From: Methylobacter sp.
GTDB taxonomy: Bacteria; Pseudomonadota; Gammaproteobacteria; Methylococcales; Methylomonadaceae
DNA: 64,000 nt
NCBI RefSeq assembly: GCF_004322395.1
Contig: NZ_SCTW01000050.1
Coordinates: forward strand, 1 to 64,000
Reading direction: 5' to 3'
This document shows positions 1 through 64,000 of the stretch, piece by piece. Positions within the stretch are counted from its first letter, which is position 1; each line of letters starts with the position of its first letter. The notes beneath the pieces are model-generated. The model ran no database searches and had not been told where the DNA came from. It saw only the letters and a program-made list of their open reading frames with translations. A program made the position numbers and the translations under genes.

Positions 1-56
1 ATTGACCTCCACGGATGGAGGAAATGCCGCAAGATTGCATGGAGCAATCGCGGTCA

Positions 57-788
57 CTACATCCGTGTGGTTCGGGCGTAAGCAGGAAGCGGAAGCTTTG
101 CCTGAAATTCGACAATATCTTCATTTTTTATGGCGCCGGTATGCAATGCGCTGGCAACAAGCGCTTGAAAGATTCCCGCTTCATTCAAAAGAATGCAATC
201 CAGTTTGTCCCTTATACCGCCAGCGGCAATAAAGTTTTTGTCCGGGTATTGCCTGCAAAATTCAGCTAATTTGTCCATATCGGGACCTTGGTTGCTGCCT
301 ACGCGCCCCAATGTCATGATGATGATATTTTTCGGCCAAAAAGTGGGATCGGAAAAAAGACTTTCCGCGCCTAATGCATTTGAATTCGAATAATCCAGCG
401 AAAGAATAAAGTTGTTTTCAAAGGCTTCGATTTCTAAAATAGTTTCATTCCGATAAGACTCACTACCTAAAACAGGCAGATAATTGCCCGGAAGCTGTGC
501 GTCTTGATTGTATTTTTGGTAACCCTTATCTACCCAGAATGTTGTTTGCGGAAAACGACTTAGCACCTCTGTTATTAATTGGTTATGGTCGCCCTGATCG
601 GTAATCGCATTCAGGTCTGCAATATAAAAGGTATCAAACGCATAAACGTCCAGGAATGCTTCAATGACCTGATAAATATCTGACGATTTGCACAAGTCAG
701 TGTTAATAGGTTGATAGTGCTCACGATTGCCTTGCCGGGCATGAACTACGACGCCGTCTTTTAAATCTATTACCGGGATTATTTTCAT
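57..788 (-). CDS. HisA/HisF-related TIM-barrel protein (methanofuran/H4MPT-associated type)
   Basis: Translation from internal ATG at 788 begins MKIIPVIDLKDGVVVHARQGNREHY, as in HisA-like proteins; next to ATP-grasp and hydantoinase-like genes as in methylotroph C1 clusters. Stop lies in a repeat-like sequence. Confidence 0.8.
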   Translation of the reverse strand: MKIIPVIDLKDGVVVHARQGNREHYQPINTDLCKSSDIYQVIEAFLDVYAFDTFYIADLNAITDQGDHNQLITEVLSRFPQTTFWVDKGYQKYNQDAQLPGNYLPVLGSESYRNETILEIEAFENNFILSLDYSNSNALGAESLFSDPTFWPKNIIIMTLGRVGSNQGPDMDKLAEFCRQYPDKNFIAAGGIRDKLDCILLNEAGIFQALVASALHTGAIKNEDIVEFQAKLPLPAYARTTRM

Positions 789-802
789 AAAAAATAGAGA
801 CT

Positions 803-867
803 GAGTCCAAAGCGAGCTTTGGACTCCAAAAATTACAGATGCCAGTTCAAAGCTCGCTTTGAACTGG
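803..867. repeat. Two tandem perfect hairpins between divergent genes
   Basis: GAGTCCAAAGC-GA-GCTTTGGACTC (803-826) and CCAGTTCAAAGC-TC-GCTTTGAACTGG (842-867). Confidence 0.85.
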
Positions 868-911
868 TGATACAATATTACATTCTAGTTTATAGCTGTT
901 TATTGAATATT

Positions 912-1922
912 GTGAAAATTTTGGTATTTGAGTATATCACTGGCGGCGGCTTTAATAAGCAGGAGCTGCCGGATTCCCTGGTTGGTGAAGGGAGTTTGAT
1001 GCTTAACGCGTTACTCAATAACCTGACCAAATTAGACGGTTTCGATATAACTGTCATGATCGACTGGCGAATAAACCAGTTAATCTGTGAGACCTGCATA
1101 CACAAGGTCATTATCCGGCCCGAGCATGATATTACGGAAGAATTTGCTCGGTTGGTTAAGCAATCCGACTTGGTATGGCCGATAGCGCCGGAGTTTGACG
1201 GTATCCTGCAAACTCTGTGTCAAACAGTTGAATCATTAGGCAAGGTATTGCTGACATCGCCCGCAGCAGCTGTTGCCATTGCCGGTAACAAATTCAAGAC
1301 TTATGAATTGCTTAGCCGGCATCAGATAACTACTGTGCCTTCCCGGATGTTTGACGATACTTATTTCTCCTCCTTCGACAGGCTTAGGACAGGCGGTGAA
1401 TGGATGGTTAAGCCGGTTGATGGCGTGGGTTGCGCAGACAGTTATCTGATCACCAATCGACAGGACTTTGAGCGGATGGCCGCGCAAAAAAACTCATATA
1501 TCATTCAGCCGCATCTTCAAGGCGCAAAAACCAGTCTTTCGTGCTTGTTCAAGCAAGGCCGCGGCTGGTTAGTGAGTGTCAATTTGCAGCGATTTGAACT
1601 GGTCAGCGGGCAATATCATTTAACAGACATCGTGGTCAATCATCATCCCGATTCAGGCTCATATCAACAATTGGTAACTAAGATCGCCAGCGCTTTGCCT
1701 GAGCTATGGGGTTATGTCGGTATCGATTTGATAGAAAACGATCAAGTATGGGTGCTCGAAATAAATCCCCGCCTGACTACTTCATTTGTCGGCATATACG
1801 AAGCTTTAGGCATCAATATTGCCGAGGCTGTTTTACAGCTACTGAATGGCGAGCCGATACTCAACCCGGCTTGCAACCAACCCATTATCGTTCAGGCAAA
1901 ACAGGAAACCCATGCAAGCTAA
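912..1922 (+). CDS. ATP-grasp protein, tyramine-glutamate ligase (MfnD)-like
   Basis: GTG start at 912 gives VKILVFEYITGGGFNKQELP; ATP-grasp C-terminus ELWGYVGIDLIENDQVWVLEINPRLTTSFVG. Confidence 0.8.
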   Translation: MKILVFEYITGGGFNKQELPDSLVGEGSLMLNALLNNLTKLDGFDITVMIDWRINQLICETCIHKVIIRPEHDITEEFARLVKQSDLVWPIAPEFDGILQTLCQTVESLGKVLLTSPAAAVAIAGNKFKTYELLSRHQITTVPSRMFDDTYFSSFDRLRTGGEWMVKPVDGVGCADSYLITNRQDFERMAAQKNSYIIQPHLQGAKTSLSCLFKQGRGWLVSVNLQRFELVSGQYHLTDIVVNHHPDSGSYQQLVTKIASALPELWGYVGIDLIENDQVWVLEINPRLTTSFVGIYEALGINIAEAVLQLLNGEPILNPACNQPIIVQAKQETHAS

Positions 1923-2964
1923 TGTCGTAGGCTGGGACATAGGCGGCGCTCATGTCAAAGCGGCGGTAATTAGTGCCGGTGAGATTGTCGCCGTTTACCA
2001 GCAAGCATGCCCGTTATGGAAAGGGCTGGATCAACTGCACTGCGCAGTAACCTCAATTCTGCAGGAACTGAAGGGCTCAAATCCTCGCCATGCGATCACC
2101 ATGACCGGCGAATTGGTTGATTTATTCGCTAATCGGGATGATGGCGTTAAGCAGATCATTCAAACCATGACTGAACTGCTGCCGGGAAGTGGAATCCTGA
2201 TTTTTGCAGGGCAGGAAGGTTTTTTGAAACCATCACAGATTGAAACCGGGCATTACCTGTCCATCGCCTCTGCTAACTGGTTGGCCAGTGCTTCACTTGC
2301 CGCGCAAAAGTTAGGCAGCGGACTTTTTGTCGATTGCGGCAGTACTACCACGGATATACTCCTGCTTAATAACGGGCAAGTGCTGGCGGAAGGCTACACC
2401 GATTATCAGCGTTTAATCTCTCAAGAATTGATTTATACCGGCATCGTCAGAACCGCTGTAATGGCTGTCACGCAAACAGCGGTGGATCAAGACAAAAAAA
2501 TTGGCCTGATGGCCGAGTATTTTGCGACGATGGCCGATGTCTATCGCGTTACCGGCGAACTGAACGACAGGCACGATCAAACCGACACAGCGGATGGCTC
2601 GGAAAAAACAGTTTTAGCCAGCGCAAGGCGATTATCGAGGATGATAGGCTGTGATTTTTATCCCGATGAACTGCCGCGCTGGCAACAATTCGCCGAAAAC
2701 ATCCGCGCCCGACAAATACGGCAAATACAGCGCGGCTGTGAAATCCGGTTATCTCAACATGGAATTTCACAAAACAGTCCATTAATCGGCGCCGGAGTAG
2801 GTCGATTTCTGGTTAAACAGATTGCATTGAACTTAGACCGTCTTTACCTGGATTTTTCCGATCTATTACCGGTAGCCGGAATTGAATCCAATATGACATC
2901 AGCGGACTGTGCTCCCGCTGCGGCTATTGCTTATTTAGCGGATAAGTATATCCATAAACAATAG
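1912..2964 (+). CDS. Hydantoinase/oxoprolinase-like H4MPT-linked C1 transfer pathway protein (MfnF-like)
   Basis: MQANVVGWDIGGAHVKAAVI and DCGSTTTDILLLNNGQV (ASKHA phosphate motifs); overlaps the upstream ATP-grasp gene. Confidence 0.8.
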   Translation: MQANVVGWDIGGAHVKAAVISAGEIVAVYQQACPLWKGLDQLHCAVTSILQELKGSNPRHAITMTGELVDLFANRDDGVKQIIQTMTELLPGSGILIFAGQEGFLKPSQIETGHYLSIASANWLASASLAAQKLGSGLFVDCGSTTTDILLLNNGQVLAEGYTDYQRLISQELIYTGIVRTAVMAVTQTAVDQDKKIGLMAEYFATMADVYRVTGELNDRHDQTDTADGSEKTVLASARRLSRMIGCDFYPDELPRWQQFAENIRARQIRQIQRGCEIRLSQHGISQNSPLIGAGVGRFLVKQIALNLDRLYLDFSDLLPVAGIESNMTSADCAPAAAIAYLADKYIHKQ

Positions 2965-3019
2965 CGATTCGATATTTAAATAAATGTGCTAAAATACTTT
3001 TTTTTGTCAACATTAATAA

Positions 3020-3589
3020 ATGTTTACAGGCTCTATGGAAAAAGTTGATGTATTTGACCTGATCGAGCGGATGTCGGCATTGATCCGGTCTGAAGAACGC
3101 AAAAAATGCACCGAATTAGGCTTGCAACCGGTTCATTTGCAAGTGATGGACTATTTGTCCCGCTGCAACCGCTATAGTGACACTCCGGCTGCTCTTACCA
3201 ATTATCTGGGCATGACCCGCGGCACGGTTTCCCAAACCTTGCTGCTGCTGGAAAAGAAAGGCTACATAAAAAAAACAGCCGATGTAAATGACCGACGTAT
3301 GGTGCATCTTAGTCTTTTAGCTGAAGGTGACGCTATCTTGAATAGAGCGCGTCCTGCAGATTTATACAATCAGGCCTCGGCAATATTTAATAAAAACGAA
3401 AACCAGGAAAATGTTTTTGTTAATGCACTGACCGCGCTGCAAAAAGCCAATAAATCCCAATCATTCGGGCTGTGCAAAACATGCAGATATTTCACCTCAA
3501 CGACTGAGGGCTTTGTTTGCGGTTTAACCAAAGAACAGCTTAGTCAAATCGATAGTGAGAAAATATGCCAGGAGCATACCGTTAGTTGA
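3020..3589 (+). CDS. MarR-family transcriptional regulator with C-terminal Cys-rich tail
   Basis: wHTH region LTNYLGMTRGTVSQTLLLLEKKGYIKKTADVNDRRMVHLSL; C-terminal CKTC...C...C. Confidence 0.8.
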   Translation: MFTGSMEKVDVFDLIERMSALIRSEERKKCTELGLQPVHLQVMDYLSRCNRYSDTPAALTNYLGMTRGTVSQTLLLLEKKGYIKKTADVNDRRMVHLSLLAEGDAILNRARPADLYNQASAIFNKNENQENVFVNALTALQKANKSQSFGLCKTCRYFTSTTEGFVCGLTKEQLSQIDSEKICQEHTVS

Positions 3590-3700
3590 TGGTCGCAGGT
3601 TGCATAACTGAAGAAGCGAGCAACGCGAGCTTACAGAACAACAAGCCGAGATCATCAATAAACTAATGAGAAATTACAATCTGTGCAATAAAATACGTGA

Positions 3701-4876
3701 TTGATTGAGTTTTTTTTCAAGGAACTGCTAGGCTTACGTGATTGTCTTAATTATTCAGAGAATAACTTGGAAGAAGATTTAACTGCCGGTTTAATTGCGC
3801 TGCAAAGCCATTTAGAAACCATGCTCGAGCGCGTTCAGAAAAACAGTGCTATTTTGCAGAAGTTTCAGGCGTTCGAAATAAGATTGCTAAAGCTCAATTC
3901 CTTACCGGGCACTATTGATCACCTGCTTGAAGAAGGTAAAAATTATTTTGATCTTGACGTGATTAGCTTATGTCTGATTGACGAAACCGGTGAGATAGCC
4001 AAAACGCTTAATAATTATGGTTATTCGCGCAGCTCAAAAAACGGGTTGATTTTAGTAGATGGTAAAGGGCCTTTAAAATCAATTGCTATTGAACCCTATG
4101 TCGGCATTTATGAACATACCCGATGCGCCGACTTTTTTCCTCAAATTGAAAAACAACCAACCAGCGTTGCCATTATACCTTTATCTCGCCACGGCAAATA
4201 TTTGGGGACTTTAAATCTAGGCAGTTATCAGCTTGATAGGTTTGCCGATAATATGGCTACAGATTTTATAGAACATCTCAGTTCAGTAGTCAGTATTTGT
4301 CTGGAAAATAACCTTCACATCGAAGAGATAAGACAAGTCAGCTACATAGACGCTTTAACAGGCGTTAATAACAGGCGGTTTTTGGAACAGCGCATAGACG
4401 AAGAATTAAAACGCAGTCAACGCAATGCAGAACCTTTATCCTGCCAGTTTTTTGATATAGATTTTTTCAAGTCAGTCAATGACAAACATGGTCATCAGGG
4501 CGGCGATCTAGTGCTATCGTTAGTAGCGGCCACCATAAAACACCAATTAAGAGATAATGACGTATTTGCCCGTTATGGTGGGGAAGAGTTTGTCGCTTTA
4601 TTGTCGAATATCGATGAAGCTAAAGCCCTGGAAATTGCAGAACGGATACGCAAAGCCATCCAGACACTGGTCATCGCGATAAATGATATTTCTATCTCGG
4701 TGACCGTTTCTATCGGTGTCTCGACTTACATGCCGGACAGTGCATCCATTTCTATAGAAGGTGAAATTGCCGCACGGCTTATTAAATCAGCCGATTTCGC
4801 CTTGTACAGAGCCAAACATAACGGCCGTAATCGTGTCGAGAATGGTGGGGTTGTTTTCAATAAACAAGGGTTATAA
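3701..4876 (+). CDS. Sensor diguanylate cyclase (GAF-like N-terminus + GGDEF)
   Basis: DALTGVNNRRFLEQRI and ARYGGEEFVALL; TTG start at 3701 is uncertain. Confidence 0.85.
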   Translation: MIEFFFKELLGLRDCLNYSENNLEEDLTAGLIALQSHLETMLERVQKNSAILQKFQAFEIRLLKLNSLPGTIDHLLEEGKNYFDLDVISLCLIDETGEIAKTLNNYGYSRSSKNGLILVDGKGPLKSIAIEPYVGIYEHTRCADFFPQIEKQPTSVAIIPLSRHGKYLGTLNLGSYQLDRFADNMATDFIEHLSSVVSICLENNLHIEEIRQVSYIDALTGVNNRRFLEQRIDEELKRSQRNAEPLSCQFFDIDFFKSVNDKHGHQGGDLVLSLVAATIKHQLRDNDVFARYGGEEFVALLSNIDEAKALEIAERIRKAIQTLVIAINDISISVTVSIGVSTYMPDSASISIEGEIAARLIKSADFALYRAKHNGRNRVENGGVVFNKQGL

Positions 4877-4884
4877 ACAGCTAA

Positions 4885-4918
4885 CCATGAACGACTGCAT
4901 CCATGCAGTCGTTCATGG
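4885..4918. repeat. 34-bp inverted repeat between convergent genes, possible bidirectional terminator
   Basis: CCATGAACGACTGCAT-CC-ATGCAGTCGTTCATGG: 16-bp perfect arms, 2-nt spacer. Confidence 0.85.
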
Positions 4919-4926
4919 AGAATGCC

Positions 4927-6318
4927 TTACCCCTTCAACGCTTTCAACACCGACTGCATAGTCGCATTAGCGTCGCCAAACAACATGCGGGTGTTTTCCA
5001 GCACGAATAACGGATTACCCACACCGGCATAGCCTGACGCCATACTGCGTTTCAGTACGACAGTCGTTTCACCTTTCCAGCATTCCAATACCGGCATACC
5101 GGCAATCGGGCTGTTAGGATCGTCCAAGGCTGACGGATTGACGATGTCATTCGCGCCGATCACGATGGACACATCAACATGTCCCCATTCTTCATTGATC
5201 TCGTCCATTTCATAAACGATGTCATAAGGCACTTTGGCCTCGGCCAGCAGCACGTTCATGTGGCCGGGCATTCTTCCTGCAACCGGATGGATGCCGAAGC
5301 CGACTTTTTTGCCTTTGTCGCGCAACAGTTTGGTGATTTCATTAACAGTATGCTGAGCTTGCGCAACAGCCATACCGTAGCCTGGAATGATCATGATATT
5401 TTTTGCATCGAGCAATAATTGCGCGGTTTCATCAGCGCTGATCGGCGTGACTTCGCCTTCAACGACGGCGGCTTCTCCACCCGAGGTGCCAAAACCGCCG
5501 GCAATAACGCTGATAAAGTTGCGATTCATCGCGCGGCACATGATATAACTCAAAATCGCGCCGCTGCTGCCGACCAATGCGCCGGTCACAATCAACAAAT
5601 CGTTGCTTAACATAAAACCGGTTGCCGCGGCCGCCCAACCTGAATAACTGTTGAGCATCGACACCACCACCGGCATATCGGCACCGCCGATAGCCATAAC
5701 CATGTGTACGCCGAATGCCAGCGCAATCACTGTCATCAGCAATAACGGGAACGTGCCGCCGCCGGTTTCGGTTTGTTGTAAAAACATCCGGCCCAGAATG
5801 ATTGCCAAAACCAACAGGCCTAAATTCAACCAATGGCGAGCAGGCAGTAACATCGGTTTGCCGCTGATGCGTTCGCTGAGTTTGCCGAAAGCAATCACCG
5901 AACCTGAAAAAGTGACCGCACCGATAAGAATGCCGACATAAATTTCCACTTCATGGATATTTTTTTCTACACCGCTAAGGCTTGTAGATGCGTCCATGAA
6001 GTTGGCATAACCCACCAACACAGCCGCCATACCGACCAAGCTGTGCATGATAGCGACCAATTCCGGCATTTGCGTCATTTCGACTTTTAACGCGGCTTTA
6101 GCTCCGATAGCACCGCCGATTAACAACGCAACGATCAAAATAGCGTATGAGGTAACCGATGCGCTTAATGCAGTAGCGATAATGGCAATCGCCATGCCTA
6201 ACATACCGTAATAATTGCCACGGCGGGCGGTTTCCTGATTACTTAAACCACTCAGGCTGAAAATAAACAGAATGGTGGCGACGATGTAAGACATCGTGAC
6301 TAAACTATGGGACATCAT
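4927..6318 (-). CDS. pntB: NAD(P) transhydrogenase subunit beta
   Basis: Multi-TM N-terminus, C-terminal NADP-binding region [50 protein letters not shown]. Confidence 0.96.
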
Positions 6319-6327
6319 ATTCTCCGG

Positions 6328-7890
6328 TTATTTTCTGAACATTTCTAACATACGGCGAGTGACTAAAAAGCCACCGGCAATATTGATAGATGCAATGAGT
6401 ATCGCCAATCCGGCAAGGACGCTAATCGTAAAGCCCGGCGCGGATACCTGCACCAGAGCGCCGATTACGATAATGCCGCTGATAGCGTTGGTTACACTCA
6501 TTAATGGGGTGTGCAGCGAAGCCGTCACATTCCAGATCACCTGATAACCGATGAAACATGCCAACACAAATACGGTAAAGTGCGACATGAACGAAGCCGG
6601 GGCAACCGAACCGATACCGAACAGCGCCAAACCGCCAACAATTAAAGGTATAAATTGCTTAACAGAATCAGGAATGACGGATTTTTTTTGTTCTTGTACT
6701 GATGCGTAAGCGGGAGCTTCGGTTTGCGGGGCAGGGGCGGCGGACAGCTTGGGCGGTGGTGGCGGCCAGGTGATTTTGCCTTCTTTAACCACCGTAGCCC
6801 CGCGTATCACCTCATCGTCCATATTTACGTTGATCGCGCCGTTTTTCTCGGGGCAAAGTTCGGTCAACAAATGCCTGAGGTTGGTCGCATAAAGCTGGCT
6901 CGATTGGTTAGCCAAACGGCTGGGTAAATTGGTATAACCGATAATCGTCACGCCGTGTTTGACCACGACTTGGTTTTTTTCGGTCAATGCGCAGTTGCCG
7001 CCTTGTTCGGCTGCCAAATCGACAATAATGCTGCCCGGTTTCATAGATTTAACCATGCCTTCCGTGATCAGCTTGGGTGCCGGTTTGCCGGGAATCAGCG
7101 CGGTGGTGATAATAATGTCCACTTCCATCGCCTGTCTGGCGAACAAAGCCATTTCAGCTTCGATGAATTCCTTGGACATGGTTTTGGCGTAACCGCCGGT
7201 GCCTGATCCTTCTTCCTTAAAGTCCAGCATCAAAAATTCGGCGTCCATACTTTCGATTTGTTCTTTCACCTCAGGCCGGGTATCGAAAGCCCGGACGATA
7301 GCGCCCATGCTTTTGGCAGCGCCAATAGCGGCAAGACCGGCAACGCCGGCACCGATAACCAACACCTTGGCGGGAGGAATTTTACCCGCGGCAGTAATCT
7401 GTCCGGTAAAAAACCGGCCGAAATGCTGTGCCGCTTCAATAACGGCGCGATAGCCGGCAATATTAGCCATGGAGCTCAACGCATCAAGCTTTTGCGCCCT
7501 GGACATGCGCGGCACACTATCCATAGCTAGTACTGTGGTATTTTTGGCTGCCAATTTTTGCATTAATTCTTCATTTTGCGCAGGCCAGATGAAACTGATT
7601 AAATGACCGCCTTCGGATAGCAGGTCTGTTTCATCCAATGCCAGCTCGGGGTGCCGTTCGGGGGCGCGGACTTTCATCACGATGTCGGCTTTTTTCCATA
7701 ACGTTTTAGCGTTACTAACGATTTCGACACCTACCTCTTTGTAGGCTTCATCGGAAATATCCGCACCAAGCCCCGCGCCTTTTTCGAGCAGGACGGAAAA
7801 ACCCAGTTTTATAATTTGTTCTGCGGCCTCAGGCGTAGTGGCCACACGTTTTTCACCTGGGTGAATCTCTTTAGGTATACCAATCTTCAT
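6328..7890 (-). CDS. pntA: NAD(P) transhydrogenase subunit alpha
   Basis: [54 protein letters not shown]-terminal TM region. Confidence 0.96.
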
Positions 7891-8129
7891 ACAATCTCCA
7901 ATGGGAGTAGTTTAAGAGCATAGTGAGCAAAGGTTTTAACCTCAGTCAAAACCTCAGCGTGGAGGATAGGAGATTAGGCTATGTTTTTCAATAAAAAACA
8001 TAAAAGGGGTGGGTTAATGTCGGTTTTTTGAGGATGGCTATGTGTAGAGTACGGAAATTTGTTCCGGATTGTTCGGAAAGCGTCCGTTTTTAAGATATTG
8101 CTATTAGTAGGAATTACTACTATTTCATT

Positions 8130-8222
8130 GCCCAGACGGGTCGTGGACTTTACGGCAAACGCAAAATCACGGTAGAACCGGTGTTTGGGATCATAAAACA
8201 GGTGCCGGATTTTAATCCTTAG
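8130..8222 (+). pseudogene. Transposase C-terminal remnant (IS1182-like)
   Basis: Frame reads AQTGRGLYGKRKITVEPVFGIIKQVPDFNP*, resembling the VEPvFGiIK C-terminus of IS1182-type transposases; no upstream ORF. Confidence 0.6.
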
Positions 8223-8490
8223 GCCGCAATACCAGTATCTTTCCGATTGATTGAAGGCCTATCTCCTCCTCAAGCACAAATCCAGACCGGTCGAAAAGGT
8301 TTTGCCATTCAGGAAGCGTTCTTTCTCTGCCTCGGGTATTCACGAACATCTGCATATCGAAAGCAGCACTGGAAAAATCGGCGTTCAATTCCGGAACGAC
8401 CAATTCCATGAGCGCAATCCGGGCACCTGTACCCATACTTGCGGTGGTCAGATTGCGCAGCACGCGGGTACTAATCATCGCTTTCTCCAA
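8212..8490 (-). pseudogene. N-terminally truncated O-methyltransferase
   Basis: LMELVVPELNADFSSAAFDMQMFVNTRGRERTLPEWQNLFDRSGFVLEE resembles the C-terminus of Methyltransf_2-type enzymes; SAM-binding half missing. Confidence 0.6.
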
Positions 8491-8709
8491 TATCAGATAG
8501 AAAAAGTTAGATTAGCAGTTGCAAGTCGGCGTCACCAGTAGTTTTGTCAACCAAATTAGGTGGTTTGATTGACTCCGAAACTCACTGTTTAGAAATGGGA
8601 GTGAGTTCTGAATTGGAAAAGCAGTTCTGGATTCTAGTGGGCTTGATTGTCGTGGGATGAATGATATTAAAATCCATCCATCCGGAAATAGCTTTAAGTG
8701 CGTCTAATT

Positions 8710-9417
8710 TTAAGGGATACGTAAATGTTGGCCCGGAGATATGCGATCCGGGTTGCTTAAAATATCCCGATTCGCATCAAAAATACGCGGCCATTGATTG
8801 GCATCGCTGTAGAACTGTTTGGCAATTTTAGAAAGCGTATCGCCACTAGATACGGTGTAGGTTCGAACGGATGTGGTGGCCGATCCCATTCCTGGCTCAG
8901 CAACAGCGGCGCTTGCGCTTGTTGTTTGTTGTTCAGATGTGGACGATTGCTCCTCATCTTCTTTGTTGCCGAAATAAGACGCTGCCGCTTTCCCTACAAC
9001 CGCAGCTCCCGCTGCACCCAGAAGCACTTTGCCCAATGTTGCAAGATTGCTTGATTCGGGTACCTTTCCTTCCGGTGTCAGTTTGTCGACCATGGCGGGT
9101 AAAACTTTTGAGAGTACCGATGCTCCCTGAGACTCCGGGATGCCTGCCTGTTGAGCAAGATCAGCAATCTGCTCTTTGCCCAGTACATTGGTCAGTTGGT
9201 CGGGCTGGATGCTTTTGTTTTCTCCAGTTCCAACCCATGACGAGGCTACATCACTCATTCCCGATTGTTGAAATTTTTTAACCAACCCGTCTACGCCACC
9301 CATTTTCTCTAGCATTCCCAACGCGCCGTTCAATAAATTTTGGGTTTTGTTTTCAGCTTGTTCTGAAGAATCATTTGCACCGATGGCGGATTTAACAATA
9401 TCTGTAAAAAAGCTCAT
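8710..9417 (-). CDS. YidB-like (DUF937) protein with C-terminal LysM domain
   Basis: [48 protein letters not shown]; Lys[35 protein letters not shown]. Confidence 0.85.
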
Positions 9418-9510
9418 AAGGTTTCTCCTCGTGAAATTCGTACAAAATAACTCGCATCAGCATGGTTCCGGTTTTAAGTAGCAATTAATGCGGTTCTCGA
9501 ATTTAGCTGT

Positions 9511-9885
9511 TTAGTCCAACAATTCTTGCGGGATATTGCCGCCGTTCTGTGCGAGTTTTTGCAATACGGTTTTATGCAGCCATATATTCATTTGGGATGA
9601 GTCGCCCATTGCTTGCGCGGGACAACCCAATTCTGCCGCAAGTTCTTTACGTGCGGCTAAACTGCTGTCAAGCCCCAATAATTTTAACAAGTCGACAATC
9701 GAAACTTTCCAGTTAAGCTTTTCTGCATGGGAAGCGGCTAATCCTTCCAATTTGCTGACGACATCGACCTCAGCAATTCCAGCAGCGGTGGCGGAAGCAG
9801 TTGCCGGTTGGGCTGTGTCAGGTGCTTTCGCAGCGGCGGCACTACGAATGCCCAGTTTTTCAAGAATGGAATTAAACAGACTCAT
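9511..9885 (-). CDS. DUF3597-like protein
   Basis: MSLFNSILEKLG...VDVVSKLEGLAASHAEKLNWKVSIVDLLKLLGLDSSLAARKELAAELG; internal ATG chosen. Confidence 0.75.
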   Translation of the reverse strand: MSLFNSILEKLGIRSAAAAKAPDTAQPATASATAAGIAEVDVVSKLEGLAASHAEKLNWKVSIVDLLKLLGLDSSLAARKELAAELGCPAQAMGDSSQMNIWLHKTVLQKLAQNGGNIPQELLD

Positions 9886-10564
9886 GGCGGATCCTCTAAA
9901 AAAGTATTGTTGAGTGATGGTCATGTTGATGCTTGGTGAAATTTGACCATTTAGAACAAGCTGTACAGGAATCGTCTGACCAGTGTTATTTAGTACAGAA
10001 CGCCAATAAATATTGAGCTTCTTAGCCCTTATTCGTGGTCAATTTTTTGACCGGCGTTAACAGGTACGGCTCGGAATGATGCTCCGGATACTGTTTTTGG
10101 CCGTAAAAAACTAATACTTTGACCAAGTCAATAATTGCTAATTTATCGCCCAAACCATGGATTAACGATAGATATATCGAACTAAATACACAATATGTAA
10201 GAATGCCTATATGAACTAACTTGGAGTATCGCCTTACGTTAGGGTCTAGATATTGCAATAACGCATTCTGCCAAACATTGTGCGGTTTAAATTCAAGGGA
10301 AATGCAGCAATTCTCATATGGAGAATTATTTCGAAGTAGTCGTTCCATCCAGCGCTGTCGGAGTAGAGAACAAGAACGGTGATCGGTTACCCTATGAGTC
10401 GTGTACTAATTATTATTGAGGTAGTTAGACCCATCAAGTTGATGGGTCAGTCTCGAGCGTAACTTTACAAGCCCATGTGTTATTATAAGTTTTGGTCTAT
10501 AAATAGAAGCTTTAATTAATTTCGTATTTTTAGCGTTTCATCGAGTGAACAGGAAACAGAAAGA

Positions 10565-12352
10565 ATGTGGCATAGTTTAATGGAGTTGCTTGCTTCCGCG
10601 GTTAAGAGGCGTACTGTTTCAAACATTACTGTGAGCCGGGAGATTCAGGAAGAATCACAACACCAACTCAATCGGCAGTTGGAACAACGCATAGCCGAGC
10701 GTACCGAACGCTTGCATATGATGATAGAAGCTTCCAAAGAAGCGGTGGTAACCATTAATCAAAATGGATACGTCGAAGAGTGGAACGCTATGGCTGAGCA
10801 TATGTTCGGGTGGTCGCGCCGCGAAGCCATCGGCCAGCGCTTGTCAGACATGATTATTCCCCACAAGTACCGGGAAGCGCATGAAATCGGCATAAAGCGC
10901 TTTCTGGCAACGGAGCAATGCACAGTGCTGAATCAGACGCTGGAGCTTTCGGCGCTTAAGCGGTCCGGCGAAGAGTTTCCTATAGAGCTTTCGGTCTGGC
11001 CTGTGCGTTGTGCCGAAGGCTACATTTTCAGCGCATTCCTGCGCGACATTACAGAACGGAAACAAGCCCTGCGAGTTGCCAAAGAGCAAGTTGAGCGAAC
11101 GCTGCTTTTTCGCACAGTCTTGTACGACTTGTCACGCATGGTCAAAACCGATTTCAACGATTCTATCCTGAATATTTTAAAGTCCACATCCGAGACACTA
11201 GGCGTGGCGCGTATGGTTTTCAGCCGATTTTCCCACTGTCACTCGACGCTACAGACCGAAATGATATACCGCTCGGCTTCCGACGATACCGCGCCCGAAT
11301 CGGAGTGCGGCGACTTCAGTGTCGATCTGTATCCGCAATATTTTTCCGTTATCATTTCCAACCGTCCGGTGGTGGTCGACGATGTCCAATCCGATCCTGC
11401 GACAGCGGAACTTGTGGACAATTATTTGATTCCATTAGGTATCACCTCCATGTTGGACGTGCCGGTGTGGTTGGACGGACGAGTGGTAGCGGTTATTTGT
11501 CACGAACACGTCGGACCTTCGCGAAGCTGGACTACAGAGGAAGTTGACTTCGCATTTTGCATCAGCAATTTGGTGGCGCTTGCTCTGGAAGCGGCTAATC
11601 GCATGCAGACTGAGGAAGAACTGCGTCAAGCCGAAGCCGATGTCCGGAAAGCTTTGGTTCGCGAACAGGAATTGAATGAATTAAAATCCCGTTTCGTGTC
11701 TATGGCTTCCCATGAATTCCGCACCCCTTTAACCGCCATTTTGTCTTCCGCAGAACTTCTTGAGGCTTACAGCGAACGATTGAGCTTAGAGAAGAAAGCG
11801 GATCTAATCGGTATGATCAAAACGGCTGTTAAGAGCATGACTCATATGCTGGAAGAGGTATTGTTTATCGGCAAGTCGGATACAGGGCATTTACAATTCA
11901 ACCCGACCTCCATTGAGGTCGACAGCTTTTGTGAGCATCTCTTGAAAGAAATCCGCGTCGGAGTAGGCAAAGATCACATCATCGAATACCGCGCCATCGG
12001 CCACTGTATATCGTCCATGATCGATCCTCACCTGTTGCGTCAAATCCTACTGAATCTATTGAGCAACGGCATAAAATTTTCACCGAAAGGTTCAACGATA
12101 AATTTTACCTGCAATTGCGATAGTGGGGGCATTGTCTTCGAGATTGCCGATCAAGGGGTCGGCATCCCGATGGAGGATAGGGCTAATCTATTCAGTACTT
12201 TTCACCGCGCCGGCAACGTTAGTAATATACAGGGCACTGGGCTTGGGCTTGCGATTGTCAAAAAATGCGTCGATCTTCATGGCGGCGAAATCGACTACAC
12301 CAGCGAAGTTGGAAAGGGCACACGTTTCCTGGTGCGAATACCATTTTTATAA
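10565..12352 (+). CDS. Cytoplasmic PAS-GAF sensor histidine kinase
   Basis: PAS TINQNGYVEEWNAMAEHMFGWSRREAIGQ; H-box FVSMASHEFRTPLTAILSSAE; G-box GTGLGLAIVKKCVDLHGG; no TM segment seen. Confidence 0.9.
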   Translation: MWHSLMELLASAVKRRTVSNITVSREIQEESQHQLNRQLEQRIAERTERLHMMIEASKEAVVTINQNGYVEEWNAMAEHMFGWSRREAIGQRLSDMIIPHKYREAHEIGIKRFLATEQCTVLNQTLELSALKRSGEEFPIELSVWPVRCAEGYIFSAFLRDITERKQALRVAKEQVERTLLFRTVLYDLSRMVKTDFNDSILNILKSTSETLGVARMVFSRFSHCHSTLQTEMIYRSASDDTAPESECGDFSVDLYPQYFSVIISNRPVVVDDVQSDPATAELVDNYLIPLGITSMLDVPVWLDGRVVAVICHEHVGPSRSWTTEEVDFAFCISNLVALALEAANRMQTEEELRQAEADVRKALVREQELNELKSRFVSMASHEFRTPLTAILSSAELLEAYSERLSLEKKADLIGMIKTAVKSMTHMLEEVLFIGKSDTGHLQFNPTSIEVDSFCEHLLKEIRVGVGKDHIIEYRAIGHCISSMIDPHLLRQILLNLLSNGIKFSPKGSTINFTCNCDSGGIVFEIADQGVGIPMEDRANLFSTFHRAGNVSNIQGTGLGLAIVKKCVDLHGGEIDYTSEVGKGTRFLVRIPFL

Positions 12353-12372
12353 TTTTATATAGATAATTTTCG

Positions 12373-12762
12373 ATGGCGAAAATCCTTGTAGTTGAAAACG
12401 ATTTGGCACTGCGTATATTGGTTACTCAATTGCTGGAATTAGAAGGGTATACCGTGGTTGCGGCGGAGAATGGCGCCGTCGCTCTGGAGTTTGTCGAAAA
12501 CGAACCTCCGGATCTGGTGCTTTGCGATCTGCTGATGCCGGAAGTTGATGGTTACCAGGTTTTGCATCGATTGATGCAAAACCCGTTGACTGCGTCAATC
12601 CCGTTGATTTTTTTGACTGCCAGCGCATTGCCCAGCGATCGCGAATACTGTTTAGAAAACGGCGCCAAAGGGTTTATGACTAAACCCTTCCATCACCTTG
12701 AACTCTTGGATTTGATCAGCAACCTCCTACCTGAGCCCAATGTAAGCGTCCCTAACCTATGA
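12373..12762 (+). CDS. Single-domain response regulator
   Basis: KILVVENDLALRILVTQLLE...PDLVLCDLLMPEVDGYQVL...FLTASA...MTKPF. Confidence 0.9.
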   Translation: MAKILVVENDLALRILVTQLLELEGYTVVAAENGAVALEFVENEPPDLVLCDLLMPEVDGYQVLHRLMQNPLTASIPLIFLTASALPSDREYCLENGAKGFMTKPFHHLELLDLISNLLPEPNVSVPNL

Positions 12763-14099
12763 AATCTCAAATTCTTGCAGTAGACGATGACCCCGCCCTG
12801 CTCAAACTTCTATCCATGCGGCTGGATCTGGAAGGTTATGCCGTGACCGAAGCTTCCAGCGGGGAAGAGGCTTTGGCGAAAATGGCCGGCTACAGCCCGC
12901 ATCTGGTTATCACCGACGTAAGCATGGGCGGAATGGATGGCTTGGCGCTGTTCGACATTCTGAAAAAATCCCATCCGGCGTTGCCCGTTATTATTCTGAC
13001 TGCTCATGCTTCGATTTCCCATGCAGTGGATGCTATGCGTCAGGGCGTGTTCGGTTATTTGACTAAACCGTTCGAGGCCGAAGCGCTGCTGGCGGAAGTG
13101 AAACGAGCTCTGGGGCAAAGTGGGGGCTCGTCCGCGAATGAATTCGACTGGAAGACTGCAATAGTTACTCGCAATACGCAGATGGAAGCGGTGCTCAACG
13201 AGGCCCGTATGATCGCAGTTCAAGATGCCAGTGTGCTGATAACCGGCGCATCGGGAACCGGCAAAGAGCTCATGGCCCAGGCGATCCACCGTATCAGCCC
13301 GCGCTCCGATGAGCCCTTCACAGCCATCAATTGCGGCGCAATTCCCGAGAACCTACTGGAATCGGAACTGTTTGGCCACGTCAAAGGGGCTTTTACCGGT
13401 GCGGCAAAAGACCACAAAGGCTTGTTTGTAGCGACCCAAGGCGGCACGTTGTTCCTGGATGAAATCGGTGACATGCCGCTACCCCTGCAAGTGAAGCTGC
13501 TGCGTGTCCTTCAGGAGAAGGCAGTACGTCCGGTCGGCGCTTTGCACATTACATCCATCGACGTTCGCATCGTGTCAGCTACCCACCGCGATCTGGAAAA
13601 GGAGATCGCCGAAGGCCGCTTCCGGGAAGACCTGTACTACCGTCTGAACGTGGTGAATCTCTGCCTGCCCGGCCTGAACGAACGATCCGACGACATTCCC
13701 CTGTTGGCTAAGCACTTTCTGTTTCAGCTGGCGGAAAAATACGGCAAAAACATCAATGGATTCGCGCCTGACGCGATGGAAATTCTGCTGACTGCATCCT
13801 GGCCGGGCAACATCAGGCAGCTGCTGAATGTCGTCGAGAAAGTCGTGGCCCTGTCAACCACGGAAATCATAACGGCCAGCCTGATACAGCGCGCCCTGCA
13901 ACGGCAGACCGACGATTCGGTTTCGCTGGACGAGGCAAAGAAGGACTTTGAGCGAGACTATCTGATACGCCTGATGAAAATGACTCAAGGGAATGTCGCC
14001 CACGCGGCCAAGATTGCCAAAAGGAACCGTAGCGAATTTTATACGCTGCTGCGCCGCCATAATCTGGAACCGGGACAGTTTAAAGACGATTCCGATTAA
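12759..14099 (+). CDS. Sigma54-dependent response regulator (NtrC family)
   Basis: Receiver VDDDPALLKLL...TKPF; AAA+ GASGTGKELMAQAIH; GAFTGA motif HVKGAFTGAAKDHKG; C-terminal HTH; 4-nt overlap with upstream gene. Confidence 0.93.
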   Translation: MKSQILAVDDDPALLKLLSMRLDLEGYAVTEASSGEEALAKMAGYSPHLVITDVSMGGMDGLALFDILKKSHPALPVIILTAHASISHAVDAMRQGVFGYLTKPFEAEALLAEVKRALGQSGGSSANEFDWKTAIVTRNTQMEAVLNEARMIAVQDASVLITGASGTGKELMAQAIHRISPRSDEPFTAINCGAIPENLLESELFGHVKGAFTGAAKDHKGLFVATQGGTLFLDEIGDMPLPLQVKLLRVLQEKAVRPVGALHITSIDVRIVSATHRDLEKEIAEGRFREDLYYRLNVVNLCLPGLNERSDDIPLLAKHFLFQLAEKYGKNINGFAPDAMEILLTASWPGNIRQLLNVVEKVVALSTTEIITASLIQRALQRQTDDSVSLDEAKKDFERDYLIRLMKMTQGNVAHAAKIAKRNRSEFYTLLRRHNLEPGQFKDDSD

Positions 14100-14330
14100 C
14101 GGGTCGTGACACATGAATTGCTGATCACTATAACGTCATGCCGGGTGAAGGGTGCGGTATAAAAATATGTCGAATGAGCTTCGAGTTAATTGTAATCTCC
14201 GTATTTCCCTGCCGAATCAAGATGAGAAACGCTTCCTATCAGCCATGATTGGCGAAGAAAGGCTGTTTGCTCCGAACAACATATATAAAACAATTATTAT
14301 TCAACAAGTTAACCTATTTTCAATATAACC

Positions 14331-14369
14331 CTGTTGGGCTATCCCAACAGATGGCGCTGTTGGGATAGC
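14331..14369. promoter_or_regulatory. Inverted-repeat cluster upstream of UbiA/terpene cyclase genes (candidate activator site or hairpin)
   Basis: CTGTTGGG-CTAT-CCCAACAG overlapping GCTATCCCAACAG-ATGGCG-CTGTTGGGATAGC (13-bp perfect arms). Confidence 0.55.
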
Positions 14370-14382
14370 TTCAAAAATTACC

Positions 14383-14409
14383 ATATCGCATTGATTTATA
14401 ATGCGATAT
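14383..14409. repeat. Second perfect inverted repeat
   Basis: ATATCGCATT-GATTTAT-AATGCGATAT, 10-bp perfect arms. Confidence 0.75.
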
Positions 14410-14414
14410 TCAGG

Positions 14415-14431
14415 TTGGCACGATTCATTCA
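14415..14431 (+). promoter_or_regulatory. Candidate sigma54 promoter (partial match)
   Basis: TTGGCACG-ATTC-ATTCA versus YTGGCACG-N4-TTGCW: -24 box perfect, -12 box weak (lacks GC). Confidence 0.4.
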
Positions 14432-14529
14432 TTATATTTCTTCGAACAGGGCCGGCAATACGCCGGATTAATTAAAAAAACAGCCCTTGTACCGGTATCC
14501 CGGCATACATGAATCGAAGAGGAATCCTT

Positions 14530-15495
14530 ATGCTAAAGCCTACGCTTACACTCAATCCGAATGAGTTTTTTGCGCTTTCATTCTCACCCTTAGCGCCACT
14601 TCAGCGCAGGTTGGCCGACGCCCTTCAGCATGGCTCCAGTCTGGGCCTTTTTTTACCCGCTGCCGCCGCAAGCACTGTTTCGGCTGTTTCTCTTGCGATC
14701 AGCGGCGGAATTTCTTTGTCCTTGGCGCTGGCGACGTTTCTGCTGGTATATTCCAGCTACCTGATTGATCATCTGGCGGATGTGGGGCGTTTCGACGGTG
14801 AGCTGGATTCTGACCGCGGCCGATCCATGGCTCGCCACCAGCGCATCTTCGCTGTGTGCGGCGTGACTGCGTTCCTAGGCGCATTGGGAATCACTGCGCT
14901 GGAAGCAAATTTAGCCTCGGTATTGTTGCTGTTAGCGTTTCCGCTGTCGGTGGTGCTCTACGGAACCGAATGGTTCGGCAGGTTCACGTTTGGACTTCTG
15001 AGATACCGCCGCTTGAAGGATATTCCCGGTATCAAGGCGTTCTATACTGCTTTTTTCTGGGGGCTTTTGATGGTTTACGCCGACTGTTTTCTTGGCGGTG
15101 GCGGATTGCCGGTTCTCGTATTCTTCTTCGGCTATATGCTAATGAGCGATTTTGTGAACACAGTGTTTTGTGATTTCAAGGATCTACATCGGGATCGTGC
15201 CGACGGCGTGGCTACGCTGCCGCTTCTGCTGGGCGTGCCGCAAACCTTTCAGTTACTGCGCCTCGCCAATCATTTCTCTGTGTTGTGGCTGTGCGGATTT
15301 GTAGCGGCCGGCTGGGTTCCAGTCGGGCTACTAGGGCTGGCCCTGATCCATCCTTATGTGTCGGCCGTTCTCGGCCATGGTGAACGAGGTCTGGCAAAAG
15401 GAAAACTACCCGGCGATGCCGTTATGGACGCGGAATTCCTGCTGTGGCTGCCCTGTGCGCTATTGGGATTCTGGCTGTTTTCGACGCTAGCTTGA
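14530..15495 (+). CDS. UbiA-family prenyltransferase
   Basis: First acidic region YLIDHLADVGRFDGELDSDRG; second motif FCDFKDLHRDRADGVATLPLLLG; about nine TM segments. Start 14509 or 14530. Confidence 0.85.
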   Translation: MLKPTLTLNPNEFFALSFSPLAPLQRRLADALQHGSSLGLFLPAAAASTVSAVSLAISGGISLSLALATFLLVYSSYLIDHLADVGRFDGELDSDRGRSMARHQRIFAVCGVTAFLGALGITALEANLASVLLLLAFPLSVVLYGTEWFGRFTFGLLRYRRLKDIPGIKAFYTAFFWGLLMVYADCFLGGGGLPVLVFFFGYMLMSDFVNTVFCDFKDLHRDRADGVATLPLLLGVPQTFQLLRLANHFSVLWLCGFVAAGWVPVGLLGLALIHPYVSAVLGHGERGLAKGKLPGDAVMDAEFLLWLPCALLGFWLFSTLA

Positions 15496-15531
15496 AATGA
15501 AACATGCAATTCTGAAATGGAAAATATAATC

Positions 15532-16182
15532 ATGACACCGACACAACAATTTATATTCAATCTGTCCGCCTCGTCCTCCGCAATTCTCTGGCTGGTCTGC
15601 TATGCGCTGATTATCCGCCGCGGGTTTAAGGATCGCACTTACGGCATGCCGTTGGCGCCGCTCTGTGTTAACATGTCGTATGAATTCATCTTCGGGATAC
15701 TTCATCCCGATGATCCACCAATGAACTATGCGAATATCGCCTGGATTCTGGTTGATCTAGTCATCGTCTACCAATACTTGCGCTTTGCTCCCAAAGAGTT
15801 TCCTGCTCAATTACCCCGGCAGTGGTTTTATCCGGCTTCCGTCCTGGCTTTAATTACCGCCTTTGCCGGTGTGTTGTCCATCACTTACGAGTTTCAGGAT
15901 TGGCATGGCAACTATACCGGATGGGGGGATCAACTGCTGATTTCCATCACTTTTTCTTGTTTGCTGTTACGCAGGCAAAGCGTTCGAGGCCAGTCGTTGT
16001 ATATCGTTCTGTCGCGAATGTTAGGCTCAATCGTACTTATACCCGGACAGTACATCCAGACTCCCCATTCCTTTTTTATCGCTTATGTGTGGGTTGCCTT
16101 CGTTGTGTTTGACAGCCTCTACATCATGCTTTACCTGCGTCAATGCCGGGTGGAGAACATTAATCCCTGGACGCGGTTTTGA
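15532..16182 (+). CDS. Transmembrane terpene cyclase, PaxB/Pyr4/DmtA1-like
   Basis: RRGFKDRTYGMPLAPLCVNMSYEFIFGILHP and FVVFDSLYIMLYLRQCRVENI match the conserved pattern of this seven-TM cyclase family; Glu and Asp in the expected motifs. ATG at 15532 preferred over 15517. Confidence 0.78.
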   Translation: MTPTQQFIFNLSASSSAILWLVCYALIIRRGFKDRTYGMPLAPLCVNMSYEFIFGILHPDDPPMNYANIAWILVDLVIVYQYLRFAPKEFPAQLPRQWFYPASVLALITAFAGVLSITYEFQDWHGNYTGWGDQLLISITFSCLLLRRQSVRGQSLYIVLSRMLGSIVLIPGQYIQTPHSFFIAYVWVAFVVFDSLYIMLYLRQCRVENINPWTRF

Positions 16183-16273
16183 ACCGGCATACTCGCACCG
16201 AGCGCGCGAGCATGCCGCTCGGTGTGGGATTAACCGTCTAGTGTTACAGCGTTTTCAGTCTTGGTAAATAACC

Positions 16274-16350
16274 TTGGTGGATGCGTTGCACTTATCCCAC
16301 CCTACTTCAAGTGTCGCTGGTAGGGTGGATAAGCAACACGCATCCACCAA
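16274..16350. repeat. Long imperfect inverted repeat (dispersed-repeat type)
   Basis: TTGGTGGATGCGTTG...CTTATCCCACCCTAC / GTAGGGTGGATAAG...CACGCATCCACCAA. Confidence 0.8.
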
Positions 16351-16459
16351 CGATGTAACTAACGCAATATGAAAATGCTGTAAGTTGTAAGTCTTTTTGT
16401 CTGATCGTTTATGGATTAATCATTTTTCATTTTTGTCGTTCAGTTTATGGATAACCGAA

Positions 16460-16876
16460 TCATTTTCCACGCCGCTCAATGATGCTGTACAAAGCCATGC
16501 CGGACAGCATCGCCGCAACAAATATCCATGCTTTGGGTTGTCCTGCCGCCGCACTGACAACGGCGGGTCCCGGGCAAAATCCGGCGATTCCCCAACCGAC
16601 GCCAAAAGCCGTACTGCCCAACAGCAAACGCTTATCCAGATTGGTCGCGGTGGGCAGTTGCATAGGCGCTCCCAGCAAACTGCGCCGGCGCTTTTTGGCT
16701 AAAGCAAAGCCGCCGGAGCCGATCAGGATAGCGCCGCCCATGACGAAAGCGAGCGACGGATCCCAGGCACCGGCCAAATCCAAAAAGCCGATAATCTTAG
16801 CCGGGTTGGTCATGCCGGAAACGATAAGCCCCAAACCGAAGATCAATCCAACAAAAAAGGCACTAATATTCAACAT
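16460..16876 (-). CDS. YeeE/YedE-family (DUF6691-like) sulfur transporter subunit
   Basis: MLNISAFFVGLIFGLGLIVSGMTNPAKIIGFLDLAGAWDPSLAFVMGGA; C-terminal GWGIAGFCPGPAVVS. Confidence 0.85.
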   Translation of the reverse strand: MLNISAFFVGLIFGLGLIVSGMTNPAKIIGFLDLAGAWDPSLAFVMGGAILIGSGGFALAKKRRRSLLGAPMQLPTATNLDKRLLLGSTAFGVGWGIAGFCPGPAVVSAAAGQPKAWIFVAAMLSGMALYSIIERRGK

Positions 16877-16878
16877 AA

Positions 16879-17316
16879 TTAAATCCCCAACAGATGGCGG
16901 GTCAGGTAGACGGTGATAAAACCCGCCATCATGAAAGTCAACGTAGCCGCAATAGATCGAATCGAACCGCGTGAAATGCCGCAGACACCGTGTCCGCTGG
17001 TGCATCCTGACGCATAGCGGGTGCCGATGCCGACCAACAAACCGGCAACAATCAGTTTTATGGTTCTCGCTTCGATAGTCACAGCGGGCAAACCGAAGGT
17101 AATCCGATAAATAAATGGCGCGGCTATCAAGCCGAGCAGAAACATTACGCGCCAGATTTTGTCTTCTTTGCCAGCCTGTAGCAGGCCGCCTAAAATCCCG
17201 CTGATGCCGGCAATCCGGCCATTGAATAACACCAGCATTGCAGCGGCAAAACCGATCAATAAGCCGCCCGAGAAACCGGCAATATAGGTGCTTTGAGTAA
17301 AATGATTTAAATTCAT
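16879..17316 (-). CDS. YeeE/YedE-family sulfur transporter subunit
   Basis: GFSGGLLIGFAAAMLVLFNGRIAGISGILGGLL; GTRYASGCTSGHGVCGISR. Confidence 0.9.
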   Translation of the reverse strand: MNLNHFTQSTYIAGFSGGLLIGFAAAMLVLFNGRIAGISGILGGLLQAGKEDKIWRVMFLLGLIAAPFIYRITFGLPAVTIEARTIKLIVAGLLVGIGTRYASGCTSGHGVCGISRGSIRSIAATLTFMMAGFITVYLTRHLLGI

Positions 17317-17658
17317 GTGCTTATCTAAAATGATGATATTAGTATTAAATATATAACAAGAAACCCCCTAAAAATCTATAATCACAAAGCGATATGCCCA
17401 ACCTTAAGCAAGACCGGCCTACCGATTTGCAACCTAAAATCGGCAAATAGATTATCGATAGCGGTTTGTCTGCTGAGGATTAGCGTTTAGGTGATGATAC
17501 GGATTGGTAAAGATAGGTTTTGGCTTTATTGTTGAGATCGGGTTGATAGCAAATTAATCTGTTTTGAATGGATACCCGCTTGCAAAAACAATATATAACT
17601 TCCAAAAAAGGGACGGTTCTCTTGTCTAAGGCAATCAAGCGCATTTGGAGTCATCGTT

Positions 17659-18111
17659 ATGGCGGAAAAAACGGTCCGAAAACAAGTTCGTTACGAAAGA
17701 GACGATATTGATGCTGTGTTTAAAAAAACGCCCGTTTTTTTCAATCGGGTGCAGCCGGTAAAAATTATTAACGTTAGTAAGCAGGGCATCGCCATCTGTA
17801 GTAATCAAGAGTTAAAAAAGAACAGCCGTTTGAAAATTACGCTTTGTTTTCTAAAAGGTGAAAGTTTTTTTCTTAATGGCCAGGTTGTGCATTCGTTTAA
17901 TAAACAAAACAGTTCCCAGTATGATGAGTTTGTGGAATTGTTTTTTGAAGGAGCAACGCAATCTATTGCTTTGCCTTTTAAATATGGGATTCATTTTGAG
18001 CAGCATTACCCCCAGTTCAGGGATTATCTGATTGAATCCGGCTGTAAAAACGGTTTTGAAGTTCAGCGCTTCGATAGGTCACGCTGGCAGCGAAGCCTTT
18101 ATCAAAGGTAA
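17659..18111 (+). CDS. PilZ-domain-like protein
   Basis: RKQVRYERDDIDAVF...KIINVSKQGIAICSNQEL, PilZ-like RxxxR and NxSxxG pattern. Confidence 0.55.
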   Translation: MAEKTVRKQVRYERDDIDAVFKKTPVFFNRVQPVKIINVSKQGIAICSNQELKKNSRLKITLCFLKGESFFLNGQVVHSFNKQNSSQYDEFVELFFEGATQSIALPFKYGIHFEQHYPQFRDYLIESGCKNGFEVQRFDRSRWQRSLYQR

Positions 18112-18122
18112 GCTCAGCTCAT

Positions 18123-18506
18123 TTATTTTTTACTGTTTAGCAGGGATTTTAGATCTGCAAATGGATTGTGCGTGGAGGCCGGCGCAGTGGATTTTTCTGT
18201 TGTTGCCGAGCCGTCAAAGCGAGTTTCTTCATATCTCGAATGCTCATTGTCATGGCAATAAATGCACAATAATTCCCAGTTGCTGCCGTCGGATGGATTG
18301 TCGTCGTGGTTATGGTTTTTATGATGCACTGTTAATTCGGCAAGGTTTTTATGATCGAATTCACGAGCGCATCGGCCGCATACCCAGGGGTATAGTTTAA
18401 GAGCCTGTCCGCGATAAGACTGCTCCCTAAGTTTCTGGTCGCGCCGTGCATCGGTTACGATTTGATCGAGCTTGTTTCTGTCGAGTTGGTTTTTTTTGAT
18501 GGTCAT
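18123..18506 (-). CDS. YajD-like HNH nuclease
   Basis: CGRCAREFDHKNLAELTVHHKNHNHDDNPSDGSNWELLCIYCHDNEHS. Confidence 0.85.
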   Translation of the reverse strand: MTIKKNQLDRNKLDQIVTDARRDQKLREQSYRGQALKLYPWVCGRCAREFDHKNLAELTVHHKNHNHDDNPSDGSNWELLCIYCHDNEHSRYEETRFDGSATTEKSTAPASTHNPFADLKSLLNSKK

Positions 18507-18668
18507 ATCAGTATCTTCTGGAATGCAAAAAAATCACGCTAAGTCAATGTGTCTAAATTCTAACAGAAAAAACAGTAAAAAATAGCGGTCGGTCTTTGTC
18601 GGTTATTGGCTGTTAAAAAATTAATTGAGCCCTGTCGGCTTAAAGAATTTATACTTTAAAAATGATTA

Positions 18669-19421
18669 ATGGGCCAAAGGTGGCGTGTGGATAAGCGAAC
18701 ATTTACAAATAGACTGGTAGTTCTCGACACCGAAACGACCGGATTAAATCCGCAGGAAGGACACAGGATTATTGAGATAGGCTGCGTGGAGCTGGTTAAT
18801 CGCCGCTTAACGGGCAAGCGGTTTCATGTCTATATTAATCCCGAGCGGATCATCGATGCGGGTGCTATTGAGGTTCACGGCATTACCAATCGGTTTTTGG
18901 AGGATAAGCCGACTTTTACGGGTATCGTTGAGGATTTTATTGCGTTTATTCAGGGTGCCGAGTTAGTCATTCATAATGCGCCGTTTGATGTCGGTTTTAT
19001 TAATTATGAATTTTCACGGCTGAATAACGAAATTGGAGCGGTCACGGATTATAGCAAGGTATTTGACACCCTGAGCTATGCCAGGAAAAAACATCCGGGA
19101 CAGCGCAACAGCCTGGATGCGCTGTGTAAACGTTACAATATTGACAACAGTCATAGGGATTTGCACGGCGCGTTGCTGGATGCTGAGATTTTGGCCGATG
19201 TGTTTTTGTTGATGACCGGAGGGCAGTCCTCGTTGTTGGATGAAGGGCAGGGAAGGCCGGAGGAATCGATTGTAAATAGCGAGATTAAGTATCTGCCTAC
19301 GGATCGTCCCGCTTTGAATGTTATACGCTGTACGGATGAGGAGCTAAACGCACATCAACAGCGTTTGGAAGCTATTGAGAAAGCAAGCGGCGGTTGTATC
19401 TGGAATAAAAGCATGGGTTAA
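18669..19421 (+). CDS. dnaQ: DNA polymerase III epsilon subunit
   Basis: LVVLDTETTGLNPQEGHRIIEIGCVELVNRRLTG (ExoI), HNAPFDVGFINYE, HRDLHGALLDAEILADVFLLMTGGQ. Confidence 0.93.
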   Translation: MGQRWRVDKRTFTNRLVVLDTETTGLNPQEGHRIIEIGCVELVNRRLTGKRFHVYINPERIIDAGAIEVHGITNRFLEDKPTFTGIVEDFIAFIQGAELVIHNAPFDVGFINYEFSRLNNEIGAVTDYSKVFDTLSYARKKHPGQRNSLDALCKRYNIDNSHRDLHGALLDAEILADVFLLMTGGQSSLLDEGQGRPEESIVNSEIKYLPTDRPALNVIRCTDEELNAHQQRLEAIEKASGGCIWNKSMG

Positions 19422-19563
19422 CTTAAAAAGTTATTTAATTCACGAAAAACTACACAGCATACTCACTTCTTTCGTACTTTTCGTGTCGCCTAGAGGCGCC
19501 TACTTTTGGCTTTTGTGGACTAATGCTGTTTTTGAGATGATGGAGTTGAGTTTTATTGAAATA

Positions 19564-19611
19564 TCCAAAGCAAGCTTTGGACTCCTGCGGTAGGGGCGAC
19601 CGGTAGGTCGC
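19564..19611. repeat. Hairpin TCCAAAGC-AA-GCTTTGGA followed by GGGCGACC-GGTA-GGTCGCCC
   Basis: Two perfect inverted repeats between convergent genes; the first resembles the hairpin at 803-826. Confidence 0.7.
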
Positions 19612-19626
19612 CCTTAAAGATGTAGA

Positions 19627-21417
19627 TTACTCTGCCGCTTTCGGCTTTGCCCGTCTGGATGTCGAGCCTACCCTTTTCTTGCTTTTATCCACTTTCTTAG
19701 CGCCATCGTCGAATTTCATCGCTTTTCTAGCACTCTCATCCATTTTGGATATGTTAAGTTGCTGTCCAGCTACTCTGACTTTTTTCAATTCCTGAAACAG
19801 TTCTTTCGGCATGCCAGCCGGTAACTCAACGGTACTGTAGTCGTCTTGAATTCTGATACGGGCGATATGGTCGCCGTCAATCCCTGTCTCATTAGCTATA
19901 GCGCCAACGATATTGCCTGGTTTTACTCCGTGATTGTGGCCGGCCTCAATCCGGTAGGTTTCCATTTCAATGTCCGCCCCGCCACCGAACGCGCGTTTGG
20001 GTTTGCGGTCTTTTTGAGGGCGGTCTGATCTTGATGATCTGTCATCCCTGGAGGGTCTATCATCGCGGCTATCTTTAGCTCTTTTAGGCAGATTTTGCAT
20101 CAGCAGTGGGGTTTCGCCCTGAACCAGCTTTGCCAGTGCAGCGGCTATTTCCAAAGCGGTAACATTGTGCTCCTGTTGGTATTGTTCCAGCAGTTGACTG
20201 AAGAAGCCTAGCTCTTCGGCAGCCAAGGTATCGGTAATGTTTTGTTTAAAGCGCGCAATACGTTTATTGTTGATGACTTCGGTTGACGGCAGGCCCATTT
20301 CTTCAACTTTTTGCTTAGTTGCTTTTTCAATATTGCTTAGCAAGTTTCTTTCTCTGGGGGCAATAAACAATATTGCATCGCCGGTGCGCCCTGCACGCCC
20401 CGTTCTACCGATACGGTGAACATAGGATTCGGTATCGTAAGGAATATCATAGTTGACGACATGAGTGATGCGGTCTACATCCAGTCCCCGTGCGGCGACG
20501 TCAGTCGCGATCAAAATATCCAGTTTGCCGTTTTTCAGGTTGGCAATAGCGCGTTCCCTAAGCGCTTGTGACATATCGCCGTTAATGGCGGCGGCGGAAT
20601 AACCGCGCGCTTCGAGTTTTTCCGCCAGCTCAACGGTTGCGGTTTTGGTTCTGACGAAGATAATCATACCGTCAAACGTTTCTGCTTCCAGTATGCGGGT
20701 TAGCGCGTCTAGTTTGTGCACACCGCTGACTAGCCAATAGCGTTGCCGTATGAATTCTGCCGATGCGTTGGTAACTTTAATAGTGACATGTTCAGGCTCA
20801 TGCAGATACTGCTGAGCGATTTTGCGGATAACCGACGGCATCGTTGCAGAAAACAGGGCGATTTGTCTTTGTTCCGGGATTTGATCGAGAATCCATTCCA
20901 CATCGTCAATAAAGCCCATGCGCAGCATTTCATCGGCTTCATCAAGAACCAGGTAGCCAAGCCCGTCCAGGTTCAGAGTGCCTTTACGCATGTGATCCAT
21001 GACTCGGCCCGGTGTGCCGACAACTACATGAGCGCCGCGTTTTAGCTGGCGTAATTGGGTACTATAGTCCTGTCCTCCGTAAATAGGCAGAACATGGAAG
21101 CCTTTTAAATGCGCGGCATAACGTTGAAACGCTTCCGCCACCTGAATGGCCAGTTCGCGGGTTGGCGCTAGAACCAGAACTTGCGGGTCTTTTTGCTTGA
21201 GGTCGATGCGCGATAAAATCGGTAATGCGAAAGCGGCGGTTTTACCGGTTCCTGTTTGTGCTTGCCCCAGAACGTCTTTGCCTTTCAGTAGGAGCGGGAT
21301 GGTTTGTGCTTGTATGGGTGAAGGTGTTTCATAACCGACATCGTTCAGCGCTCTTAGCACCGGTTCAATCAGCGCTAAATCACGGAAAGAGGGTAATGTA
21401 GAAACATCATTGGACAT
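19627..21417 (-). CDS. deaD: DEAD-box ATP-dependent RNA helicase (DeaD/CsdA type)
   Basis: AQTGTGKTAAFALP, VLDEADEMLRMGF, HRIGRTGRAGRTG; C-terminal RNA-binding domain. Confidence 0.92.
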   Translation of the reverse strand: MSNDVSTLPSFRDLALIEPVLRALNDVGYETPSPIQAQTIPLLLKGKDVLGQAQTGTGKTAAFALPILSRIDLKQKDPQVLVLAPTRELAIQVAEAFQRYAAHLKGFHVLPIYGGQDYSTQLRQLKRGAHVVVGTPGRVMDHMRKGTLNLDGLGYLVLDEADEMLRMGFIDDVEWILDQIPEQRQIALFSATMPSVIRKIAQQYLHEPEHVTIKVTNASAEFIRQRYWLVSGVHKLDALTRILEAETFDGMIIFVRTKTATVELAEKLEARGYSAAAINGDMSQALRERAIANLKNGKLDILIATDVAARGLDVDRITHVVNYDIPYDTESYVHRIGRTGRAGRTGDAILFIAPRERNLLSNIEKATKQKVEEMGLPSTEVINNKRIARFKQNITDTLAAEELGFFSQLLEQYQQEHNVTALEIAAALAKLVQGETPLLMQNLPKRAKDSRDDRPSRDDRSSRSDRPQKDRKPKRAFGGGADIEMETYRIEAGHNHGVKPGNIVGAIANETGIDGDHIARIRIQDDYSTVELPAGMPKELFQELKKVRVAGQQLNISKMDESARKAMKFDDGAKKVDKSKKRVGSTSRRAKPKAAE

Positions 21418-21538
21418 GGATTTACCTGTTGTAGATATAGAATGCGCGTAAGCGCGGAGAAATGTGTTTGTTTATCAGAGTATTATAACGCAGTATATTA
21501 ACATTTGCAGCAAAATTAACTGGACAAGGAGCTTGATT

Positions 21539-21985
21539 ATGAGGATTTGGGTTGATGCGGACGCATGCCCTAATATGATTAAAGAGATTTTATATCGGGC
21601 AGCGGAACGAAAGCAGTTGCTGCTGACATTGGTGGCCAATAGGTTTTTAACCATACCGCCATCCAAAGTTATCAGTGCGGTGCAGGTCCCAGGCGGTTTT
21701 GATGTGGCTGATAATTATATAGTCAAACATTTGCAGCAAGATGATCTGGTGATTACCGCCGACATTCCGTTGGCGGCTGAAGTGATAACAAAAAACGCCC
21801 ATGCCATTAATCCCCGAGGCGAGCTTTATACTAAAGAAAATATCAAGGAGCGATTGGCTATGCGGGATTTTATGGAAGAATTGCGCAGTACCGGTCAATC
21901 AGCGGAAGGGCCTCCGCCTCTTGGGTTACGGGACAAGCAAGATTTCGCCAATGCGCTGGATCGTTTTTTGGCTAAATACCAGTAA
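21539..21985 (+). CDS. YaiI/YqxD family protein (DUF188)
   Basis: [35 protein letters not shown]. Confidence 0.92.
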
Positions 21986-22071
21986 AATTACGTATCAAGC
22001 TGAGTTTTAGTTATTTGCTTGTTATAATGACAGTAGTTTTGTAACAGCATTAATTCTGATCGAGAGATTTC

Positions 22072-22992
22072 ATGATTCAAGGTAGTATCGTAGCTTTAGT
22101 AACGCCGATGGATGAAAGCGGTGCAGTGGATAAGGAAAGCTTAAAAAGGTTGGTGGAATTTCATATAGCACAGGGAACCGATGCTTTAGTCGCTGTCGGT
22201 ACCACAGGCGAGTCGGCGACGCTGGATGAACATGAACATTGCGATGTGATCAAGTCGATTGTTGATTATGTCGGCAGTAGAATTCCCGTGATTGCCGGAA
22301 CCGGCGCAAACTCGACTACCGAAGCGATCAACTTGACCCGTTTGGCTAAAGAAGCCGGGGCCGATGCCTGTCTGATCGTGACTCCCTATTACAACAAGCC
22401 TACTCAAGAAGGCTTGTACCTGCATTACAAAGCTATCAGCGAAGCCGTCGATATTCCCCAGATTTTATACAACGTACCGGGACGTACTGCTTGCGATATG
22501 TTGCCTGAAACCGTTGGTCGACTGTCTCATTTGAAGAACATCGTCGGCGTTAAAGAGGCGACCGGCGATTTGTCCAGAGTTAAAAAAATCCGCGATTTGG
22601 CCGGTGACGATTTTGCAATTTACACCGGCGACGATGCGACCAGCCGTGAGTTTTGCCTGCTAGGCGGTAACGGCAGCATTACTGTAACAGGCAATGTCGC
22701 GCCAAAACTGGTGCATGAAATGATTATGCTGGCGATAACGGGCGACAGTGAAGCCGCTTTAGCTATCGACAAAAAACTCGCCGCGTTACATGAAAAACTG
22801 TTTATCCAGTCGAATCCGATCCCGGTCAAATGGGCTGTTGCCGAAATGGGGTTGATGAGGAAGGGCATACGTTTACCGCTGACTTGGTTGACCGAAGATT
22901 GCTTCGATGCGGTTCGCGATGCAATGCGTCAGGCTGAAGTGATTTCCGGTAACGGCTCTTGCGCCGCTCTATCTTCTGCGAACGCGTTATGA
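22072..22992 (+). CDS. dapA: 4-hydroxy-tetrahydrodipicolinate synthase
   Basis: MIQGSIVALVTPMDESGAVD; GTTGESATLDEHEH; YNVPGRTACDMLPE; VGVKEATGDLSR. Confidence 0.95.
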   Translation: MIQGSIVALVTPMDESGAVDKESLKRLVEFHIAQGTDALVAVGTTGESATLDEHEHCDVIKSIVDYVGSRIPVIAGTGANSTTEAINLTRLAKEAGADACLIVTPYYNKPTQEGLYLHYKAISEAVDIPQILYNVPGRTACDMLPETVGRLSHLKNIVGVKEATGDLSRVKKIRDLAGDDFAIYTGDDATSREFCLLGGNGSITVTGNVAPKLVHEMIMLAITGDSEAALAIDKKLAALHEKLFIQSNPIPVKWAVAEMGLMRKGIRLPLTWLTEDCFDAVRDAMRQAEVISGNGSCAALSSANAL

Positions 22993-23645
22993 AAACTAAA
23001 ATCAGGCTGCTTATTATCGGTGCTGCTTTGGTCAATGTGTCGGCCTGCACTTATATAAAAAACTTATTTCCGGACAAAGAAAAAGATTATCAGTTTACGA
23101 CTGAAATTCCCCCATTGGTCTTGCCGGCAGATCTTGGCGGTGGCTCAATTGCAAAAGCTCCGGCTGCTGAAACGACGAATGCGCCTGTCTCTGAAACACC
23201 CGATGCCGCTTCCGCTGTCACGCCAACTGAAACAGCTCCTGCCATAGACAAAAAGTTAATTCAGGTTGAATTGCTTGACTCCGAGCAAGGAGCAAAGCAA
23301 TTGCGTATCGGTGCACCGGTAGCTATAGCTTGGCGAATGGTCGGCAAAGCATTAAGCCGAAATTCTATCGAAGTAACCAATCGCAATCAGGAAGAAAGAC
23401 TGTTTCATGTCCAATATGATCCAAACAAGAATGAAGTGGAAGATGGATCTATTTGGGACGAAGTCGTCTTTTTTTTCGTGGGATTTGATATCAGTGAACA
23501 AGAATATGTCTTGAAATTAGTAGAAAGCGGCCAGCAAACCGATGTCATTATTATGGATAAAGACCAAAAATCGGCGACAGATAGGATAAGTTTAAGTTTG
23601 ATGACGCTTTTGCATGACACTATAAAAGCCGACTTGGCTAAGTGA
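22989..23645 (+). CDS. bamC: Outer membrane assembly lipoprotein BamC-like
   Basis: Lipobox LVNVSAC; follows dapA with overlap as in many Gammaproteobacteria; LRIGAPVAIAWRMVGKALSRNSIEVTNRN. Confidence 0.85.
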   Translation: MKTKIRLLIIGAALVNVSACTYIKNLFPDKEKDYQFTTEIPPLVLPADLGGGSIAKAPAAETTNAPVSETPDAASAVTPTETAPAIDKKLIQVELLDSEQGAKQLRIGAPVAIAWRMVGKALSRNSIEVTNRNQEERLFHVQYDPNKNEVEDGSIWDEVVFFFVGFDISEQEYVLKLVESGQQTDVIIMDKDQKSATDRISLSLMTLLHDTIKADLAK

Positions 23646-23652
23646 TTTATTG

Positions 23653-23748
23653 AGGTAAAAGGCGCAAGGTAAAAGGTAAAAGGTTAAAAAACCGACACTT
23701 GCACCGCGCCCCTTGAACCTTGCACCTTTTACCTTGTACCTTTTTTCC
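23653..23748. repeat. AAGGTAAAAGGT / ACCTTTTACCTT inverted-repeat sequence
   Basis: gcgcaaggtaaaaggtaaaagg ... ccttgcaccttttaccttgtacctttt between bamC and purL. Confidence 0.7.
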
Positions 23749-23750
23749 AC

Positions 23751-26700
23751 ATGTTAAAAATCTCTGGAACATCCGCGCTTTCCGACTTTCGCATTAACAA
23801 ACTACTGGCTGAGCTTCAGTCTATAGAACCCGCTATCAAGGCTGTTTCAGCGAGGTTTATTCATTTTGTGGATATTGAAGGTGACTTGGATGACAGTCAA
23901 TCCGCGATTCTAAAGCAGCTATTAGCTTACGGTCCCACGCAAGCCAGCGCTGATGTTTTAGGTGTGCGCTTACTGGTTGTACCGCGCTCAGGCACGATTT
24001 CACCCTGGTCCAGCAAGGCGACCGAAATAGCCCAGCGTTGTGGGTTATTGGAAGTTAAGCGTATCGAGCGGGGTATCGAGTACACGCTGGATGTCAATCA
24101 GCCGTTACCGGCTTCGGTAAAAGTATTATTGCATGACCGGATGACCCAAACCGTCTTTGATGGCGATAGTGACCCGGAATTGTTTGTTTTGCATCAGCCC
24201 AAATCGTTACTGCATGTCGCCATCATGGAGCAGGGCCGTGACGCGTTGGTTGACGCCGATACCGAATTGGGTCTGGCCTTGTCCGATGATGAAATCGATT
24301 ATCTGACCGACAGCTTTCAAGCGTTGGGCAGAAATCCGACCGATGTTGAATTGATGATGTTTGCCCAGGCTAATTCGGAACATTGCCGGCACAAGATTTT
24401 TAATGCGGATTGGACGATAGACGGCGTAGAACAAGCGCAGTCTTTGTTCAAAATGATCCGCAATACCTCGGCAAAAAGCCCGGAAGGTATTTTGACGGCC
24501 TACAGCGATAATGCCTCGGTCATGACCGGCTCGACCGAACAGGTTTTCATACGCAATGCGCAAACCGGCGAATACGGCTATGTCGAAGAAGACGCGCATT
24601 TGCTGATGAAAGTCGAAACCCATAATCATCCTACTGCTATTTCACCTTATCCGGGCGCGGCAACCGGCTCCGGCGGCGAAATCCGCGATGAAGGCGCGAC
24701 CGGCCGCGGTTCTTCTCCGAAAGCCGGATTAACCGGATTTTCGGTGTCTCATTTAAAAATTCCCGGTTTTCCCCAGCCTTGGGAAGCGGATAACGGCAAG
24801 CCCGAACGTATAGCTTCTGCATTAACCATCATGCTGGAAGGTCCGCTCGGCGGCGCGGCGTTTAATAACGAATTCGGCAGACCCAACCTGACCGGTTATT
24901 TCCGCAGCTTTGAGCAAGCGGTTCCGGGCAAGGACAATGAATTTCGGGGTTATCACAAACCGATCATGATCGCGGGTGGCCTAGGCAACATCCGGCCGAT
25001 GCTGGTCAAGAAACACTCGATACCAGCCGGTTCGTTGATCATCATCTTGGGTGGTCCAGCCATGTTGATTGGCCTCGGCGGCGGCGCGGCTTCATCGCAG
25101 GCATCCGGAGCGGGTTCTGAAGATTTGGACTTTGCCTCCGTGCAGCGGGAAAACCCTGAAATGGAGCGCCGTTGCCAGGAAGTTATCAACCATTGCAACT
25201 CGATGGGCAGCGATACGCCGATTGTATCCATTCATGATATTGGCGCAGGCGGTTTATCTAATGCAGTGCCGGAAATCATCCACGATTGCGACCGCGGCGG
25301 ACGCTTCGGATTGCGCAAGGTGCATAATGCCGATAAAGGCATGTCCCCGATGCAGATTTGGTGCAATGAAGCGCAGGAACGTTATGTGGTTGCGATTAAG
25401 CCTGAATCGCTGGAATTATTTACCGCTTTTTGCGAACGCGAACATTGCCTGTTTGCGGTAATCGGCGAGGCAACCGAAGAAGAGCATTTATTGCTTAACG
25501 ACGAGTTGCTTGGCGACAAGCCGGTCGATATTCCGATGTCGGTTCTGTTCGGCAAGTCGCCCAAGCTGCATCGCAACGTCGAGCATGTTCCGGCCAATAC
25601 CAAAGCACTGGATCTTAGCGGCATCAGACTTGACGAAGCGGTCAAGCGAGTCTTGTCATTCCCGGCCGTCGCCGATAAAAGCTTTCTGATCCATATCGGC
25701 GACCGTTCGGTAACCGGTTTGGTTGCACGGGATCAAATGGTTGGTCCGTGGCAAGTGCCGGTGGCCGATGTGGCGGTTACCGCAGTCGGCTTTCATTCTA
25801 TGACCGGCGAAGCTATGGCGATGGGCGAACGTTCTCCGATTGCGGTTATCGACGCGCCGGCATCAGGTCGTATGGCGATAGGCGAGGCCATCACTAATAT
25901 TGCCGCCGCCAGCATAGATTCGTTGAAAAAAATCAAACTGTCCGCAAACTGGATGGCCGCAGCCGGTTATCAAGGCGAAGATGCGGCATTGTTCGATACC
26001 GTCAAAGCGGTGGGCATGGAATTGTGTCCTGAGCTGGGTATCGCAATACCGGTGGGCAAGGATTCCTTGTCGATGAAAACCGTGTGGGATGCAAAAACCA
26101 TGACCGCGCCGTTGTCGCTGGTAATTACCGCGTTTGCGCCGGTTGCCGACATTAGCCTTACCCTGACTCCGCAATTGCGCTGTGTACCGGATGAAGATAG
26201 TGCTCTTATCCTGATCGACCTGGGCGCAGGTAAAAACCGGTTGGGCGGATCAGTGCTGGCGCAAGTTTACAACCAGCTCGGCGATGACTGCCCCGACCTG
26301 GATGAAGCAAGTTTGTTGAAAGCTTTCTTTGATAGCATTCAAATGCTCAACGGACAAGGTAAATTGCTGAGCTATCATGACCGTTCCGATGGCGGCTTAC
26401 TGGCTACGGTCACGGAAATGATGTTTGCAAGCAGGCTGGGTGTGGCCCTGACGCTCGACAGCTTGGGCGAAGATGTGCTGGCGGCATTGTTTAATGAAGA
26501 ATTGGGAGCCGTATTGCAAGTGCGTCAAAGCGACTGTAAGGACGTTGTGGAACTGTTAAAACAATCAGGCCTGATAGATTGCATTTATGTAATAGGCAAG
26601 GTCATTGGCGACTGCGTGGATGCGGGAGGTACGACCCCACGGATGGGGGAGGTAGAGCAACGCATGGAGCGGTTGCCGAGAGCACCAACAGTAGGCGCTT

Positions 26701-27779
26701 TAGGCGACGCAGGAGCAGTTGCCGAGGTAGAATCGCGTCCGGAACAGCGATCGAGAGCAGCGTACGCAGCAGTTGCCGAAGAACAGCAACTGACCGTTCG
26801 CCATGCCGGGGAGGTTGTTTATTCGGCCGGTCGAGCCGAACTGCAAGGCATCTGGTCCGAGCTTAGCTACAAGATGCAGGCTTTGCGCGATAACCCTGAA
26901 TGCGCACAGCAACAGTTTGAACGAATCGCCGATGATGGAGACCCAGGCTTGAATGTTGCATTGACTTTTGATGTCAACGACGACGTGACCGCACCGTTCA
27001 GAAATGCAGCAAGACCCAAAGTCGCGATACTGCGCGAGCAGGGCGTTAACGGCCATGTGGAGATGGCGGCGGCATTCGATCGCGCAGGGTTTACCAGCAT
27101 CGATGTGCATATGAGCGACATTATTCATGGCCGGGTCAGTTTGGCTGATTTCACAGGTCTGGTGGCCTGCGGCGGTTTTTCTTATGGCGACGTATTGGGC
27201 GCAGGAGGCGGCTGGGCAAAATCGATCCTGTTCAATCCGCGCTGCCGCGATGAATTCGCTGCATTTTTCCAACGCCCCGATACCTTCGGTTTGGGCGTTT
27301 GTAACGGTTGCCAGATGATGTCGGGATTAAAAGACATCATTCCCGGTGCCGAACATTGGCCGCGTTTCATGCGCAACACCTCCGAACAATTTGAAGCGCG
27401 GGTGGCGTTGGTTGAAGTGCAAAAATCGCCATCCATCCTATTTGCCGGTATGGAAGGTTCCAGGATGCCGGTAGCCATTGCGCATGGCGAAGGGCGTGCG
27501 GAATTTGCCGCAGATCCGGCAGTTGCGCTTGAAGCTGGCGCCGTGGCTTTGTGCTATGTCGATAATTACGGTGAATTAACCACGGAATTTCCTGCCAATC
27601 CCAATGGTTCGCCGTTCGGTATTACCGGGCTGACCACCACGGATGGACGATTTACCATTATGATGCCGCACCCCGAGCGCTGCTTTAGGACCTTGCAGAA
27701 CTCATGGCATCCTGATGATTGGGGTGAATATGGCGCGTGGATACGCCTGTTCAGAAACGCCAGGGCATGGGTGGGCTAA
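23751..27779 (+). CDS. purL: Phosphoribosylformylglycinamidine synthase (with apparent in-frame insertion)
   Basis: [35 protein letters not shown]; glutaminase [24 protein letters not shown]; 1342 aa. Confidence 0.97.
26620..26790 (+). repeat. Repeat-like in-frame insertion inside purL
   Basis: About 50 low-complexity residues [54 protein letters not shown] where homologues have a short loop; three copies of GC(A/G)GTTGCCGA; hairpin CCCC-ACGGAT-GGGG. Confidence 0.7.
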
Positions 27780-27869
27780 GTGTCTTCAATTGTTCAACAG
27801 CGCAAACATGCTTGAAGAGCGGTAAATGTAATCAAATCCTGGCAATAAAAAGTTTAGAGGTTGTAGATT

Positions 27870-28796
27870 ATGGACAAGGTCAACATGAGGAAAAATCGAA
27901 GAGGTTATTTTCGAATTTATGATGAAGTTAATCTCTCTTACAAAAAAATAGATGAAAAATGGGTGACCGATCCGCACCTTATTTCCGATAATGTTTTTAA
28001 TGACCATTCATTTTCTACAGATATTGAAAATATACTGCAGGATACAACATCGTTATTGCCCGGATCGGAGGATTTGCAGTTTAACGAACACGAAAGCCAA
28101 AATGTTAACATCAGTGCCAGCGGAATGGCTTTTTATTGTGAAGATGCGCTTGAAGCAGGCGATTTTCTAGTCATCAAGATAAAGCCGGCATCCAGCATGG
28201 CGGTCATCATAACGTACAGCCAAGTTGTTTATTGCAAACACCTTCAGTCAGAGGATAGTCCAAACGATAGTCCGCATCCTTGTTTTGTTGGCGCTCATTT
28301 TATCGATATGAAAGATGAAGATCGTGATTTATTAATCAAGCATGTGGATAAAAAGCGAAAGCAACAAAACTGGGTTCACGGTCTTTTTTTGGCCGCTGTC
28401 ATTACTGTTATTGCTTTTCCCGATGTTGTATTCGGCTTGTTGTTTGAATTTTTCCATTTCCTGTTCGAGCTATTCCTCCACATCCTCCATCTTTCATTTG
28501 AGTTTATCGAATTAAATCTCGATCGCCTTGTCGAACACTTTTTTAGTACCGATCTTCATCAAACTCAGGTTATCGTCTTTTATATAATATTATCTTTTAT
28601 TGTTTATGGCCTTTACCTTCTGGGGCGGAGGGTGCCGTCTTTTTGTCGGCGTTGTAAGCGAAATCTGTTTACAGCCTATGCGTTCAAGAAAGCAAGCTTG
28701 CTGTTTTTTTGGCGGGAGCAGTCTTTAATCAATAAAATCAAAATAATGAGCATAGTCATTGCGGCCATCACCTGCTATATTTTGTTTGGTATGTAG
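27870..28796 (+). CDS. PilZ-domain membrane protein
   Basis: RRGYFRIYDEVNLSYKK...NISASGMAFYCEDALEAGDFLVIKIKP; C-terminal TM segments. Confidence 0.7.
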   Translation: MDKVNMRKNRRGYFRIYDEVNLSYKKIDEKWVTDPHLISDNVFNDHSFSTDIENILQDTTSLLPGSEDLQFNEHESQNVNISASGMAFYCEDALEAGDFLVIKIKPASSMAVIITYSQVVYCKHLQSEDSPNDSPHPCFVGAHFIDMKDEDRDLLIKHVDKKRKQQNWVHGLFLAAVITVIAFPDVVFGLLFEFFHFLFELFLHILHLSFEFIELNLDRLVEHFFSTDLHQTQVIVFYIILSFIVYGLYLLGRRVPSFCRRCKRNLFTAYAFKKASLLFFWREQSLINKIKIMSIVIAAITCYILFGM

Positions 28797-28810
28797 GATA
28801 AATAATAAAC

Positions 28811-29890
28811 ATGAAAATGAACGCCATATACAAAAAGGAGACTGCCTGCATCTTGATTGTAGATGACGAGCCGGTAAACCTGAAACTACTGGATAAAATG
28901 TTGTCTGCTCAAGGCTATCTCAATCTGGTATTGGTGCAGGATCCGACATTGGTAGTGGATATCTATCGGCAGCAACGTATCGACCTGATTTTGCTGGACA
29001 TCAATATGCCTCATTTGGACGGCTTCGGAGTAATGGAGCAGCTCAAGTCGCTTGGCGACCCGCTATTTCCGCCCATAGTTATACTTACCGCCCAGCATGG
29101 TCAGGATTTTTTGTTGCGCGCACTCAATGCGGGCGCGCGCGATTTCATTACCAAGCCCTTTGATCGTAACGAACTGCTGGCTCGGGTATGCAATATGCTT
29201 GATGCACAATTGGCGCATCGCCTGCTTTATGACCAGAAAGACGTGCTGGATGAAATGGTACAGATACGTACCGACGAGTTACGCAGAACTCGGCTACAGG
29301 TAGTGCAAAGGCTGGGCCGCGCCGCTGAATATCGCGATAACGAAACCGGCAATCATATTCTGCGTATGAGCCATATCTCGGCCTTGCTGGCAAAAGCGAT
29401 TGGCTGGAATGAGGCTGACTGCGAACTAATACTGCATGCCAGTCCGATGCACGACATCGGCAAGATCGGTATTCCCGATCATATCCTGCTTAAGCCCGGC
29501 AAATTCGAACCCGACGAATGGGAAATCATGAAAACTCATGTCATTATCGGGGCAAATATTCTCGAAGGCGACGATTCCGATTTGATGAAAAGTGCAGGCG
29601 AAATTGCACTTACCCATCATGAAAAATGGGACGGCAGCGGTTATCCTCAAGGCCTGTCCGGCGAGGCTATTCCATTAGTGGGGCGCATTGCGGCGCTGGC
29701 TGATGTGTTCGACGCCTTGACTTCGGCGCGGCCCTATAAAAAAGGGTGGACCGTTGAGGCAGCCGTTGACTGGATCAAGGAAAATCGCGGCACGCATTTC
29801 GACCCTGAACTTGTGGATGTCTTTATGAAGCTATTGCCGGAAATCCTTAATATTTGCGATCAGTTTTCCGAGCCGGAACATAATAAATGA
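28811..29890 (+). CDS. Response regulator with HD-GYP phosphodiesterase domain (RpfG-like)
   Basis: REC LIVDDEPVNLKLL; MHDIGKIGIPDHILLKPGK; HHEKWDGSGYPQGLSGEAIPLVGRI. Confidence 0.94.
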   Translation: MKMNAIYKKETACILIVDDEPVNLKLLDKMLSAQGYLNLVLVQDPTLVVDIYRQQRIDLILLDINMPHLDGFGVMEQLKSLGDPLFPPIVILTAQHGQDFLLRALNAGARDFITKPFDRNELLARVCNMLDAQLAHRLLYDQKDVLDEMVQIRTDELRRTRLQVVQRLGRAAEYRDNETGNHILRMSHISALLAKAIGWNEADCELILHASPMHDIGKIGIPDHILLKPGKFEPDEWEIMKTHVIIGANILEGDDSDLMKSAGEIALTHHEKWDGSGYPQGLSGEAIPLVGRIAALADVFDALTSARPYKKGWTVEAAVDWIKENRGTHFDPELVDVFMKLLPEILNICDQFSEPEHNK

Positions 29891-32523
29891 CCCATCCGGA
29901 TCAATCCGCCTTATTGAGTAATGTGCTCGATGCCGCGACCGAAGTGTCTATTATCGCTACCGATCCGCATGGCGTTATTACTGTGTTCAATCGCGGCGCC
30001 GAACTGTTACTGGGCTATAGTGCCGAGCAGTTAGTTAGCAAACATACTCCCGCATTATTTCATCTTGCTTCCGAGATTGCTGTCCGTGGTTTGAAATTGT
30101 CTCAGGAATACGGCTTTCCGATTGAGGGCTTTCGGGTTTTTGTCCAGAATGCCGAACTGCATGGGCGTGAACAACGGCAATGGACTTATGTCTGTGCGGA
30201 TGGCCGGCAGGTACAAGTATCGCTGATCATAACGGTCATGCGTTCGCTGGAGGGGAATATCACCGGTTATCTCGGAATGGCCCATGACATTACCAAGGAA
30301 ATCCAGGCTTACAAGGTTGTTAAAGAGTTCAAGAACATGCTCGATCAGGTTCACGATGGCATCTTCATGTTTCGGCCTGATACTTTGGGCTTTACCTATG
30401 CAAACCTGGGTGCAACGATTCAACTGGGCTATAACAGCGAGGAATTGCTGCAAATGTCTCCATTGGATATCAAGCCTGAGTTCACAGAGGCAGGTTTTCG
30501 CGAACGTTTACGTCCGCTGCTGGATGGCGAGAAAACATTAGTTATTTTTGAAACAGTTCACCGTTGTAAGAATGGTGACATCATATCAGTGGAAGTTTCC
30601 ATCCAGTTAGTGTCTGAACAGGGACAGGAGCCGTTGTTCGTGAATGTGGTGCGGGATATTACCGAGCGCAAGGCGGCGGAACGCGTCATGCACGAGAATG
30701 CTCAATATACTCAGGCTATCCTGGATAATATTATCGACGGCATCATTACCATTGACAGCCGGGGTACGGTTCAATCGATTAATCTTGCCGGCGAGAATAT
30801 CTTCGGCTATACGGCGGATGAGATTGTCGGCAGGAACGTCAATATGCTGATGCCCGAGCCTCACCACAGCAAACACGACTGTTATCTCCAAAATTATCAT
30901 GCAACCGGTATACCGCGCATTATCGGCAGCGGCCGCGAGGTGGAAGGGCTGCACAAGGACGGCACTATCTTCCCGATAGATCTTGCCGTGTCGCAGAGTA
31001 TTCATCAAGGGCAGCCATTGTTCATCGGTGTGGTTAGGGATATTACCGAACGCAAACGGGTGGATTTGATGAAGACCGAATTTGTCTCCACAGTCAGCCA
31101 TGAACTGCGGACACCGCTGACCTCTATCAGTGGAGCATTGGGCTTGATTGTCGGAGGCGCTCTGGGCGAACTGCCGGAGCAGGCGAAAGTGATGCTCGAT
31201 ATTGCTTTCAAAAATAGCAAACGTCTGGCGCTGCTGATCAACGATCTGTTGGATATGGAAAAACTGGCTGCCGGTAAAATGCAGTTGGATTTACAGTTGC
31301 AGCTATTAATGCCGTTAGTGGAACAAACGTTGGAGGCTGTCCGTTTCTACGGCGATCAATATCAGGTGCGTTTTAAGTTGATCGAACGAGCCGACGATGT
31401 GCAGGTGCGGGTTGATAGCGGACGGCTGCAACAGGTACTAACCAATTTTCTATCCAATGCGGCCAAATTTTCGCCTTCCGGCGCTCAGGTCGAAGTTGCC
31501 GTGCGGCTGCAAAAAGATGTGGTTCAGGTCGAAGTTATCGACCACGGCCCCGGCATTTCTGATGAGTTTCGCAGCCGCATCTTCCAAAAATTTTCCCAGG
31601 CGGATTCGTCGGATACCCGGCAAAAAGGCGGTACCGGGCTGGGACTGGCTATCAGCAAGGAGCTCATCGAACGCATGAACGGGCTGATAGGCTTCGATTC
31701 CGAAGAAGGCCGGGGCGCGTGTTTTCATTTTCAATTACCGGTCTGGCGAAAGCAGAAAATAACGCAGCAACTCCCTGACACATCTATGTCGGGAAAACCA
31801 CGCCTATTGGTGGTGGAGGATGACCCGAACATAGCGTCATTGTTATCGATTATACTGAATCGCGCCGGCTATCAGGTGGATGTGGCCGCCAACGGCGAGA
31901 CGGCCCTTAACTGTCTTGCGCATAACGAATACGTAGCGATGACCTTGGATCTGATGTTGCCGGATCAAAGCGGTGTCTCGCTGATTCGCCGCATTCGCAG
32001 CCAAGCCGCGACCGAGACGCTGCCTATCATTATTGTCTCGGCTTATACAGAAGATGGCAAACTTACACTCAATGGCGACTTTAACGCTATTGCCTGGATC
32101 GATAAACCGATTCAGGAAGAGCAGCTGATCACAACTTTATCTCGTTTTGTGCCGATACAATCGGCTAACAAGCCTAAGATACTGCATGTAGAAGACGATA
32201 TTGATTTGCAACACGTAGTTGCGACAATCGGCCGCGATGTTGCCGATTTCGATGTCGCTAACAATCTGGCCGAAGCGCGCTCTAAATTAGCACGGGAGCG
32301 TTACAATCTGGTGGTGCTGGATATAGGTTTGCCCGACGGTAGCGGCTGGGAGCTATTGGCCGATTTGAAGCGGCTAAATACTAAACCTCCTGTGATGGTG
32401 TTATCCGGCTCCGAAATGACCGAGGAGCAACAAGATCATGTGCAGGCGGCATTGCTCAAGACGCGCATTCCCAATCAGGATTTACTCGATACCCTGAAAC
32501 GGCTTCTTCCCGGTAACGCTTAA
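29887..32523 (+). CDS. PAS-containing hybrid histidine kinase with two C-terminal receivers
   Basis: Multiple PAS; VSTVSHELRTPLTSISGALG; GTGLGLAISKELIERMNG; two REC domains; 4-nt overlap with upstream gene. Confidence 0.93.
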   Translation: MTHPDQSALLSNVLDAATEVSIIATDPHGVITVFNRGAELLLGYSAEQLVSKHTPALFHLASEIAVRGLKLSQEYGFPIEGFRVFVQNAELHGREQRQWTYVCADGRQVQVSLIITVMRSLEGNITGYLGMAHDITKEIQAYKVVKEFKNMLDQVHDGIFMFRPDTLGFTYANLGATIQLGYNSEELLQMSPLDIKPEFTEAGFRERLRPLLDGEKTLVIFETVHRCKNGDIISVEVSIQLVSEQGQEPLFVNVVRDITERKAAERVMHENAQYTQAILDNIIDGIITIDSRGTVQSINLAGENIFGYTADEIVGRNVNMLMPEPHHSKHDCYLQNYHATGIPRIIGSGREVEGLHKDGTIFPIDLAVSQSIHQGQPLFIGVVRDITERKRVDLMKTEFVSTVSHELRTPLTSISGALGLIVGGALGELPEQAKVMLDIAFKNSKRLALLINDLLDMEKLAAGKMQLDLQLQLLMPLVEQTLEAVRFYGDQYQVRFKLIERADDVQVRVDSGRLQQVLTNFLSNAAKFSPSGAQVEVAVRLQKDVVQVEVIDHGPGISDEFRSRIFQKFSQADSSDTRQKGGTGLGLAISKELIERMNGLIGFDSEEGRGACFHFQLPVWRKQKITQQLPDTSMSGKPRLLVVEDDPNIASLLSIILNRAGYQVDVAANGETALNCLAHNEYVAMTLDLMLPDQSGVSLIRRIRSQAATETLPIIIVSAYTEDGKLTLNGDFNAIAWIDKPIQEEQLITTLSRFVPIQSANKPKILHVEDDIDLQHVVATIGRDVADFDVANNLAEARSKLARERYNLVVLDIGLPDGSGWELLADLKRLNTKPPVMVLSGSEMTEEQQDHVQAALLKTRIPNQDLLDTLKRLLPGNA

Positions 32524-32540
32524 AACATAGGAAAAGCACT

Positions 32541-32921
32541 ATGGACCTGAAACGCATACTCTACGTTGAAGACGAACCGGACATTCAGGCCGTGGCTAAA
32601 CTGGCGCTGGAAATGGTAGGAGGCTATCAGGTGATGATCTGTAGTAGCGGACAGGAAGCTTTGGATAAAGTAGGCGGCTTTGCGCCGGATTTAATCCTGC
32701 TTGACGTGATGATGCCGGGTATGGATGGACCGGCCACCTTGCAAAGCTTGCGCGCCGGTTCCACTACTGCCGCCATTCCGGTGATCTTTCTTACCGCGAA
32801 AGTGCAGCCGTCGGAAGTAGCGCATTATCAAGCGTTAGGAGCACTGAACGTTATTGCCAAACCTTTCGACCCAATGACGCTGGCGACGCAGATACGGCAA
32901 ATTTGGGAGCGCAACTTATGA
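32541..32921 (+). CDS. Single-domain response regulator
   Basis: ILYVEDEPDIQAVAKLALE...DLILLDVMMPGMDGPATL...FLTAKV...AKPFDP. Confidence 0.93.
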   Translation: MDLKRILYVEDEPDIQAVAKLALEMVGGYQVMICSSGQEALDKVGGFAPDLILLDVMMPGMDGPATLQSLRAGSTTAAIPVIFLTAKVQPSEVAHYQALGALNVIAKPFDPMTLATQIRQIWERNL

Positions 32922-33070
32922 CCGATTCCGTCGATTTTACCGTCCGGCTTAAGGTTTTATCCGAACAGTACGCCAAGCAGTTAGAAAGTAATTTAGATGA
33001 TTTGGTCAAGCGTACTTCCGGGCAGCGGCGGAGCGATCATATTCGACTTTTAGGTTTATTGGAAATTTAA
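32918..33070 (+). pseudogene. 51-codon ORF, probable truncated Hpt-domain N-terminus
   Basis: MTDSVDFTVRLKVLSEQYAKQLESNLDDLVKRTSGQRRSDHIRLLGLLEI*; ATGA overlap with the upstream regulator; Hpt-type start but no phospho-His region. Confidence 0.4.
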
Positions 33071-33144
33071 TCATCTACATCTTAAATGAATGTTATAAAC
33101 AAAATAATTTACATTGATGTACAAGGTTTTGTTATAGCTCATTC

Positions 33145-33171
33145 GATGGGTTTCGCGTTGCTCTACCCATC
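33145..33171. repeat. GATGGGT...ACCCATC inverted repeat of dispersed type
   Basis: gatgggtttcgcgttgctctacccatc. Confidence 0.6.
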
Positions 33172-33213
33172 CTTCACCTTTTGATTATCGATCAACTATA
33201 ACAAGAACCGACC

Positions 33214-36200
33214 ATGGATAATGACATTCAGATCTCTCTTTCCAAAATGCGGGAAGATTTTATTGCGCGTCTGCCGAGTCGGTTAATTATTTTTAAAACT
33301 TTGCTGTCCGATCTTGAATGTGGCCGGTCGGAATCTATAGCGGCCTTGTATCGTGAGTCACATAGCTTGGTCGGTGCCGCGGGCGTTCATGGTCTGGTGT
33401 TGGTTTCCGAGGCGGCGCGTGCTTTGGAACAGATCGTGGCAGCCATGCCTGTTGATGGAATATTGGATGAACAAGGGCTGGACGCCATACGTGAAGCCTT
33501 GGCGAGTCTTGAAGCACAGACAGTCAACCCGAGTTCCAGTTTCGTCCCTCATGTTCGGCGGGGACCGACAAAAATTCCTCATATTGTGGTAGTGGACGAT
33601 GATAAGGAGCAGACCGACTGGCTGCGCTCCGTGCTCGAACAAGCGGGTTATCGGATTGATGTATTTCATAAACTTGCGGACTTCAGCGCCGCCAGCCTAA
33701 CATTCGAGCCTCCCTCCGCGGTAATTATAGATATGATGTTTCCGGAAGGCGACGATGCGGGCGCACGCGCTATCGCAAAACTAAAAGAGCAGTGCCTTAA
33801 CAGTTTTCCTGTCATCTTCATTTCAGTTCGGCAAGATATGGCGGCGAAGCTTGCCGCCTATCGTGCAGGTGCTACCTGTTATCTGACCAAGCCGGTGAAT
33901 AGGGATGCTTTGCTGCGAGTGGTTGCCGACTCGGCAGCGTTAATGCCGAGAGTGCCTTTTCGCGTGTTGCTGGTCGATGATGACCCTGAACAGTTGATGA
34001 CTCAAGGCCAGACTCTGCGACAATCCGGCATGACGGTGTTGGAATCGGCCGATCCTCTAAAGGTTCTGGAAATGCTGGAGAGTTTCGCGGCCGAGGTATT
34101 GGTATTGGATATGTATATGCCGGAATGCTCGGGCCCGGAGCTGGCGGCCATTTTGCGGGATGATGAACGGTATGCCCAGATGCCGATTGTTTATCTTTCG
34201 GCAGAGACTAGTGTATCCAAGCAATTATTAGCACTCAATCGCGGTGGCGATCATTTTCTGACCAAACCGGTTGATCCTCGTCATTTGGTTGCGGCGGTGG
34301 CTTTGCAAGCAAGACGTTTTCGCCAGACACGGGAGCAAGCGGAGTCGCTACGCGCTACGCTTTATGAGAGAGAACGTCAGCAGCAGGCGCTTGATGCCCA
34401 TGCCATTGTTAGTGCGACAGATATGGCCGGCGTAATTATTTATGTTAATGAGCGATTTTGTGAGATCAGCGGTTACAGCCGAAACGAAGTGTTGGGTGAA
34501 AATCATCGTATCGTCAAGTCGAGCGAACATCCTCCCGAATTTTACCGTGATATATGGTTTACCATTACGCAAGGCAATATCTGGCGGGGTGAAGTTTGCA
34601 ACCGGCGTAAAGACGGCAGCCTATATTGGGTTGAAACCAGTATTGTGCCTTTCTTGGATAAAGCCGGATGGCCTTACCAATACGTATCGATCCGCACCGA
34701 TATAACTCGCATTAAAGAAGCCGAGTTGCGATTACGTCTTTTAGAGCGTGCTGTGGAAGCCAGTACCAGCAGCATTAGTATGGCGTATGCCGGCAAGCCC
34801 GATATGCCGTTGATTTATGTCAACCCCGCCTTTGAGCGTATCACCGGATATAGCCGCGATGAAGTGATTGGACGCAACTGCCGTTTTTTGCAAGGTGAAG
34901 AAGTTGGTCAGCCGAGTCTGGATGAAATTCGTGCAGCGTTGCGGGCGGGGCGTGCCGGAGAGGCGCTGGTGCATAACTACCGCAAGGATGGTACGCCGTT
35001 TTGGAATGACTTGCGCATAGCGCCAGTGCATGACGAACAGGGGCGTCTTACTCATTTCATCGGTATTTCCGATGATGTCACCAAGCGCCGCGAGGCCGAG
35101 GATGCTCTACTTCAAAGCGAAGAGCGGTTACGTCGCAGTCAGCTCTACGCGAACATCGGCACTTGGGACTGGAACATCCAGACCGGTCAACTTCTTTGGT
35201 CGGAACGTATACCGCCATTGTTCGGTTGCCCTGAGGATAAGCAGGAGAAGCATACCTATGAAGAGTTTCTTGATGCAGTGCACCCTGATGATCGGCAGAA
35301 AGTGATTGATGCGGTTAATGACTGTGTGGAATTAGGTTTCGAATATAATATCGAACACCGTTGCGTATGGCCTGACGGTACAGTGCACTGGCTGATGGAG
35401 CGTGGCGATGTGGTGCGCGATGCGGACGGTACGCCGCTGAATATGCTCGGCGTGGTGCAGGACATTACCAAACGCAAGTTTGCCGAGTTGGCATTGGCGG
35501 AGAGTCGCATACGCTTGGAAGAGTCCCAAAACTTGGCAAAGTTGGGTAATTGGGAGGCCGATCTTTCAACCGGCGAAATGCGTTGGGCGGATGAAATCTA
35601 CCGTATTTTTGGACAGGATCCGGCAACTTATACGCCAAGTGTCGAAGGTTTTTTAGACGCAGTGCATCCTGACGATATAGCGCTGGTGCGTGAAAGCGAA
35701 CGGTACGCTGCAGAAACCGGTATCCATAGCATGTTTCATCGCATTATCCGTCCTGACGGTGAAGTGCGCTATGTGCATGAGCTGGCGAGACTGGAACGTA
35801 ACGCGGAGGGGAGGCTCGTGTGCCTGATTGGTACCGTGCAGGACGTGACTGAATTGAAACTGGCTGAGCAGGCACTGATCAATTCCCGTGATGAAGCAGA
35901 GCGCGCCAACAGCGCCAAGTCGGATTTTTTGTCCAGCATGTCGCACGAATTACGCACACCGATGAACGCCATTCTGGGTTTTGGACAGCTGTTGGAAATA
36001 GATGGCGCGCTCAATGAGGAGCAAAAAGATTATGTCGATGAGATACTCAAGGCTGGCCGCCATTTGCTGGAACTTATCAATGAAGTATTGGATTTGGCCA
36101 AGATTGAATCAGGCAAGATCAATTTGTCATTAGAACTGTTGCATAGCACCGAACTCATAACGGAATGTGTAGCATTGGTCAAGCCGATTGCCCAAGTGCA

Positions 36201-37041
36201 AGGCATCACTATAGATGATGCGCCAATTGATGATTATGTAATACGCGCAGACCGTACCCGGCTAAAGCAGGTGCTGATAAATCTACTGTCTAATGCTATT
36301 AAATACAATCGCCCGCAAGGAGAAGTATCGATTCAGGTTACTATTCGGGACGGTTGGGTACGTCTGGCGGTGTCTGATACCGGGTACGGCATTGCGGAAA
36401 CGCGGCAGCAAGAGGTTTTCCAGCCGTTTTCGCGTCTGGGTGCGGAAGAAACCGATATTGAAGGTACCGGTATTGGCCTGACTATCAGTCGGCGGCTTAC
36501 GGAAATGATGGGCGGTAATATCGATATGGAGAGCAAGGTGGGGCGGGGCAGTATTTTTTGGATTGAATTGCCGGAAGCGACTTCGGGACGGATCGCCGAA
36601 AGCAATGACTTGAAACAGGCAATGACAGCTGGGACGATATTTACCGATGAATGCCGGTATACGATGCTTTATATTGAGGATAACCCGGCTAACCTTCGAT
36701 TGGTTAGCCAGATCCTGGACAGGATCCCACAGTTGCAGTTGATCACGGCGCATAATCCGGAATTGGGGCTGGAGCTGGCTTCAGTGCATCATCCCGATTT
36801 GATTCTGCTCGATATTAATCTACCGGGCATGGACGGCTATCAGGTATTGAGTATATTACGCTCTATGGACTCGGTAAAAAACATGCCGGTGATCGCTATC
36901 AGTGCCAATGCGACGTCACGCGATATTGAGCGGGGTATAGCAGCAGGTTTTAATGATTATATTACCAAGCCTGTCAACATCAGGCATTTTCTTGAAACCG
37001 TGAGCCGTCTGCTTCCTTATGATCATAAAAAAAAGCCATAA
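33214..37041 (+). CDS. Hpt-REC-REC-PAS(n)-HK-REC hybrid sensor kinase
   Basis: Hpt YRESHSLVGAAGVHGL; two REC domains; four PAS/PAC blocks; LSSMSHELRTPMNAILGFGQ; GTGIGLTISRRLTEMMGG; C-terminal REC. Confidence 0.93.
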   Translation: MDNDIQISLSKMREDFIARLPSRLIIFKTLLSDLECGRSESIAALYRESHSLVGAAGVHGLVLVSEAARALEQIVAAMPVDGILDEQGLDAIREALASLEAQTVNPSSSFVPHVRRGPTKIPHIVVVDDDKEQTDWLRSVLEQAGYRIDVFHKLADFSAASLTFEPPSAVIIDMMFPEGDDAGARAIAKLKEQCLNSFPVIFISVRQDMAAKLAAYRAGATCYLTKPVNRDALLRVVADSAALMPRVPFRVLLVDDDPEQLMTQGQTLRQSGMTVLESADPLKVLEMLESFAAEVLVLDMYMPECSGPELAAILRDDERYAQMPIVYLSAETSVSKQLLALNRGGDHFLTKPVDPRHLVAAVALQARRFRQTREQAESLRATLYERERQQQALDAHAIVSATDMAGVIIYVNERFCEISGYSRNEVLGENHRIVKSSEHPPEFYRDIWFTITQGNIWRGEVCNRRKDGSLYWVETSIVPFLDKAGWPYQYVSIRTDITRIKEAELRLRLLERAVEASTSSISMAYAGKPDMPLIYVNPAFERITGYSRDEVIGRNCRFLQGEEVGQPSLDEIRAALRAGRAGEALVHNYRKDGTPFWNDLRIAPVHDEQGRLTHFIGISDDVTKRREAEDALLQSEERLRRSQLYANIGTWDWNIQTGQLLWSERIPPLFGCPEDKQEKHTYEEFLDAVHPDDRQKVIDAVNDCVELGFEYNIEHRCVWPDGTVHWLMERGDVVRDADGTPLNMLGVVQDITKRKFAELALAESRIRLEESQNLAKLGNWEADLSTGEMRWADEIYRIFGQDPATYTPSVEGFLDAVHPDDIALVRESERYAAETGIHSMFHRIIRPDGEVRYVHELARLERNAEGRLVCLIGTVQDVTELKLAEQALINSRDEAERANSAKSDFLSSMSHELRTPMNAILGFGQLLEIDGALNEEQKDYVDEILKAGRHLLELINEVLDLAKIESGKINLSLELLHSTELITECVALVKPIAQVQGITIDDAPIDDYVIRADRTRLKQVLINLLSNAIKYNRPQGEVSIQVTIRDGWVRLAVSDTGYGIAETRQQEVFQPFSRLGAEETDIEGTGIGLTISRRLTEMMGGNIDMESKVGRGSIFWIELPEATSGRIAESNDLKQAMTAGTIFTDECRYTMLYIEDNPANLRLVSQILDRIPQLQLITAHNPELGLELASVHHPDLILLDINLPGMDGYQVLSILRSMDSVKNMPVIAISANATSRDIERGIAAGFNDYITKPVNIRHFLETVSRLLPYDHKKKP

Positions 37042-38248
37042 ACTTATTATAGCGCTTGCGTTAATAGGCGTTGTGATTATGGCCGTAACTATAATCAGGC
37101 GGCATTATTCGATTAAGGTAAACAGTATAAAGATCGGCGTATTGCATTCGTTGACAGGTACTATGGCGGTCAGCGAAAGACCGTTGTTGGATGCGGTGCG
37201 CTTAGCAGTAGAAGAAATTAATGAACAAGGGGGATTGCTCAGTCAACCGTTAGAAGTGGTCGCGGTCGATGGTATGTCCGATCCAGAGGTATTTGCCGCT
37301 GAGGCCGAACGGTTAATTGAAAAGGAGCATGTCAGTGTCCTGTTCGGTTGCTGGACATCAGCCTGCCGTAAGGCGGTAAAACCGATAGTCGAAAAACACC
37401 GGCATTTGTTGTTTTATCCTGTGCAGTATGAAGGTATGGAGCAATCGGCCAATATTTTATACAGCGGCGCTGCACCCAACCAACAGATCGTTCCAGGTAC
37501 CCGTTGGGCGATGCAGAAATTCGGACAGCGCGTTTATTTGGTGGGCTCGGATTATATTTTCCCCCGCACTGCCAATATCATCATCAGTGATCTGATTAAC
37601 GCTTCCGAGGGTGAAATCCTCGGTGAACGCTATCAGCCATTGGGGAGCTCCGACATGGAAGCCATTATTACGGATATTGCCCGGAAAAAGCCGGACGTGG
37701 TGCTTAATACGCTCAACGGAGACAGTAACGCCGCTTTTTTTGCCGCTCTGGTCAAGGCCGGATTAAGCGACCTGCCGTTGGTGTCTTTTAGTGTGGAAGA
37801 AGGCGGCATGCTCGCATGGAACGGCGGGCAACTTACCCGGCATTACGGTGTTTGGAGTTACTTTCAATCTTTGCCAGGGGAAGAAAATCAGCGTTTCGTT
37901 AACGCGTATCGGACTCGGTTCGGCACTGACCGAGTAATCAGCGATCCGGTTGAAGCCGCTTATGTAGGCGTAAAATTATGGGCTCAGGCTGTGCAGGATG
38001 TGGAGTCCAGTGAGCCTAGCCGGGTTGACCCCGCTCTTTTGCGGCAGAGCATCAAGAGCCCTTCCGGGATAGCAGCGGTGGATGCGGACACCCGCCATTT
38101 GTGGAAGATGGTGCGAGTAGGCAAGGTGCGACCAGACGGACAGTTCGAGCAGGTGTTTGCGTCCAGTGCGCCGCTACGGCCATACCCTTGGCCAGGCTAT
38201 CGCACCAGAGACGAATGGCAAGTTCTGCTTGAGCGAGATCGGCCATGA
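37019..38248 (+). CDS. Urea/amide-type periplasmic substrate-binding protein (UrtA/FmdD/AmiC-like)
   Basis: N-terminal TM anchor; IKIGVLHSLTGTMAVSERPLLDAVRLAVEEINEQGGLL; FGCWTSACRKAVKPIVEKHRHLLFYPVQYEGMEQS. Confidence 0.88.
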   Translation: MIIKKSHKLIIALALIGVVIMAVTIIRRHYSIKVNSIKIGVLHSLTGTMAVSERPLLDAVRLAVEEINEQGGLLSQPLEVVAVDGMSDPEVFAAEAERLIEKEHVSVLFGCWTSACRKAVKPIVEKHRHLLFYPVQYEGMEQSANILYSGAAPNQQIVPGTRWAMQKFGQRVYLVGSDYIFPRTANIIISDLINASEGEILGERYQPLGSSDMEAIITDIARKKPDVVLNTLNGDSNAAFFAALVKAGLSDLPLVSFSVEEGGMLAWNGGQLTRHYGVWSYFQSLPGEENQRFVNAYRTRFGTDRVISDPVEAAYVGVKLWAQAVQDVESSEPSRVDPALLRQSIKSPSGIAAVDADTRHLWKMVRVGKVRPDGQFEQVFASSAPLRPYPWPGYRTRDEWQVLLERDRP

Positions 38249-41016
38249 TTTTCGGTAAAATTACTTCGCGTCTGATGCTGGGCTTTCTGCTGCTCTCGCC
38301 GTTGCCGCTGGCGGGACTGGCTTGGTTTTATGTTCAGAACTTCGAACACTCCTTACAGCAGTCGACACTGAAAAATCTGTCCTCCCTTGCCGACAAAAAG
38401 GCGGAGCAGATTAACACCTATATTAACGAACGACTGACCGACACCTGGTTCTTGGCCAAATCTATCGATACCGCCGAGACCTTGCAAGCTAGTCAAGGCA
38501 TAGATTCGCAGCACTATCAAGCAGAGAAACAGGCTTATGGCGATCATTTCCACGCTCTGTTTGAGAAGGTGCATTACCATGATTTGTTGCTGATCGACAT
38601 GGCCGGCAATGTGGTGTTTTCTATCCGGCATGAGTCTGATTTTGGCACCAATCTCAATACCGGGCCTTATCGCGGCACAGCTCTGGCAGACGCTCATCGG
38701 GAAGCCATTGCGCTGCTCGATGCGCAAGTTACGCAGGCTAAGCCTTATGCCCCATCTGCTGGAAAGCCAGCTATTTTCCTAGTCGCTCCCGTATTTAAAG
38801 CGGGTAAGATGATTGGTACTCTGGCTTTGCAAATGGATTTGGACAAGCTGACTGTCGTCACCGGCGATACCACCGGTTTGGGCGTGACAGGCGAAACAAT
38901 ATTGGCACAACTTGAGGGTAATGAAGCTCTGTATGTAGGTATTATGCGGCACGTTCCGGATGCGGCGTTCCGCTATCGTGTTACTCTGGATAAGGTAGCC
39001 AAGCCAATGCAATCGGCCCTTACCGGCGAGCATGACAAGGGTATTAGCCATGATTACGCAGGTGTTGAGGTAATTGCCGCTTGGCGCTACCTCCCTTCGT
39101 TGCGCTGGGGCATGGTGGTAAAAATTGATATTGCCGAGGCTTTTGCGCCGCTTTACCTGTTACAGAAATTCAGCCTAGTTGCGCTGAGTTTCCTGTTTTT
39201 GGCGGCGGGCATATTGGCGTTGCTGTTTGGCCGTACTTTGGTAGCGCCCATTTGGCAGTTGGTAACTGCTATGGAACGGATTGCAGGAGGGGATTTAAAT
39301 CATCGCGCCCCGCTGGTCGGATGTGATGAATTTCAACAACTTGCTGTTTCTTTCAATACTATGACGGAGCATTTGCAATTTCAGCATACGAATCTTGAAC
39401 GGCAGGTCGAGCAGCGTACAGCCGATATCAGGCGGGCTATGGAGCAGTTAAATGATGCACAGCATATTGCCCAATTAGGAAGTTGGGAGCTGGATTTAAG
39501 CAATGGAACATTGATCTGGTCCGATGAGATCTACCAACTGTTCGAAATCGACAAAAATTTGTTCGGCGCAACCTATCAGGCATTTCTAAACGCCATTCAT
39601 CCGGAGGACCGCGATGCAGTGAATGAGGCTTACAACCGGTCATTGCTGACTCGGGAACCGTACGAAATTACCCACCGTTTGTTAATGCCGGACGGGCGGG
39701 TTAAGTATGTGACGGAACGATGTGCATCTTATTTTGACACCGATGGCAAGCCAATCCGGTCAGCAGGCACGGTGCAGAATGTCACCGATCTTAAGCGGAC
39801 CGAACTGGAGCTTAAATATCTTAATGAAGAGCTCGAACAGCGCGTACAACAGCGCACCGCGCTGTTGCTTAAGGCAAAAGAAGAAGCCGATAGAGCCAAT
39901 AATGCCAAGTCTGAATTTTTATCGCGTATGAGCCATGAACTGCGTACGCCGATGAATGCCATTATAGGTTTTGCGCAATTACTGGAAACCGATGAGGAAA
40001 CTCCTCTCACGCCCGATCAAATTGACAATATACACGAGATTCTCCATGCCGGACGGCATCTGCTGGAACTGATCAATGAGATACTGGATTTGGCGCGTAT
40101 CGAGACCGGCCGGATTGAGCTGTCGCTGGAGCCGGTAGAAGTCCAGCCGCTGATCGGGGAGTGCATGGCATTGTTACAACCATTGGCTTTTGGACGACAA
40201 ATCGATTTGAAGCTGGATTTAAACAGTATGGGTACCGTGCAGGCCGACCGGCTTCGGTTGCGCCAGATTTTGCTCAATCTGCTGTCTAATGCCATTAAAT
40301 ATAATCATGATAAAGGCAACGTCCGGATTAGCTGTCAATACGTAGCGGAAGGAAGAGTCAGGCTTGTGGTGTGTGACAGCGGGCGCGGTATTGCGGTTGA
40401 TGCTCTACCGCGCTTGTTTAAACCTTTCGAGCGTATAGAAACGGCTTATGACGGTATTGAGGGCACCGGTATCGGCTTGGCGCTTTCCAAGAATCTGGCA
40501 GAGGCGATGAATGGTAGTATAGGCGTAGAAAGTGTCGTCGATAAAGGCAGCACTTTTTGGGTTGAGCTTCCTGCGGCGGAAGCGGTAGTTTCGTTAGCGG
40601 ATTCCGGTGTCACTGAAGCAATGCAGAACACTTATACTAAAACCCGCACAGTGCTTTATATCGAAGACAATCCTGCCAATCTGCGCCTGGTACGGAAAAT
40701 AATTTCTACGCATACCAATCTATTGCTGCTTGATGCCAGTAATGCCGAGCAAGGTCTGGAAATCGCTACAGCGCATCATCCCGATCTTATATTGCTCGAT
40801 ATCAACCTGCCGGGCATGAACGGATTTCAAGCTTTGCGTCATTTACAGGACAATCCCATTATTTGCGATATTCCGGTAGTCGCCATCTCCGCCAACGCCA
40901 TGGAGCGGGATATTAAGAAAGGACTGACAGCCGGTTTTACCGATTATTTGACTAAGCCGCTGGATATTCCCAAGCTTCTGGCTTTGCTGGATACGCTACT
41001 TAAAGGCAACGATTAA
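38245..41016 (+). CDS. Membrane hybrid kinase (Cache-like-HAMP-PAS-HK-REC)
   Basis: Two N-terminal TM segments flanking a periplasmic sensor; HAMP; LSRMSHELRTPMNAIIGFAQ; GTGIGLALSKNLAEAMNG; C-terminal REC. Confidence 0.92.
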   Translation: MIFGKITSRLMLGFLLLSPLPLAGLAWFYVQNFEHSLQQSTLKNLSSLADKKAEQINTYINERLTDTWFLAKSIDTAETLQASQGIDSQHYQAEKQAYGDHFHALFEKVHYHDLLLIDMAGNVVFSIRHESDFGTNLNTGPYRGTALADAHREAIALLDAQVTQAKPYAPSAGKPAIFLVAPVFKAGKMIGTLALQMDLDKLTVVTGDTTGLGVTGETILAQLEGNEALYVGIMRHVPDAAFRYRVTLDKVAKPMQSALTGEHDKGISHDYAGVEVIAAWRYLPSLRWGMVVKIDIAEAFAPLYLLQKFSLVALSFLFLAAGILALLFGRTLVAPIWQLVTAMERIAGGDLNHRAPLVGCDEFQQLAVSFNTMTEHLQFQHTNLERQVEQRTADIRRAMEQLNDAQHIAQLGSWELDLSNGTLIWSDEIYQLFEIDKNLFGATYQAFLNAIHPEDRDAVNEAYNRSLLTREPYEITHRLLMPDGRVKYVTERCASYFDTDGKPIRSAGTVQNVTDLKRTELELKYLNEELEQRVQQRTALLLKAKEEADRANNAKSEFLSRMSHELRTPMNAIIGFAQLLETDEETPLTPDQIDNIHEILHAGRHLLELINEILDLARIETGRIELSLEPVEVQPLIGECMALLQPLAFGRQIDLKLDLNSMGTVQADRLRLRQILLNLLSNAIKYNHDKGNVRISCQYVAEGRVRLVVCDSGRGIAVDALPRLFKPFERIETAYDGIEGTGIGLALSKNLAEAMNGSIGVESVVDKGSTFWVELPAAEAVVSLADSGVTEAMQNTYTKTRTVLYIEDNPANLRLVRKIISTHTNLLLLDASNAEQGLEIATAHHPDLILLDINLPGMNGFQALRHLQDNPIICDIPVVAISANAMERDIKKGLTAGFTDYLTKPLDIPKLLALLDTLLKGND

Positions 41017-41060
41017 AAGTATGGGAATTTTAACCACATTGCGGCTGAAAGGAGATTAAT

Positions 41061-41987
41061 ATGCTGCTACGTCCGCTTTCTGACGATGACCGAGATGCAT
41101 ATGCACTGATGTTACATCGCTCATTCAATACTTGGTATAGCGCGCACGGCTGGCCGTCCGATTATTTCGGTTGTGCGCCGGAGCAGACCGGTATTTTTCT
41201 TGATGTTTACAACGACATCAGCCCCGGTGGCAGTATTGCCGCCTTTGATTCCAACAACGGTAAACTCATGGGCGCCTGTTTTTATCATCCACGTGAGCAT
41301 CATGTCAGTCTCGGCGTAATGTCGGTGGATCCTGAATATTTCCATTGTGGGGTAGGGCGGGCGCTGGTCAATCATATTGTCGATTATACCGAGTCGCACC
41401 GGTATGCGGCGCTACGGTTGGTCAGCAGCGCTATGAATATGGATTCATTTTCTCTATACAATCGTTCAGGCTTCATTCCCCGCGGCAGTTATCATGATAT
41501 GGTGCTGCCGGTGCCGGCCAAAGGACTTCAAGTGCATTATCCGCTACGTGATCAGGTACGTGAAGCTGTATCTACTGATGTCGATTCCATGGCAGCGTTG
41601 GAAATGGAAGTTAGCGGCATCAGTCGCGTAAACGATTACCGCTATGCCATCGAAAATCCGCGCGGTGTGTTACAGGCTCTGGTGATCGAAAATAGTAGCG
41701 GAGTTATCGATGGGTTTATGATATCAATCAAACATCCTGCACTTAATATGCTTGGGCCTTGCGTGTCGCGTAGCGAAAAAGCAGCATTGGCGTTATTGCT
41801 GCACGCGACAGAGCGTTTTCGATGCGCAACGCCGCTGTTTGTAGTTCCGGTGGAGAAGCGTGAGCTGGTAGAAACGCTTTACGATTGGGGCGCGCGTAAT
41901 GTGGAAACGCACCTGTTTCAAGTGCGAGGCAAGTTTCAAGCATTTAATGGGGTGAGTTTGCCAAGCTTTTTGCCGGAAACCGGTTGA
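41061..41987 (+). CDS. GNAT-family N-acetyltransferase
   Basis: VMSVDPEYFHCGVGRALVNHIVDYTESHRYAALRLVSSAMNMDSFSLYNRSGFIPRG. Confidence 0.85.
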   Translation: MLLRPLSDDDRDAYALMLHRSFNTWYSAHGWPSDYFGCAPEQTGIFLDVYNDISPGGSIAAFDSNNGKLMGACFYHPREHHVSLGVMSVDPEYFHCGVGRALVNHIVDYTESHRYAALRLVSSAMNMDSFSLYNRSGFIPRGSYHDMVLPVPAKGLQVHYPLRDQVREAVSTDVDSMAALEMEVSGISRVNDYRYAIENPRGVLQALVIENSSGVIDGFMISIKHPALNMLGPCVSRSEKAALALLLHATERFRCATPLFVVPVEKRELVETLYDWGARNVETHLFQVRGKFQAFNGVSLPSFLPETG

Positions 41988-42040
41988 GCCGCACGCATCG
42001 AATAACATAAATCTGCCTGGAGCGGATTTATGTTTACCGG

Positions 42041-43447
42041 CTATTTTGTGCCCATACGAATTTTAATGATAGGACTCACACCAGTGTTTTCTTTTAATGA
42101 AATGATGTTGTTAATTATTTTTTGATCCACAATACAGTTTCTAATATAAGGTTTACCTTCAAAATAGACGCTAACCACTTCCATACCGGGTTTTAGTTGT
42201 ATCCATGTGATTTCAATAATCGGGTTGCGCTCCATAAAAGTATTACTTTGCGGTCCGCCAACTAGCCTGCTGTTCCTCCATGATTTTTTAACCACAGGGA
42301 GTTCCGCTTCTTCTTCAAAAGTTTGATCTGCTTTGAGTGTTTTAATGAAAGTATCGATAACATCAGGATCGTAATAGCTTTCTTTTCGACTAATTAATTG
42401 ACTGACCGCAGTATTAACAGACATTACTTCACCTGTCATTGAACCCTCAAGATAGGCGATATAATCGCCTACCACATTTAGAATGCGAGATCCCAGCGGA
42501 ATCTTTTCCTTAGCCAGACCGTCGGGAAAGCCTGAGCCGTCATAGCGTTCGTATTGATGCCGAATTAAAATGGAAGCGCCTTTTAATTGAGTCAATCCCT
42601 TCAATAAAGCCTCACCTTCTACCGCATGCCTTAAATAGCGGCGTACGTCGGCAAGAGGTATTGAGTAATAAGGCTCTGCCAGCAAATTGTCCGGCAAACT
42701 CATCTTGCCAATTTGTATCAGCAATCCGGCATAAAAAATATTTTGCTTCTCCTCTTCATTCATGCCCAGTTCGCGCGCAACCAGTAAAGCTTTTTCTGCG
42801 ACATATTTTGACTGTCCACTTTTAATGCCGGGGCGCATTTCAATAATACGCGAGAATGCCTTAATCGAATCAATATATTGCTTTTTCAGATTCTTATTTG
42901 CCCGGTCAAGATGCTTCATAGCATTGCTGAGTTGTTCGGTACGTTGATCGACTTTTTCTTCCAGGTGTTCGTTGAGTTCTTTTAATTCTTTATTTTGCTG
43001 ATGAACTATATCGGATAAACGGTCCCGTTCTTCGCGCAGGCGCTTTTGTTCCAAGGCATTGCGAACCAGTAGCTTAAGTTCTTCATCATTCCAGGGTTTA
43101 TTGCAATGATTGTAAATACGCCCATTATTGACGGCATCAATCGTTGATTGAAAATCGGCATAGCCGGTCAGTAAAATACGGATGGTCTCCGGCCATTGCA
43201 TGAAAACCTGGGTTAAAAATTCCGCACCGTTCATTTCCGGCATACGCATATCGGAAACAACTAGGTCAACGGTATTTTGCCGTAATATTTCCAGACCTTC
43301 TGCACCGCTTGAGGCGAAGTAGGTGATATATTGTTCATTATGAAATAAGCGGCGCAGGGCTTTAAGCACGTTCGCTTCATCATCGACAAACAATATCGCG
43401 CTAGCTTTATCGTTAGCAACGTTTGACAGATCGGTCGGCATAATCAC
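42041..43447 (-). CDS. Response regulator with degenerate HD-GYP-like output
   Basis: REC SAILFVDDEANVLKALRRLF; output has LIQIGKMSLPDNLL in place of HDIGK and IRHQYERYDGSGFPDGLAKEKIPLGSRIL. Confidence 0.85.
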   Translation of the reverse strand: MIMPTDLSNVANDKASAILFVDDEANVLKALRRLFHNEQYITYFASSGAEGLEILRQNTVDLVVSDMRMPEMNGAEFLTQVFMQWPETIRILLTGYADFQSTIDAVNNGRIYNHCNKPWNDEELKLLVRNALEQKRLREERDRLSDIVHQQNKELKELNEHLEEKVDQRTEQLSNAMKHLDRANKNLKKQYIDSIKAFSRIIEMRPGIKSGQSKYVAEKALLVARELGMNEEEKQNIFYAGLLIQIGKMSLPDNLLAEPYYSIPLADVRRYLRHAVEGEALLKGLTQLKGASILIRHQYERYDGSGFPDGLAKEKIPLGSRILNVVGDYIAYLEGSMTGEVMSVNTAVSQLISRKESYYDPDVIDTFIKTLKADQTFEEEAELPVVKKSWRNSRLVGGPQSNTFMERNPIIEITWIQLKPGMEVVSVYFEGKPYIRNCIVDQKIINNIISLKENTGVSPIIKIRMGTK

Positions 43448-43544
43448 TCCAGCTCCATTATTTCAATCAATTTGATCGGCAATAATAAACATTGCCAAAT
43501 GGAATTATGCAAAACTTTTACTTGCCAATTTGCTGTTTTCATTA

Positions 43545-45356
43545 TCAATACTGATTGTTTTGTGTCATTAACGATTCAAACTGCTCAATCAACACCGGTT
43601 TGCTGAACAAAAAACCTTGATAGGTCAAACAGTTATGTTGTTCAAGAAATTTACGTTGTTCTTCAGTCTCCACACCTTCCGCGATAACTTCCATGTTTAA
43701 ATTGTTGCTCATGCCGATGATCGTTTGCACAATCACGGCATCGGTGGTTTGTACGCCGATGTTGCGCACGAAGGATTGATCAATTTTGAGTTGGTTGAGC
43801 GGTAATTGTGTCAGATAGGATAGTGACGAATAGCCTGTACCGAAGTCATCCATCGAAAAGTGCACGCCAATTTCGCGAAGTGCTTTCATCTTGAAGATGG
43901 TGTTATCGATATTATCGAGTAGCAGAGTTTCCGTCAGTTCCAGCTTAAGTCTTTTAGGGTTGATGGCGCTATGGTGTAAAATTCGACACACTTGTTCCAC
44001 AAAATCGGCCAAATGAAACTGTTTTGCGCTCACGTTGACGGCAAGTTGTAAATGTTGGGTATGGATACTGCTTTCCCAGATTTTGATCTGTGCGCAAGCC
44101 GTTTCCAAAACCCATTGCCCAATGGGCAATATCAAGTCGGTTTCCTCTGCTAGGGGAATAAAACATAATGGGGAGAGTAATCCACGTTGTGAATGATCCC
44201 AGCGAATCAATGCCTCAGCGCCAATGATTTTGCCTTTGTGGTTAACCTGTGGTTGATAATAAAGTTTGAACTGGTTTTCTGCTAATGCCAAGCGCAAATC
44301 TGTTTCCAGTGCAACGCGGAAAGTAAGATTGGCTTGCACTTGCGGATCAAAGAAGCATAAAGTATTGCGGCCGGCCGTCTTAGCCTGATACATGGCAATA
44401 TCAGCCTGTTTCAATAGTTCTTCCTTAGACTGGTCGCGATCACTAAAAAAAGCGATGCCGATACTGGCAGTGCAACGATAATCGTGTGAAGCAAGCTGGT
44501 AAGGCTGATTGATGATATTCAAAATTTTATTGCCAATGGCTTCGGCTTGTACCGCCGCTTCAAGGCCCTGTTTACTCAACTCCTCCAGTATCACCACGAA
44601 TTCATCGCCACTCAGACGAGCAATGGTGTCGCCTTCGCGCACACAAGAGCGAAGACGTTGTGTAATCTGTTGTAGCAGCAAGTCACCCATGTCATGGCCG
44701 ATAGTATCGTTGAGTGTCTTAAAATTATCCAGGTCAATAAATAATAAAGCTCCCATCCGTCCGCTACGTGCGCTGAAAACCAATGCCTGCTTTATCCGGT
44801 CGTAGAGAAGCCGCCGATTAGCCAGACCGGTGAGCTGGTCATAAAACGCCAGATGTTCGACTTTTTCTTCCAGGTGTTCGTTGAGTTCTTTTAATTCTTT
44901 ATTTTGCTGATGAACTATATCGGATAAACGGTCCCGTTCTTCGCGCAGGCGCTTTTGTTCTAAGGCATTGCGAACCAGTAATTTAAGTTCCTCATCATTC
45001 CAGGGCTTATTGCAATAATTGTAAATACGCCCGTTATTGACAGCATTAATCGTTGATTGAAAATCGGCATAGCCGGTCAGTAAAATGCGGATGGTCTCCG
45101 GCCATTGCATGAATACCTGGGTTAAAAATTCCGCACCGTTCATTTCCGGCATACGCATATCGGAAATAACTAAGTCAACGGTATTTTGCCGTAATATTTC
45201 CAGACCTTCTGCACCGCTTGAGGCAAAGTAGGTGATATATTGTCCATTATGAAATAAGCGGCGTAGGGCTTTAAGCACATTCGCTTCATCATCGACAAAC
45301 AATATAACGCTAGCTTTATCGTTAGCAACGTTTGACAGATCAGTCAGCATAATCAC
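43545..45356 (-). CDS. Response regulator with GGDEF and EAL domains
   Basis: REC + coiled coil; LTGLANRRLLYDRI, ARLSGDEFVVIL; GAEALIRWDHSQRGLLSP; DDFGTGYSSLSYL. Confidence 0.94.
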   Translation of the reverse strand: MIMLTDLSNVANDKASVILFVDDEANVLKALRRLFHNGQYITYFASSGAEGLEILRQNTVDLVISDMRMPEMNGAEFLTQVFMQWPETIRILLTGYADFQSTINAVNNGRIYNYCNKPWNDEELKLLVRNALEQKRLREERDRLSDIVHQQNKELKELNEHLEEKVEHLAFYDQLTGLANRRLLYDRIKQALVFSARSGRMGALLFIDLDNFKTLNDTIGHDMGDLLLQQITQRLRSCVREGDTIARLSGDEFVVILEELSKQGLEAAVQAEAIGNKILNIINQPYQLASHDYRCTASIGIAFFSDRDQSKEELLKQADIAMYQAKTAGRNTLCFFDPQVQANLTFRVALETDLRLALAENQFKLYYQPQVNHKGKIIGAEALIRWDHSQRGLLSPLCFIPLAEETDLILPIGQWVLETACAQIKIWESSIHTQHLQLAVNVSAKQFHLADFVEQVCRILHHSAINPKRLKLELTETLLLDNIDNTIFKMKALREIGVHFSMDDFGTGYSSLSYLTQLPLNQLKIDQSFVRNIGVQTTDAVIVQTIIGMSNNLNMEVIAEGVETEEQRKFLEQHNCLTYQGFLFSKPVLIEQFESLMTQNNQY

Positions 45357-45389
45357 TCCAACTTTATTCTAATTGGCTTAATCACCAGT

Positions 45390-47180
45390 TTACGCATTTT
45401 CAATATTCGCTCCGGCAATAGGTAAGACAACCCGAAATGTCGTTCCCTGACCTAATTGGCTGGTCAGTTGAATTTCTCCCTGATGTTTTTTGATAATATT
45501 ATAGGAAACCGAAAGGCCTAATCCTGTCCCTTTACCGACCGGCTTGGTAGTAAAAAAGGGATCAAAAATTTTACTCTGATGCTCAGGGGCTATGCCTTTG
45601 CCGGTATCGCTGATCTCTACCCATGCGTGATCATTTATTGTTCCGGTACGTAAGGTGATAATGCCTTCGTTTTCAATAGCGTGGGCCGCATTGACTAATA
45701 AATTCATAAACACCTGATTAAGCTGGTGCGGCAAGCATTTTATTTCAGGCAAGTCGCCAAATTCTTTGACAATTTTTGCCTTGTATTTAATTTCGTTGTT
45801 AACAATATTGAGTGTGGTCTCAAGACCTACGTGTAAATCAGTCCATTGCCAGTCATCGTCACTACCAAGATGAGAGAAGTCTTTAAGATCCTGAACAATT
45901 TTCTTCACCCGTGTCGCGCCTTCATGAGATTCTTCCAATAAATCGAGTACGTCAGTCTTTAGAAATTCCAGATCTATTTTTTGTTTAAAGGCGTTAATTT
46001 GTGCGAGTTGCTCGGTATTGACGCTCGTGGCTTCAGATTTTTCGTAAATCGCCACCAGTGCCAGCAAATGATCAATGTAATTTTTTAAGGAGGTCAGATT
46101 GGAGTTGATATAGCCAATAGGATTATTAATTTCATGCGCCACGCCGGCGGCCAATTGACCGATAGACGCCATTTTCTCAGATTGCAACAGTTGCGTTTGC
46201 GCTTCTTTTAATTGAATGTTCAGCAGCAACTGTTGGTTTTTTTCAGATTCCAAGGTTCGGTTAATTTCGATGAGTTCCTGGGTGCGCTTTTCAACTTCTT
46301 CTTCTAATTGTGCATTACTGCGAGCGAGCACTGTTTCGGCTTGTTTTTGCGAGGTAATGTCCATGCCGCAGCCCATTAAGCCGGCAAAGTTTCCGTTTTT
46401 TTGCACTCTGGGAGCGGCTGTTTCATAGATCCAGGTGATTTTGCCGCTAGTGCTCAGCAAACGGTATTGAATTTTGAATTTGCTGCGTTCCTCAGCTGCA
46501 CGAATGTAGGTTTGGGTCACTTTGTCCCGATCCTCGGGATGAATGGCGTCTAGCCATTGTTCGCGGTTGGGTATCTCGGGCGGTAAATTAAAAGTGGCAA
46601 ACCAAAAGTGATTGCAAAATATCGGCATATGATTAGTATTGGTAATCCAGATTAATGCGGAAATATTTTCGGCTAATTCCTTAAAGCGGCTTTCACTTTC
46701 GCGTAAGGCCGAATATAGACTGCTCTGCATAATTTCATGGTGTTCTTGTTTATCGATGCTGATTTGTGCCGCATCAATGCCGTTAATAAGGCTGAGCGCC
46801 ATTTGTTTATCGGTACTGAGGATATGGTGGTAAAGCCAGTTGACCAAGTAGTCCATTAAGTCATCCGAAAGAGCATTAATATCGGCCTCGGCTTCGCGCT
46901 GGACCGTTATCATTTTTGCGACAAATTCTTTATGCCCCGCTTCATGTACGGCATATATTGTTGGATTAAACTTTGCAGCCGATATCAGTTGTTCTTCATG
47001 CTGAAAGTGGTACACCGTATAATCAATTAAGTTATCTACAATTTTGATAATGGTGTCGCGGTCAGCGCCAATGGCGACAGCTTCGTCCAATTGATTGGCT
47101 AAATCGATAAGATGTTTATGTTGTTTGTCAACGGAGTCTATACCTAGCACCAGTTGATCATTCCAATTCAAAATGGCCAT
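45390..47180 (-). CDS. Bacteriohemerythrin-PAS sensor histidine kinase
   Basis: N-terminal WNDQLVLGIDSVDKQHKHLIDLANQLDEA...YHFQHEEQLISAAKFNPTIYAVHEAGHKEF; kinase GVAHEINNPIGYINSNL; GTGLGLSVSYNIIKKHQG. Confidence 0.93.
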   Translation of the reverse strand: MAILNWNDQLVLGIDSVDKQHKHLIDLANQLDEAVAIGADRDTIIKIVDNLIDYTVYHFQHEEQLISAAKFNPTIYAVHEAGHKEFVAKMITVQREAEADINALSDDLMDYLVNWLYHHILSTDKQMALSLINGIDAAQISIDKQEHHEIMQSSLYSALRESESRFKELAENISALIWITNTNHMPIFCNHFWFATFNLPPEIPNREQWLDAIHPEDRDKVTQTYIRAAEERSKFKIQYRLLSTSGKITWIYETAAPRVQKNGNFAGLMGCGMDITSQKQAETVLARSNAQLEEEVEKRTQELIEINRTLESEKNQQLLLNIQLKEAQTQLLQSEKMASIGQLAAGVAHEINNPIGYINSNLTSLKNYIDHLLALVAIYEKSEATSVNTEQLAQINAFKQKIDLEFLKTDVLDLLEESHEGATRVKKIVQDLKDFSHLGSDDDWQWTDLHVGLETTLNIVNNEIKYKAKIVKEFGDLPEIKCLPHQLNQVFMNLLVNAAHAIENEGIITLRTGTINDHAWVEISDTGKGIAPEHQSKIFDPFFTTKPVGKGTGLGLSVSYNIIKKHQGEIQLTSQLGQGTTFRVVLPIAGANIENA

Positions 47181-47252
47181 GTTATTTTTAAGAAATTTAA
47201 GAACGATATGTTATGTATTATGGCACAATCCTTTGACCACATATTTTTCTGT

Positions 47253-48071
47253 TTAACATAAGACTAGCATTTGATCAGCAAACTGTTGTCCGCTATTAGC
47301 GCAATATACTGCTTGGTTTAATGAAATGTTGAGTATATCAAGAGCGGAGTGAATGGATTCGTCTTTCTCCAAAGCGGATTCATCGGATTGTTCGATTTTA
47401 TGAATCAATAAATTGGCTACATAGACCAGCAACCCGAGCGACTTGAGTGAGCCGGGTACAGGCGGGGTTTCGTGCTGCTCGATAGCTTCTTGAATAGCTA
47501 CTGGGAGATTCCAGTGCTGCCCCGCCTTGCCGCCTATTTCCCCATGATCAAAGCCTAATATGCGTTGTTCCGTTTCTATCAGGGGGGAGGCGGGCTCATT
47601 AAAAATTCGGATGAATTCATCAGGAAACAGTAGAAAAATCACCAGACGCCCAATGTCATGTAATAATCCTGCTGTGAAGGCAAATTCAGGACTATTACCG
47701 GTATAGCCTGCAAGTTGTCGAGTGCATTCGGCAACGGCCATGCTGTGATGCCAGAGTTGGCGATGATCAAAGTCTTTGTGTTGTGTAGACAGCACGTTTG
47801 AAAAACAAATACTAAGCAACAGGTCTCTTATTCGGTTAAGACCCAGTAATACAATAGCTTCGCGCAAAGAGCCTATTTCCCTGAACATACCGTAGAAAGG
47901 TGAATTAGCAATACGTAAAATCCGTATTGCTATGGATGGATCCTGAACGATCTTATCAACCAGTGCCGTCAGATTCTGTTCATTATCAATTTGTTGTATT
48001 GCCTCTATAAGCAATACCGGCATTGTTGGTAAATTAGACAAATGCACAAGTTTATTTTTTAAGGTGAGCAT
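47253..48071 (-). CDS. HDOD-domain protein
   Basis: LPTMPVLLIEAIQQIDNEQ...SIAIRILRIANSPFYGM; FTAGLLHDIGRLVIFLLFPDEF. Confidence 0.9.
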   Translation of the reverse strand: MLTLKNKLVHLSNLPTMPVLLIEAIQQIDNEQNLTALVDKIVQDPSIAIRILRIANSPFYGMFREIGSLREAIVLLGLNRIRDLLLSICFSNVLSTQHKDFDHRQLWHHSMAVAECTRQLAGYTGNSPEFAFTAGLLHDIGRLVIFLLFPDEFIRIFNEPASPLIETEQRILGFDHGEIGGKAGQHWNLPVAIQEAIEQHETPPVPGSLKSLGLLVYVANLLIHKIEQSDESALEKDESIHSALDILNISLNQAVYCANSGQQFADQMLVLC

Positions 48072-48084
48072 TTTAACGATCCTT

Positions 48085-48930
48085 TCAATTTTTTAACGGC
48101 GACAATGCAATAATGGTTCCTTTCGATTGGCTGGTGTCTCCCATTGCGCTTATTAATACATGCGTGGAAACACTTTCATTCAAGGCTACAATACCGCCAT
48201 CATACTGAGCAAAGTTACTGGAATAGGCTTTTTGTAATAATTGCAATAAAGCCTCGGGTAAAGCTTCGCCAGCTATAAGACCGAGCAAACAGGCATTGGG
48301 AGCGCGGCAGAAAAGAGCCTCGGCGCGTCGGTTGGACGCTACTATCATATTGTGTTCGTCAATACCGATGATGCCTATCGGTAAATGCTCAAGAATTTCC
48401 TGTGAAATTTGCAATAAATTAATACTATGCATAATTTCACGGGTTTTATCGACCACTTTTTGCTCAAGGTTTTGATTGAGCATGGAAAGCTCGTCATTGG
48501 TAGACTGAAGTTCTAAGGTTAAACGCAAATTTTCCTGTTCCATTTCATAGTGCTGAAATGCATTGCGGATGTTATCCCGAAGCAAATCGTCATCCCAGGG
48601 TTTGGTTAAAAATTTATAAATCGCACCTTCATTAATGGCGCTGGTGACTGATTCAAGTTCGGTATAGCCGGACAAGACAATGCGTAATGTCTTAGGATAA
48701 AGTGTTTTAACCTTACGTAGAAATTCCACGCCGGTCATGTGCGGCATGCGTTGATCGGCAATGATGACGCCCACTTCGTGCATTGCCAATAAGGCAAGCC
48801 CTTCTTCACCGCTATTGGCGGTCAGGATGGTATAATTATCACATCGTAAAGTGCGCTTAAGAGCATTAATGATGTTAATTTCATCATCCACCAGCAGAAT
48901 GATGCGGGAGATTTGTGGTATCTCTGTCAT
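48085..48930 (-). CDS. Response regulator with PAS-like C-terminus
   Basis: RIILLVDDEINIINALKRTLRCDNYTILTANSGEEGLALL; C-terminal EHLPIGIIGIDEHNMIVASNRRAEALF. Confidence 0.9.
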   Translation of the reverse strand: MTEIPQISRIILLVDDEINIINALKRTLRCDNYTILTANSGEEGLALLAMHEVGVIIADQRMPHMTGVEFLRKVKTLYPKTLRIVLSGYTELESVTSAINEGAIYKFLTKPWDDDLLRDNIRNAFQHYEMEQENLRLTLELQSTNDELSMLNQNLEQKVVDKTREIMHSINLLQISQEILEHLPIGIIGIDEHNMIVASNRRAEALFCRAPNACLLGLIAGEALPEALLQLLQKAYSSNFAQYDGGIVALNESVSTHVLISAMGDTSQSKGTIIALSPLKN

Positions 48931-49671
48931 AAGCGGATCTCGTGTGTATTTCAGAGCTCACCATTTAAGCTAAAATAAAAATAGCGCAGGAGGGCTTCGA
49001 AAAAGTCAAAATCAGGATGGTTTCTACCGAATCAATTTTTGTTTTCACGTAGCGCGTGGAAAAGTGTATTTATACAAAATCAATATCCACGCACTTGCTA
49101 GCAGACTCAGGGGCTCTTATGGGGCAGGCTTGGCGCCTGGAGTCGATGAAATCGGCCATTAACCATTTAGGTTAATGATAATCAAACCATCTGATACTCA
49201 ATTTACTTTGATAAAATTAGACTCTTCTATTTTCAGGGTCCCAAGTATAGCACTTCAAATTGCCCGTACACCAGATTTGACTATATCTCGATCTCGTTGG
49301 ACTTGTCGTCTCACTGTGGTCAGCGTCAAAACCAACCGTGCCTTGGCCGCAAAAGGATAGATAGCGAGATTGCCCTGTAGCGATATGTGTTGAGGAGTTG
49401 CCTTCTGATTTTTCAAGAGCTGCTGCAAACAGCAGAGCATTTGTGAGGCGCAGTATCGTTAACAGACACAAGCGCGAACTGGCGGAATTCTTGACGATTA
49501 AGGGTATATTATGGAAATGCAGCTAATTCAAGTGTGAGGCAGATGGAAATATTTAACGGGGAGAGTAAGTTTACAAGATTTTTGCTTGAGTGGAGGATCA
49601 AGGGATTCATCCTGATAATCAGTGTTGAATCCCTTTTGTTCAATTAATTAAATGTTTCACGACAGATAAAA

Positions 49672-50082
49672 TTACCATCTTCCCCTAGAGCTATCGCCTA
49701 CTTCATTGCCTAGAAAGGAACCGGCAGCAGCGCCTAATCCGGTGGCAAGAGGGTCGCCACTACCCAGTTCATAGCCGAAAACGCTACCTATTACACCTCC
49801 AGCCAATCCTTGGTGAGAACGTGGATCGCGAGGATACTGTGCTTGCCGCTGATAATAATTAACTTGCGGTTGAGGGTAATAGTTAATTTGCGGTGCAGGA
49901 TAGTAGTTAATCTGTGGTTGAGGGTAATAGTCATGGTGGTGATGATGTCCCCAGCCGTGGCCATGGTGTCCCCAACCGTGACCGTGGCCATGATGCCTCC
50001 AATGATCACCGTCAGCGTAAGATAGCGGTGAAAACAGGATTGCAGCGGTAGTTAATTGAATTAAAAAAAGTAATTTTTTCAT
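49672..50082 (-). CDS. His-rich secreted glycine-zipper (2TM-like) protein
   Basis: Signal peptide MKKLLFLIQLTTAAILFSPLSYA; HWRHHGHGHGWGHHGHGWGHHHHH; INYYPxPQ repeats; GLAGGVIGSVFGYELGSGDPLATGLGAAAGSFLGNEVG. Confidence 0.8.
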   Translation of the reverse strand: MKKLLFLIQLTTAAILFSPLSYADGDHWRHHGHGHGWGHHGHGWGHHHHHDYYPQPQINYYPAPQINYYPQPQVNYYQRQAQYPRDPRSHQGLAGGVIGSVFGYELGSGDPLATGLGAAAGSFLGNEVGDSSRGRW

Positions 50083-50154
50083 GGAATTTTTCCTTTGAAT
50101 CATATGATTCGATGTTCGGTTAACAAAACAAGCTTGTCGGTATATCAAATTCGA

Positions 50155-50466
50155 TTAATGTCTTCCAGCGACTCCATTGCCGAGGTAAGAGCCTGCGGCA
50201 GCTCCCAGTCCGGTAGCGATAGGGTCGCCGTTACCTATTTCGTAACCTAAAACGCTACCTACAACGCCACCGGCCAAACCCTGATGGGAGCGCGGATCCT
50301 GATAGTTCGAATGTCGAGGATGCTCAGGGTAATATCTATCTTCCGAATGATGATGTTTATGATGCCCTTTGCCATGACCGCGACCTTCACCTCCCGATGC
50401 GTAGGATGCAGATGAATAAATGATTGCAAATGCACACAGCGGGATTAAAAAAAACGATTTTTTCAT
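50155..50466 (-). CDS. Secreted glycine-zipper protein, paralogue of 49672-50082
   Basis: MKKSFFLIPLCAFAIIYSSASYASGGEGRGHGKGHHKHHHSED...DPRSHQGLAGGVVGSVLGYEIGNGDPIATGLGAAAGSYLGN. Confidence 0.8.
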   Translation of the reverse strand: MKKSFFLIPLCAFAIIYSSASYASGGEGRGHGKGHHKHHHSEDRYYPEHPRHSNYQDPRSHQGLAGGVVGSVLGYEIGNGDPIATGLGAAAGSYLGNGVAGRH

Positions 50467-50737
50467 AGTGATCTTCCTTAAAAAATTATTCTGTTTGAGT
50501 TCTATCTTGAGTCGGCAAAGGCAGGTTAGCCAGTGATAAACTTTGGATTCATATTATTCGCTTTAACCTTAATGGCTGCTTAATAAATGCAGCTGTTTGA
50601 TGGGCGATGTTAAAAGCTACATTCGAGTCATATCCCGCTTCATATAACAATTAATTGCCGGAATAATTCCTCTGGGTCGCTTATAATATTAGCCTACTTG
50701 AATCATTATTTACCCAATCTTAATGGTATCTTAATAA

Positions 50738-53620
50738 ATGGAACAGTTTATTCCCGGCCAACGCTGGATTAGTAACACCGAGTCAGAGCTTGGTTTAGGT
50801 CTTATTCTTGATGTGGCCCATAAGCGAGTCACAGTGCTTTTTTTGGCCTGTGACGAGAAACGTATGTATGCGCAAGATAATGCGCCGCTAACGCGCGTCC
50901 GGTTTTCAGCTGGTGACGTTATCGAGTCGATTGATGAGGATAAAGTGACCGTAATAAGTTCAGTTGAGCAAGACGGCTTGATCACTTATTTGGGCAAAAA
51001 CGCCTATGGAAAGGAAGTCCGGCTGGATGAGGTGGAACTGAATCATCATATTCAATTTAACAAGCCTCAGGATAGGTTATTTATTGGGCAAGTCGATCCT
51101 AGCGCTTGGTTTTTGCTGCGTTATGAAACCTGGCGCAGACTGCAACAGCATCAGCAATCGCCGGTTAAAGGTTTGTTGGGCGGTCGTGCCTCGCTTATTC
51201 CGCACCAATTGTTTATTGCCCATGAATCGGCTAATCGGTCTGCACCGAGAATCATGCTGGCAGATGAGGTGGGTTTGGGCAAAACTATTGAAGCCGGCCT
51301 GATTTTGCACCATCGGCTGATTAACGGCTTGAGCAACCGAGTGTTGATTATTGTGCCGGAAACTCTGCTACATCAATGGTTGGTGGAAATGCTCCGGCGT
51401 TTTAATCTGCGTTTCAGTATTTTTGACGAGGCGCGCTGCCTTGGCGCTTATGTCGAAGACGATATGCTCGACGATGCCGTACCATCGCTGGAAAGAACAG
51501 GCGAAGAAGATGCCGATAACCCATTTCTAACCGAACAACTGATTTTATGCAGCCAAGGCTTTTTTTCTAATTATCCGCGCCGCCGGCAACAGGCCATAGA
51601 AGCGGGTTGGGATATGGTGGTTGTCGACGAAGCGCACCATCTGGAATGGAGCGAACAAGCGCCCAGCCCCGATTACATGTTTGTTGAGCAGCTCGGGCAA
51701 ATTTCTCCCAGTCTTATTTTATTGACGGCAACCCCTGAGCAGTTAGGCAAGGAGAGCCATTTTGCAAGGTTAAGATTGCTTGATCCTGATCGGTTTTATA
51801 GTTTTGCGGCTTTTATTAAAGAAGAACGCTTGTTTGAACCGGTAGCCAACGCAGCCAAGTTATTGCTGGCGGAGCAAGTCCTGGATGAAGAGGCGCAACA
51901 ATATTTAACAGCGCTACTAAAAGATGACAATGTCGACGGCTTGGTAAGAAACCTGAGCGATCCTGAAAAGTCGGCGTCGGCACGCGATGCGCTGATTAAG
52001 GTGTTGTTGGATCACCATGGTACCGGGCGGATTTTGTTTCGGAATTCGCGGCAAACTGTACAGGGTTTTCCCGAGCGGGAGCGATACGGTTACGCCTTAA
52101 GCGGCAAACCAAATACCGATGATTTGCAACAAGACCCACGCTATTTGTGGCTGGTAGAAAAGGTTAAGCAATTGGCCGGCCAACACCGCACCAGCTCCCA
52201 GTCGGTTGGCGGCATACACACCATCTCCGGCGATAAAGCACTAGTGATTTGTAAACATGCGCAAACCGCGATTGATCTGGAGCAAACTCTGAAAAACCGA
52301 GCCGGTATTGCTTCGGCCGTATTTCATGAAGGCATGAGTATTATCGAGCGCGATAGGGCGGCGGCTTACTTTGCGGATCCTGACAGTGCGGCGCGGCTGT
52401 TGATTTGTTCTGAAATCGGCAGCGAAGGCAGGAATTTCCAGTTTGTGCATCATTTGATACTGATGGATTTGCCGACCAATCCCGATTTATTGCAACAACG
52501 TATAGGCCGTCTTGATCGTATCGGGCAGAAACACATTATCCAGATTCATGTGCCGTATCTTGAGCACACCGAGTGCGCGGTGCTGTACCGTTGGTATGAT
52601 GAAGGCTTGAATGCGTTTGCCTGTAACAGCTCATCGGCTCAGCGGGTTGCGGATATTTTGCACGATGAGTTGGCGGCTGTTTTGGATAGTAAAAGTCCAG
52701 CCGAAATTGATGCGCTTATCGCCAAGACCCAGGCACTCAGTATTGAGCTTGAAGCTCAAATGCATAACGGTCGCGATCAATTGCTGGAATTGAACTCCTG
52801 CCGCAAGGACTTGGCCGATCAGCTTATCGGCCAGTTGAACATTTACGAGAAGGAAGGCGTGCTTTGGCCTTATATGGAAGATGTGTTTGAATGCTACGGC
52901 GTGGATACCGAGTTTCATTCGCCGGATTGTTTTATTGTCCGTCCCAGCGATCATTTGCGTGTTTCGCATTTTCCCGGATTGACTGAAGACGGCATGACTG
53001 TCACCGTTAACCGGCAGATTGCCTTGGCGCGGGAAGATATGCAGTTTATGACTTGGGAGCATCCGATTGTTACGGCGTCGATGGATATGGTGCTATCCAG
53101 CGAAACCGGCAACGCTGCGATCAGTGTGATCAAACATAGCACTCTTAAAGCGGGACAGTTTCTACTGGAATGTTTGTTTATTGTCGAGTGTAGTGCCCCC
53201 GCCGAATTACAAATCGGGCGGTTTTTGCCCCATACGCCGATTCGGGTGTTGATAGATCAGAATCAAAAGGATGTCAGTGCAGCCATTGACCATCGTGATT
53301 TGGTTGACGCCGGTATCAAGTTTGATAAGCATAAAATCATCGCTTTTTTGAACAGTCAACGGCCCCATCTTATTAACTTGTTGAATCTGGCCGAGCAAAA
53401 AGCCAAAGCCGAGATGGAACAGTTAGTCGATCAGGCAACTCAAGCCATGTTGGCATCGTTAAGTGATGAAATCAAACGTCTGGTCAGGCTGAAAAAGGTG
53501 AATCCGACTATCAGGACTGAAGAAATCGAGCAGCTAAAGGATATGACTATGTTGGCTCATGAAAACATCCAGGCCGCGCAGCTAAGACTGGATGCGGTCA
53601 GGTTTGTGATTACCAGTTGA
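50738..53620 (+). CDS. rapA: RNA polymerase-associated helicase RapA
   Basis: MEQFIPGQRWISNTESELGLGLIL; LADEVGLGKTIEAGLILHHRL; VVVDEAHHLEW; FHEGMSIIERDRAAAYFAD. Confidence 0.96.
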   Translation: MEQFIPGQRWISNTESELGLGLILDVAHKRVTVLFLACDEKRMYAQDNAPLTRVRFSAGDVIESIDEDKVTVISSVEQDGLITYLGKNAYGKEVRLDEVELNHHIQFNKPQDRLFIGQVDPSAWFLLRYETWRRLQQHQQSPVKGLLGGRASLIPHQLFIAHESANRSAPRIMLADEVGLGKTIEAGLILHHRLINGLSNRVLIIVPETLLHQWLVEMLRRFNLRFSIFDEARCLGAYVEDDMLDDAVPSLERTGEEDADNPFLTEQLILCSQGFFSNYPRRRQQAIEAGWDMVVVDEAHHLEWSEQAPSPDYMFVEQLGQISPSLILLTATPEQLGKESHFARLRLLDPDRFYSFAAFIKEERLFEPVANAAKLLLAEQVLDEEAQQYLTALLKDDNVDGLVRNLSDPEKSASARDALIKVLLDHHGTGRILFRNSRQTVQGFPERERYGYALSGKPNTDDLQQDPRYLWLVEKVKQLAGQHRTSSQSVGGIHTISGDKALVICKHAQTAIDLEQTLKNRAGIASAVFHEGMSIIERDRAAAYFADPDSAARLLICSEIGSEGRNFQFVHHLILMDLPTNPDLLQQRIGRLDRIGQKHIIQIHVPYLEHTECAVLYRWYDEGLNAFACNSSSAQRVADILHDELAAVLDSKSPAEIDALIAKTQALSIELEAQMHNGRDQLLELNSCRKDLADQLIGQLNIYEKEGVLWPYMEDVFECYGVDTEFHSPDCFIVRPSDHLRVSHFPGLTEDGMTVTVNRQIALAREDMQFMTWEHPIVTASMDMVLSSETGNAAISVIKHSTLKAGQFLLECLFIVECSAPAELQIGRFLPHTPIRVLIDQNQKDVSAAIDHRDLVDAGIKFDKHKIIAFLNSQRPHLINLLNLAEQKAKAEMEQLVDQATQAMLASLSDEIKRLVRLKKVNPTIRTEEIEQLKDMTMLAHENIQAAQLRLDAVRFVITS
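52191..52238 (+). repeat. Repeat-like short in-frame insertion inside rapA
   Basis: gctcccagtcggttggcGGCATACACACCATCtccGGCGATAAAG, shared with the GNAT gene at 61164-61208. Confidence 0.6.
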
Positions 53621-53669
53621 TATTACTCACTGTCCACGAAAAGCACGAAAAGCACGAAAGAAAATTAAT

Positions 53670-53695
53670 CGTTCCCACGCTCCGGCGTGGGAACG
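53670..53695. repeat. Dispersed-type hairpin
   Basis: CGTTCCCACGC-TCCG-GCGTGGGAACG, perfect 11-bp arms. Confidence 0.8.
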
Positions 53696-53791
53696 CATTC
53701 GGCAACGCTCCAGCGATTGCCAATCGTGATGCCAAAGCGTCCCTAGCTGCATTCCCAGGCTGGAGCATGTGAACAACAATGTGTATAAATT

Positions 53792-54625
53792 ATGATAAAT
53801 ATCGGCAAAATAAATAAGCTGAAAGTCGTTAAACAACAAGGCGCTAATGTCTATCTCGACGATGGAACTTCGGGAAAAGTGCTGTTGGCCGACAGGAAAT
53901 TGCCGGCAAACTGCCAAGTTGGCGATACTTTGGACGTATTTGTTTATGTCGACTCGGAAGGCCATCTGGCCGCTACCGCCAAAAAGCCGTTAGCCCAAGT
54001 AGGCGATATAGCATGGCTGAAAGTGGTATCGCTTAATTACGTGGGGGCATTCCTGGACTGGGGGCTGCCTAAAGATTTGCTGGTTCCTTTCAGCGAGCAA
54101 TACCATGAGATGGAAGTAGGGCGCTCTTACTTGGTTAAGGTATTTCTCGACGACCAGAATCGCATTGCAGCAACTACCAAGATCGATAAATTGCTCAGCG
54201 ACGAATCGAGCGATTTTGAAGTCGGCCAAAAGGTGTCGCTGATCATTGCCGATAAATCCGATTTAGGCGTTAAAGCTATCATCAACAATAGCCATTGGGG
54301 CATGTTGTATGAAAACGAGCTGTTTCAGCCGGTCAGAAAGGGCCAAAAGTTGGATGGCTATATTAAGCAAATACGGGAAGATCATAAGATTGACCTCAGT
54401 TTGCACCAGCCGGGGTACGGCAAAGTTGTGTCGCTCACCGATACTATTATAGCCAGGCTGAAAGCCAATAACGGCGTGTTAATGTTAAGCGACAAAAGCC
54501 CTCCGGAAGCCATTTATGCCGCATTCGGGGTTAGTAAAAAAGTATTTAAGCAGGCCATCGGCGCGCTGTACAAACAACAATTGATCGCTATTGATAAAAC
54601 CGGAATCAAGCTTGTTAATAAATAG
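53792..54625 (+). CDS. S1-domain RNA-binding protein (CvfB/YitL-like)
   Basis: MINIGKINKLKVVKQQGANVYLDDGTSGKVLL; VGAFLDWGLPKDLLVPFSEQ; C-terminal winged-helix-like region. Confidence 0.88.
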   Translation: MINIGKINKLKVVKQQGANVYLDDGTSGKVLLADRKLPANCQVGDTLDVFVYVDSEGHLAATAKKPLAQVGDIAWLKVVSLNYVGAFLDWGLPKDLLVPFSEQYHEMEVGRSYLVKVFLDDQNRIAATTKIDKLLSDESSDFEVGQKVSLIIADKSDLGVKAIINNSHWGMLYENELFQPVRKGQKLDGYIKQIREDHKIDLSLHQPGYGKVVSLTDTIIARLKANNGVLMLSDKSPPEAIYAAFGVSKKVFKQAIGALYKQQLIAIDKTGIKLVNK

Positions 54626-54713
54626 GGTGCGGATCGCCTAGCGTTATTAAGTTTGGAGTGGTATTGGAAAATAGTACGCGACACGATGTGCATCTTACAT
54701 TATTGAAAACTGT

Positions 54714-55802
54714 ATGGCTAAATTCAGAACCCATTACGACAGCTTAAATGTATCGCATGATGCGCCTGCAAGCGTTATCAAGGCCGCTTATAAAGTGCTC
54801 TGCCAAAAGTATCATCCCGATAAATATGCAGGCGGACCTGAAGAAGCGTTACGGATAATGAAAGTTATCAATAGCGCTTATGCGGTCTTATCGGATAGCA
54901 GCAAAAGAGCCGAGCACGATCAATGGATAGACAGGCAAAAAAGGGCGTGCGCGACTGATGAAGCGCAGCGGATAATGCAAATTATTACAAAAAATTATGT
55001 CGCACCATCGGTAACAACCAAAAAAAGACCCTTTGAGACCTATGCGGCAATAATCAATAAATTCCGGAAAAATATTTGCTCGTACTGCACTAAAGTGCAG
55101 CTCTCTAGTATCCAAGCCTTAAAAAAATCAAGCTGGATTTTCGGGTTCACAGGTATTGTCGGCATCGTGTTTATGGCAATTATTCTTCATAAGCCCATAG
55201 AAACAACCGCAGTAATGGCGCCTGCTAATCAAGACGTTGCCGATCTAGTAAAAAAGGCCAAGCAATTTGTTAAACAAGGTCAAGCGGAAAAAGCATTGCC
55301 GCTTTATTTGCAGTTGGCGGAGCAGGGAAATGCGGATGCACAGTTTAATGTTGGCTTGATATACGTTAATGGGCAGGGCATAACCAAGGATAATAAACAG
55401 GCAGTCGATTGGTTTACCAAGGCGGCCAACCAGGGGCATAGAGAGGCGCAAACTAAGTTGGGTTATATGTACGCGACCGGTAAAGGCGTGGTGCAGAATT
55501 ATAATTCGGCCGTTTATTGGTGTTATAAGGCCGCTGAACAGGGCGATGTCATTTCGCAATATAATCTAGGTCAAATGTATGCAAAAGGGCAGGGAGTAGC
55601 GAAAGATAGCAGTCTAGCCGTTTCCTGGTTCAGCAAGGCGGCTGCACAGGACGATGCCCGCGCCCAATACAGTTTGGGCGATATGTACGAAAATGGCTTA
55701 GGGGTGGCAAAGGATAACACCAAAGCAGTGGATTTCTACCGTAAGGCTGCAAAGCAGGGCTTGGATGAAGCTATCGCTGCTTTAAAGCAGATGGATCGAT
55801 AA
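54714..55802 (+). CDS. J-domain and Sel1-repeat membrane protein
   Basis: HYDSLNVSHDAPASVIKAAYKVLCQKYHPDKY; TM; several Sel1 repeats such as AQFNVGLIYVNGQGITKDNKQAVDWFTKAANQGH. Confidence 0.9.
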   Translation: MAKFRTHYDSLNVSHDAPASVIKAAYKVLCQKYHPDKYAGGPEEALRIMKVINSAYAVLSDSSKRAEHDQWIDRQKRACATDEAQRIMQIITKNYVAPSVTTKKRPFETYAAIINKFRKNICSYCTKVQLSSIQALKKSSWIFGFTGIVGIVFMAIILHKPIETTAVMAPANQDVADLVKKAKQFVKQGQAEKALPLYLQLAEQGNADAQFNVGLIYVNGQGITKDNKQAVDWFTKAANQGHREAQTKLGYMYATGKGVVQNYNSAVYWCYKAAEQGDVISQYNLGQMYAKGQGVAKDSSLAVSWFSKAAAQDDARAQYSLGDMYENGLGVAKDNTKAVDFYRKAAKQGLDEAIAALKQMDR

Positions 55803-55936
55803 ATTTGGGGGTTTAATTATCCGGAAATCGCATCCGTTTGTGCTGTGCATAACCGATGCTTTTAGAATCAAGTATGTGCCGTTCAGAACATGGTCGATTC
55901 TTTAATGGCAATTTCATTTCTGAATGCCCGTAGCGC

Positions 55937-58126
55937 TTATATCGGCCTCAAGGTTTGGCGCATTTCAGGTAGCGGCATACTGATGTGATAGCCTTGGGCG
56001 AAATTGATGCCCATATCCTTGAGCGCTTCCCAAATCTCCTGGCTTTCGACAAATTCGGCAACGGTGAGAATGTCGATATCCTGGCACAATTTGGACAAGT
56101 TATGCACCAAGGCATAATCCACTTTAGAGTTCAGGATGTTGCGCACAAACGCGCCATCGATTTTGACGTAGTCAAAGCGTAACTCACGCAAATAATGAAA
56201 CGAGTTATAACCTGTGCCAAAATCGTCCAAGGCAAAGGCAAAACCTTTACGACGAAGATTGGTCAGGAATCGGCGCATATTCGTCATGTCGCCAATAGCA
56301 TCGCGTTCAAGTAATTCAAAAACGATGCTTTCAGGAGGAAGTTGCAGTTCCTGACAGAGTTCCTCGGCATAACCTAAAATGCCGCGCCCTTGAATTTCCT
56401 GTACCGATAAATTGATAAAAATTTTCGCGTTCGCTTCCGGACGGTTGGCATCCATACAAGCGCGTTTAGCAGCAAAAGAATTGTTGATCATAGCGAGGTC
56501 TAGTTCTCGGGCTAAGCCATATTTATCAATGGTTTCGATGAATGTCGCCGCCGAAGTTGTTTCTCCCGTTGGAGACCTAAGTCTAGCCAGTGTTTCAAAG
56601 GCATAAAGTTCGCCGGTCTGACAGTTAACAATCGATTGATAATAGGGAATAATGCGTTTTTCTTTTAACGCCTCGCGCAGGTTTTCCGCATTATCTCGGG
56701 TCTCGCGAATACTGATGCGTTTTTCTGTCGCATCAAAGGAACAGACACTATCTTTGCCCATGTCTTTTGCTTTGTACATGGCGGCATCGACACCTTCCAA
56801 CAGGTTTTCTATAGTTTGTCCATCAACAGGATAACTGCTTACGCCTATGGAAACGGTTAAATGGAAATGGTTGCCTTGTGCTGATGTAAGGGCCATTTCA
56901 CGTAGCGCACAACTTATATTTTCAGCAACAATACGGGCACCGCTGGGGCCTGTTTCAGTCAGAATAATGGCAAACTCGTCTCCGCCAACACGAGCGCACA
57001 AATCGCCTTTGCGCGTATGTTCAAGCAAAACAGTGGAGATTGCACACAGCGCGGTATCGCCGCTGGGGTGCCCATAGGAATCGTTAATGTCTTTAAAGTC
57101 GTCCAGGTCAAGCATCAGTACGCTAAACTCATGCTCATGGCGCTCGGAACGACTGACTTCATAGTTCAACATTTCGTTGAACTGACGGCGGTTGTGCAGT
57201 CCGGTAAGGGGGTCATGCACTGAATAGTATTCAAGTTCCAACAGCGTACGCGATAATACTTTGCTGGAACCCACCACCATGACCATGACCGCGAGTATCG
57301 CGCGGATGACACTTTCTTCCTGCGGTGACAATTTGTTTTCTGCGGCGTAAGCGACCCCTAACAATCCCGCCAAATTAGGCGCATGATCGGGTACAGGCAC
57401 GCTAATCATACGAATGTCTAAAGCTGTTGTGATTTCGGCGCCGCAATGGATATGAAATTCCTCAATATCCAGCGGTGCATCGGTGGGCAATCCAATACTT
57501 AGGAGCATCTGTTTACTTAATATGCCGCGCGCCTGTATGCAGATCTCATCCGAGCATTGGCCCAGATAATACAAATAAAGCGATAAACCATTTTCTTCCG
57601 CAAAGGCGATGTAAAAAAAGTTAAACGGGAAAATGGAGTAAAAATCGACCAGAATTTCCTGTACAAACTCTTTCCATTGGGAGATATGCTCGTGCGACAG
57701 GATGATACGTTCCAACACTTGGCTTTGTCGCTCTAATAAGTCTTTTTCAATCAAAACAGAAGACAGCTCAAGCAAAGTCTGATTGAACTCGATCATCAGG
57801 TTTTGGGCGTGTCGCTCATTGGCTGCCCACTGTTCGCCACGGTGCCGGAAGAGTAAGTCGAGACTTTGATCCAGCCGAGTGCAGGTATTAATAATATGTG
57901 AAATCGTTGGGATTATGGCAATCATGGACGCAGAGTCATCGGAAGCCATAGCGGCCATGGCTGCCATCAATTTACTGATAATCTCTTGGTGCACATCATG
58001 ATTAAGTTCGGACGAACTTATTGCATAACGCTGGGTGCGTGTTTGATTTTCTAGAATTTCGGCAATCTGACTGATAATTCTGAGGCGTAGAACTTCAAGA
58101 TGACTAGGCTGCGACAAGTTGTTCAT
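55937..58126 (-). CDS. GGDEF-EAL protein with N-terminal sensory region
   Basis: DPLTGLHNRRQFNEML, ARVGGDEFAIIL; EAL region FETLARLRSPTGE, DDFGTGYNSFHYLRELRFDYVKIDGAFV. Confidence 0.92.
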   Translation of the reverse strand: MNNLSQPSHLEVLRLRIISQIAEILENQTRTQRYAISSSELNHDVHQEIISKLMAAMAAMASDDSASMIAIIPTISHIINTCTRLDQSLDLLFRHRGEQWAANERHAQNLMIEFNQTLLELSSVLIEKDLLERQSQVLERIILSHEHISQWKEFVQEILVDFYSIFPFNFFYIAFAEENGLSLYLYYLGQCSDEICIQARGILSKQMLLSIGLPTDAPLDIEEFHIHCGAEITTALDIRMISVPVPDHAPNLAGLLGVAYAAENKLSPQEESVIRAILAVMVMVVGSSKVLSRTLLELEYYSVHDPLTGLHNRRQFNEMLNYEVSRSERHEHEFSVLMLDLDDFKDINDSYGHPSGDTALCAISTVLLEHTRKGDLCARVGGDEFAIILTETGPSGARIVAENISCALREMALTSAQGNHFHLTVSIGVSSYPVDGQTIENLLEGVDAAMYKAKDMGKDSVCSFDATEKRISIRETRDNAENLREALKEKRIIPYYQSIVNCQTGELYAFETLARLRSPTGETTSAATFIETIDKYGLARELDLAMINNSFAAKRACMDANRPEANAKIFINLSVQEIQGRGILGYAEELCQELQLPPESIVFELLERDAIGDMTNMRRFLTNLRRKGFAFALDDFGTGYNSFHYLRELRFDYVKIDGAFVRNILNSKVDYALVHNLSKLCQDIDILTVAEFVESQEIWEALKDMGINFAQGYHISMPLPEMRQTLRPI

Positions 58127-58128
58127 GC

Positions 58129-58899
58129 TTAGCCCTCCAACGAGAAACGTCCACCCGGTTGCATCAGATCAATGCCGCATTGTAGGTCTTTAAGCCAATT
58201 TAGAAAGTCGGATACTGCAGCGCCCCGGTAAATTGGTCCGTGTTGCGGAGCAATCATGTCAATATCAAGGTCGGCAATGGTGTCTAACCAGCAGCGTATG
58301 GCTTTGTTGGAGCACATGTAGCGCTGGTGAAATCCATGGATATAGGGGATGTGAGCGGCAAAGTCGTCTACAAAAGCATCATTTTTATCCACTGGCAGTA
58401 GGGCGGCGCCGATGTCGCCAGTGAACAAGATTTTAGAAACCGGGTCGTATACGTTAATTTGGCCTTCGGAGTGCAAAAAATGTGCGGGCACAATTTTTAG
58501 TTTTAAGCCGGGCGACGGTTCGCAGTCCATGCCCTCGTTGGGTACTCCGATAAATCGCGCCATATCTTTTAAGCCGTAATGAGGCAAAAAGCGTATCCAA
58601 ATGCTCGAAACATACACAGGCGAACGACACAGTTCCAACCAGGTTGATAGACCTCCGACTATGTCAGGATCTTGGTGAGACAGAAAAATGGCTTTAATCT
58701 GTTCGGGCCCCAGATAACGCAACATTTCCGCCAGTACCCGAGGCATAACCCCAAAACCGCCCGGATCAAGCAGTACCCCGTTATTATGATGGGTGATCAG
58801 ATACTGGTTGGAACGTACGCCGTCTTCCTCGCCTGGCTCACTCTCGTTGAGCAAAATAAAACGGTGATCAACGGATTCGAATAATTTAATGTTACGCAT
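58129..58899 (-). CDS. MBL-fold ODP/flavodiiron-core-like protein
   Basis: SNQYLITHHNNGVLLDPGG; IFLSHQDPDIVGG; VPAHFLHSEGQINVYDPVSKILFTGDIGAAL; IAPQHGPIYRG; 2 nt from the downstream GGDEF-EAL gene. Confidence 0.85.
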   Translation of the reverse strand: MRNIKLFESVDHRFILLNESEPGEEDGVRSNQYLITHHNNGVLLDPGGFGVMPRVLAEMLRYLGPEQIKAIFLSHQDPDIVGGLSTWLELCRSPVYVSSIWIRFLPHYGLKDMARFIGVPNEGMDCEPSPGLKLKIVPAHFLHSEGQINVYDPVSKILFTGDIGAALLPVDKNDAFVDDFAAHIPYIHGFHQRYMCSNKAIRCWLDTIADLDIDMIAPQHGPIYRGAAVSDFLNWLKDLQCGIDLMQPGGRFSLEG

Positions 58900-59048
58900 A
58901 TTTTCCCTAATTTTCTGCCAGTTGAAATTGTTTATATATCCCGTAGTTTACTTCAGGTTATTCCATAAAGTATAGCCGCTCTTTATATATGGAAACTTTG
59001 TAATGCGGTGCAAAATTTATGATAAGAAACGGCAAATAGCTGCAACAT

Positions 59049-60746
59049 CTATTCTTTGTCGGTTTTATTTCCATTCACTAGAAGCGGTAAGGTGAGGATG
59101 GCTAAACACATTAGCCAGATTAGCAGTTGATAGTTGGTTGCGGAAAAGATAAAAGCGATACCCATTCTCTCGCCAACATTCGGATAAGCTAGGATAAAGT
59201 CGCGGCTTACCATGAATGCTTTAGTTTCCCAAATAGTAAGAATTAAGCTCATTATCAGCAAGGCGTAACCCATTATCTTATCTTGATCGGCTTTAGTATT
59301 TTGGTGTCCTGCCAATCTGTTAATCTCAATGATCGGTAAAGAGCGTGGACGTACAGTAATATAACTGATGATCATTAAGCCGAAGACACCGACAACAGGT
59401 ATGTAAATCGATACAGTGGGAAAGCTGATATAACGCCCGTTCAATGCTAAACCGAAGGTTTTATAAACGGCAAATCCGGCAAATATTATATAAAGAGTGT
59501 AAATCCAGGCGCCAAATTTTGGGTTGGCAGCTTGGTTGGCTAACAAGCCATAGCCGCGTTGTAATATCAAACCGGCTAAGACGGTGTTTAAGCCCACGGT
59601 TAATATTGTTTGAAAACGCTGCCAGTCGCTATAGCTGGTATACCACAGGTTCTCCGCCATATTTGCCAGTAGCGAGCTAAGCAGTTGCGAGAATAACAAA
59701 AAGAACGCGAGACGCATTGTGGATAATGATTGCAGCTGCTTCCAACAACAGGCGACAATGCCCAGAAAAAATATTGTTGAAGCTATAGTGCCGTTAAGCC
59801 AATCAGGGTTTTCGTAAACCAAGCCGGTTAAAGGGAAAACCTCCTTACGATCGACTGAATAAAGTCCCCAGTTCGCTCCGACTACGCCTTCAAGCTCGCT
59901 TTTCCATGATTGGTTAAAGGCTTCGACAATGTTGTAATCAAAGCCGTTTTTATTGGCGACTTTAATTAATGCGCGGATGAATTTTGCTTCGTTTACAACG
60001 CTAGGTACAGACCAGCCACGTTGACGGCCTTCACCCGGCCATCCGGATTCGCCGATCAGTATCGGTTTGCCGGGCGAAATAGCATCGGCCTCGCGTTGAA
60101 CCTGCTTGAAAATGCGCTCGATATGCGCCGGAGCTTGGTCTACAGTGATAGGTTCATCTTCCCAGTAAGGTAGAATGTGGATGGTGATAAAATCCACTTC
60201 CTTGATTAACTCTGGGTATTTCATGTACATAGACCACACATCGGCATAAGAAACCGGCTGTTTAACCGATCGTTTTACTTCCCGTATGTATTCAATCAGT
60301 TTTTTGGAATCCAGATCGCCACGTAACAGCACTTCGTTGCCGACGATAACCCGCTTGACTACATCGGGATTTGCATTGGCGGAACGGATAACCTCGGCAA
60401 TTTCCGCTTTATTGTCTTCTTTTACAGATCCCAGCCACGCGCCTTGAATCATCTTCAAACCATGTTTTCTAGCTAAGGTGGGAATGATAGGCGTAATGCC
60501 TTCCGCACTGGCATAAGTGCGGATCGAGTGGGTTTTTTCACCCATTAAACGTAAGTCGGCATCGATTTGTTCGGGGGTCGGAAATTTTTCATCCAAAGGC
60601 CCCTGGCCCTCTCGAAACGGGGCAAACGACAGACTGTTAAGCTTTCCAGATGGGACGTCCGCCCCTACATCCTGAGGTAAGTTGGTTAACCAGCCTAACA
60701 AGCCGTTAAGCAAAACAACCAATATAGCGAATGAAGCAGTTTTCAT
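59049..60746 (-). CDS. GH17-like beta-1,3-glucan-active enzyme with C-terminal TM segments
   Basis: LSFAPFREGQGPLDEKFPTPEQIDADLRLMGEKTHSIRTYA; VIVGNEVLLRGDL; ILIGESGWPGEGRQRG. Confidence 0.82.
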   Translation of the reverse strand: MKTASFAILVVLLNGLLGWLTNLPQDVGADVPSGKLNSLSFAPFREGQGPLDEKFPTPEQIDADLRLMGEKTHSIRTYASAEGITPIIPTLARKHGLKMIQGAWLGSVKEDNKAEIAEVIRSANANPDVVKRVIVGNEVLLRGDLDSKKLIEYIREVKRSVKQPVSYADVWSMYMKYPELIKEVDFITIHILPYWEDEPITVDQAPAHIERIFKQVQREADAISPGKPILIGESGWPGEGRQRGWSVPSVVNEAKFIRALIKVANKNGFDYNIVEAFNQSWKSELEGVVGANWGLYSVDRKEVFPLTGLVYENPDWLNGTIASTIFFLGIVACCWKQLQSLSTMRLAFFLLFSQLLSSLLANMAENLWYTSYSDWQRFQTILTVGLNTVLAGLILQRGYGLLANQAANPKFGAWIYTLYIIFAGFAVYKTFGLALNGRYISFPTVSIYIPVVGVFGLMIISYITVRPRSLPIIEINRLAGHQNTKADQDKIMGYALLIMSLILTIWETKAFMVSRDFILAYPNVGERMGIAFIFSATNYQLLIWLMCLAILTLPLLVNGNKTDKE

Positions 60747-60955
60747 AAATAAACAAACTAGCATTAAAATTTTTGAAGACAGGCGTTATGAAACACGCCA
60801 AGTAAATTGTTTTCGGTATCATCTCATAATTGCCACTTTTTGAATACGGGTAGCCTTTTTGCGAAGAGTACCGAAAAAGCGGTTTTTCATGGCTTAAACT
60901 ACGCAAACGCTAAGCGTTCAGCTAAAATGCGTTTCTTTTTTGCTTGTGTAACGTT

Positions 60956-61606
60956 ATGGCTAAAAATATTCGTATTGAAAGATGTAGCGGTCCGGCTCTG
61001 GAACGATTTATTCCTGAACTTGCCCGGCTTAGAATCGAAGTGTTTCGAGACTTCCCGTATTTGTATGACGGGGATATTGATTATGAAAAAAAATATTTAC
61101 AGACTTATATCGATTGTCCCGAAAGCGTTATTGTCATCGCTTTTGATAGCGATAGCCGATCCTGCTCCCGGCAGGATTCCGGCATACACACCATCCATGG
61201 CGATAAAGTGGTTGGGGCATCGACAGCAATCCCAATGAAATATGAAACTGATGAGTTGAAAAAGCCGTTTATTGAACAGGGTTACAACCTTGATGAGGTT
61301 TTTTATTGCAGTGAATCGGTGCTCGATAAAAATTATCGTGGTCTTGGTATCGGCGTCCGGTTTTTTGAAGAGAGGGAGGCTCACGCCAAGGATTTGGGAG
61401 GCTTCAAGTATATTTGTTTTTGTTGTGTGGAACGACCGATAGATCATCCCAGACGGCCGGCCGATTATGTGCCGTTGGATCGATTCTGGACTAAGCGTGG
61501 TTATGTCAAACATCCTGAACTTCATACAACGTATATCTGGAAAGATCTAGATGATGTTAACGAAACGCCCAAACCGATGACTTTCTGGCTGAAAAATGAA
61601 CTTTAA
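60956..61606 (+). CDS. GNAT-family acetyltransferase with apparent repeat-derived insertion
   Basis: MAKNIRIERCSGPALERFIPELARLRIEVFRDFPYLYDGD; DKNYRGLGIGVRFFEEREAHAKDLGGFKY. Confidence 0.85.
   Translation: MAKNIRIERCSGPALERFIPELARLRIEVFRDFPYLYDGDIDYEKKYLQTYIDCPESVIVIAFDSDSRSCSRQDSGIHTIHGDKVVGASTAIPMKYETDELKKPFIEQGYNLDEVFYCSESVLDKNYRGLGIGVRFFEEREAHAKDLGGFKYICFCCVERPIDHPRRPADYVPLDRFWTKRGYVKHPELHTTYIWKDLDDVNETPKPMTFWLKNEL
61164..61208 (+). repeat. Repeat-like in-frame insertion inside GNAT gene
   Basis: gctcccggcaggattccGGCATACACACCATCcatGGCGATAAAG; hairpin CCTGC-TCCCG-GCAGG starts at 61161. Confidence 0.65.
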
Positions 61607-62456
61607 AATAGCAACGGCTCAATACGACATCAGTTTTTTGGAAGATTGGCCGCAGTATCAAAACAAGGCTGAACGCTGGGTTGCGGAAGCCGTAGAGCAG
61701 GATGCGAAAATTTTGCTTTTCCCTGAATATGCCAGCATGGAGCTGGCCTCGTTATTCGGCGAAGAGGTTTATTCATCATTAAGCAAACAGCTGGCGGCCA
61801 TGCAGTCATTGCACGATGATTATCTGGAATTGTTTCAGGGCTTGGCGAAAAAATATCGCTGCATTATTCAACCGGGCACGTTTCCGGTAAAAACCGATTC
61901 CGGCGCTTATCGAAACCGGGCGTACCTGTTTATGCCGGATAGCCAGTTTGATTATCAGGATAAACTGATGATGACTCGTTTTGAAAACGAACAATGGTTG
62001 ATTCAGAAAGGCGAGGAGCTAAAATATTTTGATACCGAATATGGAAGAATTGCTGTCAACATCTGCTATGACAGTGAGTTTCCTATGTTGGCAAGAAAGC
62101 AGGTTGAAGCCGGGGCGAATCTGATTTTAGTGCCCAGTTGCACCGATACGCTTGCCGGTTATCATCGCGTTAAAATCGGCTGTCAGGCAAGAGCGCTGGA
62201 AAACCAGTGTTATGTGGTTCAATCCTCCTTGGTAGGCAATGCGCCATGGTCGGAAGCTGTGGATGTCAATGTCGGTGCAGCGGCTATCTATACGCCTGTG
62301 GATAGGGGCTTTCCTGATAACGGTATCCTAGCCATAGGTGAACTCAATGCAGTGCAATGGGTTGTTGCCGAAATATCGCTCAGTGCTTGCGGCACAGTTC
62401 GGGAGCAAGGTCAGGTCTTTAACTACAGGGACTGGCCGTTGCAAAATACATTTTAG
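61596..62456 (+). CDS. Carbon-nitrogen hydrolase (nitrilase superfamily)
   Basis: LLFPEYASMELASLFG (Glu), YQDKLMMTRFE (Lys), AVNICYDSEFPMLARK (Cys); overlaps upstream GNAT. Confidence 0.92.
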   Translation: MNFKIATAQYDISFLEDWPQYQNKAERWVAEAVEQDAKILLFPEYASMELASLFGEEVYSSLSKQLAAMQSLHDDYLELFQGLAKKYRCIIQPGTFPVKTDSGAYRNRAYLFMPDSQFDYQDKLMMTRFENEQWLIQKGEELKYFDTEYGRIAVNICYDSEFPMLARKQVEAGANLILVPSCTDTLAGYHRVKIGCQARALENQCYVVQSSLVGNAPWSEAVDVNVGAAAIYTPVDRGFPDNGILAIGELNAVQWVVAEISLSACGTVREQGQVFNYRDWPLQNTF

Positions 62457-62499
62457 GTTCAAGGTTCAAGGAATTATCGCGCCTTTCACCTTGAACCTA
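62454..62499. terminator. Inverted repeat between convergent nitrilase and rpoS genes
   Basis: TAGGTTCAAGGT (62454-62465) / ACCTTGAACCTA (62488-62499), perfect 12-bp arms; no clear T-tract. Confidence 0.45.
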
Positions 62500-62514
62500 T
62501 TGCCTTATTCATCA

Positions 62515-63498
62515 TTAATTAAAAATGGCTTCGAAAGAATAGCCGTTAAATTCCAGGATTTCTTTCATTCTTTTTAAACCATCCATTTGAATCTGCCTAA
62601 CTCGTTCCCTGGTTACGCCCAGCTCTTGGGCAACCTGCTCAAGGGTTGAGCCTTCATAGCCGCAAAGCCCATAACGGCGGCAAATAACTTCGCGCTGTTT
62701 TTCAGGAAGTTGGAACACCCATTTAGCAATATTTTGCCTCATGCCGTCTTCTTGTATTTTTTCGGCCGGCGACAAGCTCTCGCCGTCGGAAATCGACTCA
62801 ACCAGAGGCTTGTCAAAATCCTTGCCTCCGGGCATATCGATTGAGGTAACGCGTTCGTTAAGCTTAAGCATTTTTTCAACTTTGTTGACAGGTATATCCA
62901 GATGCCCCGCTATATCTTCAGCACTGGGTTCATGATCGAGTAACTGTGCCAAATGGCGTTGAGCTTTAAGATAAGTATTCATTTCTTTAACAATATGAAT
63001 CGGCAACCGAATGGTTCGCGTCTGATTCATAATAGCCCGTTCGATGGTTTGCCTGATCCACCAAGTTGCATAGGTTGAAAATCTAAAGCCTCTTTCAGGA
63101 TCGAATTTTTCAACTGCTCGCATCAAGCCCAGATTGCCCTCTTCAATCAAGTCCAGTAACGGCAAGCCCCTGTTCAGGTAACGGCGGGAGATTTTAACGA
63201 CTAGACGCAAATTACTTTCGATCATAATTTGGCGTGCAGTTTCATCACCTTGTAAGGCTCTGGAACCGTAGAGTTTTTCTTGATCAGCGGTCAGCAATTG
63301 CGAACGAGCCAGCTCATTCAGATAAACCCGCGTCGCATCCATGCTTTTATCTTGCTGCGACTCAATGGTAATTATCTCATCTATATCCAATGCTTCACCG
63401 ACTGACGAATGTGCCTGAAGTTCATCGTCAAAAGACAAATCATCGTCAAATAATACACAAACATCATCGTCCAATAGCTCAACTAATTCTGCCTTCAT
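62515..63498 (-). CDS. rpoS: RNA polymerase sigma factor RpoS
   Basis: [85 protein letters not shown]. Confidence 0.95.
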
Positions 63499-63538
63499 GG
63501 TAACCTCTACATTGCTCGACTTAAGCCGAAATGGTTTA

Positions 63539-64000
63539 TTATTTTTCCGGTAAAAAATTAAGCGGATTTACCGGTTTACCGTTTTTTCTAATTTCAAAAT
63601 GCAGCGATGTTTTGATTGATCCAGTTCGTCCAACTTTTGCAATCATCTCACCCTTTTCTACCGTATGTCCCTCTGCAACGAGCAGTCGGCTATTATTGGC
63701 ATAAGCGCTTAAATACAAATCGTTGTGTTTGATAATAAGCAAATTACCGTAGCCAATCAGGCCTTGTCCGCTATAAACAACTTTTCCGGCTTCAGCCGCA
63801 CCCACGTCCTGCCCCATTTCTCCGGCTATATCAATGCCTTTGTTATCGGCTTGAGAAAAAGATTTTAAAACTTTTCCTTTTATCGGCCATTGAAAGTTTA
63901 ACTTTAACATGTTTTCATTATCATTTGAAATAATTGATTTTTTTTGTGGACTACTTCCCTGTTTTTCAGCAATGTCTTTAATTGGCTGGGTTTTATACGT
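63539..64000 (-). CDS. nlpD: LysM/M23 peptidase NlpD, C-terminal part (runs off window)
   Basis: [66 protein letters not shown]; frame stays open to position 64000; upstream of rpoS. Confidence 0.88.

Follow-up and report, generated by a model that had tools for sequence, protein, structure and literature searches.

The 64,000-nucleotide stretch of DNA analysed here (the window; contig 18 of a host genome of 4.59 Mb in 157 contigs) encodes, by profile match, a Pyr4-family transmembrane terpene cyclase directly downstream of a putative, divergent UbiA-family gene. The two genes were strictly coupled at every locus where the pair was found in the order Methylococcales, without any other recognised conserved neighbour, and the pair very probably acts by joining an isoprenoid chain to a small molecule, after which the chain is closed into rings. 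The original prediction had read the two genes as a prenyltransferase and a cyclase forming a minimal meroterpenoid pathway; its observation was confirmed and its interpretation supported. Both reading frames were found where it had placed them, and the motifs it had quoted (GFKDRTYGMPLAPLCVNMSYEF, FVVFDSLYIMLYLRQ and DFKDLHRDRADG) were all present verbatim. The features of the locus were as follows.

14332..14349, no strand assigned: perfect inverted repeat TGTTGGG-CTAT-CCCAACA (TGTTGGGCTATCCCAACA) in the gap separating the pair from the NtrC-type regulator; a further TGTTGGGATAGC lies close to it
14530..15495, + strand: UbiA-family membrane prenyltransferase-like protein (321 aa; alternative start at 14509, a second in-frame ATG)
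15532..16182, + strand: Pyr4-like transmembrane terpene cyclase (216 aa; alternative start at 15517, another possible ATG)

The cyclase start at 15532 was favoured because homologues begin with MTP, MSP or MNP. The two frames were separated by 36 bases on the same strand, and the pair was otherwise alone between an NtrC-type regulator ending at 14099 (5′ side) and a convergent DUF6691/sulphur-transport gene pair on the opposite strand from 16460 (3′ side). GC content of both genes (0.49–0.55) was similar to that of neighbouring genes, so that base composition showed no mark of recent transfer.

Directly upstream and on the same strand, positions 10565–14099 encode a PAS/GAF histidine kinase, a single receiver protein and the NtrC-type sigma-54 activator, for which 22 further genomes from this genus gave no close match (E ≤ 1e-100). 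As the upstream gene is of NtrC type, a sigma-54 promoter was considered at 14415 (TTGGCACGATTCATTCA) and rejected, since its -12 element lacked the GC and such sites were not above chance in the window. The inverted repeat was the sole exact match in the window, and three matches were obtained at ≤3 mismatches against 0.17 expected, with a search pattern derived from the site itself. It was also listed as terminator-like on the - strand, and is a possible operator or part of a terminator.

Terpene cyclase family and catalytic residues

The product of 15532–16182 matched Pfam PF25129 (Pyr4-TMTC) with E = 4e-36 and 125.2 bits (cut-off 27) across profile positions 14–222 of 227, and no match to this profile was obtained in 14 control genomes. 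Assignment of the second frame to the PaxB/Pyr4/DmtA1 type of cyclase was confirmed at the level of the sequence profile. No relative was found in the Protein Data Bank by sequence or profile; a low-confidence structural model (mean pLDDT 46, built from a two-sequence alignment) consisted of seven long helices and one short C-terminal helix.

Mutagenesis of DmtA1 from Streptomyces identified E60, W29, W59 and Y33 as essential, and changes at D214, N56 and Y217 had a strong effect on activity (PMC6173783). Residues W20, Y24, N47, Y50, E51, D194 and Y197 of the window cyclase corresponded to DmtA1 W29, Y33, N56, W59, E60, D214 and Y217, with the same spacing within residue blocks (4, 23, 3, 1; and 3), the mapping being based on published positions and spacing. 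The expectation that the essential acidic residues lie in motifs equivalent to those of DmtA1/Pyr4 was borne out, as E51 and D194 stood at the exact local DmtA1 spacing. D75, E120 and D133 are candidate counterparts of the acidic D94/E133 of DmtA1. W20, Y24, E51, D194 and Y197 were unchanged in 10 of 10 bacterial family members.

The position of DmtA1 W59 was occupied by tyrosine (Y50 in the window cyclase) in all five methanotroph copies, that of the window included, and by tryptophan in the other five of the ten aligned bacterial sequences. This was treated as a conservative aromatic change beside the catalytic glutamate, clade-specific and not family-defining, and was not counted against family membership because the profile match and the catalytic pair hold. 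The same tyrosine would fit an inactive locus, in which the cyclase-like protein is a seven-helix membrane protein of other function or a decaying gene, as would a split UbiA gene in one of the two copies of the pair in genome G133 (L019:8368–9401, contig 52), where two overlapping frames meet at a short homopolymer stretch through either a frameshift or an assembly error. Such loss of function is very improbable: the catalytic Glu, Asp and Tyr were kept at 61–73% cyclase identity between methanotroph hosts of different families and genera, and frames were whole in all five cyclases and in the other four of five UbiA copies.

In the phylogenetic tree the five methanotroph cyclases formed one clade (support 100/100). 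Nearest outside it were Nostoc plasmid proteins and the cyclase of G873 (35–42%), then Streptomyces proteins (25–35%); for the window cyclase, the nearest named outside relatives found were the Nostoc proteins (39–41%). G873 gave the one further clear match in the class-level genome sample, the phylum-level sample held none besides the window's own genome, and no relative was found among the viral contigs searched. The G873 gene (L021:8958–9605, contig 65) lies in another gammaproteobacterium, on an 11-kb contig that also carries IS66 and DDE-type transposases and on which no UbiA gene was found. On plasmid p057_N of Nostoc sp. C057 (L014:11965–13785, a 19-kb linear record), a Pyr4-like cyclase annotated as hypothetical adjoins an isopentenyl phosphate kinase gene (NCBIfam, 183 bits), with no UbiA gene annotated.

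Changes fixed in the methanotroph clade, near the catalytic glutamate and elsewhere, include Y50 for tryptophan and GWGDQL for an AFGQNL-type sequence; a different substrate or product is therefore plausible, and the product of these cyclases may be new. The window cyclase was closest to one G133 copy (68%, host of another family) and was 62% identical to that of G976, of its own family, with low branch support within the clade. Together with the patchy distribution, these relationships suggest transfer or loss.

Coupling to a UbiA-family gene

The cyclase was present in 4 of 311 Methylococcales genomes (the window's genome, G133 with two copies, G143 and G976), and no match was obtained in other genomes of the window's genus. 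An independent profile search for the UbiA type gave strong matches of comparable score in the same four genomes, beside every cyclase, and the remaining matches in the 311 genomes were fragments (E ≥ 7.7e-5). At all five pair loci the genes were adjacent, on the same strand and with the UbiA gene first, so that the arrangement predicted at the window, with a UbiA gene directly upstream, was kept throughout the neighbourhood survey in methanotrophs. The G143 locus has the same sequence as a locus recorded under Methylotetracoccus oryzae; this host belongs to the Methylococcales, as does the window host, but to another family.

The flanks differed from locus to locus: an ABC transporter and sensor kinase; glycyl-tRNA synthetase and glyoxalase; the NtrC-type regulator; an IS110-like transposase; and two long secreted-looking proteins with a LuxR-type regulator, the flanking frames of the last two loci being classed by eye instead of by profile scan. 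Given unrelated surroundings and strict adjacency at five loci, the pair itself is therefore the conserved unit. Among the annotated or read genes close to the five loci, none was recognised as an epoxidase, PKS, P450 or acceptor gene, in line with the earlier statement that no PKS, epoxidase or aromatic-acceptor gene is adjacent. The acceptor-forming and epoxidase genes of a complete meroterpenoid cluster were not found among these genes at any of the five.

The window UbiA-like protein scored 31.3 bits against PF01040, under the Pfam cut-off of 34.2; its orthologues in G133 and G976 scored 46.6 and 29.3 bits. The second motif (D215xxD218xxxD222) was invariant in the four complete orthologues, as was the first (S76xxxD80xxxD84), in which the Asn of the usual NxxxDxxxD is replaced by Ser in all four and both Asp are kept. 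Of the earlier reading, a UbiA enzyme with an intact second motif, the motif stood, but the first motif is degenerate and the family score falls below cut-off. We regard the product of 14530–15495 as a divergent UbiA-family protein, and prenyl transfer by it as the probable activity. In searches of the Protein Data Bank by sequence or profile no relatives were found, and a plasmid search gave none either. With a low-confidence structural model (mean pLDDT 57.5), the leading Foldseek matches were DGGGP synthase, UBIAD1 and archaeal UbiA. None of them reached E ≤ 0.001, and close behind these UbiA-fold enzymes came prenyl synthases, whose all-helical fold is similar.

The Asn-to-Ser change, invariant in the four complete copies, would suit a purely terpenoid function, in which no aromatic acceptor takes part: either the UbiA-like protein works as a UbiA-type terpene synthase or as a diphosphate lyase, or a free or lipid polyprene (squalene-like) is the substrate of the cyclase. 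Fungal Pyr4-family enzymes with SHC/OSC-like partners yield onoceroid triterpenoids (PMC11109268), and squalene-hopene/oxidosqualene-type cyclases in the host genomes make squalene-type substrates plausible. We consider this unlikely: the DxxDxxxD motif and both first-motif Asp are intact, the Pyr4-like cyclases of the cited literature use prenylated acceptors except in onoceroid and gromomycin-type triterpenoids, and no SHC/OSC gene was recognised beside the five loci. Genome G000 carries on contig 48 (~8763–11683) a large squalene/oxidosqualene-cyclase-like gene beside an FAD monooxygenase-like gene, possibly a sterol cyclase and squalene epoxidase.

No NCBIfam equivalog was reached above cut-off by the UbiA-like protein. 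Its best matches, far below threshold, were geranylgeranylglycerol-phosphate, DHNA and chlorophyll prenyltransferases, and not the 4-hydroxybenzoate type. These leanings are compatible with a membrane lipid or quinone function, where the UbiA-like protein would put a prenyl chain onto a quinone precursor or onto glycerol phosphate and the cyclase would cyclise that chain, giving an unusual lipid and not a secreted metabolite; the lack of any exporter, regulator or tailoring gene kept alongside the pair points the same way. Presence in so few Methylococcales genomes (4 of 311) is ill-suited to a core membrane component, and a separate, proper 4-hydroxybenzoate octaprenyltransferase is encoded elsewhere in the host genome, which leaves this function quite improbable.

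Precursor supply and proposed pathway

Two polyprenyl synthases each were found in the window genome and in G976, whereas G133 and G143 have three, the third being of unassigned type. Of the two in the window genome, one scored above the FPP-synthase cut-offs and the other above that of octaprenyl-diphosphate synthase, and neither reached a GGPP-synthase cut-off; farnesyl diphosphate (FPP) is therefore the likeliest prenyl donor. Chorismate lyase, which supplies 4-hydroxybenzoate, is present in the host genome, so that 4-hydroxybenzoate would be one available acceptor.

On balance we favour a minimal two-enzyme membrane pathway in which an acceptor from general metabolism is prenylated and the product then cyclised. 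The UbiA-family protein would load the acceptor with a short isoprenyl chain, for which farnesyl donated by FPP is the likeliest choice. E51 of the cyclase, with its seven predicted helices, would then protonate the double bond at the far end of the chain, assisted by Y24, N47 and D194, and the chain would close to a cyclised product, probably bicyclic if farnesyl. Because no epoxidase is adjacent, cyclisation would most likely start by alkene protonation, the epoxide-free route put forward for DmtA1 (PMC6173783). The UbiA activity, the chain length, the order of steps and the use of an alkene instead of an epoxide are thus predicted features, as are all steps beyond the family assignment, and the label "meroterpenoid pathway" is to be read as provisional.

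A UbiA-like prenyltransferase is joined to a Pyr4-like cyclase in the zigralone pathway (PMC13307353), and fungal UbiA and Pyr4 clusters without a PKS are known (PMC11109268). Several points weigh against the two-enzyme pathway: the UbiA-like protein has the Asn-to-Ser change, a score below the Pfam cut-off and no NCBIfam equivalog; the essential W59 of DmtA1 is Tyr in every methanotroph copy; and the pair comprises fewer genes than characterised bacterial pathways. Those pathways hold extra genes for acceptor synthesis, P450s and a polyprenyl synthase. A more specific proposal, that the methanotroph copies constitute a subfamily of their own, which needs two dedicated enzymes, a primary-metabolism acceptor and no epoxidation to make a new meroterpenoid or membrane lipid with a cyclised farnesyl (or geranylgeranyl) chain, and which spread sporadically among methanotrophs as a two-gene unit, is held tentatively, at somewhat less than an even chance.

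Relation to known systems

Pathways of prenylation followed by cyclisation are best known from fungi and actinobacteria. No meroterpenoid pathway in methane oxidisers was found in a limited literature search. A survey published in 2026 listed 1,107 Pyr4-like candidates from bacteria, reduced to 264 by nearby terpenoid genes and mostly from Actinomycetota (PMC13307353), and the description of bacterial relatives as few did not hold. Bacterial Pyr4-like cyclases and their pairing with UbiA-like proteins are already known, and the present pair stands out by its unusual host and minimal form. The pathway had been called unexpected here, which is apt for the organism that carries it and for how few genes it comprises, and not for the enzyme class (PMC13307353). 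Bioactive meroterpenoids are among the products of Pyr4-like cyclases, whose roles in bacteria have been described as largely unexplored (PMC13307353). Two genes without an epoxidase or acceptor gene are about the smallest possible test system; a product would reveal the role of Pyr4-like cyclases in methane oxidisers and would tell if prenyl transfer survives the altered first motif of the UbiA protein.

DmtA1, the drimentine membrane terpene cyclase of Streptomyces youssoufiensis (PMC6173783), belongs to the same family by published description. The window cyclase shares with it six residues at identical local spacing, and the lack of an epoxidase beside the window gene is consistent with alkene protonation. 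The two differ at W59 (Y50 here), as compared by published residues, and in the partner enzyme, which is the phytoene-synthase-like DmtC1 there and a UbiA protein at the window locus, where a cyclodipeptide synthase is also lacking. TylF of the tolypodiol pathway (cyanobacterium HT-58-2) is likewise a bacterial Pyr4-like cyclase, likened here by description (PMC13307353); tolypodiol is a diterpenoid with a proposed origin from 4-hydroxybenzoate and geranylgeranyl diphosphate (PMC8073705), whereas no GGPP synthase was recognised in the window genome. The cyanobacterial cyclase copies found in Nostoc had no annotated UbiA gene alongside.

In the zigralone cluster of Micromonospora zingiberis, a UbiA-like protein (ZigC) and a Pyr4-like cyclase (ZigF) act in one pathway (PMC13307353), as proposed here, but that cluster has its own polyprenyl synthase, a TPP enzyme, five P450s and methyltransferases, against two genes at the window locus. 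Fungal Pyr4 and PaxB share the PF25129 family with the window cyclase; their clusters are larger, and typical fungal pathways include an FAD epoxidase. The closest minimal logic is that of the fungal UbiA and Pyr4 clusters without a PKS (PMC11109268), in which a UbiA enzyme and then a cyclase act on a non-polyketide acceptor.
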